A stretch of DNA of 64,000 nucleotides from an uncultured Pseudomonadota bacterium (GTDB lineage Bacteria; Pseudomonadota; Gammaproteobacteria; Steroidobacterales; Steroidobacteraceae). Of the stretch, positions 1 through 64,000 are shown piece after piece. The stretch's first letter is position 1. Each line of letters starts with the position of its first letter. The notes under the pieces were generated by a model that was given only the letters and a program-made list of their open reading frames with translations, ran no database searches and was not told the origin of the DNA. The stretch lies in the NCBI GenBank assembly GCA_903879335.1, contig CAIRLC010000007.1, forward strand, positions 124,001 through 188,000, written 5' to 3'. The position numbers and the translations under genes are program-made.

Positions 1-474
1 GAACGCCGCAACCAACAAAGGTTGGATCGATTCAATGCGGAGGCCGTTGGTCACCAAGACCTGCAGAGCTTCAATCAATTCTGCCGGCATACACGAAACG
101 AGCGTATCGTGGCCAGGCGGGCTATCTTCCAGCGCAATTCGCCAGCTCTCGATGTCGGTGCCAAACAGGTCGGTCAGCACGAATCGTGCGTGCGCTTCTT
201 TCGCAGCGAAAGCTAAGTTTTTGCCACTCCAGGGAACGACCGCGTATCTTGCGAATGAGTCATCGATCACGACATGGATCGGGGCATTCGCCCAACGAGC
301 ATCGTGCAGCACCGACTCGAGGCGCGAAGCGACAGCCATACCTTGCGCCGATTCAGTAAAAACAAAATTCTCAGCATCAATAACTGCCGCCTTCAACATC
401 CCACTCGTACGGACGAGCGCGATTTCCCGAGCCCCGACGAGGGCCAGAATGCGGTCACGCGAGAGCAGTGACAC
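1..474 (-). CDS. GspL/PilM-like type II secretion protein, N-terminal part (cut by window edge)
   Basis: This partial gene of 158 codons runs off the left edge of the window. I read it by translating the minus strand past the gspE stop. It opens with GTG and overlaps the end of gspE by 20 bp, which suggests translational coupling. The product begins VSLLSRDRILALVGAREIA and later contains HVVIDDSFARYAVVPW and ESIQPLLVAAF. It has no signal peptide and resembles the cytoplasmic actin-like fold of GspL/PilM proteins, which connect the secretion ATPase to the inner-membrane platform. The assignment rests mainly on position after gspG-F-E and on overall character, not on a diagnostic motif. A general fimbrial-assembly protein is the alternative. 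Confidence 0.55.
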   Translation of the reverse strand, partial: MSLLSRDRILALVGAREIALVRTSGMLKAAVIDAENFVFTESAQGMAVASRLESVLHDARWANAPIHVVIDDSFARYAVVPWSGKNLAFAAKEAHARFVLTDLFGTDIESWRIALEDSPPGHDTLVSCMPAELIEALQVLVTNGLRIESIQPLLVAAF

Positions 475-2149
475 GATTGGCCTCCAGTAGTGTAGTCATC
501 CCGTTCTTTACCAAATCAAGTGCCGCATTCCGGATGAGGCGCGATCCATGTTTCATGGCGAGTTCTTTCAGTTTCCGGGCGGGCGCTCGGGCAACGATAG
601 CCTCTCGCAACTCATCGTTCAGGACGAGGAGTTCTCCCACGGCGTATCGGCCCTTGTAGCCGGTACCGCGGCAATGCGAGCAACCTTTACCGGCACGGAA
701 TTTCCAGGACTGCACCTCTTCCAGCGTCAAGCCTGAATCAAGGATTGCGTCGTCATCGGGGCGCGCTGGCGCGGCGCAATGCTCGCACAGCACACGAACC
801 AACCGCTGGGCGAGGATCCCGTTAAGCGCCGACACGAAGGCATAGGCGTCGACCCCCATATGCGAAAATCGACCTAAGACGTCAAAGACGTTGTTCGCGT
901 GTACCGTGGTGAAGACAAGATGTCCGGTCAGTGCTGACTGAATCGCGATCTGAGCAGTCTCAGAGTCTCGAATTTCACCGACCATGATTTTGTCAGGATC
1001 GTGTCTTAATATGGATCTCAACCCGCGCGCGAAGGTCAGTCCTTTCTTTTCGTTGACTGGAATTTGCAGCACGCCAGGCAGCTGGTACTCGACAGGATCT
1101 TCAATAGTCACAATCTTGTCGTGACCTGTATTCGATTCGGTCAATGCCGCATACAGCGTGGTGGTCTTTCCGCTACCGGTAGGACCCGTTACCAGCAGCA
1201 TGCCATATGGCAATTGGGCGAGTCGTCGGAGTCTGAGGACGACTTCCGGGTCGAACCCGAGACCGTCAAGTCGCAAACCGTTCATTTCGTCAGTGAGGGT
1301 CTGCTTGTCCAGAATACGGAGTACCGCGTCTTCGCCATGGACGCTCGGAATCACGGATACACGAAAATCGATCGGACGACCCTTGAGTGCCAGTTTGAAG
1401 CGTCCGTCTTGCGGAACGCGTCGCTCGGCAATGTCGAGTTCGCTCATTACTTTGATACGCGAGATCACCTGCTCGCACAGATCGTTACCGCCAAGTGTTG
1501 CAACGTGTACCAGTACGCCGTCTACGCGATATCGAACTGCCAATCCACCTGGTCGGGTCTCAAGGTGAATATCACTCGCGCCGGCCTGCAGTGCGTCATA
1601 CACGGTCGAATGCACGAGCTTGACGACTGGACTCGTATCGGCGCTGATTGAGGCGAGCGATAGATTTTCAATATGCTCTTCGTCATCGGACTCTTCGGCA
1701 TCGCCGGAGGTCGTGGCAACGTCCATCGCCCGCGTATTTTGCGAGTGTCGAGCAATGTATGCGGTAATGTCGGCGTGAGGGCAGATGGCCCAAATGAGCG
1801 GATCATGTACTCGCATTTCGAGCCAGTTCCGCAAAGTCACATCAATGGGGTCTGCCGTAACAGCAACGAGCCCGTCCCTGCCATGCACCACGACACAGCC
1901 TCGGCCTGCTGCATCGGCTGGGCCGAAGACGTCGAATGCCGGTTCTAATGCCATTAATTCGTCGTCGGTGAATACTGTGTAACGCAACAGTTCACCGAGA
2001 TGGATCGCGACGTCGGCTGGGGACAACTTTAACTTCTCGGCCAGCGCGTCTACGGACAGTCCTCCATTTCCATCCTGTCCATTGGATCGCTGCGAGATAG
2101 CAGTGCGGATCAGATCGCGTGTCTGCTTCATGAGCTCACCGGTACTCAT
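455..2149 (-). CDS. gspE: Type II secretion ATPase GspE
   Basis: Cytoplasmic hexameric ATPase that powers pseudopilus assembly in type II secretion. The 564-residue protein has an N-terminal GspE/XpsE-type domain, then the ATPase core. Walker A is GPTGSGKTT at about residues 322-330, the Walker B/Asp-box region is KIMVGEIRDSETA, and a zinc tetracysteine motif is formed by LCEHC and GCSHCRGTG. The stretch DAEESDDEEHIEN around residues 150-162 is an acidic linker. The ATG overlaps the gspF stop by 4 bp (ATGA). PilB, the type IV pilus ATPase, is the main alternative, but the adjacent GspG-type pseudopilin favours type II secretion. Confidence 0.9.
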   Translation of the reverse strand: MSTGELMKQTRDLIRTAISQRSNGQDGNGGLSVDALAEKLKLSPADVAIHLGELLRYTVFTDDELMALEPAFDVFGPADAAGRGCVVVHGRDGLVAVTADPIDVTLRNWLEMRVHDPLIWAICPHADITAYIARHSQNTRAMDVATTSGDAEESDDEEHIENLSLASISADTSPVVKLVHSTVYDALQAGASDIHLETRPGGLAVRYRVDGVLVHVATLGGNDLCEQVISRIKVMSELDIAERRVPQDGRFKLALKGRPIDFRVSVIPSVHGEDAVLRILDKQTLTDEMNGLRLDGLGFDPEVVLRLRRLAQLPYGMLLVTGPTGSGKTTTLYAALTESNTGHDKIVTIEDPVEYQLPGVLQIPVNEKKGLTFARGLRSILRHDPDKIMVGEIRDSETAQIAIQSALTGHLVFTTVHANNVFDVLGRFSHMGVDAYAFVSALNGILAQRLVRVLCEHCAAPARPDDDAILDSGLTLEEVQSWKFRAGKGCSHCRGTGYKGRYAVGELLVLNDELREAIVARAPARKLKELAMKHGSRLIRNAALDLVKNGMTTLLEANRVTALA

Positions 2150-3327
2150 CGGATACTCCCGGCCAACTCAAAGATGGGGAAGTACATCAGTACGACCACT
2201 GCACCGATGACAAGACCGATGACTGTCATCATGGCTGGCTCAATTAAGCGGGTCGCGATATCGACCCAACGTGACATTTCTTCGTCATAAAAGGCGGCGA
2301 TACGTTCCATCATTTCGCCCATATTTCCGCTTTTTTCACCGACACGGAGCATACGTTCGGCAACCGGCGTCGTAAGTCCATAATTCGAAAGTGCTTCGGT
2401 CATCGATTGTCCTTCGCGGATCGCTCGGGTCGCGGTTTCCAGCTTCGGCTGGGAGTCGGCAGACAACAGGCCACGCGTCATTTCAAAGGCTGTTACGACT
2501 GGGATTCCCCCGCGTAAAAGCATGCCGGTCGTACGGTACAGCCGGGCCAGCTGGTAAATCTCTAATTGATAGCCGACCGTAGGGATCTTGGAAACCAACG
2601 CGGCAATTTTTGCTCGGAAAGCGGGCTTTAAGATTCCTCGGACTCCAAAGACCACAAACGCAATGAACGCGAAGAATACGGTCCAGCCGTGCGCTGCCAG
2701 CAATTTTCCCCAACTCATCAATAGCCGAGAAGCGAGCGGCAAATCTCCGCCTATGTCCTCATAGATCCCACTGAAGCGCGGCACGACGTAGCCAACGAGG
2801 AAGACAACCACCAGAATGCCGACGACAAACAACACTGCGGGATAAATAGAAGCGTTGATCAGTCGCTTTTTTAATAGATCAATTTGCTCTTGGTAGGTCA
2901 CATACCGTTTCAGTGATTCGGTAATGACGCCACTGCGCTCACTCGCGCGAACGGTCGCGACGTAGAGCGCGCTAAAGCTTGTGGGGTATTCTGCCAACGC
3001 GACAGAGAAGCTCACGCCCTCGTATAGCCGACGTCGTATTCCGTCAAATACTGCCCGGACGGCTTCGTCTCGTTCCTTTTCGGTCAACGCATCAAGCGCC
3101 TCGATCAGGGACAAACCGGCATCCAGCAATGCAATGAGCTCGTTGCTGAATTGGGTAAGGTTTAGGCGACTCTTTCTGAAACGCGCAATCTGAGATACCG
3201 GCTCGGCCGACAGCACGCGAGCGCCTCGGCCGGTAGCCTGCCGACGTGCGTCTGCCTCGTCCAAGGCATCATATTCTTGGACGACGACGTTTCGAGCGGC
3301 GTCAATCAATGTAATCCGGTATCTCAC
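2146..3327 (-). CDS. gspF: Type II secretion inner-membrane platform protein GspF
   Basis: Polytopic inner-membrane protein that works with GspE to extract and assemble pseudopilins. Length (393 aa) is typical. Two homologous T2SSF domains are visible, the first around FSNELIALLDAGLSLIEALD and the second around LARLYRTTGMLLRGGIPVV. Three hydrophobic segments are seen, near YPAVLFVVGILVVVFLVGYV, TVFFAFIAFVVFGV and the C-terminal MMTVIGLVIGAVVVLMYFPI. It lies 21 bp after gspG and overlaps gspE by 4 bp, so the three are one transcription unit. Confidence 0.9.
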   Translation of the reverse strand: MRYRITLIDAARNVVVQEYDALDEADARRQATGRGARVLSAEPVSQIARFRKSRLNLTQFSNELIALLDAGLSLIEALDALTEKERDEAVRAVFDGIRRRLYEGVSFSVALAEYPTSFSALYVATVRASERSGVITESLKRYVTYQEQIDLLKKRLINASIYPAVLFVVGILVVVFLVGYVVPRFSGIYEDIGGDLPLASRLLMSWGKLLAAHGWTVFFAFIAFVVFGVRGILKPAFRAKIAALVSKIPTVGYQLEIYQLARLYRTTGMLLRGGIPVVTAFEMTRGLLSADSQPKLETATRAIREGQSMTEALSNYGLTTPVAERMLRVGEKSGNMGEMMERIAAFYDEEMSRWVDIATRLIEPAMMTVIGLVIGAVVVLMYFPIFELAGSIR

Positions 3328-3348
3328 GATCTAGTCGTTCGCGTGATG

Positions 3349-3783
3349 TTAGTTGGACCAGTTCGTAATATCGGCATCTTCGCCGGTGCCGCCCGGACGG
3401 CCATCCTTGCCCAGCGATGACAGGTCGAAGTCACCGTGTTCGCCAGGGCTCACGTAAAGGTATGGCCGACCCCATGGGTCATTCGGGACGCCCTTCTTCA
3501 AGTACGGTCCAGACCACGTGCTGGCGTCGATGCCAGTCGGCGCGGCTTGTAGAGAGGCCAACCCCTCTTCGGTGGTTGGGTACCGGCCTACATCCAGTCG
3601 ATATTGATCCAAAGCCTTGTCGAGGGCGTCGACTTGAGCCTTGGCCACCTTAACCTGCGATTTTCCGACCTGTGCGAAGTACCTAGGGGCGACAAAGCCT
3701 GCAAGCAAGCCGATGATCACCATCACCACAAGCAATTCGAGCAGAGTAAAACCTGATTGATTTCGGGTCTTATGGATAAGCAT
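3349..3783 (-). CDS. gspG: Type II secretion major pseudopilin GspG
   Basis: Major pseudopilin of the type II secretion system. The 144-aa precursor has a short basic leader and a prepilin peptidase site SG/FTLLELLVVMVIIGLLAG, with Glu at mature position 5, followed by the hydrophobic assembly helix. The globular part has the GspG signature LDVGRYPTTEEGLASL and ends with an acidic GEDADITNW calcium-site region. A GGAG ribosome-binding site lies before the ATG. It is the first gene of the unit as transcribed, followed by gspF, gspE and the GspL-like gene. Confidence 0.92.
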   Translation of the reverse strand: MLIHKTRNQSGFTLLELLVVMVIIGLLAGFVAPRYFAQVGKSQVKVAKAQVDALDKALDQYRLDVGRYPTTEEGLASLQAAPTGIDASTWSGPYLKKGVPNDPWGRPYLYVSPGEHGDFDLSSLGKDGRPGGTGEDADITNWSN

Positions 3784-3807
3784 GGACGGACTCCAGACAG
3801 CAAACCT

Positions 3808-3840
3808 CCGCCTGTCGAGCGATTCACGCTGAACAGGCGG
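3808..3840. repeat. Inverted repeat in the gspG leader region
   Basis: CCGCCTGT at 3808-3815 is the exact reverse complement of ACAGGCGG at 3833-3840, with a 17-nt loop. It lies 25-57 bp upstream of the gspG start, where it would form a hairpin in the mRNA leader or act as an operator. No T tract follows it on either strand, so a simple terminator is unlikely. Confidence 0.4.
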
Positions 3841-3946
3841 GCTGATCTGACGCGGGATACGGCGACCCGAAGCCCGGGAGATAGGGTTCCGGGATTGGGG
3901 CTGTTCCGAGTCAGGGGTCCATCCTAGCAGTTGGACATAATCCGAC

Positions 3947-3962
3947 CGTGACGAAAGTCACG
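3947..3962. repeat. Short palindrome CGTGAC-gaaa-GTCACG after the kinase gene
   Basis: Perfect 6-bp arms separated by 4 nt, directly after the histidine kinase stop and about 165 bp before gspG. It may be a weak terminator hairpin for the kinase (no T tract) or a regulator site. The sequence does not decide between these. Confidence 0.3.
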
Positions 3963-3967
3963 ATTCG

Positions 3968-5716
3968 TCAATGGGGCCGAACGCCCTCATTCATAAGGCC
4001 GGCAGGTTCCAATGGCCAAGTCAGACGAACTTCTGTGCCACAGCCGGGTTCGGAGGTGACCTGAAAGGCGCCACCAAAATGAGACGTGCGCTCCCGAAGG
4101 CCTCGCATACCGCGGGAATCAGAGACATGAGCGACATTTACGCCAGGCTCAACGCGCTCCGGCATACCTCTGCCATTATCGCGTACCGTCACTTGTAAGC
4201 AGTTTTGTTCAATTTCGATGCCGACATAGACTTTGTCCGCAGCGGCGTGCCGGGCGACGTTGTTCAGCAATTCCTGGATGGTTCTGAACAAGTCCGTGCT
4301 AATGGCGTCCGGGACATCGCTATCTTCAACATCAATTTCGGCGGTCAGTTGAATTGCCTTGTAAATCGCCGACCATTCCCGGCAGAAGTAGCGAACGGCC
4401 GACGCCGCCCCGAGGTCATCGAGGATTGTCGGTCGCAGATTCATAGAAATATGCCGGACCTCTCGAAGGAGATCGCCGACTCGGCCAGCAATACGCTCCA
4501 GACTGGCATGGGCATCAGCCTTGCGGTCTCGGTCAACCAGGGCTGCAGCGTGTTCCAACGAGAACTTAATCGCTGTCAGTGACTGACCGACAGAATCGTG
4601 TAAATCCAAGGCGATCCGTTTGCGCTCCAATTCCTGCGCTTCGATCAGTTGGTTGGAAAGCTTGGCGAGATTTTCACGGGAGCGAGCGAGCGAAGCCGAG
4701 GTCACCTTGTGTCGCTCAATGGCTTCACGCAGCTTTTCGTTCGAGTGTTGCAGCTCAGCGGTACGCTCGACGATGCGCGCCTCCAGATGCTCGTTCAGCG
4801 CCGTAATCCGGCGGCCGGCTGCATTTAGTTCCGTCACATCCGACACGATACAAGAGATCCGCGGGCGAATATTGGCTGTTCCGGCGGCCGGCGCCACCGA
4901 GCGCAATTCAAACTTAAGAACACGAGACGCAGGCTCCGAGCTCCACTCAAACGTGGCCGCTTTGCCGCTAACTATCTGATTTAATGAATTTTTAAGCGCT
5001 CCTCGCAACATGCATGGCGCGTGTTCGCAGGCGGGATGCAGCAAGTCATGAAGCGCTCGACCACGGATTCGATCCACTGGGTGTCCGGTCCAACGGGTCA
5101 GTGCCTGACTCGCACGCACAACCTGTCCCTCGTGATCAAGGAGCGCGGCCACCACCTCCGCAGCGTCGACGACGGACTCCCATTCCATTTTGGCGGTGTA
5201 AATCTGAGACAGGACCGTCTCACGCGACGAGTCGTCCGCAAACATACGGGTCGTACCCGAGACCATGCGTCGCGAAAGATCGACCGCCATTCTCATCGAG
5301 TCCAGAGGAATCGCCGCGTCGGGAACCAGCAACAGAAAGACGTGCGAGGGAGCGCCGTCCGCCGGCACGGCGGCACAAGCGGCATGACACGCAGTGATTG
5401 GCATACCCTGTTCACTCGAGACAGGCGCAGCGCTCATTGCCTTACGGATGTGGACGCGGTTTACGTGCTTCATCGCGTCAGCGAGCAGCTTAATCTCGTA
5501 CAGCTTCACCGCGCGCATGGCCCAAGCGGCGGGCACATTTGTTCCGGTCACGATGCGAGCAGTATCTGATCCCTCAGGGATTTCGAACACCATGCACGAC
5601 GCACCAGGAAAAATCTTAGCAAGGGTTTCGCTCATGGCTGAAGCGACGTCCCGGATCGACTTGGCAGAGCCTAGAGCTTCCTCGAATCCGCGCAAAAGTG
5701 GCAGTGTAGTCAGCAT
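3968..5716 (-). CDS. NarX/UhpB-class sensor histidine kinase (HisKA_3)
   Basis: Sensor kinase of 582 aa. I chose the ATG at 5716, preceded by a GGGGGG ribosome-binding stretch, over a TTG 24 codons upstream. Residues 1-160 look GAF-like, a PAS domain covers about 175-295, and a coiled coil (LEARIVERTAEL) about 300-365. The HisKA_3 block contains ALDLHDSVGQ with the phosphoacceptor His near 373. A HATPase_c domain follows, with LLNNVARHA, DNGRGMP and RGMRGLRERT. No membrane segment is seen, so it is probably soluble. The likely partner is the NarL-type regulator at 6742-7434, one gene away on the opposite strand. The signal sensed is unknown. Confidence 0.85.
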   Translation of the reverse strand: MLTTLPLLRGFEEALGSAKSIRDVASAMSETLAKIFPGASCMVFEIPEGSDTARIVTGTNVPAAWAMRAVKLYEIKLLADAMKHVNRVHIRKAMSAAPVSSEQGMPITACHAACAAVPADGAPSHVFLLLVPDAAIPLDSMRMAVDLSRRMVSGTTRMFADDSSRETVLSQIYTAKMEWESVVDAAEVVAALLDHEGQVVRASQALTRWTGHPVDRIRGRALHDLLHPACEHAPCMLRGALKNSLNQIVSGKAATFEWSSEPASRVLKFELRSVAPAAGTANIRPRISCIVSDVTELNAAGRRITALNEHLEARIVERTAELQHSNEKLREAIERHKVTSASLARSRENLAKLSNQLIEAQELERKRIALDLHDSVGQSLTAIKFSLEHAAALVDRDRKADAHASLERIAGRVGDLLREVRHISMNLRPTILDDLGAASAVRYFCREWSAIYKAIQLTAEIDVEDSDVPDAISTDLFRTIQELLNNVARHAAADKVYVGIEIEQNCLQVTVRDNGRGMPERVEPGVNVAHVSDSRGMRGLRERTSHFGGAFQVTSEPGCGTEVRLTWPLEPAGLMNEGVRPH

Positions 5717-5846
5717 AAATCCCCCCGGCGCCTCGGTTGCAAACGCCGAGTCATGCCCTGTGAAGAGAGTATCAACTGTACTGAACAATCAAAGTGGCAG
5801 GAGCACCTAGACGTGGCGAGGGTAAACCCTACCCACTGCCGAACGT

Positions 5847-6482
5847 TCACGAGGCGACCTGAGCCAGATACTTACGATAAAGGCGCAGTACGGTGGGGAC
5901 ATAAGCCCGCGTTTCCGGATATGGCGGGATACGCCGACCATATCGCTCAACGGCCTCCTCGCCAGCGTTATAGGCCGCGAGCGTGAGCGTCAGATCATTG
6001 TTATAGCGACGCAACAGGTCACTCAGGTAATGAGCGCCGCCTTCAATATTGTCGGCCGGGTCAAAGGGATTTAAGACGCCATAGCGTCGCGACGTGTCCG
6101 GGTGTAACTGCATCAAGCCTTGCGCACCAGCTCGAGATACGGCCTGCACATTAAAGGCCGACTCTGCAGCAATCACGGCGCGCAGCAAAGCGGGATGCAC
6201 CGAACGGCGTCGAGCGGTCTGATCAATTAAGCCGGACAGGGCCGCTTCGCGCTGCCGCCAACTCTCTTGAACGATCGGGGCGCCTGGATTGGTCGCAGCC
6301 ACTTGGGCTTGAGCCTGCTTTTGGAACAGCACATAGCGCGGGTCATCCGGCACATTGCTGAAATGAGTGACGCCACCATCATCGACAAAACTGTAAATAT
6401 CTGCGCGGCACTGGCCGCCGAGCAACAGCGCCAGCGCCAGAAGCAGAAATTGGAAAGGCGATGCGACGGATACGCGAAACAT
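5847..6482 (-). CDS. Lytic transglycosylase (SLT/MltE-like) with DUF4124 domain
   Basis: Peptidoglycan lytic transglycosylase acting in the periplasm. From the chosen ATG (6482) the 211-aa product starts with a signal peptide (MFRVSVASPFQFLLLALALL, cleavage after QCRA). A DUF4124-like segment DIYSFVDDGGVTHFSN follows, then the SLT domain with the catalytic Glu in AVIAAESAFN and the motifs GAQGLMQLHPDT and LTLAAYNAGEEAV. An ATG 34 codons upstream (6584) is possible but would put a long extension before the signal peptide. It lies between the kinase and the divergent response regulator. Confidence 0.85.
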   Translation of the reverse strand: MFRVSVASPFQFLLLALALLLGGQCRADIYSFVDDGGVTHFSNVPDDPRYVLFQKQAQAQVAATNPGAPIVQESWRQREAALSGLIDQTARRRSVHPALLRAVIAAESAFNVQAVSRAGAQGLMQLHPDTSRRYGVLNPFDPADNIEGGAHYLSDLLRRYNNDLTLTLAAYNAGEEAVERYGRRIPPYPETRAYVPTVLRLYRKYLAQVAS

Positions 6483-6741
6483 ACGGGTCCAGCAGAGTCG
6501 GACGGAGGATTTAGACCGGATTAGGTTAACGCGCGCGCAATCGCGGTCACTATCGATTGAACGGAAATGAGACTGGCTTCTCATTTTCAGTAATTCCTAC
6601 TTATGCCTCTTCCGCGCGCGAGCGATACTGGCACCGTAATCCAATGTGAGCGAAAGGCTCTCAGAGGAAAAATCAGCAGCGACAGATTCGCATCGGTTGG
6701 AGCGCTCCACATCAGATGTCTATCTTCTCAAGGATTGCCAT

Positions 6742-7434
6742 ATGAGCGTTGAAACGTCCGTCACAGATGAAAAGATAAAGATTTTCATTGTTGACGATCA
6801 CGCTATTGTCCGCGAAGGATTGCACGCACTACTTTCCTTGGAGGCGAACTTCGAGGTCGTGGGTGATGCGGCTGATATCAATGAAGCGATTTCAAAAACG
6901 CCAGCGCTTGGACCAGATCTAATCATTACGGACCTATCAATGCCCGGCGTGACAGGCGTATCCGGAATTGCCGCACTGCGCGAACACAATCCAACGGCGA
7001 AGATTGCCGTTCTCACCGTGCACAACACCCCCGAATACATTCGAGCATCCATTGGCGCAGGTGCTGACGGGTACATCGTCAAAGACTCCTCGCGAAGTGA
7101 GTTGCTACGCTCTTTGCAGCAAGTATTGCGTGATAAGGTCCACCTCTGTGCTCGTTCATCACAGCAGTTTGTTCAAACTACTTTGAGTCGGCATAAGTCA
7201 GCGACCGATGAGACCGAAGAGACTGTCACTCTTCGTGAAAAAGAAATCTTAACCATGGTCGCGCGGGGTCAGTCCAATAAGATGATAGCCCGATCTCTTT
7301 GCCGCAGCATCAAGACCGTCGAAAAGCATCGCGCGAATCTGATGCGAAAACTGGACCTTCATAACGTCGCTGATGTCACCCGATACGCGATGCAAAATGG
7401 TCTCATGACGGACACTCCGCGCCAGAATTCATAG
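6742..7434 (+). CDS. NarL/FixJ-family response regulator
   Basis: DNA-binding response regulator of 230 aa. The start at 6742 follows an AAGGA ribosome-binding site with 7-nt spacing. The longer in-frame start at 6646 adds a poorly conserved tail. The receiver domain has the acidic pair in FIVDDHAIVREG, the phosphoacceptor Asp near residue 64 in IITDLSMPG, Thr in LTVH and Lys in YIVKD. The C-terminal LuxR-type helix-turn-helix reads LREKEILTMVARGQSNKMIA and KTVEKHRANLMRKL. It is divergent from the transglycosylase and close to the HisKA_3 kinase, its probable phosphodonor. Confidence 0.9.
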   Translation: MSVETSVTDEKIKIFIVDDHAIVREGLHALLSLEANFEVVGDAADINEAISKTPALGPDLIITDLSMPGVTGVSGIAALREHNPTAKIAVLTVHNTPEYIRASIGAGADGYIVKDSSRSELLRSLQQVLRDKVHLCARSSQQFVQTTLSRHKSATDETEETVTLREKEILTMVARGQSNKMIARSLCRSIKTVEKHRANLMRKLDLHNVADVTRYAMQNGLMTDTPRQNS

Positions 7435-7438
7435 GGCA

Positions 7439-7457
7439 GGGTAGCGGTCAGCTACCC
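7439..7457. terminator. Hairpin between the convergent response regulator and trpA
   Basis: GGGTAGC at 7439-7445 pairs with GCTACCC at 7451-7457 across a 5-nt loop, spanning the trpA stop codon. It sits where transcription from both sides must end, and could act as a bidirectional terminator. No long T tract follows on either strand. Confidence 0.45.
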
Positions 7458-8246
7458 TCTCAAACCGAGGATAAAGGGCACGGGGTCTTCGCCCCGTTCG
7501 AGCACTTCAACAAGCGCCGAGCCTACGACTACACCTTGGACCACCGGCGCCAACAAGCGGACCTGCTCGGCCGAACGGATACCGAATCCCGCGCATACCG
7601 GGATTGACGAGAGCTGGCGCACGCGCTGAAGGTATTCCGTAACTTCCGTGGGCACCGCGACCTGCTTACCCGTCGTTCCAGTCATCGTGACTGCATAGAT
7701 AAAGCCACGCGCTTCTCGGCAGAGCATGGCGAGTCGCTCATGGGGAGTGACGGGGGTGACCATCTGCACGAGCCCTATGCCTACCGCTTCCAATGCCGCG
7801 CGCATCTCGTGGGATTCTTCGTACGGCAAGTCGGGGACAATAAATCCTGCAACGCCAGCATCGCGAGCGGCGGCCGGCAACCGGTCTATGCCAAACGCGA
7901 GCAGCGGGTTGAGATAACTCATCAACAAAAGAGGCGCTTTAGGTCGCGCCGCCAGTCCGCGGAGTGACTCCAGAATCCATGCCAGCGAAACGCCGCCGAC
8001 GAGCGCTTGGTGGCTTGCGCGCTGAATGGTCATGCCATCAGCCATCGGATCCGTAAACGGCACGCCGATTTCAAGAACATCAGCCGTATTGGCTATGCGA
8101 ACAAGCTCCTCCAGGAACTTCTCCTTCGTTGGAAAACCGGCCGTCATAAAACCCACAATTGCCGTTTCCCCGCGCGCATTCGCGGCAAGAATTGCATCGC
8201 CAATCGTTTCATGACCGAGGCGAGTTGTATTCACAGTGGTCATCAC
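7452..8246 (-). CDS. trpA: Tryptophan synthase alpha chain
   Basis: Cleaves indole-3-glycerol phosphate to indole and glyceraldehyde 3-phosphate inside the TrpA2B2 complex. Length (264 aa) is normal. The catalytic Glu is in VLEIGVPFTDPMADG, where the same segment supplies the catalytic Asp, and VPDLPYEE is the usual substrate-loop region. The phosphate-binding end CAGFGIRS and VVVGSALVE is intact. The ATG overlaps the trpB stop by 4 bp, as expected for translational coupling of the two subunits. It is the last gene of the trp operon and ends in TAG. Confidence 0.95.
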   Translation of the reverse strand: MMTTVNTTRLGHETIGDAILAANARGETAIVGFMTAGFPTKEKFLEELVRIANTADVLEIGVPFTDPMADGMTIQRASHQALVGGVSLAWILESLRGLAARPKAPLLLMSYLNPLLAFGIDRLPAAARDAGVAGFIVPDLPYEESHEMRAALEAVGIGLVQMVTPVTPHERLAMLCREARGFIYAVTMTGTTGKQVAVPTEVTEYLQRVRQLSSIPVCAGFGIRSAEQVRLLAPVVQGVVVGSALVEVLERGEDPVPFILGLRG

Positions 8247-9487
8247 AGTTTTCCCTTCAGCAAAGTGCGTTGCAACGTTGGCATGTCTTTATCACCCCGA
8301 CCGGAGAGACAGATGACCAATGTGGTACCGGGATTCTTCTCCGCCCATTTGCGTGCACCGGCAAATGCATGACCCGTCTCAATCGCCGGAATAATGCCCT
8401 CTGTTGAGCAGCATTCGGCCAAGGACTCGAGCGCCTCGTCATCCGTAATGTAGTCATATTGAACACGACCGGTGCTCATGAGCAGCGAGTGCTCGGGTCC
8501 AACGCCGGGGTAGTCGAGCCCGGCCGATACCGAGTGCGTTTCCTGAATCTGGCCGTCCGCATCTTGCAGCAACATGGAGTAACAGCCCTGCAAAACGCCA
8601 GGGCGCCCCATCGTCAAGGTCGCCGAGTTATCACCCAGAGCTGGACCTCGGCCACCCGCTTCCAATCCAATCAGTTGGACGCCCGGATCACCGATAAAAG
8701 GATGGAACATTCCGATCGAATTCGAACCGCCGCCCACGCAAGCGAATACCGCGTCAGGCAAAGCGCCAGTCTGTCGAATCATCTGGGCGCGAGCTTCACG
8801 ACCGATGACCGATTGCAGCTGCCGGACCAGCAGAGGGTATGGGTGCGGACCCACCGCGGAGCCCAGCAAGTAATAGGTGCCGTTAGGATCGGATACCCAG
8901 TCCCGCAATGCTTCGTCAATCGCCGCACGCAATGTTTGGTCACCGCCAGTGACCGGGACTACGGTTGCGCCCAAGAGTTTCATTCGCCCGACGTTTGGCG
9001 CCTGGCGCTCGCAATCGATAGCGCCCATATACACGGTGCAGGGCAAGCCCAATCGAGCGCAAGCCGCAGCACTCGCGACGCCATGCTGGCCCGCACCCGT
9101 TTCAGCCACAATACGCTTAGCGCCCAATCGTTTGGCGAGCAGGGCCTGACCGATGGCATTGTTGATCTTGTGGGCGCCCGTGTGCGCCAGGTCTTCGCGC
9201 TTCAAGTAAACCTTGGCGCCCCATTTTGCGGATAGCGCCGGGGCAAACGACAGCGCAGTGGGTCGACCGACCCAATCCGCCAATTGCGCATCCAGTTCAG
9301 CTGCAAATTCAGGATCACCGAGCCATCGGTGCACACCCGCTTCGAGGCGGTCCAGCGCCGGCATCAGCGTTTCCGGTACATATCGGCCGCCGTAAGGACC
9401 GAAACGCCCGCGTTGGTCGGGGAACTCGCCCGCGATCTCCCGCTTGAGTAACGCGCTGGCTTCGCCGACTTCGAATAGCCTCTGCAT
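8243..9487 (-). CDS. trpB: Tryptophan synthase beta chain
   Basis: PLP enzyme condensing indole with serine to give tryptophan. The ATG at 9487 is preceded by GGGAG with 7-nt spacing and gives 414 aa, close to the family norm. An ATG at 9508, directly after the trpF stop, is a second option. The PLP Lys lies in HTGAHKINNAIGQA, the phosphate-binding glycine loop is GGGSNSIG, and the N-terminal signature is GRFGPYGGRYVPETL. The gene overlaps trpA by 4 bp and follows trpF within 22 bp. Confidence 0.95.
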   Translation of the reverse strand: MQRLFEVGEASALLKREIAGEFPDQRGRFGPYGGRYVPETLMPALDRLEAGVHRWLGDPEFAAELDAQLADWVGRPTALSFAPALSAKWGAKVYLKREDLAHTGAHKINNAIGQALLAKRLGAKRIVAETGAGQHGVASAAACARLGLPCTVYMGAIDCERQAPNVGRMKLLGATVVPVTGGDQTLRAAIDEALRDWVSDPNGTYYLLGSAVGPHPYPLLVRQLQSVIGREARAQMIRQTGALPDAVFACVGGGSNSIGMFHPFIGDPGVQLIGLEAGGRGPALGDNSATLTMGRPGVLQGCYSMLLQDADGQIQETHSVSAGLDYPGVGPEHSLLMSTGRVQYDYITDDEALESLAECCSTEGIIPAIETGHAFAGARKWAEKNPGTTLVICLSGRGDKDMPTLQRTLLKGKL

Positions 9488-9509
9488 GTCCTGACTCCCG
9501 TCCTTCATT

Positions 9510-10106
9510 TCAATAGGTTGCGGCGGCTCGTGCAGCCGCCACAAATGCGCGAATTTTGCCCAGATCCTTTCGGCCCGGTGTGGATTCCACACCGCTGGAG
9601 ACATCCACGCCATAGGGGCGGACGCGGCCAACGGCCTCCGTTACAGAAGCGGGATCCAGACCACCAGCCAATACAAGGCGAGTACGTCCAGCGAGCATGG
9701 CCGCTTCCGTCCAATCGGCGCGATGTCCTTGACCGCTGTCGGCACTTTCATAGAGACATCGCGCCGGGTAAATGTCCGGCATCGGCCGACCCGTCCTGTA
9801 CACAGGGAGCGTCCGCATACCCGCCGGCAGGTCGAGATCATCGAAATCTGCCGCATCAGTTTGCAGAACATCGGGCTGAAACGCCGCCAAGACCGACGCC
9901 AGAAAATCTCGGCTTGGGTGTTTCATGACTGCAAATCGCTCAACCCCCAACGGCACGCGTTGGGCCAGTTCGGCAGCCTGCGCTGGGGATACATTACGCG
10001 GCGAACTGGCATGAAATACAAAACCGACGGCATTGGCGCCCGAATCAACCGCCACATCGATCGACTCCGCCGTAGTCAAACCACAAATCTTGACCCAAAT
10101 TGTCAC
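9510..10106 (-). CDS. trpF: Phosphoribosylanthranilate isomerase
   Basis: Converts N-(5-phosphoribosyl)anthranilate to CdRP. The frame stays open upstream inside trpC, but family alignment puts the start at the GTG at 10106, giving VTIWVKICGLTT and 198 aa. This GTG overlaps the trpC stop in the string GTGA. The catalytic Cys is in VKICGLT, and the general acid Asp is probably in LQTDAADF. The phosphate-binding loops LAGGLDPASV and GVDVSSGVE are present. It stands between trpC and trpB as a separate enzyme, not fused to TrpC as in E. coli. Confidence 0.93.
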   Translation of the reverse strand: MTIWVKICGLTTAESIDVAVDSGANAVGFVFHASSPRNVSPAQAAELAQRVPLGVERFAVMKHPSRDFLASVLAAFQPDVLQTDAADFDDLDLPAGMRTLPVYRTGRPMPDIYPARCLYESADSGQGHRADWTEAAMLAGRTRLVLAGGLDPASVTEAVGRVRPYGVDVSSGVESTPGRKDLGKIRAFVAAARAAATY

Positions 10107-10942
10107 GTCGCAGACCTCGCGGCACGGCCGCTCGCGATCATGGACTGCCCGAGCGCGATCGGATCTGCGCTCGACATTAACGCCGTACCCACCAGTGCAG
10201 CGGTGTAGCCGGCAGCCGCTAACCGCGCCGCGTCTTGCGCCGTGACCAATCCGCTTTCGGCCACGCGCGGATGGGCGCGCGGCAAACAACCCGCTAGTTC
10301 ATCGAGTCGTTCTGGCACCACTTTAAGTGTCGTCAGGTCGCGGCTGTTGACGCCGATCAGGCAGTTCTCAGGCCGACCACGCCATTGGTTAGCGATCGAT
10401 TCCGCAATAGCCACCTCGGCCGCGTCAAATGCTTCGAGCAATATAAACAGCCCCAACTCTGCCGCGAAAGCCGCCATGCGCTGCAGCGTGGAGTGATCCA
10501 GCATCCGAACAATCAGCAATACACCCCCTGCGCCGCAGACCCGGGCTTCGAGTAGCTGATACGGATCCACCAGAAAGTCCTTACGCATCGCCGGCACACC
10601 CGCGGGCGCTAACACGCGCGCTGCACGGCGCAAGTGATCAAGACTGCCGTCAAAACGGGCGGGTTCGGTCAATACAGACACAATCGCTGCTCCAGCAGCG
10701 GCGTACGACAGAACGCGAGCTTCAAGATCGTCAGCGGAACCGGACAACAGGCCCATGGCGGGTGAGCGCAGTTTGAGTTCAGCGATCAGATCGAAGCGAC
10801 CGTCGAGTGACAATTTCGGCGGTGGAGGCAATGTGGCCACTCGCGCTATCAGCTCACGCTCAGATTCAACCGCCCGAGCCGCTTCAACGCGAGCGCGCGA
10901 AGACTCAGCCATGGCGGCCAAAAAATCCATTTGCAGTGTCAT
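10103..10942 (-). CDS. trpC: Indole-3-glycerol phosphate synthase
   Basis: Closes the indole ring from CdRP with loss of CO2. A single-function TrpC of 279 aa. Visible landmarks are LIAELKLRSPAMG (with the catalytic Lys; the usual family form is K-x-SPS), VSVLTEPARFDGSLDHL, MRKDFLVDPYQLLEARVCGA and IGVNSRDLTTLKV. It overlaps trpD by 4 bp (ATGA) and trpF by 4 bp (GTGA). Confidence 0.95.
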   Translation of the reverse strand: MTLQMDFLAAMAESSRARVEAARAVESERELIARVATLPPPPKLSLDGRFDLIAELKLRSPAMGLLSGSADDLEARVLSYAAAGAAIVSVLTEPARFDGSLDHLRRAARVLAPAGVPAMRKDFLVDPYQLLEARVCGAGGVLLIVRMLDHSTLQRMAAFAAELGLFILLEAFDAAEVAIAESIANQWRGRPENCLIGVNSRDLTTLKVVPERLDELAGCLPRAHPRVAESGLVTAQDAARLAAAGYTAALVGTALMSSADPIALGQSMIASGRAARSAT

Positions 10943-11970
10943 CGCAGGGTTGCTCCGAACGCTGCAAGGCTTCGCAACATGGCGGCTGCCGCCCCACTAT
11001 CGATCGTGTGCTGCGCATGCGCCGCCGCCGCTAAGGGATCAGCGGCCAAGCCCATCACTTCCAAGGCCAAAGCGACACCCATCACCAACGCATCCCGATG
11101 CGGTCCGCGATCGCGGCCCTCAAAGACGGCCCGCAACGCAGCGGCATTGTGCGCAGCATCACCGCCGCGTAATTCTTCGGCCGCACAGGTCGGGAGACCA
11201 AAGTCAGCCGCCGAGCGCGTTGACGACCGAATCTGACCCGGCGTCACATCGTGGAGCAGAAAACTACCGGCTGGGGTCGGTTCGTCCCAACCCGGTTCGC
11301 CATGAACCACGAACGCACGGCGAATAGGCAGGCCCGCAAGGGTTTCGGCCATCAATGCCGCCGCTTCAGGACTATAGGCGCCAATAATGTGGAAATCGGG
11401 CTCTGCCGGATTCGTGAGCGGACCGAGCATATTGAAAATAGTACGTACACCCAGCGCGGCCCGCACCGGCGCGATCGCTTTCATCGCCGGGTGATAATGC
11501 GGCGCAAATAAAAACGTGAATCCAGTCGCCGCCAGGCAGTCGCTGGCCGCTTTTTCGTCGAGGGGGATGCTCAGCCCCAACTCCTCCAGCACATCGGCGC
11601 TACCCGAGCGGCTCGATATGGAGCGGTTCCCGTGCTTAACCACCCGTGCGCCGGCGGCAGCGGCGAGTAAAGCGGTGCCCGTCGACAGGTTATAGGTGTT
11701 CGAGCCATCACCACCGGTACCTACGATATCTATGGTCGGCCCGACCTCCGGTAAGGTTGGGCGTCGCGCCAATGAGCGCATGCCGATCGCGAAACCGCGC
11801 ACTTCGTCCGCCGTGACACCCTTAGTGCGCAATGCAGCCAACAACGCGCCCGCAAGCGCCGGCGGTACTGCGGGATCTGTCAGGGCGAGCATGAGTTCGG
11901 TTGCATCGGCTTCACTCAGTGAAGCTCCGGATACAACACGCTCAAGTACGACCTTCAAGATCACGCTCAT
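10939..11970 (-). CDS. trpD: Anthranilate phosphoribosyltransferase
   Basis: Transfers the phosphoribosyl group of PRPP to anthranilate. The 343-aa protein carries the glycine-rich PRPP loop IVGTGGDGSNTYNLSTG and the anthranilate-binding KHGNRSISSRSGSADVLEEL, with FLFAPHYHPAMK further on. It overlaps trpG upstream and trpC downstream by 4 bp each. Confidence 0.95.
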   Translation of the reverse strand: MSVILKVVLERVVSGASLSEADATELMLALTDPAVPPALAGALLAALRTKGVTADEVRGFAIGMRSLARRPTLPEVGPTIDIVGTGGDGSNTYNLSTGTALLAAAAGARVVKHGNRSISSRSGSADVLEELGLSIPLDEKAASDCLAATGFTFLFAPHYHPAMKAIAPVRAALGVRTIFNMLGPLTNPAEPDFHIIGAYSPEAAALMAETLAGLPIRRAFVVHGEPGWDEPTPAGSFLLHDVTPGQIRSSTRSAADFGLPTCAAEELRGGDAAHNAAALRAVFEGRDRGPHRDALVMGVALALEVMGLAADPLAAAAHAQHTIDSGAAAAMLRSLAAFGATLR

Positions 11971-12563
11971 GCCCGACGCCCGCCCCGCATATGAAGAAAG
12001 TTTTCCAGCATTTTGGGTCCGTCCGGCGTCAACACACTCTCGGGATGAAATTGAACACCCTCAATCACCAAGTCCCGATGGCGTAGGCCCATGATTTCGC
12101 CTTCTGCCGTACTTGCCGTAACGATAAGTTCCGGGGGCATGGAGGCAGGTTGCGCGACGAGAGAGTGGTAGCGGCCGACTTCGAGCCGGGTGGGCAATCC
12201 TGCAAAGACGCCCTGCCCGTCGTGTTCGATCGCGGAGGTCTTGCCGTGCATGAGTCGGCTATTACGGACCACCTTACCGCCAAACGTTTCGGTGATGGAC
12301 TGATGACCTAAGCAAACGCCGAGAATGGGTAAACGGCCAGCGAAATGACGAATCATGTCCATCGAAACGCCGGCATCGTAGGGCGTTCCCGGCCCAGGGG
12401 AGATGCATAAATGGGTCGGCGCTAACGCATCCGCTTCGGCGAGCGTGATCTGGTCGTTGCGATGGACCAAAACCTCCGCACCGATCACGAGAAACGCCTG
12501 TACGAGGTTATAGGTGAACGAGTCGTAGTTATCGACCAACAGCAAACGTGGAGAGGTCATCAC
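11967..12563 (-). CDS. trpG: Anthranilate synthase glutamine amidotransferase subunit
   Basis: Class I glutamine amidotransferase feeding ammonia to TrpE. The 198-aa protein has LLLVDNYDSFTYNL at the N terminus, oxyanion motif SPGPGTPYDAG, the nucleophile Cys in LGVCLGHQSI and the His-Glu pair in FHPESVLT. A PabA role shared with folate synthesis is possible in principle, as in other bacteria, but its place in the operon points to tryptophan synthesis. Confidence 0.95.
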   Translation of the reverse strand: MMTSPRLLLVDNYDSFTYNLVQAFLVIGAEVLVHRNDQITLAEADALAPTHLCISPGPGTPYDAGVSMDMIRHFAGRLPILGVCLGHQSITETFGGKVVRNSRLMHGKTSAIEHDGQGVFAGLPTRLEVGRYHSLVAQPASMPPELIVTASTAEGEIMGLRHRDLVIEGVQFHPESVLTPDGPKMLENFLHMRGGRRA

Positions 12564-13960
12564 AGGCCCTCCTTTGCCATATCGAGGGCACGGCGCAATA
12601 CAGCGCTCTTGGCCAAAACTTCCTCGTACTCAGCCTCAGGCACACTATCGGCCACGACGCCGGCGCCCGCTTGGTAACGGTACTCGCCGTCGTGGAAAGT
12701 CAGGCTTCTGATTGTAATCGCGTGATCCATGTCCCCGCCGTGTCCGAAATAGCCGTAGGTGCCACCATATAGACCGCGCCTAACCGGCTCTAATTCCTCA
12801 ATAATGTCCATAGCGCGCACCTTCGGCGCACCAACCAGGGTGCCCGCCGGAAAGGTCGCTGCGTATAAATCGAATGCATCGCGGCCGGCAGCCAGCCGAC
12901 CGCGCACCCCGGAAACGATGTGCATGACGTGGCTGTAGCGCTCAATCACGCGATAAGGGTCCACGTGGACGCTACCGGCGGTGGCCACTCGCCCCAAATC
13001 ATTTCGGGCCAAATCGACCAACATGACGTGCTCGGAATTCTCCTTGGCATCGGCGAGCAGTTCTCGCTCCAGCGCAAGATCCTCAGCCCCATCAATGCCA
13101 CGACGTCGCGTACCAGCAATAGGTCGTAATTCTGCCATTCCGGCATGCAAGCGAACGAGCGCCTCCGGTGAAGAGCCCACCAGGGTTCGATCTCCCAGTT
13201 CGCAATAAATCATGTACGGCGATGGATTGACGAGGCGTAAGGCGCGATAGGCCTCAAACGGGTCTAATTCGCATGCACCACGAAATTGTGACGACAAGAC
13301 CAGCTGGTAGACATCGCCCGCCGCGATGTATTCCTGGACGCGCTTGACGCCGGCGATGTACTCCTCCCGGGAGAGGCTGCCTTTCGCGGCTTCAAGTCGG
13401 GCTGGTGGTCGGCCTATGGCCAGCCCGCCGCGCAAGGCGCGAATGATCTCGCGCCTCAAGGCTTGCCGTTCTTCTTCTGATCCGGCATGGAGCAGGGCAA
13501 TGCCTCGGGTCACGTGATCGAAGATCAGAAAGGAACAGGGCGCGAGATAACACGCTTCCGGCATCCCGGGCTCAACGGGTAGACGTGTCGGGACACGCTC
13601 GAACCAACGGACTAGGTCATAGGCGGATACGCCGACTAACCCACCGGCTAAGGGCATGCCTGGAATGTCGGGTTTGGGCCTTGGGGCACGGGCCAGCGCA
13701 GCGCGTAAGGCGTCCAACAGTGCCGCACCATTCTCAGGTCGGGGCGACACCTCGACTTTTCCGCCCGCTGGTCGGACTTTGAGGCCTTGGGCATCCAGCC
13801 GAATCTCGAGCGCATCACCGAATCCAATGAAGGAATAGCGAGCCACGCGCTCACCACCCTCCACGCTCTCCAAAAGAAAACGCGGTTTGAATGGGCGCAG
13901 TTTCAAAAATGCCGATACCGGAGTATCGAGATCAGCCGCAATATCGAACGGGGGATGCAT
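12560..13960 (-). CDS. trpE: Anthranilate synthase component I
   Basis: Makes anthranilate from chorismate using ammonia from TrpG. The protein has 466 aa and is preceded by a GAGGAG ribosome-binding site. The tryptophan feedback motif LLES-X10-S is intact (LLESVEGGERVARYS near residues 30-44), so the enzyme is probably inhibited by tryptophan. C-terminal chorismate-enzyme motifs include PSPYMIYCELGDRTLVGSSP, IAGTRRRG and FPAGTLVGAPKVRAM. It is the first structural gene of trpEGDCFBA, 35 nt after an attenuator-type terminator. Confidence 0.95.
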   Translation of the reverse strand: MHPPFDIAADLDTPVSAFLKLRPFKPRFLLESVEGGERVARYSFIGFGDALEIRLDAQGLKVRPAGGKVEVSPRPENGAALLDALRAALARAPRPKPDIPGMPLAGGLVGVSAYDLVRWFERVPTRLPVEPGMPEACYLAPCSFLIFDHVTRGIALLHAGSEEERQALRREIIRALRGGLAIGRPPARLEAAKGSLSREEYIAGVKRVQEYIAAGDVYQLVLSSQFRGACELDPFEAYRALRLVNPSPYMIYCELGDRTLVGSSPEALVRLHAGMAELRPIAGTRRRGIDGAEDLALERELLADAKENSEHVMLVDLARNDLGRVATAGSVHVDPYRVIERYSHVMHIVSGVRGRLAAGRDAFDLYAATFPAGTLVGAPKVRAMDIIEELEPVRRGLYGGTYGYFGHGGDMDHAITIRSLTFHDGEYRYQAGAGVVADSVPEAEYEEVLAKSAVLRRALDMAKEGL

Positions 13961-13995
13961 AGGCTCCTCGTCTGGGATACCGGGGAGCAGGCGAT

Positions 13996-14030
13996 AAAAA
14001 ACCCACCCCCGGCTATGTCGGAGATGGGTT
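13996..14030 (-). terminator. trp attenuator terminator hairpin
   Basis: On the transcribed (minus) strand, AACCCATCTCC (14030-14020) pairs with GGGGGTGGGTT (14010-14000) through 11 bp including two G-U pairs. The loop is 9 nt, and the arm runs into a TTTTTT tract (14001-13996). It ends 35 nt before the trpE start. The 5' arm is also the downstream half of an alternative hairpin with 14086-14072, as expected of an attenuator. Confidence 0.85.
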
Positions 14031-14086
14031 TCGCGTGTACTTACCGGTTTCTATCGTTCAGGCCTAAGCCTCGCGCACCCACTCCG
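14019..14086 (-). promoter_or_regulatory. trp attenuator antiterminator pairing
   Basis: On the minus strand, CGGAGTGGGTGCGCG (14086-14072) can pair with CGCGAAACCCATCTCCG (14035-14019). This gives 14 bp in three blocks of 5, 5 and 4, with a one-base bulge and a small internal loop. The pairing occupies the 5' arm of the terminator. The upstream strand begins 10 nt after the three Trp codons, so a ribosome stalled there would leave it free. CATCCACTC (14140-14132) can pair instead with GAGTGGGTG in the same strand, giving the classical 1:2 structure. Confidence 0.8.
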
Positions 14087-14156
14087 TGGAATGACGCCAC
14101 CACCAACGGGCAGGCCGGTGGCCGCAGGTGAGAGTGGATGGCGATACAGTGCTCAT
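14064..14156 (-). CDS. trpL: trp operon leader peptide (TrpL)
   Basis: A 30-codon open frame upstream of trpE, running from ATG at 14156 to TAG at 14064. The peptide starts MSTVSPSTL and ends WWWRHSTEWVREA: three consecutive Trp codons plus a fourth five codons later, in a window where Trp is otherwise rare. Antiterminator and terminator hairpins follow directly. The role is inferred from known trp attenuators: ribosome stalling at the Trp codons when charged tRNA-Trp is scarce. The ribosome-binding site (GAGG) is only 2 nt from the ATG, which is unusually short. Confidence 0.85.
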   Translation of the reverse strand: MSTVSPSTLTCGHRPARWWWRHSTEWVREA

Positions 14157-14162
14157 GTCCTC

Positions 14163-14192
14163 AGTATCACCCGAGTCGCGAAAATTGGTCAA
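14163..14192 (-). promoter_or_regulatory. Candidate trp promoter
   Basis: On the minus strand, TTGACC (14192-14187) and GATACT (14168-14163) are separated by 18 bp and resemble sigma-70 -35 and -10 boxes. The predicted start would fall at or next to the trpL ATG, so the leader peptide might be translated from a nearly leaderless mRNA, or the true promoter lies elsewhere in the 84-bp divergent gap. Confidence 0.3.
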
Positions 14193-14240
14193 GTTATCGG
14201 ACCGTCAGGTTACGATGGCAACGTCTTCCCGCGACCCTAC

Positions 14241-15161
14241 ATGCCGATGCTACGCCTGCCTACCCGACTTTACGGTCCCCGCTATTGGCCGACTTGGCTT
14301 GGGCTCGGCCTCATCCGTCTGGCCGCGAGCTTGCCGTATTCCGCGTTATTGATCGCGGGGCGGGCATTAGGCGCACTCGCTCACCGCCTTCCTCTGCCCT
14401 ATCGCCGTGTCGCTGAACGCAATATGGCCCTGTGCCTGCCGGATTGGAGCCCGAACGAGCGCGCTGATTTGCTCCGGCGCCATTTCAAGTCGCTCGGCAT
14501 TGGGCTACTCGAATCTGCGCTGACGTGGTGGGGTTCAGATGAAACGCTGATCGCCCATTCCGACATTATTGGAATGGAACATTTGGAGGCCGCGACGGCT
14601 TCTGGCAAGGGCGTCATTCTGCTGACGGCGCATTTCACGACGCTACAGATCGGTGCGCGCATCCTAAATGCTCGGTACCCGATCAATGCACTGTACAAAC
14701 CAACAAAGAATGAATTGATTGCGGCCATTTCCGGCGCGAGTTTTGCGCGTTCCGCCCGCAGAGCCATCCGCCGGGATGACGTCCGAGCCATGATTTCGGC
14801 GTTAAAGCGCAACGAAGTGGTGTGGTACGCCGCCGATCAGAGCTATCGCAACAAGGGCGCACTGATGGTGCCCTTCTTCGGTCATCCCGCCGCCACCAAC
14901 GTGTTTACGTCGCGGCTGGCGGAACTCACCGGCGCCGCAGTCCTTTATTACGAAACCGAGCGATTGCCGGGCACTCGCGGTTGGCGCGCAACGATTCATC
15001 CGCCGTACGTACCGTTTCCAAGTGGAGATCCGCTCGCCGACACCCTGCGCTACCACGCCTCCATCGAAGCTCAAGTCCGGCGCATACCTGAGCAGTATTG
15101 GTGGATCCACAAGCGATTCAAGGCTCTGACGCCAGACTATCCCGACCACTACGCGGATTAA
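14241..15161 (+). CDS. LpxL/HtrB-family lysophospholipid or lipid A acyltransferase
   Basis: Inner-membrane acyltransferase of the late lipid A acylation family, 306 aa from the ATG at 14241. Landmarks are a hydrophobic N-terminal anchor (WLGLGLIRLAASLPYSALLI), AERNMALCLPDWS, the GKGVILLTAHFTTLQIGAR block, YKPTKNELI and ADQSYRNKGALMVPFFGHPA. The family catalytic motif H-X4-Glu reads His131-FTTL-Gln136 here, so the expected Glu is replaced. The gene is divergent from the trp leader and convergent with the phosphotransferase gene 6 bp away. Confidence 0.85.
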   Translation: MPMLRLPTRLYGPRYWPTWLGLGLIRLAASLPYSALLIAGRALGALAHRLPLPYRRVAERNMALCLPDWSPNERADLLRRHFKSLGIGLLESALTWWGSDETLIAHSDIIGMEHLEAATASGKGVILLTAHFTTLQIGARILNARYPINALYKPTKNELIAAISGASFARSARRAIRRDDVRAMISALKRNEVVWYAADQSYRNKGALMVPFFGHPAATNVFTSRLAELTGAAVLYYETERLPGTRGWRATIHPPYVPFPSGDPLADTLRYHASIEAQVRRIPEQYWWIHKRFKALTPDYPDHYAD

Positions 15162-15167
15162 TTGGAC

Positions 15168-16208
15168 TTAGTCGGCTGCGAGTAGCCGCTCGACCCGCAT
15201 CCAGCCGAGATCGGCCAGTCGGCGTGCGCCACGACCGAACTCGTCGGCATCGGCGGCCGCCGCGGTCCCCTCCAGCGCACGTTTGCGAATGCCCTGCACG
15301 ATGGCCGCCATCCGGAAAAAATTATAAGCAATGTAATAATCCCAATCGTCGTCGGTATTACGCCCGGATCGCGCCGCGTATACGCGCCGGTAGTCGACCT
15401 CTGAGGGGACACCCGCCGGGATGCTCACCCCAAATAAGCCGCGATAGAGACCGACAGGGAAGTGCCAAACACAACAGTGATAAGCGAAATCGGCAAGTGG
15501 CGAGCCCAACGTCGACAATTCCCAGTCTAGAACGGCGGCGATCCTCGGCCGGTCCACCTCAAACACCAAGTTATCGAGACGAAAATCGCCATGAACCAGC
15601 GTCGTGAGATCTGCCGGTGGTGTTGCCTGCGTCAACCAATCAATCAGTCGATCCATGGACTCGATGCGTTCCGTTTCACTCGATCGATACTGACGAGACC
15701 AACGCGCAATCTGGCGGGTCAGGTAGGCGCCAGGTTTACCAAAATCCTCCAGTCCCAGCGCTTGCCAATCCACCGCATGCAGTGTCGCCATCACGCGATT
15801 CATGTCATCAAAAACAGCGGCGCGCTCATGACCGCTAACGGCCGACAGTCGGGGATCAGCGAAGACTCGACCTTCGACAAAATCCATCAGGTAAAAAGCG
15901 CGCCCAATCAAGTCCTCCTCCGTACAAAGGTGGTAGACCTTGGGCACTGGAACGTCCGTGTCCGCCAAGGCGCTGAGCACCCGGTACTCGCGCTCAATTT
16001 GATGCGCCGAGGGCAGCAGGAGGGCAAGCGGCGCCGGCTTTGTTCGTAGCGCAAAGGACCGATCGGCAACATCAATCCGATACGTGGGGTTAGATTGACC
16101 ACCCGACAACCGTCGCAGCGACTGGATCGCATCGAAACCATCAACGCGATCGCGTAAATAAGCGCTCAGTCGGCCGACATCAATTCCGTCATCTGCTAAA
16201 TCGTTCAT
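15168..16208 (-). CDS. APH-fold phosphotransferase (ACAD10/11-like)
   Basis: Kinase-like phosphotransferase of 346 aa. It has an N-terminal ATP-binding lobe (LSGGQSNPTYRIDVADRSFA), the catalytic loop LVHGDFRLDNLVFE and the metal-binding AVLDWELSTLGSPLADFAYH. This subgroup is commonly found with acyl-CoA dehydrogenases and is thought to phosphorylate hydroxyacyl substrates; that role is inferred. Aminoglycoside resistance is unlikely given this subgroup. Its start lies 77 bp from the divergent ABC exporter. Confidence 0.75.
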   Translation of the reverse strand: MNDLADDGIDVGRLSAYLRDRVDGFDAIQSLRRLSGGQSNPTYRIDVADRSFALRTKPAPLALLLPSAHQIEREYRVLSALADTDVPVPKVYHLCTEEDLIGRAFYLMDFVEGRVFADPRLSAVSGHERAAVFDDMNRVMATLHAVDWQALGLEDFGKPGAYLTRQIARWSRQYRSSETERIESMDRLIDWLTQATPPADLTTLVHGDFRLDNLVFEVDRPRIAAVLDWELSTLGSPLADFAYHCCVWHFPVGLYRGLFGVSIPAGVPSEVDYRRVYAARSGRNTDDDWDYYIAYNFFRMAAIVQGIRKRALEGTAAAADADEFGRGARRLADLGWMRVERLLAAD

Positions 16209-16285
16209 CGATCAGCCCAAGCTTAGGTGGCCAGTCTCCTATAATGCCTTTAGCCCGTTAGTGCCGTCTGTCTAAAGGAAATTGA

Positions 16286-18136
16286 GTGTCTTCTCGCACA
16301 TCCTGGCAAGGACCCATCCCCTCGACGGAGCCAACCAAGAGCTTCGCCGGAGTGTTCCGATATCTGGCACGGGCCACCCACTTGGCTTGGACCACGAACC
16401 CAGCCCTGACGATCACTTTGGCGATATTGACCTTGCTCATCGGCAGTTTGCCGGCCGGCGTGGCGTGGATCGGCGCAGCCATTGTGGATGCCGTCGTTCA
16501 CGCCAGCCAACTGCATACGGACAGTCATACCGAATCTTATCGGCACGCGCTCCTGCTGGTGGCGCTGGAAGGCGGAATTGTGGCGCTGCTGGCAGCGGCA
16601 CAGCGCGGCCAATCCACCTGTCAGTCGCTGCTGCGCGCTGAGTTGAGTCAGCGCGTTAATGTGATGATTCTCGAAAAGGCACTCACGTTGGAGCTGGTGC
16701 AGTTCGAGGATTCCGAGTTCTATGACAAATTAACGCGCGCTAGACGGGAAGCCTCGACGCGACCGCTCTCGATGGTCATGCGAACATTCTCCTTAGGCCA
16801 GAATGCCGTCACGCTAGTCAGCTTCGGTCTGTTACTGACGCGCTTCTCGCCGGTCGCAGTGGTGCTTTTGCTCATCGCTGGTCTGCCGGTGTTTTTCGCG
16901 GAAGCTAAATTTTCTGGCGATGCTTTTCGCTTATTCCGCTGGCGCTCACCGGAAACACGCCGACAGCTGTACTTAGAGTCCGCTTTATCCAGTGACACTT
17001 CGGCCAAGGAGGTGAAGCTCTTTGGCCTCGGCCCGCTATTCTTAGAGCGTTATCGCGCCATATTTACCTCGCTTTACGCGGAAGACCGGGCGCTCACACT
17101 CAGGCGAGACGGATGGGGCTTTGCGCTAGGGCTAGTCGCCACACTCACGCTCTACGGCGCTTACGGGTGGATCGCGGCTCGGGCCATCGCTGGCGCGATC
17201 ACCTTAGGCGCGATGACCATGTATCTCGCTTTGTTTCGGCAAGGCCAAACTGCTTTGTCTGCGGCCCTCAGCTCCGTCGGCGGCCTCTACGAAGACAACC
17301 TTTATCTATCCAATTTATACGAGTATTTGGATCAGCCGGTCCCGGAACGGTTGGGTGTAGAGACGAGCGGGCCTGATCCTTCAGACGGCATCCGATTCGA
17401 CCGCGTCTCATTCGCCTATCCGGATTCTGCCACCCCAGCACTGGCTGATATTTCCCTCCACATCAAACCCGGTGAAAGTTTGGCGCTTGTCGGCGAAAAC
17501 GGGTCGGGCAAGACCACGCTCATCAAACTTTTAACCCGCCTGTACCCTCCGTCTAGCGGACAGATCACCTATGAAGGCCTTGATCTCGCTCAATGGAGCG
17601 AGGTGGCGCTACACGAACGTATCGGCGTGATCTTTCAAGACTTTGCTCGCTATCAATTAAAAGTCGGTGAAAACGTTGGCGCAGGCGATGTCGCCGCGTT
17701 CGATGACCGCGCGCGATGGTTGGACGCCGCTACAAAAGGGTTGGCGGATCCGTTCATTCGCGACCTACCCTCTGGGTATGACACACAACTCGGTAAATGG
17801 TTTCGCGACGGGCGGGAATTGTCGGGTGGTCAGTGGCAAAAGATAGCGTTGGCGCGGGCATTTATGCGCACGCGAGCAAAAGTGTTGGTTCTGGACGAGC
17901 CGACCGCCGCTATGGATGCGGGAGCGGAAGCTGAGATTTTCGCGCACTTCCGCTCTTTGACACGGGATCGAATCGCAATTTTGATCTCCCATCGATTTTC
18001 GACCGTTCGGATGGCAGACCGGATTGCTGTGCTGGATGGCGGTCGGATCGTCGAATTTGGTTCGCACGATGAATTGATGGCGCTGGGCGGCCGCTATGCC
18101 CACCTGTTTTCGCTACAAGCCCAGGGCTATCGGTGA
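16286..18136 (+). CDS. ABC exporter, fused membrane and ATPase domains
   Basis: Half-size exporter (616 aa) of the MsbA/ABCB-like type. The GTG start is preceded by AAGGA with 7-nt spacing. The membrane domain covers roughly residues 35-340, with hydrophobic helices such as ALTITLAILTLLIGSLPAGV. The nucleotide-binding domain has Walker A GENGSGKTTL, signature LSGGQWQK, Walker B VLVLDEPTA and switch His in ISHRFST. The cargo cannot be read from sequence. The following glycosyltransferase gene is on the same strand, so a lipid or glycan substrate is conceivable. Confidence 0.85.
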   Translation: MSSRTSWQGPIPSTEPTKSFAGVFRYLARATHLAWTTNPALTITLAILTLLIGSLPAGVAWIGAAIVDAVVHASQLHTDSHTESYRHALLLVALEGGIVALLAAAQRGQSTCQSLLRAELSQRVNVMILEKALTLELVQFEDSEFYDKLTRARREASTRPLSMVMRTFSLGQNAVTLVSFGLLLTRFSPVAVVLLLIAGLPVFFAEAKFSGDAFRLFRWRSPETRRQLYLESALSSDTSAKEVKLFGLGPLFLERYRAIFTSLYAEDRALTLRRDGWGFALGLVATLTLYGAYGWIAARAIAGAITLGAMTMYLALFRQGQTALSAALSSVGGLYEDNLYLSNLYEYLDQPVPERLGVETSGPDPSDGIRFDRVSFAYPDSATPALADISLHIKPGESLALVGENGSGKTTLIKLLTRLYPPSSGQITYEGLDLAQWSEVALHERIGVIFQDFARYQLKVGENVGAGDVAAFDDRARWLDAATKGLADPFIRDLPSGYDTQLGKWFRDGRELSGGQWQKIALARAFMRTRAKVLVLDEPTAAMDAGAEAEIFAHFRSLTRDRIAILISHRFSTVRMADRIAVLDGGRIVEFGSHDELMALGGRYAHLFSLQAQGYR

Positions 18137-18204
18137 ACTGAGGTGCTGTGCATCTTGAGTTCATACCGATCTGATAAATTCGGCGAATACTGGAGTGTAG
18201 CCGA

Positions 18205-19071
18205 ATGAAGAGACGAGCCCTTATCGCAGGCGTAGCCAGAGACTGCAGTCAGCATCTACCGGCAGTTTTCGCCAATTTGGAGCGAATTTCGTCAACCTAT
18301 GACGAGGTCGCATTTTGCTTTGTAGAGAATGATTCACAGGATGACACTCAAGCGCTACTCGTAGAATTTGGTCGCGGAAGACAGAATTACAATCTGTTCA
18401 ACTTGAATGGATTGGGACAATTGCCGATACGCACCCTGCGGCTCGAATATGCCCGCAATTCTTATTTAGCGTTCGCTCGGCTGCATCCTTCTGTTTGCGA
18501 TTTTGATGACCTCGTCGTGGTCGATATGGACGATGCGGCCGGGCATCCCCTGGAGTCTACCGCCATTCAGTCCGCGCAAAATAAGCTTGCGGCGCAGCAC
18601 GATCTGGCGGCCGTATTTGCTAACCAAAGAGGTCTGTACTACGACCTTTGGGCGTTGAGAGCAAAAGACTGGTGTCCCGATGACATATGGCTCGCGATGG
18701 CGACAGCCACCTTGAACACCGGGCTATCGGATGACGCCGCGTATACGCAAGTTTTTGCGCCGCGGGTTCGATCGCTCGATCCGGGTAGCCCACCGTTAGA
18801 GGTGGAATCGGCATTCGGAGGTTTGGGTATTTACAAGCTCGCGGCACTTAAATCGATCGCAGGGACATACCATGGGGCGCAAATGCACATCGCGCCTCAA
18901 GCGGGTGGCACACTTTCTCTATTGAGGATGCAGCAATGTGAGCATGTGCCGCTACACCTAGCGCTGCGCGCTGCCGGTTATCGACTCGTGATCGATCCTA
19001 GCTTGATCAATCGGGTGATGCCGCCCACGGCGAAATTTCCAGCCGGTGCATACCGCAGCATGATGTTTTGA
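18205..19071 (+). CDS. GT-A-like glycosyltransferase
   Basis: Protein of 288 aa starting at an ATG preceded by GGAG. N-terminal features fit a GT-A nucleotide-sugar fold: LIAGVARDCSQHLP, CFVENDSQDDTQALL, and a probable DxD metal site in VVVDMDDAAG. FGGLGIYK later resembles acceptor-loop segments of similar enzymes. No signal peptide is seen. It converges on the OGT-like gene with a 5-bp gap, which suggests both act in one protein- or envelope-glycosylation process. Substrate and acceptor are unknown. Confidence 0.6.
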   Translation: MKRRALIAGVARDCSQHLPAVFANLERISSTYDEVAFCFVENDSQDDTQALLVEFGRGRQNYNLFNLNGLGQLPIRTLRLEYARNSYLAFARLHPSVCDFDDLVVVDMDDAAGHPLESTAIQSAQNKLAAQHDLAAVFANQRGLYYDLWALRAKDWCPDDIWLAMATATLNTGLSDDAAYTQVFAPRVRSLDPGSPPLEVESAFGGLGIYKLAALKSIAGTYHGAQMHIAPQAGGTLSLLRMQQCEHVPLHLALRAAGYRLVIDPSLINRVMPPTAKFPAGAYRSMMF

Positions 19072-19076
19072 ACGAT

Positions 19077-21077
19077 CTACTCAGGCTCGACATCAAACGA
19101 TTGCGTCGGTTGACCATCAAACGCCTGTTGATACATGTAGGCGTAGGCACGATCTAAAGCGCTCGCATACCGCGGCGCATCAAACAATGCGCATGTAGTC
19201 CTGACCTTGATAAGGTGCTCACGCAGTGCGAAACGCCGCTCAGCGTGATCAATCAGTTCGAGAACCAGATCCAGATACGCTTCGTTCGACTCGGCGACGA
19301 GGCATGCGAGACCAACAGCAGCCAGCGCGGACGACGATACCCGAGCGGCGAATCCTGACCCACGACGAGAGACTAAAGGACACCCGACCCAAAGCGCATC
19401 GGCGGCCGTTGAGTGTGATCCGTACGGATAGGTATCGAGCGCCAGATCTGCAACGGCATATCGCGCCAAATGCGCGTCATGATCTTGTTCAAATTCGGCA
19501 AAGATCAGTCTCTGCGCAGAAACCCCTCGGGCCTCCGCCTCTTTGCGCAGATTATTCATCGCCTCGTCTGTAGGCTTCTGCAACCACAGGCACGCCGCGG
19601 GTCTCGCTCGAAGAATTGACATCCACACATCGAAGATGGGGGGCGTGATCTTCACCGCGGGCACAAAAGCACACAGGATGACGGCGTCTGAGGGCAGGCC
19701 AAGCGCGGCTCGGCTCTTGGGCTGGCTTACCGATCGATTGGAGTGATTGGGCAAACAACTGACCGGCAGGCGAGCAATCCGTTCTGCATAGTCCGCTTCA
19801 AGCTCGGGCGGAACGACAACCGGATCGGCGATCAGATAATCAAGCAATTGGCCGCCAATCGTGCCTGGATAACCCAGCCATCCCACTTGAATCGGTGCGG
19901 GGCGAGTAGCGAGCACTCTGGGCCGAGCGTGCTCGGTATACCCGGCGAGATCGACGAGGATATCGATCTCATCAGCCTGAATGAGTTCATGAATTTCGTG
20001 AGCGCTTCGCGTCCCTAGATCAGTAAAATGATCCACTTCCGAGATAATGGCCTGCCGAACGGCGGAGTGATCCGTGGGTCCGAGCGCGTACACCGTCACT
20101 TCAAACTGTGTTTTGTTCCGGTAAGGCAACAATTCTGAGAACAGCCAGGCTACGACGTGGTTGCGAATGTCGCCGGACAAATAGCCGACTTTGATCCGGG
20201 CATGCGGGCGCATCGCCGGAGGCACGACGGTGCCGGCCCGCTGAGTGTGAAATCGAGCCACGGCATCGGCGCAGGAGCGCAGGATCTTGGGGTCATCAGA
20301 GGCGTAAAGCACCTGCATCAGAGCTTCATGCTCAACCTGCAACAGGCTAGCATCCTGAGCCAGTTGATCCATCTCGCGCTGCCATCCCGTCCAATTGGCG
20401 AGACGCTGCGACAACTGCAGCCATCCCACGCGCGCCAGGGGAGTTGGGCGTGCAGCTAAAATCTCCGCCAACGCGCGCTCAGCTTGCGCCGGATGCCGTT
20501 TGCTGATGGCGGCCGAGGCCAGCCCTAGTTGCGCTTGGTACCAGGCGTCTCCGCGCGCGGGGTCTAATCGTTGGGCTTCGCGATACGCGGCGATCGCGGC
20601 ATCGACCCGATCTCGCATCGACTCGAGCATTCCGATCCAGCACCAGAGCACGGGATCGCGCGGATCCAGCCGGCATGCCGCCTCTAAAAACCGGCCAGCC
20701 TCATGTCGGTCGCCAATTTCCAAATATCCGGAGCCCAAGTTTCGGAGTAGTAACGCGTTCGGTGTCGGCAGAGCCGCTAGGGCTGCTTGGTAGGCTCGCA
20801 GAGCCTCGTGATGCCGACCGGCCTGGCGTAAGGCATTACCGTAGTTATTTAAGGTTGGGCCGTGGTTGGGAACCTGCGCTAAAGCTTGCTCCATCAACCG
20901 GAGACCAGCCGGCAGGTCGCCCAAGCGAAATCGCACGACGCCGAGCAGTTGTAGCGCATCAAAATTTTGCGGGCTTTGGCTGAGCGCAGCCTCGTAACAG
21001 CGGGCCGCCTCGGTAAGTCGTCCACTACGCTGGGCGGCAATCCCTTGCTGAATCAAGACTTGGGGGTTCTGAGGCAT
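19077..21077 (-). CDS. TPR-containing OGT/SPINDLY-family O-glycosyltransferase
   Basis: Large protein of 666 aa from the ATG at 21077; an ATG 25 codons upstream (21152) is an alternative. Residues 1-230 are tandem TPR units (for example GIAAQRSGRLTEAARCYEAA and NNYGNALRQAGRHHEALRAY). The C-terminal half is a GT41-type domain: KVGYLSGDIRNHVVAW with the conserved His, GWLGYPGTIGG, AFVPAVKITPP with the UDP-contact Lys, and DTYPYGSHSTAADALWVG. It probably O-glycosylates proteins in the cytoplasm. Bacterial relatives often modify flagellins or adhesins; the target here is unknown. Confidence 0.85.
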   Translation of the reverse strand: MPQNPQVLIQQGIAAQRSGRLTEAARCYEAALSQSPQNFDALQLLGVVRFRLGDLPAGLRLMEQALAQVPNHGPTLNNYGNALRQAGRHHEALRAYQAALAALPTPNALLLRNLGSGYLEIGDRHEAGRFLEAACRLDPRDPVLWCWIGMLESMRDRVDAAIAAYREAQRLDPARGDAWYQAQLGLASAAISKRHPAQAERALAEILAARPTPLARVGWLQLSQRLANWTGWQREMDQLAQDASLLQVEHEALMQVLYASDDPKILRSCADAVARFHTQRAGTVVPPAMRPHARIKVGYLSGDIRNHVVAWLFSELLPYRNKTQFEVTVYALGPTDHSAVRQAIISEVDHFTDLGTRSAHEIHELIQADEIDILVDLAGYTEHARPRVLATRPAPIQVGWLGYPGTIGGQLLDYLIADPVVVPPELEADYAERIARLPVSCLPNHSNRSVSQPKSRAALGLPSDAVILCAFVPAVKITPPIFDVWMSILRARPAACLWLQKPTDEAMNNLRKEAEARGVSAQRLIFAEFEQDHDAHLARYAVADLALDTYPYGSHSTAADALWVGCPLVSRRGSGFAARVSSSALAAVGLACLVAESNEAYLDLVLELIDHAERRFALREHLIKVRTTCALFDAPRYASALDRAYAYMYQQAFDGQPTQSFDVEPE

Positions 21078-21237
21078 CGATTCAGACCGTTTGGGGAGCG
21101 CCGAGACTACTGTGAGTTTGTGACAGGCCGTGGTTGCAAGCCATTCAGGCATGACCCCATTACTTGATCATATGCCGGTTCATTGGCCCTCCGGCCCAAG
21201 CGCTCGTATTCTAAGGGGGTTCGCTAGGGGACTACCC

Positions 21238-22212
21238 ATGAAATTGCATCAACTCCGCTACCTCACCGCCGTTGTCCAGAACGGACTCAACATCACGACG
21301 GCCGCCCGCAAGTTGCATACCTCACAGCCAGGCGTGAGTAAGCAGCTTAAGCTGCTCGAAGACGAGTTGGGGTTCCCGCTTTTTGAGCGGGACGGCCGCA
21401 ATCTAATTGGCGTCACCGCAGCCGGCCAACAGGTCGTTGATCGCGGCCTACGCATACTCGAGGAAGTCCAAAACATCCGCCGCCTATCTGCGGATCTGCA
21501 GGACAACAAATCCGGCTCCTTATCGATCGGCACAACGCATACCCAAGCCCGATATGTCCTGCCGCTGATCGTGCAAAAGTTCCGAAAGGCGTACCCAGAG
21601 GTCGACCTGCACCTACATCAAGGCACTACAGAACAAATTGGTGAACTGGCGAAACTTGACCGCGTCGATTTTGCAATTGCCACGGGCGGTGCCGAGTTGT
21701 TTCCTGGCTTAGTACTGTTGCCGTGCTACCGCTGGACGCGAAAAATTATCGTTCCGGCTGGCCACCCGCTCACGAAAGAGCGCGTGGTGTCTCTGAACTC
21801 GCTTGCGAAATACCCGATCGTGACCTACACGTTCAGCTTTGGTGGGCGGTCGTCGCTGCCGGCATTATTCGAAAGTAATGGGCTCAAGCTGAACGTGGCG
21901 TTGACGGCCAGCGATGCCGATTTGATCAAGACCTACGTCAGATTGGGGCTTGGCGTTGGAATTGTCGCCAGCATGTCACTTGACTCAGAGGCTGATAGCG
22001 ATCTCGTTCAAATCGAAGCGTCGCATTTGTTTGCGCCTCACGTAACTTGGATTGGTTTCCGCCGCGGTCGATTGCTACGCGGCTACATGTACGAATTCCT
22101 GAAATCATTCGCGCCGCACCTCACTCGGCGCCTGATCGATCAAGCCATACGCGCCGGCGAAGGGCCCCCACTGGAAGAACTATTCTCGGACATAGAACTA
22201 CCGCTCCGCTGA
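21238..22212 (+). CDS. cysB: CysB-type LysR transcriptional regulator
   Basis: LysR regulator of 324 aa matching CysB/Cbl. In those relatives it activates sulfate assimilation and cysteine synthesis in response to N-acetylserine. It starts MKLHQLRYLTAVVQNGLNIT after an AGGGG ribosome-binding site. The DNA-binding helix-turn-helix contains TTAARKLHTSQPGVSKQLKL. The effector domain has SIGTTHTQARYVLPLIV and VTYTFSFGGRSSLP, segments typical of the CysB sulfate/inducer pocket. The 3' end overlaps the convergent carbonic anhydrase gene by 15 bp. Confidence 0.9.
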   Translation: MKLHQLRYLTAVVQNGLNITTAARKLHTSQPGVSKQLKLLEDELGFPLFERDGRNLIGVTAAGQQVVDRGLRILEEVQNIRRLSADLQDNKSGSLSIGTTHTQARYVLPLIVQKFRKAYPEVDLHLHQGTTEQIGELAKLDRVDFAIATGGAELFPGLVLLPCYRWTRKIIVPAGHPLTKERVVSLNSLAKYPIVTYTFSFGGRSSLPALFESNGLKLNVALTASDADLIKTYVRLGLGVGIVASMSLDSEADSDLVQIEASHLFAPHVTWIGFRRGRLLRGYMYEFLKSFAPHLTRRLIDQAIRAGEGPPLEELFSDIELPLR

Positions 22213-22758
22213 CGTGTCAGCGGAGGCCTGCGTGAGGTAGTTGTCCTTAATCTGGACGTAGTGCGCTGCCGAATACGCCAACTGTTCGCGCTCGCGCTCG
22301 GTTAATGCGCGCACTTCGCGCACAGGATTACCCATCCATAATGTGCCGCTGCGCAACTGTTTACGCGGCGGCACTACACTGCCCGCCCCCACCATCACGT
22401 CATCCTCGATGACGGCGCCGTCTAGGACGATTGAGCCCATGCCAATCAAACATCGATTGCCGATGGTGCAGGCATGTAGAGTCACGTTGTGACCGATCGT
22501 GACGTCATCTCCAATGACTAACGCGCGGCCACCCGGCTGAAATGGCCCGTCATGGGTCACATGCAGCACCGAACCATCTTGTACGCTGGTGCGGGCGCCG
22601 ACTTGAATGTCTTGGACATCCCCGCGCAATACAGCCATCGGCCAAATCGAGGAATCGTCCCCGATACGCACTCTCCCGATAACACAAGCCTGGGGGTCTA
22701 CATAGACCCCGGCTCCCAAGGCCGGTGTATGGCCCTGATATTGTCGAATTGATTTCAC
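22198..22758 (-). CDS. Gamma-class carbonic anhydrase-like protein (YrdA family)
   Basis: Left-handed beta-helix protein of 186 aa built from hexapeptide repeats (VIGRVRIGDDSSIWPMAVLR and following). The three zinc-binding His positions of gamma carbonic anhydrases are represented by HVTHDG and GHNVTLHAC. It may be an active carbonic anhydrase or one of the many metal-binding homologues without proven activity. It starts 9 bp after the glutathione reductase stop, so the two share a transcript. Confidence 0.85.
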   Translation of the reverse strand: MKSIRQYQGHTPALGAGVYVDPQACVIGRVRIGDDSSIWPMAVLRGDVQDIQVGARTSVQDGSVLHVTHDGPFQPGGRALVIGDDVTIGHNVTLHACTIGNRCLIGMGSIVLDGAVIEDDVMVGAGSVVPPRKQLRSGTLWMGNPVREVRALTEREREQLAYSAAHYVQIKDNYLTQASADTSAER

Positions 22759-22767
22759 CTTACATCC

Positions 22768-24111
22768 CTAGCGCATCGTCACGAATTCTTCAGCTGCCGT
22801 CGGATGGATCGCGACCGTGTCATCAAAATCACGCTTCGTCGCGCCCATTTTCACCGCCACGGCAAAGCCCTGCAGCATTTCATCTGCGCCGTGACCCAGC
22901 ACGTGTAACCCCACAACGCGCTCTTCGCTACCCACGCACACGAGCTTCATTTCGGTTCGGACTTTACGCGCTGTCAGCGCGTGATACATCGGCACGAATC
23001 CCGCCTTATAGATCTTGACCTGGTCGCCATACTGGCTGCGCGCTTCGTCCTCGGTCATACCCACAGTTCCTATCGGTGGGTGCGAAAAGACCACCGTAGG
23101 AATCCGATCGTAGTCCAAACGTCGATCCGTTTTCCCACCGAAAAGACGGTCGGCAAGGCGGCGGCCCGCGGCGATCGCAACCGGGGTCAACTGTGCACGA
23201 CCCGTGACGTCGCCGATGGCATAGATACCAGGCACATTCGTATTCTGGAAAGAGTCGGTTGGAATATATCCACGCGCCGTCACGACACCGGCCCGCTCTA
23301 AACCGAGCGCCTCGGTGACGGGATCGCGACCAATCGCGAACAGAACGGAATCAAAAGGACCGTGCTCAGCACCGCCCTCGAGGTGCAGGTTATGCGCATC
23401 GCCGTTCGGGGTGATTGCGCTCGGAATCGCGTGTTTATGCAGTTGGATGCCTTGGGCGCTCATTTCGCGCGCCAAGCCCTCGCCAAGCATCACGTCAAAG
23501 CTACGAAGAACGCCATCTTGGCGTATGAACTGATGTACTTCGGCGCCTAGGCCTGCGAGCACGCCGGCCAGTTCGACCGCGATATATCCACTGCCGACCA
23601 CCGCGACGCGGCGCGGCAATCTCTCCAATTCGAAAAATCCATCTGAGGTGATGGCGCGATCGATGCCGGGCAGTGTGGGCAGGCTTGGCTGGCCGCCGAC
23701 GGCGATCGTGATTTTGGGGGCTGTGTAACGCTCGCCGTTGACCTCGACGGTCGTCGGATCGATAAACGTGGCATTGCCGTGCACCCAATCGACCTTGCGG
23801 CGTTCGAGATTGGAGACATAAATGCCGTTCAGCCGGGCTACATAGGCGTCGCGCGCCTCTTTGATTCGCGCCCAATCGTGACCATGCACCGTCAGGTCAA
23901 AACCATAGCCCGCGGCATCCTCCATGCTGTGGGCGATGTTCGCGGCAGTCCACATGAGCTTTTTAGGGACACAGCCAACATTAACGCAGGTGCCACCCAG
24001 TCGGTCACGCTCGATCACCAGCGCCCGGGCGCCATATTCTGCGGCTCTCTGGGCTGTCGCCAAGCCACCACTGCCGCCACCGATGGCGATGTAGTCATAA
24101 TTCTTGCTCAT
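22768..24111 (-). CDS. gor: Glutathione-disulfide reductase
   Basis: FAD/NADPH-dependent reductase of 447 aa. The start [16 protein letters not shown] follows a GGGAGG ribosome-binding site; a longer frame adds 10 residues. The FAD dinucleotide fold GGGSGG is at the N terminus and the redox-active pair is in [13 protein letters not shown]. The NADPH-binding motif is [17 protein letters not shown], and the C-terminal catalytic His is in HPTAAEEF. It is divergent from prlC. Confidence 0.92.
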
Positions 24112-24204
24112 AAATTCGTGCCCTCCCGAATGACGCTCCAATGATATACGGTGATTCGTCTTTGCTCTGCTACGATCCGGTTTTGCCCTTTTGCCCGTTG
24201 AGAG

Positions 24205-26223
24205 ATGATGAACCCGTTGTTATCAGACTCTGCGCTGCCGGACTATGCAGCGATCCGACCGGAACACGCCGAAACCGCCTTACGCGGCCAAATTGAGCGC
24301 AATAGAGCCGCGCTCGTCGCGCTTCTTGGACAGACGACTCTGACCTTTGCGTCGCTGGTGGAGCCTTTTGAGCAACTCCAAGCTCGCCTCGGACGGGTAT
24401 TTGCACCGATATCGCATCTCAATTCGGTGCTGAGTACGTCCGAGTTACGCGCCGCCCATAACGCTTGCCTTGAAGCACTGACAGAGTATCAATCCGAGGT
24501 GGGCCAAAACGCACAGCTGGCCGAGGCCTACGCGCAGATTCTCGAGCGGGAAGGAGCCTCATTGCCCGAAGCCGCCCGTCAAGTTCTGGTCCATACCCTA
24601 CGGGACTTTGAGCTTTCCGGGGTGCGCTTACCCGAGGAGAGCCAAGCCCGCTTCAGGGCGGTGATGCAGGAATTGGCGCAGTTACAATCTCGCTTCGAAG
24701 AGCACGTGCTGGATTCGACATTGGCGTTCAGCCGATGGATTGAGGATGACGTCCTGTTGGCCGGGCTTCCGGCCTATGTCGTTAACCGTGCCCGTGAACT
24801 CGCCGCGGCTGACGGCAAAACCGGCTGGCTGCTCAAACTCGACCAACCGACCTATGTCGCAGTCGTCACACACGCAGATTCTCCAGCCTTGCGTCGCGAG
24901 TTCTACGAGGCGTGGGTTACTCGAGCGTCGGATCTAGGCCCGGATGCCGGACAGCACGACAACAGTTCAGTCATGAGCCGCATTTTAGCCTTACGACATG
25001 AACAAGCCGGATTGCTGGGTTTTGGCTCTTACGCCGAACTTTCACTAGCGACGAAGATGGCGAAATCCGTCCCCGAAGTGATTGGATTTTTAGAAAATTT
25101 AGCCGCTCGATATAAACCGAGCGCAGAGCGAGAGTTTTCAGCACTTAAGGCTTATGCCGGCGGCGTCCTTAATGCGTGGGATGTGGCCTATTACGCTGAG
25201 CGGCTACGCCAAGAAAAGCATGCCGTTTCCGAGGAAGAACTGCGGCCTTGGTTCCCGTTGCCACGTGTTCTCGATGGCTTATACGGTCTGATCGAGCGCC
25301 TATACGGCATCAGCATTTCCCCGCGGGATGACATTGCGCTTTGGCATTCGGATGCCAGGTACCTTGATCTGCGCGATCCTGCGGGCCACATCATCGGCGG
25401 TCTCTATACGGATTACTACGCTCGAGACGGCAAGCGGGCCGGCGCCTGGATGGGTGAAATTGCCAATCGCGAGTACATGTCTAGTGGCCTGCGCGTGCCC
25501 GTGGCCAATGTGGTCTGCAACTTTTCGCCCCCCAATGGGGCGCAGCCCGCTCTCCTCAGGCATAGCGATGTCGTGACCCTGTTCCATGAGTTTGGCCACG
25601 CACTACACCACTTATTGACGGAAGTGGACTATCCGAGCCTCGCCGGAATCAACGGCGTTCCTTGGGATGTTGTGGAATTGCCGAGCCAGATCCTCGAGCA
25701 GTGGGCCTGGCGAGACGAGGTTCTGCCGCTGGTGTCGGCCCACGTCTCGGACGGGACACCTTTGCCTACAGATAGACTGCAACAGCTGCTGGGATCGCGA
25801 ACCTTCCACAGTGGTTTGGCTGCGGTCCGGCAGTTGGAATTTGCGCTCTTTGACTTCCGCCTGCACGCCGATGCAACCATCAGTGCTGGGACGCAGATAC
25901 AGGCCGTGCTGGACGATGTCCGAGCCGCCGTCGGGGTCGTGCCGGTACCCGCCTTCAACCGGTTTCAGCATGGATTCAGTCATATATTCGCCGGCGGCTA
26001 TGCCGCCGGCTACTACAGCTACAAGTGGGCAGAAGTATTGGCTGCTGATGCATTCGCTGCATTTGAAGAGACCGGAGTGTTTGACTCCGCAACAGCCGCT
26101 CGCTTCCGTAGCACGATACTGGCCCGCGGCGGGGTCTGCGATCACATGCAGGCGTTCATTGAATTCCGTGGCCGTAAACCGGAGGTCGAGCCCTTGTTAC
26201 GCCAAGATGGTCTCGCAGCATGA
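24205..26223 (+). CDS. prlC: Oligopeptidase A (M3 family)
   Basis: Cytoplasmic zinc metallopeptidase of 672 aa that degrades short peptides, including signal-peptide fragments. The zinc motif [11 protein letters not shown] is at about residue 460, and the second metal ligand is in the downstream [19 protein letters not shown] block. Length and the closing region [20 protein letters not shown] agree with PrlC. Two adjacent ATG codons are possible starts. It overlaps xthA by 4 bp. Confidence 0.93.
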
Positions 26224-27011
26224 GCAGCACTGAATTTCGGCTCGCCACGTGGAATGTGAACTCACTCAAGGTGCGATTACCGCATCTCACCCAGTGGTTG
26301 CAGCAGTCTGATATTCACGCCCTAGGATTACAGGAAACAAAAACCGTTGACGCGGAATTTCCCGCCAGCGAGATCAGCGCACTGGGCTTGGTTGGCCAGT
26401 GGCACGGTCAGAAAACCTATAATGGCGTGGCGCTATTGGGTCGCTCAGAGGTCTCCGCGGTAGTGCGAGGCATCCCCGGTTTTGCCGATGAGCAAGCCCG
26501 AGTGATCGCGGGGACGATTAGAGGCGTCCGCGTGATTGATTGTTATGTCCCCAATGGGCAATCGGTGGATTCAGAGAAATACGCCTATAAGCTCTCTTGG
26601 CTGGCTGCTCTGCGCAGCTATCTCGCGGATGAGCTCGCCCGGCACAGCCATGTCGCCGTGATCGGTGACTTTAATATCGCCCCGGAAGACCGAGACGTAC
26701 ACGATCCCAAGGCTTGGGAGGGTCAGGTCCTCGTCTCAGTGGCAGAGCGTGAGGCACTAGCCGCCCTGTCAGAATTAGGTTTGGTCGACGTATTTCGACG
26801 CTTCGAGCAACCGGAAAAAAGTTACAGCTGGTGGGACTATCGGGCGATGGCCTTCCGTCGCAAAGCGGGCTTACGGATTGATCTGATCCTCGCGAATCAA
26901 GCATTGACGGCGCTATGCACCGGTTGCATCGTTGAGGTGGAGCCGCGTCGTTGGGAGCGCCCATCGGACCATGCGCCTGTGGTTGCCTCGTTCGCGCTTC
27001 CTGACGCCTGA
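26220..27011 (+). CDS. xthA: Exodeoxyribonuclease III (AP endonuclease)
   Basis: DNA repair exonuclease/AP endonuclease of 263 aa. Catalytic landmarks are ATWNVNSLKVRLPHL, the metal-binding Glu in LQETKTVDAEFP, VIGDFNIAPEDRDVHD, and the terminal SDHAPV His pair. RKAGLRIDLILAN is also typical. The ATG overlaps the prlC stop (ATGA), so both are probably co-translated. Confidence 0.92.
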   Translation: MSSTEFRLATWNVNSLKVRLPHLTQWLQQSDIHALGLQETKTVDAEFPASEISALGLVGQWHGQKTYNGVALLGRSEVSAVVRGIPGFADEQARVIAGTIRGVRVIDCYVPNGQSVDSEKYAYKLSWLAALRSYLADELARHSHVAVIGDFNIAPEDRDVHDPKAWEGQVLVSVAEREALAALSELGLVDVFRRFEQPEKSYSWWDYRAMAFRRKAGLRIDLILANQALTALCTGCIVEVEPRRWERPSDHAPVVASFALPDA

Positions 27012-27100
27012 CGCGGCACCCGGGATACCCAGTGGCGATCCATCAAAAACGTGAACCAGCTCTCGCTACCGGTTGGACTGCCCATCCTAGACTCCGAACG

Positions 27101-28126
27101 ATGAGCGCTGCCCCGCTACCGTCGGTGACGTCGAGATTTCGGCGCAATGACTTTGATGTCACGAATACCGTTCGGGTGAGCTCGGCGGATGCTGTCCGGA
27201 CAGCAGTCACCGACCTGTTTAAGGCGCAATGGCCCGACAGTTCGGCGGAACGAATCGCCCGGACCTTCGAAACCTTAGATGCCCTCTTCGCGGGTCGTCT
27301 AGCGGGTTTTCACGGCATCGATACCGTTTATCACGATCGGCAACACACCCTCGACGTGGCTTTAGCGGCGGCGCGGCTTCTCGTTGGCTACGAGCGCTCG
27401 GTTGCACCCGAGCAGCGGCTGGGCGGCGATCGAGCTCTCATGGGGTTGATTACGGCCGCTTTCCATGACGCTGGATATGTACGCGCGACAGGTGACAGCG
27501 AACCCAACGGCGCACATTACACGAGCTCTCACGTCAGTCGATCGGCCAAATTGGTCACGCGGTTTCTACCCGCGGTGGGCATGCAAGATTGGGCGCCCGT
27601 TGCCGCCAGCATCGTGCACTACACCGGCTATGAAGTGCCTCTGGCGAGTATTCAAGCCCCAGATCCTAGAGACCACCGTGTCGGCCATCTCATTGGAACA
27701 GCCGATCTGATCGCCCAAATGGCAGATCGCTGCTACCTGGAAAAGTGCCGGGACCGACTCTATCCCGAATTTGTGCTCGCCGGCGTTGCGATGGGCCGCA
27801 GCCAGGAGGGCTACGTCAATACTCGCTATGGCTCTGGTCTAGATTTGTTACGAAAGACACCGGCTTTCGTCGAGACGATGCGTCGAGATCGGCTAGACAG
27901 TGCCTTTGGTCAGGCTTACCGCTACTTGGAAGTGTTATTTGAGGGCCGTAATCCGTACATGGAAACCATAGACCAACATATGGCCTTCCTGAGCAAGGTC
28001 CTGCGATCCGGTAACTTTGGTCTACTCCGTCGCAATCCACCGGTATTTACAAGAGACCCAGATCCTCTTCCGGACGTGCGCAGACTCGTTCTTTCGCGCA
28101 TTAAGGACGTTTGGTCAGACGCTTAA
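27101..28126 (+). CDS. HD-domain phosphohydrolase of unknown substrate
   Basis: Protein of 341 aa from the ATG at 27101; an upstream GTG at 27032 would add 23 residues. The metal-binding H...HD...D pattern is visible: YHDRQHTLDVALAAARLL, AAFHDAGY, IVHYTGYEV and GTADLIAQMADR. The first segment resembles the YHN-xx-H-x-x-DV signature of class I cyclic nucleotide phosphodiesterases, and the ligand order fits that fold. No other signalling domain is attached. The substrate (cyclic nucleotide or other phosphoester) cannot be read from sequence. Confidence 0.65.
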   Translation: MSAAPLPSVTSRFRRNDFDVTNTVRVSSADAVRTAVTDLFKAQWPDSSAERIARTFETLDALFAGRLAGFHGIDTVYHDRQHTLDVALAAARLLVGYERSVAPEQRLGGDRALMGLITAAFHDAGYVRATGDSEPNGAHYTSSHVSRSAKLVTRFLPAVGMQDWAPVAASIVHYTGYEVPLASIQAPDPRDHRVGHLIGTADLIAQMADRCYLEKCRDRLYPEFVLAGVAMGRSQEGYVNTRYGSGLDLLRKTPAFVETMRRDRLDSAFGQAYRYLEVLFEGRNPYMETIDQHMAFLSKVLRSGNFGLLRRNPPVFTRDPDPLPDVRRLVLSRIKDVWSDA

Positions 28127-28134
28127 CTCAAGCC

Positions 28135-28848
28135 TTAGCCAAGAACAGTTGGGGCCGGATCGACAGATCGTACATAGCGCAGGTAAATCTGCGGCAAATC
28201 AGCAATCAAAGCCGTTTTTCCATCGATCTGGCTATGAGATAGCGCTCGCAAGAGGGTCTGAGGTCGCATCCGCCGGGATGCTGCTCGCGCAGTGGGTGCA
28301 TGACTCAAATGCCATGGCTCCGGCTGGACGCCTCCACGATAGGTGTCATAAGGCCGGTAAAAGCCAAATTTCCCCATGTGCCGATTGAGCCAGAGCGTCA
28401 AATCAGCAAACGGCCCGCCGGTCACGTACTCCGCCGGCACGAGTTGCGGTCTCTGACCGGACGCTAAGCTTGCCTGATCATAAACGTCGAGATCAGTGCC
28501 CCAATGGTGCCGACTGGCCCCAGGCGGAGCTGACCACAGAAGGATCGCGCGAACTCTGGCCTTGGGCGTGAGCTCATCGGCCACCAAGAGCCGCCCCGCT
28601 TTATCGAGCAAAGGTCGCTCGCCGCGCCATTTCTGATTCCAAATCCGCGCTTGCGTATCGAAATCTCGAAAGGATGAGGCGGAACGCAGGGCAATGCCGT
28701 CCTTTGCTGCAGCCTTGCACATCTTGTCGAAGGCCACCATTGCTGCCGGTTGCAGAACAACTCCCTCACGGACAATGACGTGATCGCGGCTTTGTCCCGT
28801 GATCTGCAATGGACCGAGCATAGGCACTGGCGGAGACTGTCTGACCAT
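28135..28848 (-). CDS. M15-family D-alanyl-D-alanine carboxypeptidase-like protein
   Basis: VanY-type peptidase of 237 aa. Zinc and catalytic motifs are present: SRHHWGTDLDVYD gives the SxHxxGxAxD-like site and EPWHLSH gives the second His. SASSFRDFDTQARIWNQKW is the usual upstream substrate region. No signal peptide is seen at this start (MVRQSPPVPMLGPLQ), unlike most family members that act on peptidoglycan. It may therefore act inside the cell or use another export route. It is divergent from the GGDEF-EAL gene. Confidence 0.8.
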   Translation of the reverse strand: MVRQSPPVPMLGPLQITGQSRDHVIVREGVVLQPAAMVAFDKMCKAAAKDGIALRSASSFRDFDTQARIWNQKWRGERPLLDKAGRLLVADELTPKARVRAILLWSAPPGASRHHWGTDLDVYDQASLASGQRPQLVPAEYVTGGPFADLTLWLNRHMGKFGFYRPYDTYRGGVQPEPWHLSHAPTARAASRRMRPQTLLRALSHSQIDGKTALIADLPQIYLRYVRSVDPAPTVLG

Positions 28849-28952
28849 GGTGACCTAGGCTACCTGAGGTGACGCCCTACAGGGAATGGCGCTGCATGCG
28901 GGGGATACCCTTTTGGGTTTCTGACAGGGCGAGTCGTCGTTATAGTAGCGGG

Positions 28953-30908
28953 ATGTTATCGCACTTTTCACGGCTGAACTTTTTCCGCGCTGCTGCATTG
29001 GCCTGTGCAGTTGTTGGCGTCGCCATGGCGCCGACCATGGCGTTGCGTATCGCTATTATTCTGACCGTACTATTTGCCTTAGCGGCGCTCACGATTGCGT
29101 GGCGGCGCACCACCGCAATCGAGCGACGCCTCTCGGGTTTGAAAAAGGCAGACGCTACATTGCCCTTGGATCATGGCAACGCAACGCTTGAGGAAATCGT
29201 TGAATCGATCGCAGAACAGTTGGATGCAACCACCCGGATCAGTCGGCATCTGGAATCAGTGCTGAATGGGATGGCAGACGCGGTGTTCATCGTGGACGCC
29301 GAGGGTCAAATTCGAGAAAGTAACGCGACGGCTACCCGGCTATTAGGCTGGACGGCTGAATCCTTGCAGGGTCGGGCACTCGTGAGCCTGCTCAGTCCCG
29401 AACAGCGCCTTGAATTTAGTCTCGGACGGGCGGCATCAGAGAGCCGGGATTACGTCATTGAAACCGCCGACGGTGCAGTCCTCCCGGTGTCCATCACGGG
29501 CTCAGCGTTACCCGATTCGACCAACCTGATCTTCGTGTTGCATGACATTACCGAGCGACGCAAGGCTGAGCGACGAATCAATTATTTGGCCAAACATGAT
29601 GCTCTGACACGACTTCCGAACCGGATGCAATTCCAGCACCTGCTTCAGCAAGCGATCGCACGATCACAGCGTCAAAATAGCTCGCTCGCTCTGCTGTACT
29701 TGGATGTCGATCGGTTCAAAGATGTCAACGATACTTTCGGCCATTCTGCTGGTGATCGCACGTTGGAAGTGCTGAGTGAGCGCCTCGCCAAGCTCGTCCC
29801 GGCTGAAGCGGTGGTCGGCCGGCTCGCTGGCGATGAGTTTGCTGTTTTCATGCCGGTCTCTGGGCGCGAGGACAGGCCACTATTGTCAGCACTCGCCAGA
29901 GATCTGCTCTCTGAGATCAGCAAGGCTTTTTTCCTGAATGGTTCGGAAATTTACCTGACCGTCAGTATCGGCATCGCGCTAGCCGAACCTCCTGCTGATC
30001 ACACCATTGCCCTCATTCGGCGCGCTGACGTCGCGATGTATCACGCCAAACAGGGCGGCGGCGGCACCTACGCGTTTTTCGACCCTTCGATGACCACTAA
30101 AGCGGTCGAGCGCTTGGTTTTGAAAAACAAATTGAGACGCTCGCTCGAATTAAATGAGTTGGTGACCTTGTACCAGCCCATTGTCGAGTTAGACAGTGGC
30201 CGCATCGTTGGCGCGGAGGCCTTGCTGCGTTGGCGCTTACCCGGTTACGGCGATATTCCTCCCTCCGAATTCATTCCTTTGGCTGAGCAGTCCAATCTCA
30301 TTCATAGCATCGGCGAATGGGTCTTTCGCAGAGTGTGTACGGATTTCGCGGTCTGGCGCAGCGCTGGATTGGCCCCTCAACGCGTATCAATCAACCTGTC
30401 ACTGCGCCAATTTGGTCGTAGCAGCACAGTCAACCGAATCACGACAATACTCGATGAATTCGGCGTCTCGCCGAGCACCTTTGAACTTGAGATTACCGAA
30501 TCAACCTTGATGGAATATGACCGCTCAGGTCCGGCACTTGAGGCCTTAGCCGCCTTAGGCTTTAGGATCGCGATCGATGATTTTGGGACTGGCTATTCAT
30601 CCCTATCGGCACTGCGGCAAATGCCGGTTCAAACGATCAAGATCGATAAATCGTTTCTGCATAATCTTGGCAAACGTGGCGATGACGCGACGCTCATCCG
30701 GACGATCATTGAGATGGGTCGAAACCTTGGACTCGAGGTTATCGCCGAGGGACTTGAGACCGAAGAGCAGCGCAATTTTGTCGCAGGGCAAGGGTGTCAC
30801 CTCGGACAAGGTCTATTATTTGGCGCCCCCATGCCGGCAGAGGAATTGCAGGTTCGACTCGCAGCATCTTCTGCTCAAGAAACGACCGTTCTGCAATTCC
30901 CTGCCTGA
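28953..30908 (+). CDS. PAS-GGDEF-EAL cyclic-di-GMP signalling protein
   Basis: Inner-membrane protein of 651 aa. Two hydrophobic segments lie near residues 10-50. A PAS domain (about 100-200) follows, then GGDEF with the variant motif AGDEF at 292-296 (still permitted for cyclase activity), then EAL beginning EALLRW at 422. EAL metal and catalytic residues are all visible: INLSLRQF, EITEST, IDDFGTGYSSL, IDKSFL and EGLETEEQ. It is likely a functional c-di-GMP phosphodiesterase, possibly with regulated cyclase activity. The start at 28953 was chosen because it gives a clean membrane anchor. Confidence 0.88.
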   Translation: MLSHFSRLNFFRAAALACAVVGVAMAPTMALRIAIILTVLFALAALTIAWRRTTAIERRLSGLKKADATLPLDHGNATLEEIVESIAEQLDATTRISRHLESVLNGMADAVFIVDAEGQIRESNATATRLLGWTAESLQGRALVSLLSPEQRLEFSLGRAASESRDYVIETADGAVLPVSITGSALPDSTNLIFVLHDITERRKAERRINYLAKHDALTRLPNRMQFQHLLQQAIARSQRQNSSLALLYLDVDRFKDVNDTFGHSAGDRTLEVLSERLAKLVPAEAVVGRLAGDEFAVFMPVSGREDRPLLSALARDLLSEISKAFFLNGSEIYLTVSIGIALAEPPADHTIALIRRADVAMYHAKQGGGGTYAFFDPSMTTKAVERLVLKNKLRRSLELNELVTLYQPIVELDSGRIVGAEALLRWRLPGYGDIPPSEFIPLAEQSNLIHSIGEWVFRRVCTDFAVWRSAGLAPQRVSINLSLRQFGRSSTVNRITTILDEFGVSPSTFELEITESTLMEYDRSGPALEALAALGFRIAIDDFGTGYSSLSALRQMPVQTIKIDKSFLHNLGKRGDDATLIRTIIEMGRNLGLEVIAEGLETEEQRNFVAGQGCHLGQGLLFGAPMPAEELQVRLAASSAQETTVLQFPA

Positions 30909-30960
30909 CTCACGATTGAAGTCGGGCTAACATGCGCGGCCCATTCCTCTTGTTTGCACC

Positions 30961-32877
30961 ATGATCAGCTTTCGAGACGTCACCCTGCGACGAGGACCTC
31001 GCGCGTTGTTCTCACGCGCGTCGTTCAGCTTGTTCGACGGCGACCGGGTCGCCGTGGTGGGACCAAACGGCACGGGTAAATCGAGCCTATTTGCGCTCAT
31101 CACCGGTGAACTGAGTGTCGATGCAGGCGACGTCTCTGTTCAGGCGGGCCACATTCTCGCCGCAGTGGCACAGGAGATTGATGCCGACGCACGGGCGGCC
31201 GTTGATTTTGTGCTCGATGGCGACCGAGAGTTGCGGGGTGTCGAGACTGAGCTGGCTGCCGCAGAGGCAGCGCAAGACGGCGTGCGCGTTGGCTCCTTAC
31301 ACGCTCGTTTAGAGGCGATTGGCGGCTACTCGTCCCGGGCGCGCGCTGCGAGATTACTCGCGGGACTCGGCTTCGATGCACCAGCGATTGAAAGGCCCGT
31401 GGCCGAGTTTTCGGGAGGTTGGCGCCGGCGCCTCGCCTTGGCTCAGGCGCTCATGGCTCGTTCAGATGTACTCCTGCTCGACGAACCCACCAACCATCTG
31501 GACCTGGACGCGGTGCTTTGGCTTGAGGATTGGCTACGGAGTTACCCCGGCTTGTTGGTCGTCATCGCACACGATCGAGAATTTCTCGATCGCGTCGTGA
31601 CTCGCATTGTCAGCATCGAAAACGGTCAAGTTGAGACCTATACCGGGAATTACTCGGACTTCGAAACCCAACGGGCCGATCGATTGTCGCAGCAGCACGT
31701 GGCGTTTGAACGGCAACAGCGTGAAGTCAAACACATCCTTGATTTCGTAGCTCGCTTCAAGGCCAAGGCGACTAAGGCAAGACAGGCCCAGAGCCGTCTT
31801 AAGATGCTGGAACGAATGGAGAGAATCGCGCCAGCTCATGTGGATTCACCGTTCGAATTTTCGTTTCTCGAGCCGGCTCGGCTACCCCGGCCGCTGCTGG
31901 TACTGGATCGTGCCAAGCTGGGTTACGGTGAGCGGGTGATCATTGACGGTGCATCGATGAGCATTTCGCCGGGAGACCGTATTGGATTGTTGGGTCGCAA
32001 CGGCGCGGGCAAATCGACGCTGACTAAAGCATTGGCAGGCACTCAAGAATTGCTTTCGGGCCGACGGACCACAGCGCAGGATCTGCTGGTCGGCTACTTC
32101 GCTCAACATCAGATCGAATTGCTCGACGCGCAATCGTCCGCCATTGAGCACCTCAAGCGCCTGGGCGGCGACAGCATCGCCAAGGCCCCCGAGGAGGAAC
32201 AACGCAATTTCTTGGGTGGCTTCGGTTTCACTGGCGACCGTGTCTTCGAGGCTGTAGGGCCCTTTTCCGGTGGCGAAAAGGCTCGATTGGTCTTGGCTTT
32301 GGTCGTATCACGACGACCCAACTTGTTGCTGCTGGACGAACCCACCAATCATCTAGATTTAGAGATGCGGCACGCCCTAGGCATGGCGCTTCAGGACTAC
32401 ACCGGGGCGATCGTTTTGGTCTCCCACGACCGTTATCTGCTCAAACTCGTAGCCGACGAACTCTGGCTCGTGAACGAAGGACAAGCCGCTCCCTTTGATG
32501 GAGACCTGGACGATTATGCGAATTGGCTGCGAACAGCGGCGAATTCGTCGCGAAATAGCGCCAAAATAGATGAAGCACCACGTAGCGCGGCCTCCGAAAA
32601 GGAGCGCAAACGCGCCGAAGCCGCGCGCCGGGCTGAGTTAGCGCCGCTCAGGGCGGTCATTACGAAATCTGAACGCGAAATGACCAAAATCTCTCCGCGC
32701 CTATCTGAACTCGAGTTACTTCTGGCAGACCCAGCACTGTACGAGCCATCGGCCCGGACGCGATTGACCACCCTTTTGACGGAGCAAGCCTCGCTCAAAT
32801 CCAACCTGGAAGCGGCTGAGTCGGCTTGGCTTTCGGCTTCCGAAGCCTATGAGGCGGCCGAACACAGGGATATTTAG
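30961..32877 (+). CDS. yheS: ABC-F ATPase YheS
   Basis: Soluble duplicated ABC ATPase (638 aa) of the ABC-F class, which acts on ribosomes rather than membranes. Two cassettes are present, with Walker A GPNGTGKSSL and GRNGAGKSTL, signatures FSGGWRRRLALAQ and FSGGEKARLVLAL, and twice LLLDEPTNHLDL. The inter-domain linker contains KATKARQAQSRLKMLERME. A lysine/arginine-rich C-terminal coiled coil begins near residue 540. Order and length match YheS of gammaproteobacteria. The next gene's longest frame overlaps its end, but that start is not used. Confidence 0.9.
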   Translation: MISFRDVTLRRGPRALFSRASFSLFDGDRVAVVGPNGTGKSSLFALITGELSVDAGDVSVQAGHILAAVAQEIDADARAAVDFVLDGDRELRGVETELAAAEAAQDGVRVGSLHARLEAIGGYSSRARAARLLAGLGFDAPAIERPVAEFSGGWRRRLALAQALMARSDVLLLDEPTNHLDLDAVLWLEDWLRSYPGLLVVIAHDREFLDRVVTRIVSIENGQVETYTGNYSDFETQRADRLSQQHVAFERQQREVKHILDFVARFKAKATKARQAQSRLKMLERMERIAPAHVDSPFEFSFLEPARLPRPLLVLDRAKLGYGERVIIDGASMSISPGDRIGLLGRNGAGKSTLTKALAGTQELLSGRRTTAQDLLVGYFAQHQIELLDAQSSAIEHLKRLGGDSIAKAPEEEQRNFLGGFGFTGDRVFEAVGPFSGGEKARLVLALVVSRRPNLLLLDEPTNHLDLEMRHALGMALQDYTGAIVLVSHDRYLLKLVADELWLVNEGQAAPFDGDLDDYANWLRTAANSSRNSAKIDEAPRSAASEKERKRAEAARRAELAPLRAVITKSEREMTKISPRLSELELLLADPALYEPSARTRLTTLLTEQASLKSNLEAAESAWLSASEAYEAAEHRDI

Positions 32878-32912
32878 GGCCCGGCAGTCCCGCAAAGGAG
32901 AAAATTTAGGAT

Positions 32913-32969
32913 TTGCACAGCCTATTGATCATCGGCGTATAGTATGTGTACAAATTCTTTCCCTGTACG
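32913..32969 (+). promoter_or_regulatory. Candidate promoter and TGTAC direct repeats before the CarH-like regulator
   Basis: TTGCAC (32913-32918) and TATAGT (32938-32943) resemble sigma-70 boxes with a long 19-bp spacer. Just downstream, TGTACA (32947-32952) and TGTACG (32964-32969) are direct repeats 17 bp apart. The first sits in gTgTACAa, which fits the nTnTACAn form I recall for CarH operators. The known repeats are 11 bp apart, so this is only suggestive of self-regulation. Confidence 0.35.
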
Positions 32970-32989
32970 TCGCCGGTGAGGTAGCCGCT

Positions 32990-33889
32990 ATGTTCACGAT
33001 CAAAGCAGTCTCTCAGGCAACCGGGGTCAGCATTGAAACGTTGCGCGCCTGGGAGCGGCGCTACCGCGTTGTCGAGCCCCGCAGGGATCCTAATGGGAGA
33101 CGCTCTTACTCGCCCCCAGACGTCATCCGTTTACGAAAGCTACGCGAGGCGACCGAGCGAGGGCACGCCATTTCTAAATTGGCGCGCTTCTCCGATGACG
33201 AACTCGCCTCTGTCCTAGCGACTCCTGTAACCGACGGCCCTGTACAAATCGCGGCCAAGTCGTTTTCGGCGCAGATGATTGATGCTGCCGAAGACTATCG
33301 CCCGGAGGATTGCGAGCAGGTGCTGTCGATGGCGCTCGCGCTGCTACCGCTAGATGAGGTCGTCACATCCGTTCTCGCACCGGCCTTGGTGGAGGTTGGC
33401 GAGCGCTGGCATGCGGGTCGCTTCAATGTAGCCCAAGAACGGATCATCACCGGGACCGTTCGGCGGCAGGTCACTGCGGTCTTGGACACCTATAGCAAGA
33501 TATCCACCGGCGCCCCCATAGTCTTCGCGACACTGCCTGAAGAGCGTCACGAGCTTGGGCTGCTGATGAGCGCTCTGATTGCCGCATCGAAAGGCGTGCG
33601 CTGCCACTATCTCGGCCCGGACATTCCTGCGGCCGACATCGCCACCTACGCCACGCGAGTGGGCGCGTCGACGATCGTTTTATCGTTTGTGCTTCAGGAC
33701 CCGAGCATCCCAACTGGGCCCGCGTTAGCGGACCTCGTGATGCGTACGCCCAAGAACATCGGCATCTGGATTGGCGGACGTGCCTCCGGAGATCTCGATG
33801 GCGCGCTGAGTGGCGGGCGCGTGACGTTGATCACGAATTATTCAGCGTTCCACCAGGAACTGAACAACTTATTATCGCCAGAGAGCTGA
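32990..33889 (+). CDS. CarH/LitR-like MerR regulator with B12-binding domain
   Basis: Regulator of 299 aa: an N-terminal MerR helix-turn-helix (FTIKAVSQATGVSIETLRAW, 1-70), a four-helix cap domain (90-165) and a Rossmann-type cobalamin-binding domain (170-299). The lower-ligand motif E/D-x-H-x-x-G is present as ERHELG with His187. The cap motif W-x9-E-H of light-sensing CarH/LitR proteins appears as Trp140-His141...Glu150-Arg151, so only the last His differs. A B12-dependent, possibly light-sensing repressor is likely. No carotenoid or photolyase gene is in the window. The start at 32990 gives the canonical MerR N terminus. Confidence 0.85.
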   Translation: MFTIKAVSQATGVSIETLRAWERRYRVVEPRRDPNGRRSYSPPDVIRLRKLREATERGHAISKLARFSDDELASVLATPVTDGPVQIAAKSFSAQMIDAAEDYRPEDCEQVLSMALALLPLDEVVTSVLAPALVEVGERWHAGRFNVAQERIITGTVRRQVTAVLDTYSKISTGAPIVFATLPEERHELGLLMSALIAASKGVRCHYLGPDIPAADIATYATRVGASTIVLSFVLQDPSIPTGPALADLVMRTPKNIGIWIGGRASGDLDGALSGGRVTLITNYSAFHQELNNLLSPES

Positions 33890-33890
33890 T

Positions 33891-34511
33891 CTAGGGACGC
33901 TCGAGACCTTCTATCGCGACATCAACGGATCGCGCGAGCTGGCTGGCGGCGGACTCCCACGCCGCCTGATACGCGGCCACCACCTCGTGCCGCTGATCTA
34001 AGCGTGCAATAGCCGTTCCAGTGCCGGCAACCGTCGCAACCAGGCGGCGTTCACCCGGCACGCCCAATTCACCGCGCAGGCTCACCCGAACGGTCGGCAC
34101 TTTGCCGCCGCCAGAATAATCAGCGGTGAATTCGGTGATTTCTGTCTGTAGTAAATAACGGCCGCGGAACGCGCCGTGATCGGAGATGACTGCGCGCGCT
34201 GGAGTTGCAGACCGCAAGGCATCAAGGAGCAATCCCTCCACCATTTTCGGTAGCGGCGCAGCCCATCGAGCATCGGCATAGACATCGCTGCGACGGTCTT
34301 CTCGAGTGACCGCTAATCGATCGGTGTCCAGACCTGCCCGAACCGTCGGTCGAGCCACCACGAGCACGGGATCGTGCACGGGCATCGCTTGTTCGACCGA
34401 CGCAGAAGTCAGCGTATACACGTCGGGCTCAGGAAGACGGCTTTGTAAGAGACCAGAGCACGCCGACAACGCCAACGAAGTCAGGACGATCAACGATCGT
34501 TTAAAAATCAT
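33891..34511 (-). CDS. ABC-type transport auxiliary lipoprotein (PqiC/DUF330 family)
   Basis: Outer-membrane-directed lipoprotein of 206 aa, the last gene of the MCE transport operon. The signal peptide ends in the lipobox LSAC (SLIVLTSLALSACSG). The mature part has PEPDVYTLTSASVEQ and RPTVRAGLDTDRLAVTRED, typical of PqiC-like proteins. It starts inside the MCE gene stop with a 4-bp overlap and converges on the CarH-like gene with a 1-bp gap. Confidence 0.85.
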   Translation of the reverse strand: MIFKRSLIVLTSLALSACSGLLQSRLPEPDVYTLTSASVEQAMPVHDPVLVVARPTVRAGLDTDRLAVTREDRRSDVYADARWAAPLPKMVEGLLLDALRSATPARAVISDHGAFRGRYLLQTEITEFTADYSGGGKVPTVRVSLRGELGVPGERRLVATVAGTGTAIARLDQRHEVVAAYQAAWESAASQLARSVDVAIEGLERP

Positions 34512-35446
34512 CGAGGAATCTCCAGACCACGCGAAGGGCGCTGGTAAATGAGACGAGAAGGGTCGTCACGCAAGGACTTAGCTAATTCACGGACCTCCGC
34601 CGCCGCGGCACGGCTCTCGGCAGCCAACGCCGTCACCTCGCCCAATCCCTGTCCAGCAAAATCATCGATGTCCGCCTCGTGCCGAGCAACAAGAGCATCA
34701 ACCCGACGGCTAACCGCAGCCAAACCCTCGGAAGTGGTTTTTAAATTTTTCAATGTGTCTTCAAGCTCTGGACCTGCCGTATTCACCAGATGTCCGGCAC
34801 CGCGCGCGGTCTCACGCAAATCAGCCACTAGAGCTCGAGTCTCGTGGATCAGTTTTGCCGCTTCCTGCGCCGCTTCGGGCAAGGGCTCAGACATTGCTTT
34901 AGCATTGCGCATGACCGCTGAAAGCGCTGCAAGGTTGTCATCAGCCAGCAGCTTGTTCAGCTGGTGGGTCACGCGAGTGGCATCGGCGACTAGCGACGGC
35001 ATACCTGCAATCAGCCGATCAAAATCAGAGGTCGCCGAGTGAATCACTGGATATTGCTGACTCGGCACATCAGCGTTGATGTGCGCAGGTTCTGCCACCT
35101 GGGACAGATCAATGTAGAGCAATCCCGTGATGCCTTGCATTGAGAGCCGGGCAACCGTCGAAGGCTGAATTGGCGTCGCTTTATCGACATCCACCAACAC
35201 CAGTACTCGATTCGCAGTTCGCGTATCCAGACGAATACGAGCCACTCGGCCCACATTCACGCCAAGATATCGAACGGTGCTGCCCTCCTGTAAACCACTC
35301 ACGCTGCCTGCAAAGTAAATCTCGTAGCGCTGATATTCGTGACGGTCACTCGAATTCGTGTACCAGAGCACGAAGACCGTCGCCATGGCGAGTACCACCA
35401 GCACAAAGGTCCCAACGGCGACATAATTTGTCTCGCGATCCATCAC
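34508..35446 (-). CDS. MCE-domain lipid-transport protein (MlaD-like)
   Basis: Substrate-binding component of the transporter, 312 aa. One N-terminal membrane anchor (VGTFVLVVLAMATVFVLWYT) is followed by the MCE domain (YFAGSVSGLQEGSTVRYLGV, about residues 40-120). A long helical C-terminal region of about 190 residues is rich in Ala, Leu and Glu. Longer than E. coli MlaD (about 180 aa), so closer in build to mammalian-cell-entry proteins of other ABC systems. It overlaps the ATPase gene by 4 bp. Confidence 0.87.
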   Translation of the reverse strand: MMDRETNYVAVGTFVLVVLAMATVFVLWYTNSSDRHEYQRYEIYFAGSVSGLQEGSTVRYLGVNVGRVARIRLDTRTANRVLVLVDVDKATPIQPSTVARLSMQGITGLLYIDLSQVAEPAHINADVPSQQYPVIHSATSDFDRLIAGMPSLVADATRVTHQLNKLLADDNLAALSAVMRNAKAMSEPLPEAAQEAAKLIHETRALVADLRETARGAGHLVNTAGPELEDTLKNLKTTSEGLAAVSRRVDALVARHEADIDDFAGQGLGEVTALAAESRAAAAEVRELAKSLRDDPSRLIYQRPSRGLEIPR

Positions 35447-36207
35447 GCCCCCTGAGCAGCTCGGCTACGGACGCCATGAAAATACTCCCGAATCCACGGG
35501 TGCGGGTGCCTCACTATGCCCTCCAACGTATCGCTGATCATGTGGGCATCGACGATGACGCCAACCCGGTCACAGGTCCGGTAAATGGTATCCAAATCAT
35601 GGGTGACCATGACAACCGTCAATCCAAGCATGCGCTTTAGATAAACCAATAGTTCATCAAAATGACCCGCGGAGATTGGATCAAGACCAGCCGTAGGCTC
35701 GTCTAAGAACAGGAGTGATGGATCAAGGGCGAGCGCTCGAGCGAGCGCCGCCCGCTTCACCATGCCACCGGATAGTTGTGCCGGGTACTTCAATCCTGCG
35801 TCGTCGGGTAAGCCGACGAGCCGCAATTTTTGCAAAGCCAAGCCCCGAATGATCGGCTCTGGTAAAGCCATAGCCTCGAGCATCGGTAACTCGACGTTTT
35901 CTATAACTGTCATTGAAGAAAACAAAGCGCCGTGCTGAAAAGTCACCCCATAACGTCGCTTCACGCGCACGAGCGCATCACTGTCCAAGCCCGTAATGAC
36001 GTCACCATCAATCAAAACCTCACCGGCACGCGGCGCCTGCAGACCCAGAATCGTCCTCAATAAGACAGACTTTCCGCTGCCGGAGCCGCCGACAATTCCA
36101 AATATTTCGCCATGCTGAACCGACATTTCGAGTTCGTCATGCACGATCTGTTGGCCGAAGCGATTCATGAGGCCGCGCACTTCTACGGCGGGAATAGGAT
36201 TGATCAT
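35443..36207 (-). CDS. MCE transporter ATP-binding protein (MlaF-like)
   Basis: ATPase of 254 aa energising phospholipid movement between membranes. Walker A GGSGSGKSVLLRTILG, signature LSGGMVKRAALARALAL, Walker B LLFLDEPTAGLDPIS and switch VTHDLDTI are intact and have the Mla-type wording. The ATG shares one base with the permease stop (TAATG) and the 3' end overlaps the MCE gene by 4 bp, so the operon is tightly coupled. Confidence 0.9.
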   Translation of the reverse strand: MINPIPAVEVRGLMNRFGQQIVHDELEMSVQHGEIFGIVGGSGSGKSVLLRTILGLQAPRAGEVLIDGDVITGLDSDALVRVKRRYGVTFQHGALFSSMTVIENVELPMLEAMALPEPIIRGLALQKLRLVGLPDDAGLKYPAQLSGGMVKRAALARALALDPSLLFLDEPTAGLDPISAGHFDELLVYLKRMLGLTVVMVTHDLDTIYRTCDRVGVIVDAHMISDTLEGIVRHPHPWIREYFHGVRSRAAQGA

Positions 36208-37325
36208 TAGAAGTCGAGCTCCCAGTAGATCACCGCAAAAATTGCGTCAGCGAGCAGCACTAAGAAAATCGATTCCACGACAGCCACAGTGGTCAGACGT
36301 CCGAGCTCTCTCGAGGTATCCCGGACCTGCAATCCACGGTATGTCCCCACTAGCGCAATGAGGAATGCAAATACCGGAGCTTTTAGCAGACCGGCCCAAA
36401 ATGTCGTTGGCGCCATGGCCTCCTGCATACGGACCAGAAACTGATTGAAAGGAATATCGACGAGCAACCAAGACAGCACTGCGCCGCCGGCCAGTCCCAT
36501 AGCGTCGGCGATGATCGTCAAACAAGGTAAAGCGATCACCAAGCCCAACACCCTCGGCAAAACCAAGAGCTCCACGGGATTTAAGCCGATGGCCCGCAGC
36601 GCGTCGACCTCCTCGTTCAACTTCATGACCCCAATTTCAGCGGCGAATGCACTACCTGAACGTCCAGCGACAATGATCGCGGTGAGTAGCACGCCCAGTT
36701 CACGCAATACTGAAGTGGTCACCAGATCGACCACAAACGGTTGAGCACCAAACTGACGCAGTTCTTGGGCTCCGATATAGGCAACGATCACACTGATGAG
36801 GAAGGCGATCAGAGCGACAATCGGAAACGCCTGTAAGCCTGTTTCATAGACTTGGCGAATGATCGAACGGGGCCGAAATCGCGCGGGGCGGCGCACCGCG
36901 CCGCCGGCAACCGCATAAATCCGGCCCAGAAAATCAACGACACTACGTACCGCCTCGCCACCGTGCACAGCCCATCGACCCAGCCGATCAAGCGGTAGCG
37001 CGGCACCGATGGAGGGTTCACGGGCATGCCCCGGAACGGCGGCAGCACCCTCTAAGTTGAGCGTATCCGTGAAGGCGAGCAGCTCTGGCCGGGTCGGCGT
37101 CCACTGCACCGGGGTACCCAGTGTCTCTGCCCTTCGCTCAAGTCGCCTGAGGAAGTAGGCGCCGGTCAGATCCAAGCCGTCTATCCGGTCAACCAACGTA
37201 AGGGCTGCCGGGGGAATTTTAATTTTTTCTACACAATCAAGAAGATGAGGCGAATCTGCCGCCGTCCACCGGCCGCAGACAGCCACAGCCAGACCATCCT
37301 CGAGCGGCTCTAATGGAATGGTCAT
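36207..37325 (-). CDS. MCE transporter permease with N-terminal STAS domain (MlaE-like)
   Basis: Membrane subunit of 372 aa. Residues about 1-95 form a STAS-like domain (LTLVDRIDGLDLTGAYFLRR), fused to the MlaE-type permease domain that begins near residue 125 (GGEAVRSVVDFLGRIY). Permease landmarks are IVAYIGAQELRQFGAQPFVV, EIGVMKLNEEVDALRAIGLN and LVGTYRGLQV. In E. coli the STAS protein is the separate MlaB, so here MlaB and MlaE functions are joined. It lies 18 bp after the CDGSH gene. Confidence 0.88.
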   Translation of the reverse strand: MTIPLEPLEDGLAVAVCGRWTAADSPHLLDCVEKIKIPPAALTLVDRIDGLDLTGAYFLRRLERRAETLGTPVQWTPTRPELLAFTDTLNLEGAAAVPGHAREPSIGAALPLDRLGRWAVHGGEAVRSVVDFLGRIYAVAGGAVRRPARFRPRSIIRQVYETGLQAFPIVALIAFLISVIVAYIGAQELRQFGAQPFVVDLVTTSVLRELGVLLTAIIVAGRSGSAFAAEIGVMKLNEEVDALRAIGLNPVELLVLPRVLGLVIALPCLTIIADAMGLAGGAVLSWLLVDIPFNQFLVRMQEAMAPTTFWAGLLKAPVFAFLIALVGTYRGLQVRDTSRELGRLTTVAVVESIFLVLLADAIFAVIYWELDF

Positions 37326-37343
37326 GGCGTGACGGAGCGAGGC

Positions 37344-37583
37344 TTAGAGCGCCTTGTGCGAACCGTCGCACAGCGGGCCATTCTTCGTCGCTTTACAGGC
37401 GCAGAAGTAGACCGTTTTCGATTCACTTGCTACGTACTGCTGCGGCGCGAAGTCGCTGCCCTTGTGCGACCCATCGCAGAACGGTTGCTTGCTTGACCGT
37501 CCGCACGTACACCACCAGTAGCTTTTTCCAGATTCAACGGCTACACCAATTGGGGCCGTACCGGCCACGACAGGTTCGCTCAT
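37344..37583 (-). CDS. Two-motif CDGSH iron-sulfur protein
   Basis: Small protein of 79 aa carrying two CDGSH 2Fe-2S sites, CTCGRSSKQPFCDGSH and CACKATKNGPLCDGSH, each with three Cys and one His. The arrangement resembles the soluble tandem-CDGSH (MiNT/Miner2-like) class. I chose the ATG at 37583, preceded by GGAG with 7-nt spacing; ATGs at 37589 and further upstream add a few residues. No membrane anchor. It appears to be the first gene of the MCE transport operon; why a redox protein heads a lipid transporter is unknown. Confidence 0.85.
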   Translation of the reverse strand: MSEPVVAGTAPIGVAVESGKSYWWCTCGRSSKQPFCDGSHKGSDFAPQQYVASESKTVYFCACKATKNGPLCDGSHKAL

Positions 37584-37734
37584 GAGCATTCTCCGCTGCA
37601 ATAGGCGCCCAAATTAGGCGGCCTTAGCGGGCATGCTAACAGGCAGTTGGGATTTCGCGCACCCGGGGTCACCGCTGAGGGAGCTGGCCGTCGCAGACTC
37701 CACAGCGCTATTGAGCCCGGCGCGTTTCTAGAAC

Positions 37735-38211
37735 TTAGGTGCGCAGGTGGGACTCGACCAACCAGAGCTGCTTGTCGATGTCCCCAGTGATGGCATTGAA
37801 AAGATCAGCTGTCACCTTGTCGCCGGCTGCATCACACGCGTCAATCGCTTCGCAGGTCAGCCCACCGAAAGTCGCCAGCGCATTCGCCACAGCACTCAGG
37901 TGGTCTTGTCCTGCGGTGATCATGGCGGGATACGGTGGCAGGGACGAGCGCTAAACGACCGCCTGAAGGGTGCCTGAAGCCGTACTACCCAAAGCGGTCA
38001 ACCGCTCAGCAATCGCGTCGAGCTTGGACTCAACGACTCCGTGAATCTCATCGAAAAGTTCGTGCAATGCGATGAACTGCGCGCCCTTCACATTCCAATG
38101 GGCTTGCTTCATCTGCAACGCTAGATCAATGGCATCCGCCAGTCGATTGGCCAGGATGGGGGCGATCTGCGCACGAATTTCTTGGGATAAACGAATGCGA
38201 GTCGTATGCAT
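37735..38211 (-). pseudogene. dps: dps (DNA-starvation ferritin) interrupted by an in-frame TAG
   Basis: The two halves lie in one reading frame, separated only by TAG at 37953-37951 (codon 87 of 158). Before it: MKQAHWNVKGAQFIALHELF, the Dps ferroxidase-centre signature, and GSTASGTLQAVV. After it: RSSLPPYPAMITAGQDHLSA and DKQLWLVESHLRT, the expected C terminus. Intact relatives have a sense codon (Glu, Lys or Gln) there. TAG is used as an ordinary stop by trpA, trpL, fadD and yheS in this window, so recoding is unlikely. It is either a recent nonsense mutation, a sequencing error, or a readthrough case. The start at 38211 has GGAG upstream, and a plausible promoter remains. Confidence 0.85.
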
Positions 38212-38244
38212 GGTCGTCAAACTCCTGAACTGGGTCTGGGGGTA

Positions 38245-38273
38245 GTTTTACGACCTCACGGCTAACCGTCCAA
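38245..38273 (-). promoter_or_regulatory. dps: Candidate dps promoter
   Basis: On the minus strand TTGGAC (38273-38268) and TAAAAC (38250-38245) are separated by 17 bp, with the dps start 34 bp further on. This supports continued transcription of the interrupted gene. Confidence 0.4.
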
Positions 38274-38276
38274 TGA

Positions 38277-38305
38277 AGGGTTTCAATCCCAGCGATTGAA
38301 ACCCT
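38277..38305 (-). terminator. Strong hairpin after the ABC-2 permease gene
   Basis: AGGGTTTCAATC (38277-38288) and GATTGAAACCCT (38294-38305) form a perfect 12-bp stem with a 5-nt loop, 8 bp after the permease stop. There is no long T tract, only TTCATT. It most likely ends the YtrA/ABC transcript before dps. Confidence 0.6.
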
Positions 38306-38313
38306 CTATGGCG

Positions 38314-39198
38314 CTATGCCGAAGGGTCGCGACGACGGCGAATCTCTATCGCCCCTGCCACCAACAGTGCCGCCACGCCTAGGCCGATCCATAGCGAAGG
38401 ATTGGTGAGAATCCCGGCGATGTCAGGGGGTGTAAACATGAGCCCCTCTTTGGAAGAGATTCCGATCGCCTTAGCACTCGAGCCAACGGCTTGCGGCATA
38501 CCCATGCGAGCAATCACCCATGCACCAATTCTGGACGTGCCGAATAGTAGATTTTCGACTAACGCAGCTCCTGCCGGAACCAGCAAGGCAATCAGCGTTG
38601 GCGAGCGCGGCGCGAAGGCAGAGACCATCAAGACCCAGGCCATTAACGGCAGTGCCCAGAGCTCTGCAGTTATGCACTCGAATATCCCAAAGCCTATGGC
38701 TTTAGCCCACGTAGCTGGAGCCCACATCACTGAGAGCAATTGCGCAGGCATCCCGAGCTTGATAGACGCTGCAGCGTAAACCACCACCTGAGTGATGAGT
38801 ACGCAACACGCCGCCAACACAGGCATCACCACCAGTGCAAAAAACAGCTTCGATAGAACCGTGGCGCGGTCGCTGATGGGGAGCGATTTCCAAAATAGGA
38901 TGCTGCGGTCTTTGCGTTCGCTGTAAAGACAATCAGCAAGATAGGCGTACTGGCTAATTTGCAGAACGACAAAGAAGGTCGCGGCGATCACCACTAGACC
39001 CGCAATTGCGGCGTCATTAACACCGACAGAGGATGTGTTGATTTGCCCCAGTATTTCCCCGGAGAAAGAACCCTCTATCCCGTAGAAAAGTCCGAGTAGC
39101 GTCACTGCAATCAAGATCAATGCCGTCGCCACAGGGGCAACCCATGCCGTTCTCGACTCCCAGAATTCCCGACGAATCAGCCACTTAAACGTGTTCAT
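38314..39198 (-). CDS. ABC-2-type membrane permease
   Basis: Polytopic protein of 294 aa with about six hydrophobic segments, for example APVATALILIAVTLLGLFYG, AAIAGLVVIAATFFVVL and IGLGVAALLVAGAI. It starts MNTFKWLIRREFWESRTAWV, typical of ABC-2 permeases. It overlaps the ATPase gene by 4 bp and is the last gene of a GntR-controlled unit. The substrate is unknown; relatives in YtrA-type units are linked to cell-envelope stress. Confidence 0.82.
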   Translation of the reverse strand: MNTFKWLIRREFWESRTAWVAPVATALILIAVTLLGLFYGIEGSFSGEILGQINTSSVGVNDAAIAGLVVIAATFFVVLQISQYAYLADCLYSERKDRSILFWKSLPISDRATVLSKLFFALVVMPVLAACCVLITQVVVYAAASIKLGMPAQLLSVMWAPATWAKAIGFGIFECITAELWALPLMAWVLMVSAFAPRSPTLIALLVPAGAALVENLLFGTSRIGAWVIARMGMPQAVGSSAKAIGISSKEGLMFTPPDIAGILTNPSLWIGLGVAALLVAGAIEIRRRRDPSA

Positions 39199-40055
39199 GC
39201 CACACCTCCTGAGAGTTTTGCGACAAAAAGATCCGCGACCGACGGGGTTCGGACTTCACCCAAGGCCGACAGAGCAGCGGCGTCTGCCCCTTCGTAGAGG
39301 TAGACATGCCGACCCATCACCTCACGCCGTGAAATGGGATGCAGGGCCAAGGCGACGCCGGCTGTGTCTGGAGTCGTCACCAATTCCTGAAAGCGCAGTG
39401 CGACCGCGTCCATAGCGGCGTCGAGTACGATTTTCCCTCGATCGATGAATATCAGGTCCGTGAGCAGGTGCTCGATTTCCTCCACCTGATGGGTTGTGAT
39501 GAGGACGGTGCGATCACCTTCCATGTAATCCGCGACCAACCCATCGTAGAAGCTGCGACGGGCCAAGATGTCGAGGCCGAGAGTCGGCTCATCCAGAACG
39601 AGTAGACGCGCATCGATGGCCGTCACGATGGCCAGATGAACTTTCGCAACCATGCCTTTTGACAGTGTCTTGATCCGGGCGGATGGATCAATCCCGGCGT
39701 GAGCGAGGAAAGCCTGGCAATGCTCTCTGCGAAAACGGGGATGCGTGCCGGCTACAAAATCAATGGCATCGCGGACTTTGAGCCAACGCGGCAACAAGGC
39801 CACATCCGCAATAAAGGCAACGTCTTGAAGTAATAAGTCCCGCTGCCGTACGGGATCCAGTCCAAGCACAGACAGCTCACCCTCAACGCTGATCAGACCG
39901 AGCAGCGCTTTCAGTAAAGTGGTTTTACCGGCCCCGTTCGGGCCAATGAGACCGACAATTCTTCCGGGCGCTATTTCGAGCGACACATTGTCGAGGGCAA
40001 GTTTTTTTCCATACCCCTTCTTTAATCCAGTCGCTTTTACGAGTGCAGACATCAC
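39195..40055 (-). CDS. ABC transporter ATP-binding protein of the YtrA unit
   Basis: ATPase of 286 aa with Walker A GPNGAGKTTLLKALLG, a degenerate signature LSKGMVAKVHLAI in place of LSGGQ, Walker B LLVLDEPTLGLDI and switch His in TTHQVEE. The LSKGM form is common in ABC-2 ATPases of this type. About 70 C-terminal residues follow the core. It overlaps both the GntR gene and the permease gene by 4 bp. Confidence 0.88.
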   Translation of the reverse strand: MMSALVKATGLKKGYGKKLALDNVSLEIAPGRIVGLIGPNGAGKTTLLKALLGLISVEGELSVLGLDPVRQRDLLLQDVAFIADVALLPRWLKVRDAIDFVAGTHPRFRREHCQAFLAHAGIDPSARIKTLSKGMVAKVHLAIVTAIDARLLVLDEPTLGLDILARRSFYDGLVADYMEGDRTVLITTHQVEEIEHLLTDLIFIDRGKIVLDAAMDAVALRFQELVTTPDTAGVALALHPISRREVMGRHVYLYEGADAAALSALGEVRTPSVADLFVAKLSGGVA

Positions 40056-40432
40056 GACTTCTCCTCGCCGACCACGGTCGGCTGATCGAACAGTTCAGTG
40101 GGCGTCAGTCGAAGACGCTGGATCGTCGCGAGGACCCTCGGCCACTCTTGGCTGAGGAATCGCGACCGCTCATCGGCCATCAGCGTGGTACTGGCACCGA
40201 CGGCTACGAACATGCCGAGGCCTCGCCTTTTTTCGACGAGTCCCGCATCAGCTAGCTCCTGATAGGCCTTTAAGACGGTCAGCGGGTTAACGCGAAACTC
40301 ACCAGCCACGTTCCTGACCGACGGTAGCGCGTCGCCTTCTTTTAAAACGCTGTCCAGAATGAGCCCGATCACCCGGTCACGTAGCTGACGGTAGATGGGT
40401 TGGTTATCCGAGAATGTGGTGTCCATGAGCAT
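40052..40432 (-). CDS. YtrA-subfamily GntR transcriptional regulator
   Basis: Short regulator of 126 aa: a winged helix-turn-helix (QPIYRQLRDRVIGLILDSVL, ALPSVRNVAGEFRVNPLTVL, DAGLVEKRRGLGMFV) plus a short C-terminal tail. This lack of a large effector domain defines the YtrA subfamily. Several starts are close together (GTG 40435, ATG 40432, ATG 40426). The ATG at 40432 overlaps the stop of the upstream peptide gene (TGATG), which favours coupling. It probably represses its own operon through the palindrome at 40666-40687. Confidence 0.87.
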   Translation of the reverse strand: MLMDTTFSDNQPIYRQLRDRVIGLILDSVLKEGDALPSVRNVAGEFRVNPLTVLKAYQELADAGLVEKRRGLGMFVAVGASTTLMADERSRFLSQEWPRVLATIQRLRLTPTELFDQPTVVGEEKS

Positions 40433-40629
40433 CACAACAGTGTCGGGACATCGGCCGGCAACGCCCGATGGACGTGGTGTACGGACGGATGCAGAGACAT
40501 ATCGACTAGAGCGACTTTGGGCGCAGGGCTATGGCACGGTCTTGACTGTGCAACGGCCGCAACGAGCGGTCCGCCAATGAGGACGGCGATTCCGGTCATC
40601 ACGATGATCGTTTTGGAGCTGATTCGCAT
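40432..40629 (-). CDS. Small exported peptide heading the YtrA-ABC unit
   Basis: A 65-codon gene with its own GAGGA ribosome-binding site. The product starts with a signal peptide (MRISSKTIIVMTGIAVLIGG, likely cleavage after AVAQ). The short mature part is His-rich (SLHPSVHHVHRALP) with one Cys. Its stop overlaps the regulator start, so it belongs to the operon. I do not recognise a family; it may be a substrate, sensor or partner of the transporter. Confidence 0.6.
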   Translation of the reverse strand: MRISSKTIIVMTGIAVLIGGPLVAAVAQSRPCHSPAPKVALVDMSLHPSVHHVHRALPADVPTLL

Positions 40630-40665
40630 GGCGCTTCCTCGCTTGAGCTCCGAATAAGAGCTTTA

Positions 40666-40687
40666 GTGTTATAGTTAACTACAACAC
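40666..40687. promoter_or_regulatory. 22-bp palindrome, probable YtrA operator
   Basis: GTGTTATAGTTAACTACAAC followed by AC is an almost perfect inverted repeat: GTGTT/AACAC outer arms and a TAGTTAACTA core, one mismatched pair. It lies 37 bp upstream of the exported-peptide start, a natural operator site for the GntR regulator encoded two genes in. The stretch TATAAC inside it (minus strand) may be part of the promoter. Confidence 0.6.
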
Positions 40688-40786
40688 CAATTCGATTGCA
40701 AGTCATTCAGTATCGTCAACGAGCCGCGGAGGCCCCTGAGACTTGTTGGACCACTGTAAAGGCGGGCCGATGGCGGCCTCAGTCAG

Positions 40787-40803
40787 CTAAACTCAAGGTT
40801 TAG
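40787..40803. repeat. Short inverted repeat before mdh
   Basis: CTAAAC (40787-40792) and GTTTAG (40798-40803) are separated by 5 nt, 20 bp before the mdh start. It could be a leader hairpin or an operator; nothing else in the 40688-40823 region stands out. Confidence 0.25.
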
Positions 40804-40823
40804 CCGTTTAATTTTCGGAGCGA

Positions 40824-41804
40824 ATGATGAAGCAGCCCATCAATGTCACCATCACCGGTGCCGCAGGCCAAATTGGTTATGCGTTAGCCTTTCGTGTTGC
40901 CTCCGGTGCGATGTTGGGGCCAGACCAGCCAGTCAACCTGCAATTGCTCGAAATTACGCCAGCGCTTCCGCAATTGAATGGCGTGGTCATGGAACTGAGC
41001 GACTGCGCTTTCCCGACCTTGAACCGAATCACGGCGACCGATGACGCCAAAGTTGCCTTCCGCGACTGCGGCGCGGCACTGCTGGTCGGCGCCCGGCCTC
41101 GCGGTCCTGGCATGGAGCGCAAGGACCTGCTCATGGCCAATGCACAAATTTTCTCAGCGCAGGGTAAGGCGATCAATGAAGTTGCACGCCGTGACGTGAA
41201 AGTGCTAGTCGTTGGCAATCCGGCGAACACGAACGCACTGATCGCGCGGAGCAACGCTCGCGATATCGATCCGCGTAATTTCACGGCCATGACTCGCCTC
41301 GATCACAACCGAGCGATGGCCTTACTGGCAGAGAAGACCGGCAAGCACGTGAACGACGTCCAAAAGGTTGTCATCTGGGGTAACCATTCTGCCACCCAGT
41401 ACCCGGACTTGAACCACGCCACCGTTTCGGGCGAACGCGCCTTGTCGCTGATTGGGCAAGATTGGTACGCCGACACGTTCATTCCAACGGTCCAGCAGCG
41501 CGGCGCGGCCATCATTAAGGCGCGTGGCGCGTCCTCAGCAGCATCGGCTGCCTCCGCAGCCATCGATCACATCCGGACCTGGATGCTTGGCTCCGCGCCC
41601 GGCGATTTCGTCAGCATGGCAGTCGCCTCAGACGGCAGTTATGGAATTCCTGAAGGCGTCGTCTATTCATACCCAGTGACGACGTCGAATGGGTCCTACG
41701 AAATCGTGCAGGGGCTCGACATCAATGATTTCAGTCGTGCGCGTATGGCCGCCACTCATCAGGAGCTCCTTGAAGAGCGTGATGGCGTCAAAGATCTGCT
41801 CTAA
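40824..41804 (+). CDS. mdh: Malate dehydrogenase (NAD)
   Basis: TCA-cycle enzyme oxidising malate to oxaloacetate, 326 aa. It belongs to the cytosolic-type group common in Xanthomonadales and betaproteobacteria rather than the 312-aa enteric type. NAD-binding [12 protein letters not shown], substrate arginines in [19 protein letters not shown] and the catalytic His in [11 protein letters not shown] are intact. Two adjacent ATGs are possible starts. The MarC-like gene follows within 9 bp. Confidence 0.93.
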
Positions 41805-41813
41805 GGCAAGACA

Positions 41814-42497
41814 TTGGGCGCATCCACATTCCTACTAGCGTTCACGGCGCTGTTCTCTATCGTCAATCCGTTGACGGGCGCCTTCACGTTCTACGGCGCT
41901 ACGCAGGATTTTTCGCCACGCGTCCGGGCTCAGGTGTCCCGTCGCGTGGCGTTCTACGCCTTTTGTTTGATCACGGCCTCGCTGTATGTCGGGGCCTATA
42001 TCTTGAGTTTTTTAGGCATATCGTTACCTGCGCTGCAGGTAGCCGGCGGGATCGTCATCGCGCTGTCGGGCTGGGGCATGTTGACGAGTCCCGACACGTC
42101 CACGGAACAGCGCCGGAGCGAGGCATCCTCAGCACTCAGCGACCATTCAATTTCGGAGCGCTTATCGTTCTATCCGCTCACGATGCCGCTGACGGTGGGA
42201 CCTGGCACGATCTCGGTCGCCATCTCGCTCGGCGCAAACCGTCCAACCGGTGTTAGCGCTGACGCTATACGCTTTTTTATATCCACTTTATTGGCTGCGG
42301 CGCTGCTTGCGATCTGTATTTATGCTGCTTATCGCCACTCAGACCGTTTAGCCGCAGCGATCGGAAAGACGGGAACTGCCATTGTCGTGCGGCTGTCAGC
42401 CTTCCTGTTGTTTTGTATTGGCATTCAGATTGGTTGGACAGGCCTTTACCAACTGCTCAGCACGCTGCCTTTCGCCACCCCGCAGACACTGCCCTAA
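41814..42497 (+). CDS. MarC-family integral membrane protein
   Basis: Membrane protein of 227 aa with about six hydrophobic segments. It starts at a TTG preceded by AAGG with 7-nt spacing. Motifs SIVNPLTGAFTF, LPALQVAGGIVIALSGW and PLTMPLTVGPGTISVAISLG are typical of MarC/UPF0056. Function in this family is unproven despite the name. It follows mdh by 9 bp, so it is probably co-transcribed. Confidence 0.85.
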   Translation: MGASTFLLAFTALFSIVNPLTGAFTFYGATQDFSPRVRAQVSRRVAFYAFCLITASLYVGAYILSFLGISLPALQVAGGIVIALSGWGMLTSPDTSTEQRRSEASSALSDHSISERLSFYPLTMPLTVGPGTISVAISLGANRPTGVSADAIRFFISTLLAAALLAICIYAAYRHSDRLAAAIGKTGTAIVVRLSAFLLFCIGIQIGWTGLYQLLSTLPFATPQTLP

Positions 42498-42576
42498 ACC
42501 CCTGAATGGGTACATCCTTCGTCCTCATTGAGCGCATTTGATAACGTGAGCTTACTAATTGGCAGACAGAGCGAAC

Positions 42577-43638
42577 ATGAGCCAAGACAACGTCATTAAA
42601 GATTCTAGGCGCAACGCTCTGAGAACGTTCTCGCTGTGGATTATTCCGCTGGTCGTCGCGATCGTCGCGGTATGGCTGTATGGCAGTTCAGGTCGCTATA
42701 TCGAAACCGACAATGCCTACATCCAGAGAGACCGAATTGACGTCTCGCCCCAGGTGTCCGGAGATGTCAAAGATGTGCTGTATCACGAGAACGACCCGGT
42801 CGAAGCCGGCGCCCTGATACTGGTATTGGATGACACGCTGCAATCGATCGCGTTGCAGGCCGCAGAATCGAAATTGCAGACGGCTCGTGAAGAAATCGCC
42901 GGTGCGCTAGCCGCTTACCGGGAGAAAGAGGGCGAAATTGCGATGGCGCGTCGAGCCGCTGAGTACGCCGCTCGAGACACGAAGCGCCAGGACGATTTGG
43001 CCGCGCGCAAGTTAGTCCCTGCAGCGACGGTAGATGCATCCCACCGGACCACAGATCTTTCGATGGGCGCGATTGGCGTCCTTGAGTTGCAGCGTGATCA
43101 ATTACTGGCCCGCATCGGCGGACGCGTCAATCGGCCGGTGGAGGACTATGCAGCCGTACAACTTGCGCGGGCGGAACTCGACCGCGCGAAAGTAGACCTA
43201 GCGCGCACTCGAGTTCACGCACCAAGTCGCGGCATCGTGAGTCATCTCCCCAAAATAGGCGCTCGTGTCGATGCCGGTCGGCCGGCGTTCGCTATCGTCG
43301 GCAGCGACAAAATTTGGGTGGATGCCAATTTTAAGGAAACAGATTTGGAATGGGCAAAGCCCGGACAAGTGGCGCGGGTCGACATCGACATGTACAGCGC
43401 GCACAAGTGGTCTGGGAAAATTGAGAGTATCGCGGGGGCGACTGGATCCGAATTCGCACTTTTACCGGCACAAAACGCGTCAGGAAATTGGGTCAAGGTA
43501 GTACAACGCATACCCGTTCGCATTTCCCTAGACGTCAGCCCCAACGACCCTCCACTCAGAGATGGCATGAGCGTAAACGTTTCGATTGATACCGGTGCGC
43601 ACGCTCGCTTTGATCGATGGTTCGGGCGGTCGCACTGA
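42577..43638 (+). CDS. HlyD/EmrA-family membrane-fusion protein
   Basis: Periplasmic adaptor of 353 aa with one N-terminal membrane helix (FSLWIIPLVVAIVAVWLYG). The biotinyl-lipoyl halves are ETDNAYIQRDRIDVSPQVSG and THVHAPSRGIVSHLPKIGA-like (local reading RVHAPSRGIVSHLP). A coiled-coil hairpin lies between them (about residues 85-190), then a beta-barrel (KIWVDANFKETDLEWAKPGQ). This is the EmrA build, but no EmrB-type MFS pump or TolC-type channel is next to it. A TTG 6 codons upstream is an alternative start. The phosphatase gene starts within its stop (TGATG). Confidence 0.82.
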   Translation: MSQDNVIKDSRRNALRTFSLWIIPLVVAIVAVWLYGSSGRYIETDNAYIQRDRIDVSPQVSGDVKDVLYHENDPVEAGALILVLDDTLQSIALQAAESKLQTAREEIAGALAAYREKEGEIAMARRAAEYAARDTKRQDDLAARKLVPAATVDASHRTTDLSMGAIGVLELQRDQLLARIGGRVNRPVEDYAAVQLARAELDRAKVDLARTRVHAPSRGIVSHLPKIGARVDAGRPAFAIVGSDKIWVDANFKETDLEWAKPGQVARVDIDMYSAHKWSGKIESIAGATGSEFALLPAQNASGNWVKVVQRIPVRISLDVSPNDPPLRDGMSVNVSIDTGAHARFDRWFGRSH

Positions 43639-44330
43639 TGCCGCAGCAGGTCACGCTAGTACGGCACGGGCAAGCATCCGTCCAAGGCGCCACCTACGAT
43701 GCGCTATCGCCGCTCGGCCATCAGCAGGCAAAAGCACTTGGTACCTATTGGGCCGAACGGCGCGTCGAGTTCGAGACCGTGTATATCGGCCCCAGAAGGC
43801 GCCATGCCGAAACGGCAGCTGGTGTCGCGTTGGCTTATCGGGAAAGAAACCTGTTCTGGCCGGAGCCCATACTGGTGCCTGAACTCGACGAGCATGACGG
43901 CCTTGCCGTACTTAAAATTGCAGCCGGTATCTCCGAACCCGGAGACGGACTCCTGACCGGTCACGAGAGTCGCGATGCGGCCGTGAAACGACTGTTCGGA
44001 CGATACCGGGAAATCATGGGCGATTGGGCTGCCGGGGGCTTTGCCTCGGACGGCATTGAGCCATGGCGTGTGTTTCGCGAGCGCGCGAATCGGGCCGTTA
44101 ATCGGGTTTGTGCCTTACCTGGGCGGGCCGTCGCATTCACCTCCGGCGGTTTGGTGGCTGCTGCCGTTGGCGCTTTACTGGATCTCGACGACCGCCGAGT
44201 GATTCACTTATCGAGCGAAGTCCACAATACGGGACTGACTGATTTAAGGCACCGAGCGAGCGATGTCGGTCTCGTGACTTTTAATAGCATTCCCCATTTG
44301 GAGGATGCGACGACGATTACTCGGATTTAA
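43638..44330 (+). CDS. Histidine phosphatase superfamily protein
   Basis: Protein of 230 aa with the RHG catalytic motif (TLVRHGQASVQG) at the N terminus, YIGPRRRHAETAAGV carrying the usual Arg/His, and a second His probably in SEVHNTGLTDL. No signal peptide. It could be a phosphoglycerate mutase-like or broad phosphatase; the substrate is unknown. It is coupled to the EmrA-like gene and its end overlaps the convergent permease gene by 14 bp. Confidence 0.8.
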   Translation: MPQQVTLVRHGQASVQGATYDALSPLGHQQAKALGTYWAERRVEFETVYIGPRRRHAETAAGVALAYRERNLFWPEPILVPELDEHDGLAVLKIAAGISEPGDGLLTGHESRDAAVKRLFGRYREIMGDWAAGGFASDGIEPWRVFRERANRAVNRVCALPGRAVAFTSGGLVAAAVGALLDLDDRRVIHLSSEVHNTGLTDLRHRASDVGLVTFNSIPHLEDATTITRI

Positions 44331-45759
44331 TTTCCACAGGTGCTGATCGGGACCACCACCAATAAAACGGTAATCCGAGCCCGATATAGCAGGCACCCAG
44401 TAGCGCTCGTCCGGAGTCAGCAATGAAGCTGTTCACCAAGAGCCATGTTGTCACCAGCAAGAAAAGTGCTGGAACGATCGGATAACCGAAAGCGTGGTAT
44501 GGCCTTGGTACGTCGGGCATCGTGCGCCGGAAGACAAAGACTGATCCAGTGGTCAGTCCATAGAACAACCAAGAGGCAAAGACAACGGAATCCGTCAACG
44601 CGTCATAATTACCCATCAGCGCCAATAACGATGCCCAACTTGCTTGCGCAACCATCGCCCGTACCGGTACCCGCGTGCCGGAGGAAACCACCGCAAGCGC
44701 CCGAAAAAACAAACCCTCTCGGGCCATCGCATAAGGAATGCGGGAGTTGGCAAGCACAGAAGCGTGCAGCGAGCCCACGCTCGACACCATCAAAATGCCA
44801 AGAATAAGAATTACCGCGACCGGCCCTATCGCCGCGCGCAATGCGTCTGAGGCGACTGATGAATGGAGCGAGGTGCTGGCAATCTGGTCTGGAGATAAGG
44901 CATAGAAGTACGACAGATTGGCCACGAGATACAGCGCACCCACCACGAGCATACCGCCGACAAACGCTCGGGGCAGATTGCGCTCAGGATCCTTCACTTC
45001 ACCCGCGAGCGGCGCAACGTTCTGCCATCCATCGTAGGCCCACAACGCCCCAACCATCGCAGCGCCAAATCCGATAACCCCTCCACGAGCCGAGGACGAG
45101 ACTTGCTCACACGTGGCTGCTCCACTGATCGGAACGGTTAGGTGGTTCCAGTCCCCGTGGGCGAATAAGAGCAAGGTGGCCGCCACCGCGATCACTAAGA
45201 CCACTTTAATCATCGTCAATCCAACGGCAAGCGCGCCCCCAGTCGAAACCGGGCGAAAATTGACGAACGCCACAAGCCAAATAACTGCGATCGACACCAA
45301 CGTAATGCCATTAATTGGAAGAGAAACGATGGAGAACAGGGGGTTCTCTAACGCGTGTCCAGTCGCTTGGTTCAGAAATGTGGCGAAGCCAATCGCTAAG
45401 GCTGCCTGCGAGGCTGAACGCGCAATTCCGAAAAAGGTCCAGCCGTATAAAAAGCCAACCAGCCGTCCATAGGCGCGACGCAGGAACGCGTATTCACCAC
45501 CAGCGACAGGCATCAGCGCAGCGACTTCAGCGTAAGAAAATGTGCCCGCTAACGCGAGGAAACCGGCGGCAACCCAAGCCGCGATGACGAGGCTTGGGCT
45601 GCCTACATTGCAGGTCATAACACGTGTCTTCAAAAAGACACCAGTGCCGATCATGTTGGCTACATTGATCGACACCGCCGCGGCGAGGCCTATGCCTCGA
45701 ACCAACTCGGCGCGGGATCGGCGGCCGCGCTCTTCGACGTACCGCTCGGTCCCTGCCAT
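44317..45759 (-). CDS. APC-superfamily amino-acid permease
   Basis: Membrane transporter of 480 aa with about 12 hydrophobic segments. The TM1 signature AVSINVANMIGTGVFLKT contains the GTGVF substrate-binding bend of the LAT/APC group. Other segments are AALMPVAGGEYAFLRRAYG, ALWAYDGWQNVAPLAGEVKD and NLPRAFVGGMLVVGALYL. The resemblance to L-type exchangers suggests neutral or cationic amino acids. It lies 12 bp downstream of formate-THF ligase on the same strand. Confidence 0.85.
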   Translation of the reverse strand: MAGTERYVEERGRRSRAELVRGIGLAAAVSINVANMIGTGVFLKTRVMTCNVGSPSLVIAAWVAAGFLALAGTFSYAEVAALMPVAGGEYAFLRRAYGRLVGFLYGWTFFGIARSASQAALAIGFATFLNQATGHALENPLFSIVSLPINGITLVSIAVIWLVAFVNFRPVSTGGALAVGLTMIKVVLVIAVAATLLLFAHGDWNHLTVPISGAATCEQVSSSARGGVIGFGAAMVGALWAYDGWQNVAPLAGEVKDPERNLPRAFVGGMLVVGALYLVANLSYFYALSPDQIASTSLHSSVASDALRAAIGPVAVILILGILMVSSVGSLHASVLANSRIPYAMAREGLFFRALAVVSSGTRVPVRAMVAQASWASLLALMGNYDALTDSVVFASWLFYGLTTGSVFVFRRTMPDVPRPYHAFGYPIVPALFLLVTTWLLVNSFIADSGRALLGACYIGLGLPFYWWWSRSAPVEIKSE

Positions 45760-45771
45760 GTCGGTTTTTCC

Positions 45772-47445
45772 TTAGAAGAGGCCTATAACCTTACCATTTT
45801 CATCAATATCGATGTGATCAGCCGACGGCACCTTCGGCAGACCAGGCATGGTCATGATGTCACCACACACCATCACCACAAACTCTGCACCAGCCGCGAG
45901 GCGAACTTCGCGAACGTTCACGACATGGCCCGACGGAGCACCCTTCAGCGAAGGATCCGTTGAGAACGAGTATTGGGTCTTTGCCACGCAGACCGGGTAG
46001 TGGCCGTAGCCGCTCTCCTGCAATTGCTTAATCTGCGTACGAACCTTCGAATCCGCGGTGATATCCGATGCGCCATAAATCTTCGTCGCAATGGCCTTCA
46101 TCTTGTCCCACAACGGCAATGACTCGTCATAGACGAATGTCGCCTTGCTCGTGTTCTTTGCAATCGTTTCAACAACGACTTCAGCCAACTCGGTCGCGCC
46201 TGCGCCACCCTCCGCCCAGTGCCTTGCAAGCACCACTGCGGCACCATGCACTGCCATCTTTTGCTTGAGCAACGCAACTTCCGCATCCGTATCCGTGGTG
46301 CGATGGTTGATCGCGATCACGCAAGGCAATCCGTAGTGCGTGCGCACGTTATTCACGTGACGCTCAAGGTTAACAATGCCCTTTTCCAAGGCCGCCAGAT
46401 TCTCAGAGCTCATTTCTTTGAGATCACAGCCGCCGTGGAACTTGAGAGCGCGAATGGTGGCCACCAACACGACGACCGACGGGCTCAAGCCGGCCTTGCG
46501 GCACTTGATATCAATGAATTTTTCGGCGCCCAAGTCGGCACCGAAGCCAGCTTCGGTCACGACGTAGTCGGCCAACTTGAGGGCGGTCTTCGTGGCCAAT
46601 ACGGAGTTACAGCCGTGTGCAATGTTTGCGAATGGGCCGCCGTGGATAAATGCCGCGTTATTTTCCAGCGTCTGAACCAAATTAGGCTTCAGCGCTTCGC
46701 GCAGCAACACGGTCATCGCACCAGCAGCCTTCAAATCGCGCGCCAATACCGGCTTCTGGTCGCGGGTGTAGCCCACAACGATGTTGCCGAGACGTTCCTT
46801 GAGGTCCTTCAGGCTCGTCGCGAGACAGAAGATCGCCATAACTTCAGAAGCAACGACGATATCGAATCCATCCTGACGCGGATAGCCGTTGCCTGGGCCG
46901 CCAAGCGATGCGGTGATATCGCGCAGCGCGCGGTCATTCATATCCATCACGCGCTTCCACGTAATGCGTCGCACATCAATACCGAGCGCGTTGCCATGAT
47001 GAATGTGGTTGTCGAGCAGGGCTGCTAGCAAATTATTGGCCAACGCAATCGCGTTGAAATCGCCCGTAAAGTGCAGGTTGATGTCTTCCATCGGCACGAC
47101 CTGAGCCATACCGCCGCCTGCGGCACCGCCCTTCATGCCGAACACAGGACCCAAGCTTGGCTCACGAAGGCAGATGACCGCCTTCTTACCAATCTTGTTC
47201 AAGGCGTCGCCGAGACCAACGGTCGTCGTGGTCTTGCCTTCGCCTGCTGGAGTTGGGCTGATGGCCGTGACAAGAATCAGCTTGCCGTCTGGCTTTGATG
47301 CCAAGCTATCAATGTATTCCAGTGAAATCTTCGCCTTGTACTTGCCGTACTGGTCAAGCGCGTCATCTGGGATGCCGAGTCGCGAAGCGATCTCGGTCAC
47401 GGGCTTCATGGTTGCTGCCTGAGCAATCTCGATATCAGAACGCAC
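45772..47445 (-). CDS. fhs: Formate-tetrahydrofolate ligase
   Basis: ATP-dependent ligase making 10-formyl-THF from formate, 557 aa. It starts at a GTG with AGGGAG 6 nt before it. Landmarks are the ATP loop [47 protein letters not shown], and C-terminal [19 protein letters not shown]. Together with the 5-FCL gene just upstream it forms a folate one-carbon pair. In the 98-bp leader, GCCCG/CGGGC (47476-47462) could form a small hairpin; no known riboswitch is recognised. Confidence 0.95.
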
Positions 47446-47543
47446 TTAAATCTCCCTTACGGCCCGTTATTCGGGCATTGATTAATAACCCTCCGCGCCA
47501 ACCCTTAGGTCACGCGGATCCACAATCAAAAATTCGTGTGCCG

Positions 47544-48209
47544 CTACACGCTTCGGACGAGTGACCGACTCGCCCAAAGCGCCTCGGACCGTCGCGCGGC
47601 TTCAGCCTCATCAATCCGCTCAAGGCCGCCTGGCACGGCGGCCTCAATACCTAGCTCAGTGACCACGAAATCCATCAAGATGTCGTGATCCTGTGGGTCT
47701 GTGGTTGGCACGCGAGACGCTTCGTGAGCGATCGCGATCGTGATGGGCGCAGGAGCGATTGAAGCCAGCGTACGGTCATAGAAGCCGCCACCGTAGCCCA
47801 ATCGATCGCCTTGCGCGCCGATGCCGACGACCGGTATCAACAGGACCTGCGGAACTACAGACTGCGTTCCAACTGGTACGGGAATGTCATATGCACCGGC
47901 TTGCATCGTCACCTCAGGCCACCATTCCAAGAACTGCAGTGGGGTAGCCTTCGCAACGACCGTCGGCAGTGCCAACCGGGCTCCCTCCGCCCGTAATTCA
48001 CCGGCCAACGGGCGGGCGTCATATTCGCCTTGGTAGGGCCAACATAAGCCGATGGTTGCTCGGGTCAATAACGGGAACCCACGGCGCAGGAAGCCGTCAA
48101 TCAAACGACCGAAATCCGCCCTCGTCGTCAATGGCATAGCGAGCCGGGCGGCAATGAGCCGAGCCCGCTCTGCCTTCCGCCAAGCCGCTAATTCGGGTGA
48201 AAGTGCCAT
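47544..48209 (-). CDS. 5-formyltetrahydrofolate cyclo-ligase
   Basis: Converts 5-formyl-THF to methenyl-THF, 221 aa. The catalytic glycine loop QGDRLGYGGGFYDRTLA is intact, and KAERARLIAARLAM matches the N-terminal helix of the family (E. coli YgfA/Fau). It stands directly upstream of fhs on the same strand. In enterics the 6S RNA gene precedes this gene; here only 91 bp separate it from the next gene, too little for 6S RNA. Confidence 0.9.
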   Translation of the reverse strand: MALSPELAAWRKAERARLIAARLAMPLTTRADFGRLIDGFLRRGFPLLTRATIGLCWPYQGEYDARPLAGELRAEGARLALPTVVAKATPLQFLEWWPEVTMQAGAYDIPVPVGTQSVVPQVLLIPVVGIGAQGDRLGYGGGFYDRTLASIAPAPITIAIAHEASRVPTTDPQDHDILMDFVVTELGIEAAVPGGLERIDEAEAARRSEALWASRSLVRSV

Positions 48210-48300
48210 AGTTGCGGCATCTTACTCGCGCCCCTAGAGGCGACCCGGGCAGTTCGCGACACCGACCACAAGCGTTTGCGCCATGTCCTAGACAGGATCA

Positions 48301-48687
48301 TCAGTCGCGTGGCCGCGGCAACAAGAAAGTCGACCTTGCGTCGGGGTAGTCCAGCGACCCCGTTGGGTAGTAACGGCGGAAGTAATTGATGTCCTCGAGT
48401 TCGGGATAGCGGCCTATGAAATCGTCAAACCCTATCGTGGTCGCTTCGTCAGCGCGACGTTCCGCCAACAGCGCCAGATACGCGACGGTGAGCGTCTCAT
48501 GGTAGAGATCGGCCTTGCCGTGACGGTCGGCAAAACCAACGATGGCCCTTTTCATAGCGACACAAGCACCCGGGAAGTCGTGCTTCGCGAGATAGAGAAA
48601 CCCGGCTCGTAGATGGGCTCGGTGCCCAAAAGCAGCGAGTGAAAGGGTTCCGTCCTCGAGGGCGGCTAAAAATTGCTGATCCTCCAT
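48301..48687 (-). CDS. Conserved hypothetical protein with HLRxGFLYL motif
   Basis: Soluble protein of 128 aa from the ATG at 48687, preceded by GGGAGG with 8-nt spacing; the frame stays open into the upstream permease gene. The visible pattern is LAALEDGTLSLAAFGHRAHL followed by RAGFLYLAKHDFPGACVAMK and LYHETLTVAYLALL. It probably forms an all-helical fold with conserved His. I recall such proteins only as unnamed. It follows the YbbP-like gene by 62 bp. Confidence 0.6.
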   Translation of the reverse strand: MEDQQFLAALEDGTLSLAAFGHRAHLRAGFLYLAKHDFPGACVAMKRAIVGFADRHGKADLYHETLTVAYLALLAERRADEATTIGFDDFIGRYPELEDINYFRRYYPTGSLDYPDARSTFLLPRPRD

Positions 48688-48749
48688 ATCAAACCCCTCC
48701 CACCAGCCATCCACCACAGCCTTCAGCGGCGTGAATGAAACTGTCAGCG

Positions 48750-51251
48750 CTAAGAATTTTGGCCCCGTAACACCCGCGCCGGTCGCGTAGCGGACATGCG
48801 CCATGTCGATGCCGTGCCGAACAGCGTGACGCCGAACGTTCCGGCGCTCACACCCCAAAGCCATATTGACCAAGTTGGGCGCCACGGCACACCGAGCCAG
48901 TGGGAAGCAATGAAGAAGCCAATCGCCGAAGAAGCGATCGCAGCAACCCCACCGGAGAGTGCACCCAAGATCGCAAATTCCGCCATCCCTCCCGACACGA
49001 TTTGGAGGCGGCTAGCGCCAAAGGCGCGGAGCACCGCGATTTCGTAGCGCCGCTCGTCAGCGGTTGCCCGAACTGCTGCGAGCAGCACAACGAGGCCAGC
49101 TAATAGGGTAAAGGCAAACACATAAGTGATCGCGGCGGCCGCTCGATCGATCAGCGTCCGCACCGAATTTAAAACGCCATCGATATCAAGCACGGTGACG
49201 GTTGGAAATTTTTGATCAAACTCAAGTAACGCCTTACGCCCCTCCTCATCAAGATGAGTCGCCGCCAAGAAGCTGCCTACACTAGCGTCTAAAACGCCTG
49301 GGGAAAAAAGAAGAAAGAAGTTTGGGCGAAATCCGTCCCATCGGACTTTTCTAAAACTTTGGATTTTGGCCTCAGTCATGTCGCCACCGACATCAAAGAC
49401 CAATCGGTCGCCTAAATGCAGATTTAATTCGTCGCGAAATTCGGTCGCTACAGAAACCGCGGGCTGAAGCCCCGATGATCTAGACCACCACTGCCCCTCG
49501 ACCAACTCATTATCAGGGGGCAGATCAGCACTGAAACTCAAATTCTGTTCCCGCTCAGCGAACGCCCGACCACGATCGGATTTCGGCATTCTGTTGGCGA
49601 TCAAGGTTCCGTTCACGGACAACAGGCGCCCGCGCACCCACGGCGCGAAGTCAATGGGTACACGTTTTTCGCTAAAGAATTGCTCAATGCTCGACCGCTC
49701 AGTCGGAGCGATATTGATCAAAAAATAATTCGGTGCGGTCGCTGGCAATGCACCACGCCATGCATCAAGTAGGCCCACACGGACGACTCCGAGGAGGAGC
49801 AGAATAGTCATCCCGAGACCAAAGGCCAGTATTTGCGCAGTTGTCTCGCGTGGACGCCGCGCTAATGCGGACATCCCATATCGCCATGCAACGCCCGAAT
49901 CTGGGCGTATCTTTTTGGCGATCAGGACAAGGCCGTTCCCAATAAGGGCGTAAATAATTGTCACGAGCGCAAGCGAGCACCCGGCACCCAGAACGAGCGC
50001 GAGGTCGTTGACGTACAGATAGAGAATGGCGAGCAGCGAAACCACTGCGCCCAGCGCGGGAAAAAACAACGGGATTTTTCGACCGGATAAATCTTCACGC
50101 AGCACTCGGGCTGGGGGAATGCGCGCCAATTCCATGATTGGCGGCGCCGCGAAACCGGCCATCATGACGATTGCAGTGATGACACCTAATATTGCCGGCG
50201 TGACGCTTGCTGGCGGCAAAACCGCAACCGCGGTAAAGGTTTTTGCCAATTCCGCGAGTCCGGATTGGGCCGCGTAACCTAGACACACTCCAAGGAGCGC
50301 ACCCGCTATGGCCGCTGCCATCAGTTCCACCGCGAAGCGACGAATAATAGTCTGACGGGTAGCGCCTAGACATTTCAGTAAGGCCACTTCGTCTTGACGC
50401 TGCCGCGCAAAGCGCCTCGAAGCCATTGCCAGGGCAATTGCCGCGAGGAGCACGGTCGTTATGGCCGCCAAGTGAAGAAAACGCCCCGCACGTTCCGATG
50501 CACTGCCGAGTTGTGCGCTCGATTCAGCGACGGTGAGAAGCTTTTCAGCGGCCGATTTGCGCAACTTTACCCAGCCGGAAAATCGATCCATTGCATCGGG
50601 ATCCCCAGCCACTAATAGCGCGTAGGTCGCACGACTTGCGGGTCCAATCAAGCCGCTGGCAGCAAGGTCCACACCGCGCATGAGTAATGCAGGAGCCACT
50701 TCCGCCATACCAGTCCCTCGATCGGGGCGGTCCGCAAGAATTGCCGCAACTTGCAATTGCGAGACACCAACTCGAACAATCTCACCGATGTTTACCTTAA
50801 GACGACTTGCCAATCGCGGGTCGATAAAAACCTGGCCGACGGGTGGCAGGTCCTGCGTGGACTGAGAAGGTCCGTACAGGGTTGGCGAAATGCGCAACGT
50901 ACCGCGCAATGGGTATCCGCCATCTGAGGCAATGATTGACGTGAGCTGAGCGATGTCCCCAGCGTGGACAACTGACGTGAGTGTGGTCGTGCGGCCAGTC
51001 TGCAAATCACGGCGCTGAGCTTCACGTTCCATCAGGTCTAATGACGCGGCGCTTCTACCGGATTCCAGACGAAGATCAGCAGCGAGCGCGGTTGCCGACT
51101 CGATCCGAATCGCGCCTTGGAGACGGTCTGTGAATAATCCGACTGTTGAGGATGCCGACACAGCGACGGCGATCGCGGCAACCAGCACTAGCAGCTCCGT
51201 CCGGCGGAACGCTCGTAAAACTGTAGCAATCCTAATAGCAGACCAACTCAT
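48750..51251 (-). CDS. ybbP: FtsX-domain ABC permease (YbbP-like)
   Basis: Large permease of 833 aa. It has an N-terminal helix (TELLVLVAAIAVAVSASSTV), two FtsX-type membrane domains (ASRRFARQRQDEVALLKCLG and VRATADERRYEIAVLRAFGA) and two extracytoplasmic domains. The paired FtsX repeats and length match YbbP, the partner of YbbA in E. coli. Proposed roles include envelope lipid or toxin efflux; the substrate is not established. It overlaps ybbA by 4 bp. Confidence 0.85.
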   Translation of the reverse strand: MSWSAIRIATVLRAFRRTELLVLVAAIAVAVSASSTVGLFTDRLQGAIRIESATALAADLRLESGRSAASLDLMEREAQRRDLQTGRTTTLTSVVHAGDIAQLTSIIASDGGYPLRGTLRISPTLYGPSQSTQDLPPVGQVFIDPRLASRLKVNIGEIVRVGVSQLQVAAILADRPDRGTGMAEVAPALLMRGVDLAASGLIGPASRATYALLVAGDPDAMDRFSGWVKLRKSAAEKLLTVAESSAQLGSASERAGRFLHLAAITTVLLAAIALAMASRRFARQRQDEVALLKCLGATRQTIIRRFAVELMAAAIAGALLGVCLGYAAQSGLAELAKTFTAVAVLPPASVTPAILGVITAIVMMAGFAAPPIMELARIPPARVLREDLSGRKIPLFFPALGAVVSLLAILYLYVNDLALVLGAGCSLALVTIIYALIGNGLVLIAKKIRPDSGVAWRYGMSALARRPRETTAQILAFGLGMTILLLLGVVRVGLLDAWRGALPATAPNYFLINIAPTERSSIEQFFSEKRVPIDFAPWVRGRLLSVNGTLIANRMPKSDRGRAFAEREQNLSFSADLPPDNELVEGQWWSRSSGLQPAVSVATEFRDELNLHLGDRLVFDVGGDMTEAKIQSFRKVRWDGFRPNFFLLFSPGVLDASVGSFLAATHLDEEGRKALLEFDQKFPTVTVLDIDGVLNSVRTLIDRAAAAITYVFAFTLLAGLVVLLAAVRATADERRYEIAVLRAFGASRLQIVSGGMAEFAILGALSGGVAAIASSAIGFFIASHWLGVPWRPTWSIWLWGVSAGTFGVTLFGTASTWRMSATRPARVLRGQNS

Positions 51252-51928
51252 TCGTGGATTGACTCATCAACGATTCGACCGTCAATGAGGTCGATGATCC
51301 TGCCACAGCGAGCCGCCAACGCCTTTTCATGAGTGACCAGAATCAGCGTAGTTCCATAGCTGGCATTCAAGTCGAACAGCAGTTCAGCGATCCGGATTCC
51401 ATTGGCTCGATCCAAGTTACCGGTGGGCTCATCGGCGAACAGTAGCGTCGGCCGGACGACAAATGCTCGCGCCAGAGCGACGCGCTGCTGCTCGCCCCCA
51501 GAGAGCTGCCGAGCCAGGTAGCGTGCCCGCCCAGCGAGGCCGACGTCAGCCAGCGCTTGCTTAGCACGGACGCCGGCATCCTCAGCGCCGATCAATTCCA
51601 GCGGCAAACGAACATTTTCTTCCGCAGTCATGCTCGGAATGAGCTGAAACGACTGAAAAACGAATCCGACCCGTCCGGCACGAAGTCGCGCGCGGCCATC
51701 TTCGTCCAAACTGGAAAAAGGAAGACCCCCTAGGATCACTGAACCACGAGTCGGAACGTCGAGGCCAGCCAACAAAGCCAGCAGCGTTGACTTTCCCGAT
51801 CCAGACGGTCCGGTGATTGCCAACGTTTCAGCGGTTTCGACCGAAAAACTTACGGCGTCGACGATAGTCAGTAACCCGTCTGGGCTGCTAACCTCCTTAG
51901 TCACATTCCGCGCCTCGAGTACCGGCAA
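51248..51928 (-). CDS. ybbA: ABC ATP-binding protein YbbA
   Basis: ATPase of 226 aa in the LolD/MacB-like group. Walker A GPSGSGKSTLLALLAGLD, signature LSGGEQQRVALARA, Walker B LLFADEPTGNLDRA and switch VTHEKALA are intact. It starts at TTG; AGGAG 7 nt upstream supports this. The TTG of divergent tesA begins only 1 bp away, so the two genes share an extremely compact head-to-head start region. Confidence 0.9.
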   Translation of the reverse strand: MPVLEARNVTKEVSSPDGLLTIVDAVSFSVETAETLAITGPSGSGKSTLLALLAGLDVPTRGSVILGGLPFSSLDEDGRARLRAGRVGFVFQSFQLIPSMTAEENVRLPLELIGAEDAGVRAKQALADVGLAGRARYLARQLSGGEQQRVALARAFVVRPTLLFADEPTGNLDRANGIRIAELLFDLNASYGTTLILVTHEKALAARCGRIIDLIDGRIVDESIHE

Positions 51929-51929
51929 T

Positions 51930-52595
51930 TTGAAACTCCTAGTCCGTTGCCTAACTGTGCTCTACGTCATCGCGCTCGCAGGGTTTACCTCGGAGTATCC
52001 ACAAGCGTCCTCGGATACAGTAGTCATCCTCGGCGATTCGTTGAGTGCCGGGTATGGGCTGCATGCCGATGAAGGTTGGGTGACATTATTGACCCATCGC
52101 ATGGTTTCGTCAGGTTACGGGCAGACCATCGTAAACGCTAGCGTCAGTGGTGAAACCACCACCGGGGGCTTAAGCCGTATACCTAGACTATTGAATCTGC
52201 ATCATCCAAAGGTCGTGGTGCTTGAACTGGGCGCAAACGACGCGCTCCGCGGGCTGCCTCCGCAAAGCATTGAGGACAATCTCGTCGCGATCGGGCAATT
52301 GGTGTTGAGCTCCGGTGCGCGCCTGCTCCTCGTTGGCGCACCACTGCCAACGAATTACGGGATTGAATACGCGTCGTCCGTTAGCGTTGCTTATCGTCAT
52401 GCAGCCCATCGCTTGCGAGCATCACTGGTTCCATCTTTGATTGCAGGAATCGAGACCGATGAAAAAAATTTCCAGGCTGACCACCTACACCCTGTCGCGG
52501 CAGTGCAAATGCAGATACTCGACAACATTTGGCTTTACTTGAAGCCTTTATTAAGAAAGTCGTCCGCCGCCGCAGGCTCCTCGAATGGCCGCTAA
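51930..52595 (+). CDS. tesA: SGNH esterase/thioesterase I (TesA)
   Basis: Periplasmic acyl-CoA thioesterase/lysophospholipase/arylesterase of 221 aa. The signal sequence is KLLVRCLTVLYVIALAG. SGNH blocks are ILGDSLSAGYGL (catalytic Ser), NASVSGETTTGG, ELGANDALRG and DHLHPVAAVQ (Asp and His). The start is uncertain: a TTG at 51930 gives a clean signal peptide, while the frame is open further upstream inside ybbA. The divergent tesA/ybbA-ybbP layout is as in E. coli. Its end overlaps the LplT-PlsC gene by 11 bp. Confidence 0.87.
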   Translation: MKLLVRCLTVLYVIALAGFTSEYPQASSDTVVILGDSLSAGYGLHADEGWVTLLTHRMVSSGYGQTIVNASVSGETTTGGLSRIPRLLNLHHPKVVVLELGANDALRGLPPQSIEDNLVAIGQLVLSSGARLLLVGAPLPTNYGIEYASSVSVAYRHAAHRLRASLVPSLIAGIETDEKNFQADHLHPVAAVQMQILDNIWLYLKPLLRKSSAAAGSSNGR

Positions 52596-54459
52596 TCAAT
52601 TTTCATTGCTGGGGCAACGTCGATTTCTTCCTTTTTTTTTAACGCAAGCGCTAGGCGCTTTTAACGACAATTTTTATAAGAACCTTCTCGTCATTCTCGT
52701 CACTTATGATGCCGCAAGCTACTCGGGCATAAACCCAGTCCAACTGACGCAACTCGCTGGCGGCTTGTTTATTCTCCCGTTTGTTGTTTTCTCGGGACTC
52801 GCGGGTCAACTGGCGGATCGCTACGACAAAATTTCGGTCATGCGAGCGGTCAAAGTGTTGGAAGTTGCGATCATGGGCATTGCAACTTTCGGTTTTGCGA
52901 CGCACAACATCTATGCTTTATTAAGTGCGCTTTTCCTAATGGGAGTGCATTCGACTTTTTTCGCGCCCGCAAAATATGGTCTTTTGCCAGCAGTCCTCGA
53001 AAGCAACGAGCTCGTTGGCGGGAATGCGTTACTCGAGATGGGAACTTTCGCTGCAATCCTGTTAGGCCAAAGTCTCGCTGGGCCAATCGCCGCCACTGGC
53101 TCGACAGCAATCATTGGTCCAACGTTGTTCGCCGTTGCCGCATTTGGCTTGTTGGCGAGCTTTAAAATTCCGAAGATGTCGCCTGCTGCGCCGCAACTGA
53201 CATTGGACTGGAATCTTTGGCGATCGACGATTCAAAATTTATCGGTTGCCCATCAAGATCGAATCGTTTTTCTCGCGATACTTGGCATTTCGTGGTTCTG
53301 GTTTTACGGCATCATCGTATTGGCTCAGATGCCAATTTACGCCAGTATGATTATTCGCGGGCCGGAGCTTACGGTTACGCTTCTGATGTTCGGTTTCACC
53401 TTAGGCATCGCGGCCGGGTCTCTGCTATGTGAGAGATTGTCTGGTGGACGGCTCGAAATTGGACTGGTCCCGCTGGGCTCGCTGCTGATGACCGTTTTTG
53501 GTATCGACCTCTATTTCTCGACGCCGCAGCTGGTCTCGAATGTCACTCGGCAAATATCGGTTGTTTTGGCTGATTGGACGACGTGGCACATTCTCATGGA
53601 CCTCATGATGATCGGCCTGTCCGGTGGACTCTATATCGTTCCTTTATATGCGTTGGTGCAACGCAGGACGCCGATCAAGGTCATGTCGCGCGTCATTGCG
53701 GCCAACAGCATTTGGAATGCTGTATTTATGGTGGTTGCCTCGTTGTTCGGCGCATTGCTCATCCAGCACGGCATGTCTGTGCCTGAGCTGTTACTGACTT
53801 GCGCCATTTTGAATTTCGGCGTCACGGCGGTGATCTACTCCCGCGTACCTGAATTTCTGCTGCGACTGCTTGCTTGGATACTCATGCACTTGGTGTATCG
53901 GGTACAGGTTGAAGGTCTAGAGAATGTGCCGCGTAGGGGTGCCGCGCTCGTCGTGTGTAATCACGTCAGCTATGTCGACGCGCTCGTTCTATCTGCGGCC
54001 GTCAATCGGCCAATGCGCTTTGTCATGGAATCCTCCATATTTAAGACGCCGATTCTTAATTCCATATTTACAGGGATGAAGGCCATCCCGGTTGCGAGCG
54101 CACAAGAAGATCGTGTCATTCGCGAAGCTGCTTTTGAGCAGGTATCGGCCGCACTGACCGAGGGGCACGTTGTTTGCATTTTTCCGGAAGGAAAACTCAC
54201 CCGCAATGGTGAGGTAGACACGTTCAGACCTGGAGTCATGCGCATCCTCGCGACGAACCCGGTCTCGGTGATCCCAATGGCGCTGTGCGGTCTCTGGGGT
54301 TCTATCTTTTCTCACGGTGCAACCGGACTGACCAGGTTCCTGCCGTTGCGATTCAAATTACGAGTTGCGCTGCACATTGGTCAGTCCATCACCGCGTCGT
54401 TGGTAACGCCGGACCGCTTGAGATCAATCGTACTGGGCTTGCGTGGCGGCAATGCGTGA
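52585..54459 (+). CDS. LplT-PlsC fusion: lysophospholipid transporter and acyltransferase
   Basis: Fusion of 624 aa. Residues 1-430 are an MFS-type membrane domain resembling LplT (LGAFNDNFYKNLLVILVTYD near the N terminus, FAPAKYGLLPAVL). Residues about 440-624 are a PlsC acyltransferase with NHVSYVD at 459-465 (the HX4D catalytic site) and FPEGKLTRNGE at 533. This would import lysophospholipids and re-acylate them. In E. coli LplT and Aas are separate; here the transporter and acyltransferase are joined and the acyl-activating enzyme is a separate gene 75 bp downstream. Confidence 0.85.
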   Translation: MAANQFSLLGQRRFLPFFLTQALGAFNDNFYKNLLVILVTYDAASYSGINPVQLTQLAGGLFILPFVVFSGLAGQLADRYDKISVMRAVKVLEVAIMGIATFGFATHNIYALLSALFLMGVHSTFFAPAKYGLLPAVLESNELVGGNALLEMGTFAAILLGQSLAGPIAATGSTAIIGPTLFAVAAFGLLASFKIPKMSPAAPQLTLDWNLWRSTIQNLSVAHQDRIVFLAILGISWFWFYGIIVLAQMPIYASMIIRGPELTVTLLMFGFTLGIAAGSLLCERLSGGRLEIGLVPLGSLLMTVFGIDLYFSTPQLVSNVTRQISVVLADWTTWHILMDLMMIGLSGGLYIVPLYALVQRRTPIKVMSRVIAANSIWNAVFMVVASLFGALLIQHGMSVPELLLTCAILNFGVTAVIYSRVPEFLLRLLAWILMHLVYRVQVEGLENVPRRGAALVVCNHVSYVDALVLSAAVNRPMRFVMESSIFKTPILNSIFTGMKAIPVASAQEDRVIREAAFEQVSAALTEGHVVCIFPEGKLTRNGEVDTFRPGVMRILATNPVSVIPMALCGLWGSIFSHGATGLTRFLPLRFKLRVALHIGQSITASLVTPDRLRSIVLGLRGGNA

Positions 54460-54534
54460 GGTCCTCGCCGCTATCCATGGGATAGCGTACTCTGCGGTCA
54501 TCGTTTGCTGGATATCTGCTTGGTAGGGGGCGCC

Positions 54535-56214
54535 ATGGACAAGATTTGGCTTAAGTCGTATCCGCAAGGTATTCCCGCCGAGATTGACCCCGAGTCTTAC
54601 TCCTCGGTCGCTGAGATTTTCAGCGAGGCGTGTGAACGCTTCCCAAATCGGGTGGCGTACACAAATTTTGGTCGAGACTTGACATTCGGGCAATTGGACT
54701 CGATGAGTCGCGCTTTTGCAGCATGGATTCAGAAAGAGGCGCACTTGGTCAAAGGCGATCGCATCGCTTTGATGATGCCGAATCTGCTGCAGTATCCAGT
54801 TGCGATGTATGGCGCGCTACGCGCAGGCCTAGTCGTCGTCAATACTAATCCGCTCTACACTCCTCGCGAGCTAGAACATCAACTTAAGGACTCTGGTGCT
54901 AAGGCCATTGTGGTCTATGAACAGGCTGCCCACGTATTGGAGCAATGCCTAAGCCATACGGATATCCAGCACGTCTTGATTACCGGGGTGGGTGATTTGG
55001 TTGGTTTTCCACGAGGGAACCTGATCAATTTTGTGATTAGGCACGTACACAAGCAGGTCCCGCCCTATGCGCTGTCTTCAGCGGTTCGATTTGTAGACGC
55101 GCTTGAGCAAGGCAAGTGGTCCAATTTGGACCCGGTTGAGATTGGCCCCACAGATCTCGCGTTCCTGCAGTACACCGGAGGCACGACAGGCGTTTCCAAA
55201 GGCGCGATGCTGACGCATCGGAATATGGTGGCAAATACAGTCCAGACTCACGTCTGGCTGAAGGATTTTCTCCGGGATCGATCGGGTCAACAGGTGGTCG
55301 TCGGTGCTTTGCCGCTGTACCACATCTTCGCATTGACAGCGATTTCGTTGGTGTGGTTGCATGAAGGCGGCAAGGTCGTCTTGATCACCAACCCGCGCGA
55401 CATGCCCAAATTTGTGGCCGAATTGAAACGGCATCGGGTGACGATTTTTTATGGCGTGAACACGCTCTTCAACAGCTTGCTGCATACGGCGGGGTTTGAC
55501 TCCGTCGATTTCAGTGGTCTGGTGTCCACGGTAGCTGGCGGCATGGCGTTGCAGGGTGCGGTCGCCGAGCGATGGAAAGCGGTGACGGGCTGTATTCTTT
55601 CCCAAGGCTGGGGTCTGACCGAGACGTCGCCCGTTGCAACCACGAATCCCCGTGGGGTTGATTTTAACAACTCAATCGGTTTGCCGATGCCATCAACGGA
55701 AATTTCGATCCGGGACGACGTCGGCATTGAACTACCCGTTGGCGATATCGGGGAAATTTGCGTCCGAGGTCCTCAGGTGATGGCTGGGTACTGGCAACGC
55801 CCGGACGAGACGGCCGCCGTGATGCTGGACGAGGGATGGCTGCGGACGGGCGATGTCGGTCGAATTGAAGCCGACGGCTTTGTGTATATCGAAGACCGCA
55901 AGAAGGACATGATTTTGGTCTCCGGCTTCAATGTTTACCCCAATGAAGTGGAGGCGGTGATCTCGAGACATCCGTCTGTATTGGAAGTCGCGGCGATTGC
56001 CCAGCCGGATGAACGCTCGGGCGAGTGCGTTGCTGTTTTTGTCGTCCGCAAGGATCCGACACTCACGGCCGAGGACGTTATCGATTTTGCCCGGCGTGAG
56101 CTCACCAATTACAAGGTGCCACGGCATGTCTATTTTCGTGATGAATTGCCAAAGACTAATGTCGGCAAAATCTTACGGCGGGCGCTTCGCGACGCACTAC
56201 CAACGATCCTTTAG
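54535..56214 (+). CDS. fadD: Long-chain fatty acid-CoA ligase
   Basis: Acyl-CoA synthetase of 559 aa. The start MDKIWLKSYPQG follows a GGGGG ribosome-binding stretch. The ATP loop YTGGTTGVSKGAMLTH begins near residue 213. The adenylate motif GWGLTETSP, the fatty-acyl signature GWLRTGDVGRIEADGFVYIE and the C-terminal lysine in NVGKILRRALRD are intact. It lies directly after the LplT-PlsC gene and could supply acyl-CoA for re-acylation as well as for beta-oxidation. Confidence 0.92.
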   Translation: MDKIWLKSYPQGIPAEIDPESYSSVAEIFSEACERFPNRVAYTNFGRDLTFGQLDSMSRAFAAWIQKEAHLVKGDRIALMMPNLLQYPVAMYGALRAGLVVVNTNPLYTPRELEHQLKDSGAKAIVVYEQAAHVLEQCLSHTDIQHVLITGVGDLVGFPRGNLINFVIRHVHKQVPPYALSSAVRFVDALEQGKWSNLDPVEIGPTDLAFLQYTGGTTGVSKGAMLTHRNMVANTVQTHVWLKDFLRDRSGQQVVVGALPLYHIFALTAISLVWLHEGGKVVLITNPRDMPKFVAELKRHRVTIFYGVNTLFNSLLHTAGFDSVDFSGLVSTVAGGMALQGAVAERWKAVTGCILSQGWGLTETSPVATTNPRGVDFNNSIGLPMPSTEISIRDDVGIELPVGDIGEICVRGPQVMAGYWQRPDETAAVMLDEGWLRTGDVGRIEADGFVYIEDRKKDMILVSGFNVYPNEVEAVISRHPSVLEVAAIAQPDERSGECVAVFVVRKDPTLTAEDVIDFARRELTNYKVPRHVYFRDELPKTNVGKILRRALRDALPTIL

Positions 56215-56763
56215 TTAAGAGACTGCAATCTGGCGTCCATATTCAATGACGTAAAGACTTTTCTGCGCTGGGATGCCGTAGCCCTCTCCGTCCTCACGCA
56301 ACAATCGCCGGCTGCCGGTCTCCACATAACCGCGACGTCGATACCATGCCTGTAGCTCGGGTCTCGGCGCCAAGACGGACAGCACAGCTCGTGATATTCC
56401 CCACCTGTCGACCAGAACTTGTTCAGCCGCCTTAAGCAATGCTCGGCCCATGCCAAAGTTCTGGTCTTGGGGCCGGATACTGAGCAGGCTGATTTCGCCG
56501 ATACCCAAACCGCAGCAAGAGGCATAGATGCAACCCACGAGGCGCTGACGGTATCTGGCCGTGATGAGTTGACCGTCGTTGGAATAGATCAGCGGCCATA
56601 TCTCTTCGACCCTGATCCGCGGGCCTTTAAGTAGATGCGCAACACCGGTCCATCCGAGTGTTGCGCCATCTTCGCCTCGGTAAGCGTCATTAATGATCTT
56701 ACTCAGGGCATCCGCGTCAGCGACTTGCGCGTCAGCAATCTCAAAGTCGAGCCTACGCTCCAT
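56215..56763 (-). CDS. GNAT-family N-acetyltransferase
   Basis: Acetyltransferase of 182 aa. The acetyl-CoA binding segment LLSIRPQDQNFGMGRALLKA has the Q/R-x-x-G-x-G/A form, and SVLAPRPELQAWYRRRGYVE is the usual C-terminal part. The acceptor is unknown. The ATG directly abuts the ppa stop (no gap), so it ends the crcB-ppa transcript. It abuts fadD on the opposite strand. Confidence 0.82.
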   Translation of the reverse strand: MERRLDFEIADAQVADADALSKIINDAYRGEDGATLGWTGVAHLLKGPRIRVEEIWPLIYSNDGQLITARYRQRLVGCIYASCCGLGIGEISLLSIRPQDQNFGMGRALLKAAEQVLVDRWGISRAVLSVLAPRPELQAWYRRRGYVETGSRRLLREDGEGYGIPAQKSLYVIEYGRQIAVS

Positions 56764-57420
56764 TTACGCCTTCGCCGTTGGTCTTTTCTTTTTTGCGGCC
56801 TGAGCCGGTTTCGTTGTTTTAGATTTCGGTTTTGCCGCCGATTTCTTTTTCGCGGCAGGTCGGGTGCGCGGTGTTGTTTTTTTGGGCACTTTGATCCCTT
56901 GCACGCGGGAAATACCCTCGCGAATTAATCGAGCGGCGCCTTCTGGACCTTCCCACTTAACGATCGTGACCCATTTTCCTTTTTCCAAGTCTTTGTAGTG
57001 CTGGAAGAAGTGTGCGATCTGGTCAATCAAGATTGGCGGCAAATCTTTGTATGAGCGCACGCCACTGTAGAACGGATGTAATTTGTCGACCGGTACAGCA
57101 ACGATTTTTTCGTCGCCACCCGCTTCATCGCGCATGATCAATGCGCCGATCGGACGGCAGCGAATTACCGCGCCTGGCACGACCGGTACTTGACCCACGA
57201 CGACGATATCGCAGGCGTCGCCGTCTTCAGCGAGCGTCTGCGGGATGAAGCCGTAGTTGCCGGGGTAGTACATCGAGGTGTGCAGGAATCGATCAACAAA
57301 CATCGCGCCGGATTTTTTCTCCAGCTCGTATTTCACGGGTATCCCGCCTTGTGGGATTTCAATGACGGCGTGAATGTCCCAAGGCGGCTCTACGCCGACC
57401 GGAATTTGTGTCAGATCCAT
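56764..57420 (-). CDS. ppa: Inorganic pyrophosphatase with lysine-rich C-terminal tail
   Basis: Family I pyrophosphatase of 218 aa. The core (about residues 1-175) has KYELEKKSGAMFVDRFLHTS, the active-site segment GDACDIVV, CRPIGALIMRDEAGGDEKIV and HFFQHYKDLEKGKWV. The enteric enzyme ends near 176 residues. Here about 42 further residues follow, almost all Lys, Ala, Pro, Thr and Arg (KVPKKTTPRTRPAAKKKSAA onwards), like histone H1 or AlgP tails. The tail may bind nucleic acid or polyphosphate; this is inference. AGGAAA precedes the ATG. Confidence 0.92.
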   Translation of the reverse strand: MDLTQIPVGVEPPWDIHAVIEIPQGGIPVKYELEKKSGAMFVDRFLHTSMYYPGNYGFIPQTLAEDGDACDIVVVGQVPVVPGAVIRCRPIGALIMRDEAGGDEKIVAVPVDKLHPFYSGVRSYKDLPPILIDQIAHFFQHYKDLEKGKWVTIVKWEGPEGAARLIREGISRVQGIKVPKKTTPRTRPAAKKKSAAKPKSKTTKPAQAAKKKRPTAKA

Positions 57421-57446
57421 GAGAAATTTCCTTTTCTAAAAAACGG

Positions 57447-57830
57447 TTAGCGGGTCAGTGCAGCCGATAGTCCATACCCAACGGCCGTAGCGAGGACGCA
57501 AGCCACGACGGACAGAACGACGTGCAATAACGCGCGCCCCGGCAAGCCAACTTGCAGCAATTCGACAGTCTGCAAGCTAAAAGCGGAAAAAGTCGTATAC
57601 CCACCGCACAACCCTGCGATGACAAAGTAACGGATGACCGGTGAGAGAGTGGCCGGTTCGCCAGAAATGAATGCGCCCCCGGCGCAGCCAATCACAAAGC
57701 TGCCAGTGATATTTACGAGCACAGTACCCCATGGCAACCAGGTGCCTGTGAGTGCCGTGAAGGCCAGTGCAGCGTAATACCGGCCTAAGCTGCCGATTGC
57801 ACCACCCAACGCGATGTAAAAGAGGTGCAC
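57447..57830 (-). CDS. crcB: Fluoride exporter CrcB/Fluc
   Basis: Dual-topology fluoride channel of 127 aa with four hydrophobic segments. Signature parts are GGAIGSLGRYYAA, WGTVLVNITGSFVIG (conserved Asn) and GGYTTFSAFSLQTVEL (the Phe-box and Thr-Thr-Phe-Ser region). It starts at a GTG preceded by GGAG. It sits between hemE and ppa on one strand. Because pyrophosphatase is fluoride-sensitive, the neighbourhood is functionally sensible. Only 19 bp separate it from hemE, too few for a fluoride riboswitch. Confidence 0.9.
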   Translation of the reverse strand: MHLFYIALGGAIGSLGRYYAALAFTALTGTWLPWGTVLVNITGSFVIGCAGGAFISGEPATLSPVIRYFVIAGLCGGYTTFSAFSLQTVELLQVGLPGRALLHVVLSVVACVLATAVGYGLSAALTR

Positions 57831-57849
57831 CTAAAACTCCGACCAACAG

Positions 57850-58917
57850 CTAAACGTGATATTGCGGCGAAAGCTCATGGACTGCAGCGACCATCGCGGC
57901 GGCGTGCTCCGGCGGGACGTCCGGATGAATCCCGTGCCCTAAGTTAAAGACATGGCCATGGCCATGGCCATAAGAAGCGAGCACCCGATCCACTTCTGCT
58001 CGAATCGCGTCAGGCGGCGCATACAACACCGAGGGGTCAAGGTTACCCTGCAAGGCGACTCGGTCGGCCACAGCGGCTCTAGCCGCGCTGAGATCGGTCG
58101 TCCAATCAACGCCCAAGGCATCGGCGCCGGTATTCGCCATGTCGGCTAGCCAATCACCGCCGCCTTTTGTGAAGAGAATCACTGGGACTCGACGACCGTC
58201 CGCCTCTCGCTGCAAGCCAGAGACAATTTCGGCCATATATCGGAGTGAAAACTCTCGATACGCAGCCGGTGACAGCGCGCCACCCCAGGTATCGAACACC
58301 ATCACAGCCTGCGCGCCTGCAGCAATCTGCGCATTCAGGTAATCGGTCGTGGCTCGCGTTAAGTGGGCAAGCAACCGATGCAACTCGCGCGGCGCGCCGT
58401 ACAGCATGCCTTTGATGTGTTGGAAGTTCTTACTGCTCCCGCCTTCCACCACATAGGTACCCACTGTCCATGGGCTACCCGCGAACCCGATGAGTGGCAC
58501 TTGACCATTCAGTTCCCGACGGATCAAGCGCACGGCATCGGTTACATAACGCAAATCTCTCTCGGGATCGAGCGTCGGCAAGGCGTCAATATCACGCGCT
58601 GAACGAACCGGACGATCGATGCGCGGACCTTCACCAGCCTCAAATTCAAGGCCAAGACCCAGCGCATGAGGAATCGTCAGAATGTCCGAAAAGAGAATCG
58701 CCGCGTCTAAAGGAAAGCGACGAAGGGGCTGCAGAGTGACCTCACATGCCAACTCAGGGGTCATGCATAAATTCAGGAAGTTGCCGGCCCGCGCCCGGGT
58801 AGCGCGGTACTCAGGCAGGTAACGTCCAGCTTGGCGCATCATCCAGAGGGGCGTGCGCGGCGTTGGTTGACGCAGTAGCGCGCGCAGAAAGAGATCATTC
58901 TGCAGCGGTGTAGTCAC
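57850..58917 (-). CDS. hemE: Uroporphyrinogen decarboxylase
   Basis: Heme biosynthesis enzyme converting uroporphyrinogen III to coproporphyrinogen III, 355 aa. The N-terminal signature [20 protein letters not shown], the catalytic Asp in [31 protein letters not shown] and the final [14 protein letters not shown] are intact. The preceding segment [10 protein letters not shown] is encoded by a short ATGGCC/GGCCAT hexamer repeat (57954-57974). It starts 2 bp after the pyrF stop. Confidence 0.94.
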
Positions 58918-58919
58918 AA

Positions 58920-59633
58920 TTAAACCCCAGGCCCGCAGGTGGCCAAGATCGAGGCCTGAATAGCTTCCGCCGCTGCCCGAGGGTCCGCTGCATCACGAAT
59001 AGGGCGACCCACCACGATGTAGTCAGCGCCGGCGGCAAAGGCGCGCTCTACGGTCAGCACACGCTTCTGATCATCTTCCGCACGGTTGTCGACCGGCCTG
59101 ATCCCCGGCGTTACAACCATCAGTTTGTCGCCCAGTTCGCGGCGAATGGCTTCAGCTTCAATCCCTGAAGACACCACTCCGGCACAGCCGGTCGCCAGCG
59201 CACGGCGTGCGCGCGAAAGCACCAACTGCTGCACGTCACACTGGAAACCTAAATCGTCCAGATCGCCGCGATCAAGACTGGTGAGCACGGTGACCGCCAA
59301 AATTTTGACGTCGACAGCCGCGGCCGCGGCCGCCTCCATAATACTCTGGTTACCGTGGACGGTGGCAAAGGTCACGCCCCGGCCATTCAACTGGCGCACC
59401 GCATTCGCGACGGTCGCAGGTATATCGAAGAACTTGAGATCGACAAATACCTTCTTACCGCGCGCGACCATCCAGTCGAGCAGCTCAAAGTAGCCGCCAG
59501 CCATCATGAGCTCAAGACCGAGCTTGTAGAAGACGACAGAATCGCCGAGCGTTTCGACGATCTGGCGAGCAGCGTCGGCGTTGGCAACATCGGTTGCGAA
59601 AATTAGGCGTTCGCGCGCAGGAATGGCTTTCAT
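58920..59633 (-). CDS. pyrF: Orotidine 5'-phosphate decarboxylase
   Basis: Last step of UMP synthesis, 237 aa from [15 protein letters not shown] at 59633; the frame extends 10 codons upstream. The catalytic tetrad is in [14 protein letters not shown] with the upstream Lys in [11 protein letters not shown]. The phosphate-binding end VTPGIRP and [10 protein letters not shown] is intact. It lies 86 bp downstream of dgt on the same strand. Confidence 0.93.
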
Positions 59634-59719
59634 TGCGCCATTATGCCACGCCGACTGCTGCACTGCGGTAGCCCCCCCTCGCGCACCCTTGCGCCAATGG
59701 CGTGCTTCGGGGCGCCTAA

Positions 59720-60874
59720 TCAGGAGACGGAGGATGGATCGTGGACCCGGGCGTGCTCAAGAATGGCATAGCGATCGGTCATCCCAGCGACATAATCAGC
59801 GACCGCGCGAGCCCGGCCGCTGGCCCCGTGCCGAGCCTCGAGCCTCTCCGCCGCCTCGCGATGCTCATCCGGCAATAGCCGTAGGTCGGCATGGAAGGAC
59901 TCGAAAAGGTCACGCACGACTCGCCTTGCCTTGGAAGTCATCCGAACGACTCGGTAGTGCCGGTACAAGCGCTCACGAAGAAACCGCTTCAGCTCCAGGT
60001 GTTCTGCCGCTATCCGATCGCCAAATGCGACCATCAAACCACCCGCTGTACGGACATCTTCAATCGTTTTCGGAGCGGCGTCGGCAATCCGCGCCCGCGT
60101 CGTCTCTATGAGGTCATTCACGACCTCATTAATCATCCTCCGAATGACTTCGTGGATCTGCCGTCGCTCACCCAAACCCGGGTAGCGCCGCTCAACCTCG
60201 GCGTAATGGCGCGCAAATAACGTCACTGTCTTCAGTTCCGAAATCTCGAGCAGTCCGGAGCGTAAACCATCGTCGACGTCGTGATTATTGTAGGCAATCT
60301 CGTCGGCGATATTCGCTAACTGCGCCTCAAGAGACGGCTGCCGCCGGTCGAGGAACCGGCGTCCGATCTCACCTAGCTCTCGCGCATTCCGCGCAGAACA
60401 GTGCTTGAGTATGCCCTCGCGGCATTCGTAGGTGAGATTCAGGCCTGAAAATTCCGCGTAGCGCTCTTCGAGTTCGTCAACCACTCGCAACGACTGTAGG
60501 TTGTGCTCAAACCCACCGAATTCCGTCATGCAGTCGTTGAGGGCGTCTTGGCCAGCATGACCGAAAGGGGTATGACCGAGGTCATGCGCAAGGCAGATTG
60601 CTTCGCAAAGCGTTTCGTTCAAATGCAGTGCGCCACACACGGATCGACCAATTTGGGCGACCTCGAGCGAATGCGTTAACCGGGTACGGTAAAGGTCACC
60701 CTCATGGTTAACGAATACTTGAGTTTTGTACTCCAGACGCCGAAAGGCGCCGGAATGCACGATTCGATCGCGATCACGCTGAAACTCTCCGCGGTGACCC
60801 GTGGGCGGCGCTTCGGGATAGGCGCGACCCCGAGATTCCCGCTCATGCGCCGCATAAGGGGCCAGCGCAATCAC
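59720..60874 (-). CDS. dgt: dGTPase-like deoxynucleotide triphosphohydrolase
   Basis: HD-domain enzyme of 384 aa that cleaves dNTPs to nucleoside and triphosphate. The metal site is [30 protein letters not shown] and [29 protein letters not shown] is the usual substrate segment. The length fits the dGTPase-like (type 2) group rather than the 505-aa E. coli Dgt. It overlaps the aroB stop by 4 bp. Confidence 0.9.
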
Positions 60875-61974
60875 CCGCCCATCTCCTGGGTCAGCACAAA
60901 GCGCAACGCAGCCTCGTCGTAATCAGCAGCAACAACAGCCTCGCCGATTGCCCGCATCAAGACCAACCGTATTCTTCCTGCTTTGACCTTTTTGTCGAGC
61001 GACATTAACTCAAGCGCGCGGTCCGCCCCGAGTCGTGGCGACTCTGTTGGCAATTCCGCCTGCCGCAGCACGGAGCGCACGCGGTCAACGTCAGCTTGCG
61101 AGAGCCAACCGAGCGCGCGCGAGGTCTCTGCCGCGAGCACCATACCCGCGGCGACCGCTTCTCCATGGAGCCACTGGCCATAGCCCATAGCCGCTTCAAT
61201 GGCATGGCCGAATGTGTGCCCGAGATTAAGGAGGGCTCGAGGACCAGACTCCCGTTCGTCAAGAGCCACAATACGGGCTTTGGTCGCGCAAGAAACCTCC
61301 ACGGCATAGGCCAAAGCGCTCACATCACGCGCCAATAGCCGCGGCATCTCCGCCTCCAACCACTCAAGGAAGCGCACATCGGCAATAAGTCCGTATTTGA
61401 TCACTTCGGCAAGGCCCGCTCGCAGCTCGCGGTCAGGCAAGGTCGCCAGAGTATTCAGATCGGCCAAAACGACTGAAGGCTGATGAAACGCGCCGATCAG
61501 ATTCTTGCCAGCCGGATGGTTGACCGCGGTCTTACCACCCACTGAAGAGTCGACCTGAGACAGCAGCGTCGTCGGAATCTGAGCGACAGAGATGCCGCGA
61601 TTCCATGTGGAGGCAGCAAAGCCGGCGATATCGCCGATCACACCACCACCCAAGGCGAGAACGGCGCCGTCGCGGGTGATTCGCGCAGCGGCCATGGCGT
61701 CATAGACGCGCGCAAGTGTCTCAAGCGTCTTATGTTGTTCGCCGTCGGGGAGGATGCACTCAGCTAACAAGCGACCATTAAGCGACTTTCTTAATGTGGG
61801 CAGATAAAGAGGTGCAACCGTTTCATTGGTGACGACCAGCCAAGGGCCACTGGGCAAGGCATCACTCAGCAGAGCATCCTTATCCAAGAGACCCGATCCA
61901 ATATGGATTGGATAGGCACGATCACCGAGCTCGATCCGTAGCGTGTGGTGTTCAGTATTCACAAGGGCGACCAT
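60871..61974 (-). CDS. aroB: 3-dehydroquinate synthase
   Basis: Second step of the shikimate pathway, 367 aa. I start it at ATG 61974 ([20 protein letters not shown]), 25 bp after the aroK stop; the frame is open upstream within aroK. NAD-binding [40 protein letters not shown] and the metal His in [20 protein letters not shown] are intact. It supplies the pathway leading to chorismate, the substrate of TrpE. Confidence 0.93.
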
Positions 61975-61999
61975 ACCAAAGTTAGAGTTGGGACCCGCA

Positions 62000-62575
62000 T
62001 CAGACGTTGGCGGCATCGAGAGTCGCCAATCCTTCCAAAATCGCCTCAGCGACTGCGGAAACCTTGCGCCGGTCAGTCGACACCACCAAGTGAGCAACCG
62101 ACCGATACAGCGGCTCACGGACAGCCATCAATTCAGCCAACCGAACCGCAGGATCGGTATTCATGAGTAACGGCCGGTTGCGACTATGTTGGGTCCGCTC
62201 CACCTGCTGGGCCACAGAGGCCTGCAAATAGATCACAATGCCCCGACTACGCAATCGTTCACGATTTTCAGGACGGATAACGGCGCCTCCGCCGGTCGAG
62301 AGCACGACGCCAGGCCAGTGTGTCAAATCCTCAATCACGTCACGCTCTCGATCACGAAAGCCTGGCTCGCCCTCGCGCTCAAAGATGAATGAGATATCGA
62401 CTCCGGTACGGCGCTCGATCTCAGCATCACTGTCGATAAATCGCTGCCGCCTTAGCCGGGCCAACGCACGCCCAACGGCGGTCTTTCCAGACCCCATCGG
62501 ACCCACCAGAAATAAGCTGCGGGGCGGCACCACGCCTGGCGCGGCCGGGTTGGATGTCTGGGGGGCGTCTATCAT
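62000..62575 (-). CDS. aroK: Shikimate kinase
   Basis: Phosphorylates shikimate, 191 aa. Walker A is [17 protein letters not shown], the shikimate-binding residues are in FIDSDAEIE and EPGFRDRE, and the glycine loop is [17 protein letters not shown]. The lid Arg lies in HSRNRPLL. An N-terminal extension of about 18 residues precedes the core. It is the first gene of the aroK-aroB-dgt run. Confidence 0.94.
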
Positions 62576-62598
62576 CCTCTCATTCTAGAGAGGGGTCT

Positions 62599-62628
62599 GC
62601 CCGTTGGGAACGACCGCGGCCAACGGGC
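62599..62628 (-). terminator. Hairpin after the Ig-repeat protein gene
   Basis: GCCCGTTGG (62599-62607) and CCAACGGGC (62620-62628) form a perfect 9-bp stem with a 12-nt loop, 16 bp after the stop of the Ig-like gene and 24 bp before aroK. A terminator separating the two transcripts is likely, although no T tract follows. Confidence 0.45.
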
Positions 62629-62644
62629 GTTCCCTGACAGAGCC

Positions 62645-64000
62645 CTAATTGGGGTTGGAACAGTCGGCGGCGACGCCATACGGACTCACTGGACCCGGTG
62701 GCTGCACCGTTTGCTGACTGAAATCAGCTGCCGCATACGGCAGAAGGAAAGTTGAGGAAGAACTGCTCTGCGTGCCAGTGACTGCCGTCGTGGCGATCAG
62801 CTGTACTTTCACGTAATAGGCGTGGTCCTTGGGATAAGACACCGTCACCAGTAACGAACCATCCGCGCCGGTCGTTCCGGCACTCGGGGTGACAACGGCC
62901 ACACTGCCAGGATCAAGTAGACCATTGCCGTTGTAGTCCTTCGCAACAGAATAAGTGCCTGTAAAATCAATATCTTCGTTAGCGCACGACGCGGCGCCCG
63001 GCAGTGTGCTCACGGCCGTTGTATAGGCACTGGAAGCCACGCTCCAGACTCGAGCGCCCTTCACATAGGCCACCGGCAGCACCTTAAGATCAACCGGAGC
63101 CCCAGCAACCGGCGCGCCGCGCGAATCAACCGCAAAAACGACGTAGGAAATGGAGTACGTCGCCGCATTCGGCGCGTCAATCGTATTGCCCGTACCTAAG
63201 GATAGGTAGACCGTTTGGCCACCGACGGTGAGCGAGGTTTGGCTCGTGACCGACGTGCCGCGCACAGTCGCCCGAACTTGCACCCCATTGGCGCCGCTGG
63301 TGGTTTGTCCCGCGGTATACGTGGTCTGGGCCTGGCCTTGCGCATCCGTCGTGGCGGACGCGACTGAAATTGAACCGCCGGTTGAATCAGTGAGCGAAAA
63401 ATCCACCACTTGCGATTCGACCAGGTTATTTTGCGCGTCTCGAACGATGGCGGTGATCAGACTGGAGCCACCGGTCGAGACGGCGGAGGGGGAGGTTTGT
63501 AATGCCAACTGAGCCGGCGTGGTGGCGACAAAATCAATGACCACCTGAGCGGCGACGCTTGCTCCGGTCGCCGCGATAATGGCCGGCCCCGCGTTATTCG
63601 ATAGGACGTGTACGCTCGCCACGCCATTCGCGTCCGTTACCGCTGATGGGTGGTCCAAACTGCCACGGGTTGAAGTGAAGGACACCGTGCGTCCGACCAC
63701 CGGCAGACCGCCGCTCAACCAAGTCGCTGAGACGACTTGACTGGTGCCCAAGGAAACGGATGCGCCATTGGCAGGGGTAGAAACACTGAAAGACTCACTG
63801 CTCACCGCAACGGAGCGGTTAGCGATCAGCCCGAGCCCCTCCGCACTCAGCGTGTCAGCGCCAACAACGCCGGCGTGTAACGTGACCGTTCCCAATCCAT
63901 TCAGGTCAGTCACAAAAGTGTTTGGGGACAACACATTCCCTTTGATCGAGCTCAGCGTCACAGATTGGCTGGCAATCCCATGCCCGGCCGAATCACGAAG
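62645..64000 (-). CDS. Ig-like-repeat (Big_1/invasin-type) surface protein, C-terminal part
   Basis: Partial gene of 451 visible residues that continues past the right edge; in-frame sense codons run to position 64000 (LRDSAGHGIASQSVTL). It contains several bacterial Ig-like domains with the repeating D-x-x-G-x-A pattern, for example AVTDANGVASVHVLSNNAG, ATTDAQGQAQTTYTAGQT and GADGSLLVTVSYPKDH. It is rich in Ser, Thr, Val and Gly, with very few Cys. The C terminus (GVAADCSNPN) has no sorting motif, so surface attachment must be elsewhere. Adhesin or invasin-like function is inferred. Confidence 0.8.
   Translation of the reverse strand, partial: LRDSAGHGIASQSVTLSSIKGNVLSPNTFVTDLNGLGTVTLHAGVVGADTLSAEGLGLIANRSVAVSSESFSVSTPANGASVSLGTSQVVSATWLSGGLPVVGRTVSFTSTRGSLDHPSAVTDANGVASVHVLSNNAGPAIIAATGASVAAQVVIDFVATTPAQLALQTSPSAVSTGGSSLITAIVRDAQNNLVESQVVDFSLTDSTGGSISVASATTDAQGQAQTTYTAGQTTSGANGVQVRATVRGTSVTSQTSLTVGGQTVYLSLGTGNTIDAPNAATYSISYVVFAVDSRGAPVAGAPVDLKVLPVAYVKGARVWSVASSAYTTAVSTLPGAASCANEDIDFTGTYSVAKDYNGNGLLDPGSVAVVTPSAGTTGADGSLLVTVSYPKDHAYYVKVQLIATTAVTGTQSSSSSTFLLPYAAADFSQQTVQPPGPVSPYGVAADCSNPN

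Follow-up and report, generated by a model that had tools for sequence, protein, structure and literature searches.

A predicted ribosome-mediated trp attenuator with a putatively leaderless leader ORF upstream of trpEGDCFBA in a Steroidobacteraceae bacterium

The genes trpEGDCFBA of an uncultured Steroidobacteraceae bacterium are very probably preceded by an E. coli-type, ribosome-mediated transcription attenuator, whose leader ORF would be leaderless or nearly so. The genes are located in a stretch of 64,000 nucleotides of contig CAIRLC010000007.1 (hereafter, the window), the positions of which are used throughout. In this region we found a Trp-rich ORF, an intrinsic terminator before trpE and an antiterminator that excludes the terminator, the combination that characterizes a trp attenuator. 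The parts of the attenuator, their conservation, their pairing statistics and their spacing were obtained from the DNA itself, and they allow a transcription start site, ribosome stalling, termination and regulation by Trp to be predicted. The annotation of the region is provided in Table 1.

Downstream of the leader ORF, the minus strand carries a GC-rich hairpin with six T. The 11-bp terminator with T tract that a preliminary description of this DNA had proposed is present, with its stem at 14030-14000, and the 3:4 hairpin is conserved. The same description had pointed to an alternative pairing that captures the 5' arm of the terminator, and this antiterminator was also found, joining 14085-14072 with 14035-14019 on the minus strand. 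Folding of the leader from 14156 to 13961, which had been suggested as a check, gave −85.1 kcal/mol compared with a mean of −70.6 kcal/mol for shuffled sequences (z −3.14), and none of the 200 shuffles folded as well.

Table 1. Features of the trp leader region and of the trp operon in the window.
Feature	Position	Strand	Basis or remark
−35 box TTGACC, predicted operon promoter	14187..14192	−	sigma-70-like site scan
−10 box GATACT	14163..14168	−	conserved xATACT; 6 nt between its end and the start of the leader ORF
trpL leader ORF, predicted leaderless, 30 codons (MSTVSPSTLTCGHRPARWWWRHSTEWVREA*)	14064..14156	−	ORF list and family conservation
Sensor, three Trp codons	14097..14105	−	Trp run of 2-4 in 121 family leaders
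Segment 1 in its conserved version, the codons that follow WWW	14086..14096	−	predicted to pair with segment 2
Segment 2, GGAGTGGG plus distal CGCG	14072..14085	−	overlaps the fourth Trp codon, 14081-14079
Segment 3, distal CGCG plus ACCCATCTCCG	14019..14035	−	partner is segment 2 (antiterminator) or 4 (terminator)
Segment 4, terminator 3' arm	14002..14013	−	3:4 pairing statistics
Terminator T tract	13996..14001	−	sequence and family comparison
Segment 5, GCTCCCCGG, between T tract and trpE SD	13980..13988	−	possible translational layer
trpE Shine-Dalgarno GAGGAGC	13963..13969	−	
trpE	12560..13960	−	best model TIGR00564, below its cut-off
trpG	11967..12563	−	TIGR00566 above cut-off
trpD	10939..11970	−	TIGR01245 above cut-off
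trpC	10103..10942	−	TrpC models, all below cut-off
trpF, predicted start codon	9510..10118	−	TrpF models, all below cut-off
trpB, predicted start codon	8243..9475	−	TIGR00263 above cut-off
trpA	7452..8246	−	TIGR00262 above cut-off

The specificity of the pairings was evaluated with the segments of 63 leaders, each combined with its own partner or with noncognate ones in 5000 permutations, a comparison in which the relatedness of the leaders is retained. The cognate partner was preferred for the whole 2:3 pairing (−19.9 vs. −17.9 kcal/mol), for its distal part (−6.84 vs. −5.54 kcal/mol) and for 3:4 (−16.9 vs. −16.3 kcal/mol), with 0 of 5000 permutations in the three cases; for proximal 2:3 the values were −12.2 and −12.05 kcal/mol (41 of 5000). 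When alignment columns were counted, 93.2% of the 3:4 cells were paired and both sides had changed in 4 of 10 pairs. The covariation proposed as a check was thus observed for 3:4 and, in the cognate test, for distal and whole 2:3, but the proximal 2:3 core was invariant and showed none in the column count. The T run after the stem was not clean in 6 of 131 leaders (G009, G025, G028, G046, G083, and G146). Two of these leaders, L089 (G083) and L090 (G146), belong to the genus of the window and keep the leader, the antiterminator and the hairpin, the T tract of the terminator having been lost (GGGTCCTGC and GGGCGTGGC, respectively).

The leader frame of 30 codons with Trp-Trp-Trp and a fourth Trp, already noticed at 14156-14064, is present and conserved. 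The Trp run consisted of three codons in 87 of 121 family leaders; it must be considered that these leaders were chosen for paired Trp codons. The Trp codons of the window end at 14097, 10 nt ahead of 14086, in agreement with the distance to the antiterminator previously given. Between the final Trp codon of the run and segment 2 there were 14-20 nt in all 121 leaders (14 in the window), a spacing that fits the edge of the ribosome, since with a Trp codon in the A site the ribosome would cover segment 1 and reach as far as the border of segment 2. After the Trp run, R-x-S was found in 72 of the 121 leaders, and in 49 an R-x motif ended the leader with S, F, P or L as the last residue. The stop codon was situated ahead of segment 2 in 75 leaders (18 genera). 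In the other 46, among them the 13 of the genus of the window, segment 2 has already begun when the stop codon is reached; the window has 19 nt from the start of segment 2 to the stop codon, and segment 2 is translated there in the leader frame as T-E-W-V. The fourth Trp of the window is therefore the result of reading segment 2 in frame. Its possible role as a sensor codon was rejected for this reason, and because 75 of the 121 leaders stop before segment 2. A ribosome stalled at this codon would be expected to cover segment 2, hide the antiterminator and favour termination.

With respect to the promoter, a sigma-70-like site, TTGACC-18-GATACT, was the only one identified in the scan of 7300-14400 (14192-14163), but the scan by itself is weak because shuffled sequences give 2.3 sites by chance. 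An xATACT box ahead of an in-frame Trp leader was found in 121 of 135 family upstream regions, and TTGAC preceded the −10 box by 17-18 nt in 117 of these 121 leaders. Taking as leader start the in-frame ATG nearest to the box, the start codon was 6-10 nt past the box in 118 leaders (117 with ATG and one with GTG, no ATG having been identified there) and 6 nt in the window; in the remaining three the ATG was at 24-25 nt and, as read by eye, an in-frame GTG at 6-7 nt. Possible in-frame starts between the box and the Trp run numbered exactly one in 91 of the 121 leaders and more in 30; 119 of the 131 in-frame ATGs in this interval lay at 6-10 nt, and shuffles had an open in-frame ATG at that distance in 1.6%. 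The 14 regions without box corresponded to ten of genus g19, in which the Trp leader is kept and no xATACT was found at the usual place, three losses and one short contig. Among 20 order-level loci, xATACT was 6-10 nt before an in-frame start in 14 (two with GTG) and 15 had it when a looser box was allowed, no box being found by the script in the other five. The exact pattern of promoter plus ATG occurred once in the genome of the window, and a reversed-pattern control occurred twice.

From the distance between the −10 box and the start codon, the transcript is predicted to begin at most a few bases away from the start codon, and the trpL ORF would be leaderless or nearly so. The near absence of a predicted 5' UTR did not appear in the preliminary description. 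In addition, the 121 family leaders gave no Shine-Dalgarno (SD) signal above shuffled, with a mean pairing of −2.25 vs. −2.40 kcal/mol and values of −6 kcal/mol or stronger in only 4 of 121; before trpE the mean was −5.5 vs. −3.8 kcal/mol.

Two alternatives concern the 5' half of the leader. Transcription might start further upstream, either because the box is not the −10 of the true start or because the GAGG of the window serves as SD on a longer RNA. Such a start would be consistent with the low power of the promoter scan, with one site where 2.3 are expected by chance, and with the GAGG itself, which is located at 14162-14159 (minus strand), two bases ahead of the leader ATG, and pairs with the anti-SD with −5.8 kcal/mol (rank 5 of 121). 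We consider it improbable, given the conserved arrangement of TTGAC and xATACT, the spacing from box to start, which is kept in nearly all family leaders and in 14 of the 20 order-level loci, and the family mean of SD pairing, which equals the shuffled one. The SD reading is also opposed by the 12 other leaders of the same genus, which lack a GAGG of comparable strength and whose anti-SD pairing is −2.9 kcal/mol or weaker; moreover, the GAGG of the window probably lies too near its ATG to function as SD. The second alternative, put forward in the preliminary description, places segment 1 at 14140-14132, in the 5' part of the leader, through a 9-bp pairing with 14084-14076. This complement exists in segment 2 and appears in the window when the minimum-energy fold is computed, and the 5' part of the leader prefers its cognate segment 2 (11 of 5000 permutations). 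However, the pairing is at chance level when compared with shuffled leaders (the window has p 0.22; the 121 genomes have a mean z of +0.21, with p≤0.05 in 3), it has no fixed position among the 13 leaders of the same genus and, as a ribosome stalled on WWW would already have passed it, it could not be masked by that ribosome, all of which makes this segment 1 very unlikely. The conserved segment 1 would instead be formed by the codons after Trp-Trp-Trp. Over the 121 genomes the local 1:2 pairing was better than with shuffled segment 1 (mean z −2.03, p≤0.05 in 78, that is 64%), although in the window alone it was weak (p 0.13) and the preference for the cognate partner was modest (141 of 5000). 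The statement that all classical parts are present holds for 2:3 and 3:4, while 1:2 would be replaced by the local version after WWW; similarly, the expected conservation in relatives was observed for the frame, the Trp run, segment 3 and 3:4 but not for the upstream 1:2.

According to the proposed attenuation mechanism, transcription would start approximately at the leader ATG, as suggested by the position of the −10 box, and the ribosome would initiate on the 5' end of the RNA. When Trp-tRNA is scarce, the ribosome would stall on WWW with its downstream edge covering segment 1 and not segment 2. The free segment 2 would then pair with segment 3, no terminator would be formed, and the seven trp genes would be transcribed. 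When Trp is ample, the ribosome would run on and cover segment 2, allowing 3:4 to form and transcription to end near 13996. PMC1183508 describes the classical scheme of attenuation for E. coli.

The distribution of the attenuator was studied by searching 150 genomes of the family of the window with TrpE, which gave 138 matches at E≤1e-120. The upstream regions of 135 of them were examined, two at contig ends and one without N-terminus being left out, and G122 has too little upstream sequence, so that 134 genomes were assessable. In 131 of these, trpE was preceded by a leader with a Trp run and, after it, by the segment 3/4 hairpin, G009 and G025 being counted only by patterns widened for them; family counts such as this one are not independent, as the genomes are related. 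Together with the anatomy, this frequency supports the reading as a probable trp attenuator made in the preliminary description. Leader and hairpin were sought and no attenuator was found before trpE in G042, G095, and G138. The corresponding loci (L126, L122, and L204, respectively) show promoter-like sequence before trpE and no Trp-codon leader with terminator, and in G095 a segment-4-like stretch can still pair, by eye, with a segment-5-like one. Of the 17 closest named loci, the leader was seen by eye in 15 and not clearly in L014 and L016; this leader is also carried by a Woeseia record (L015).

A covariance model was built from 63 family leaders with <80% identity. In a draw of the order it matched 170 of 196 genomes at E≤0.01, representing 57 of 60 genera, with 132 of 157 genomes outside the family and 38 of 39 within it, the latter partly by construction since the model derives from that family. 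Most of the listed genomes of the order families f10, f12, and f14 had no match. Twenty order-level matches picked from ten other families were all just upstream of trpE. At the stricter threshold of E≤1e-4, a draw of 369 genomes of the class gave 7 matches, two of them outside the order and five within it, the five being a count and not a rate for the order. Six other matches of the model in the genome of the window (E 0.016-0.69) were rejected, the best being the same terminator on the opposite strand.

Other types of leader were also considered. TRAP and T-box systems, which sense proteins or tRNA, govern trp genes as well, and the region might belong to them or to another RNA family. Nevertheless, none of 4227 Rfam families matched the window at gathering score, and when the search was relaxed for 13900-14300 the five matches obtained were all sub-threshold, none of them of TRAP or T-box type; together with the conserved Trp-rich ORF and its ribosome-edge spacing, this makes such a leader extremely unlikely. 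The sub-threshold matches (Hammerhead_II, miRNA, and others) were taken as chance. The terminated leader might additionally act in trans as a small RNA beside attenuation, with the CUCC-bearing segment 3 as a possible seed. In favor of this role, segment 3 is nearly invariant, with CCCATCTCCG in 112 of 131 leaders, and a precedent exists in rnTrpL of S. meliloti, as reported in PMC7298713. The invariance is also to be expected from the two pairings, with 2 and with 4, that segment 3 has to make, and we regard a trans function as quite unlikely.

The attenuator was compared with known systems, using NC_000913.3 for E. coli trpL. The peptide end of the family leaders resembles the WW-R-x-S-stop of E. 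coli (WWRTS-stop), both systems are directly upstream of trpE, and the local 1:2, 2:3, and 3:4 arrangement of E. coli is also predicted here; in E. coli the stop codon is ahead of segment 2. In contrast to E. coli, the Trp run usually has three codons instead of two, the stop codon is beyond the start of segment 2 in 13 of 13 leaders of the genus of the window, and the −10 box is 6-10 nt from the start codon, compared with 33 nt from the ATG in E. coli. The SD pairing of E. coli K-12 trpL is −4.5 kcal/mol. Moreover, E. coli has the Trp repressor as a second control, as stated in PMC1183508, whereas no match to TrpR (PF01371) was obtained in the genome of the window, which is 96.8% complete, the controls in E. 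coli and B. subtilis being matched. Therefore, attenuation may be the main control by Trp, as judged from one assembly and one family model.

Leaderless trpL genes are already known elsewhere, and the attenuator of the window is another, predicted, example. In Sinorhizobium meliloti, the RNA of trpL/rnTrpL begins with the trpL ATG, as in the prediction made here; PMC7298713 also reports trans roles of the leader RNA and peptide and no transcriptional repression. This bacterium differs in being an alphaproteobacterium with trpE(G) downstream and a peptide of 14 residues (PMC7298713). Streptomyces lividans trpL1, considered here by its printed peptide, encodes a WWW leader peptide before trpE and is reported as transcribed leaderless, although it is a streptomycete gene upstream of a monocistronic trpE (PMC8079986). 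For the ilvBNC attenuator of Corynebacterium glutamicum, transcription is reported to start with a single nucleotide before the ilvL start codon, but the system concerns branched-chain amino acids and follows a three-hairpin model (PMC11857589). In the literature searched, which mostly excluded subscription papers, we found no report of this leader in this group, nor any paper on a Steroidobacter attenuator or on trp attenuation in Xanthomonas. The leaders described here would thus form a large and well-conserved set of Gammaproteobacteria trp attenuators with a leader ORF predicted to be leaderless, in comparison with the 5' UTR of the textbook E. coli case. If this is true, transcription-translation coupling could be tested where the first ribosome loads on a bare 5' end. 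A covariance model is now available for a leader that Rfam misses at its thresholds, as well as natural losses for comparison.

A further, translational layer is possible, though rather unlikely. Segment 5 is complementary to the SD of trpE (GCUCC/GGAGC) and to segment 4 (CCGGGG with CCCCGG). If such a two-tier control existed, segment 5 would hide the trpE SD in leaky readthrough RNA with 3:4 formed, and in the antiterminator state segment 4 would capture segment 5 and open trpE. An SD motif was recognized in 56 of 131 leaders, GGAGC in 32 of them, and GCTCC was present in the interval of 25 of these 32 (shuffles: mean 3.4 and maximum 9 in 200 sets). The corresponding figures were 1 of 24 for the leaders that have a different SD and 0 of 75 for those in which no motif was recognized. 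The 25 leaders belonged to seven genera, with 13 from that of the window. The 4:5 pairing was stronger than in shuffled sequences (−17.7 vs. −13.5 kcal/mol in 52 leaders), and its specificity between genera was weak (z −1.7, 14 genera). The unpaired probability of the SD was 0.21 in the 3:4 state vs. 0.29 in the 2:3 state (mean of the 39 genomes, of 51, that show the segment 5 pattern), 0.32 and 0.33, respectively, with shuffled spacer, and it changed from 0.21 to 0.24 in the window. Because this predicted opening is small, the second layer is presented here as a hypothesis. If the two-tier reading were true, G083 and G146, in which the T tract is lost and segment 5 is kept, could have moved to translational control.

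Gene calls in the operon were made with NCBIfam models and their cut-offs (Table 1). The seven trp genes are close to each other on one strand, and the only promoter-like site is that of the leader, weak evidence on its own; this organization would fit a single attenuator for all of them, as had been suggested. In the same genome, L082 (G000:C18:10787-12061) encodes a second TrpE/PabB-type protein, 40% identical and perhaps pabB. A divergent gene for an LpxL/HtrB-type acyltransferase occupies 14091-15161 (+), its longest frame overlapping the trp leader in antisense; a start at about 14232 already gives a nearly full domain. Next to trpA, in 3968-7434, a sensor kinase (−) and a NarL-type response regulator (+) flank the frame 5847-6584, which we take, by eye, to resemble a lytic transglycosylase.
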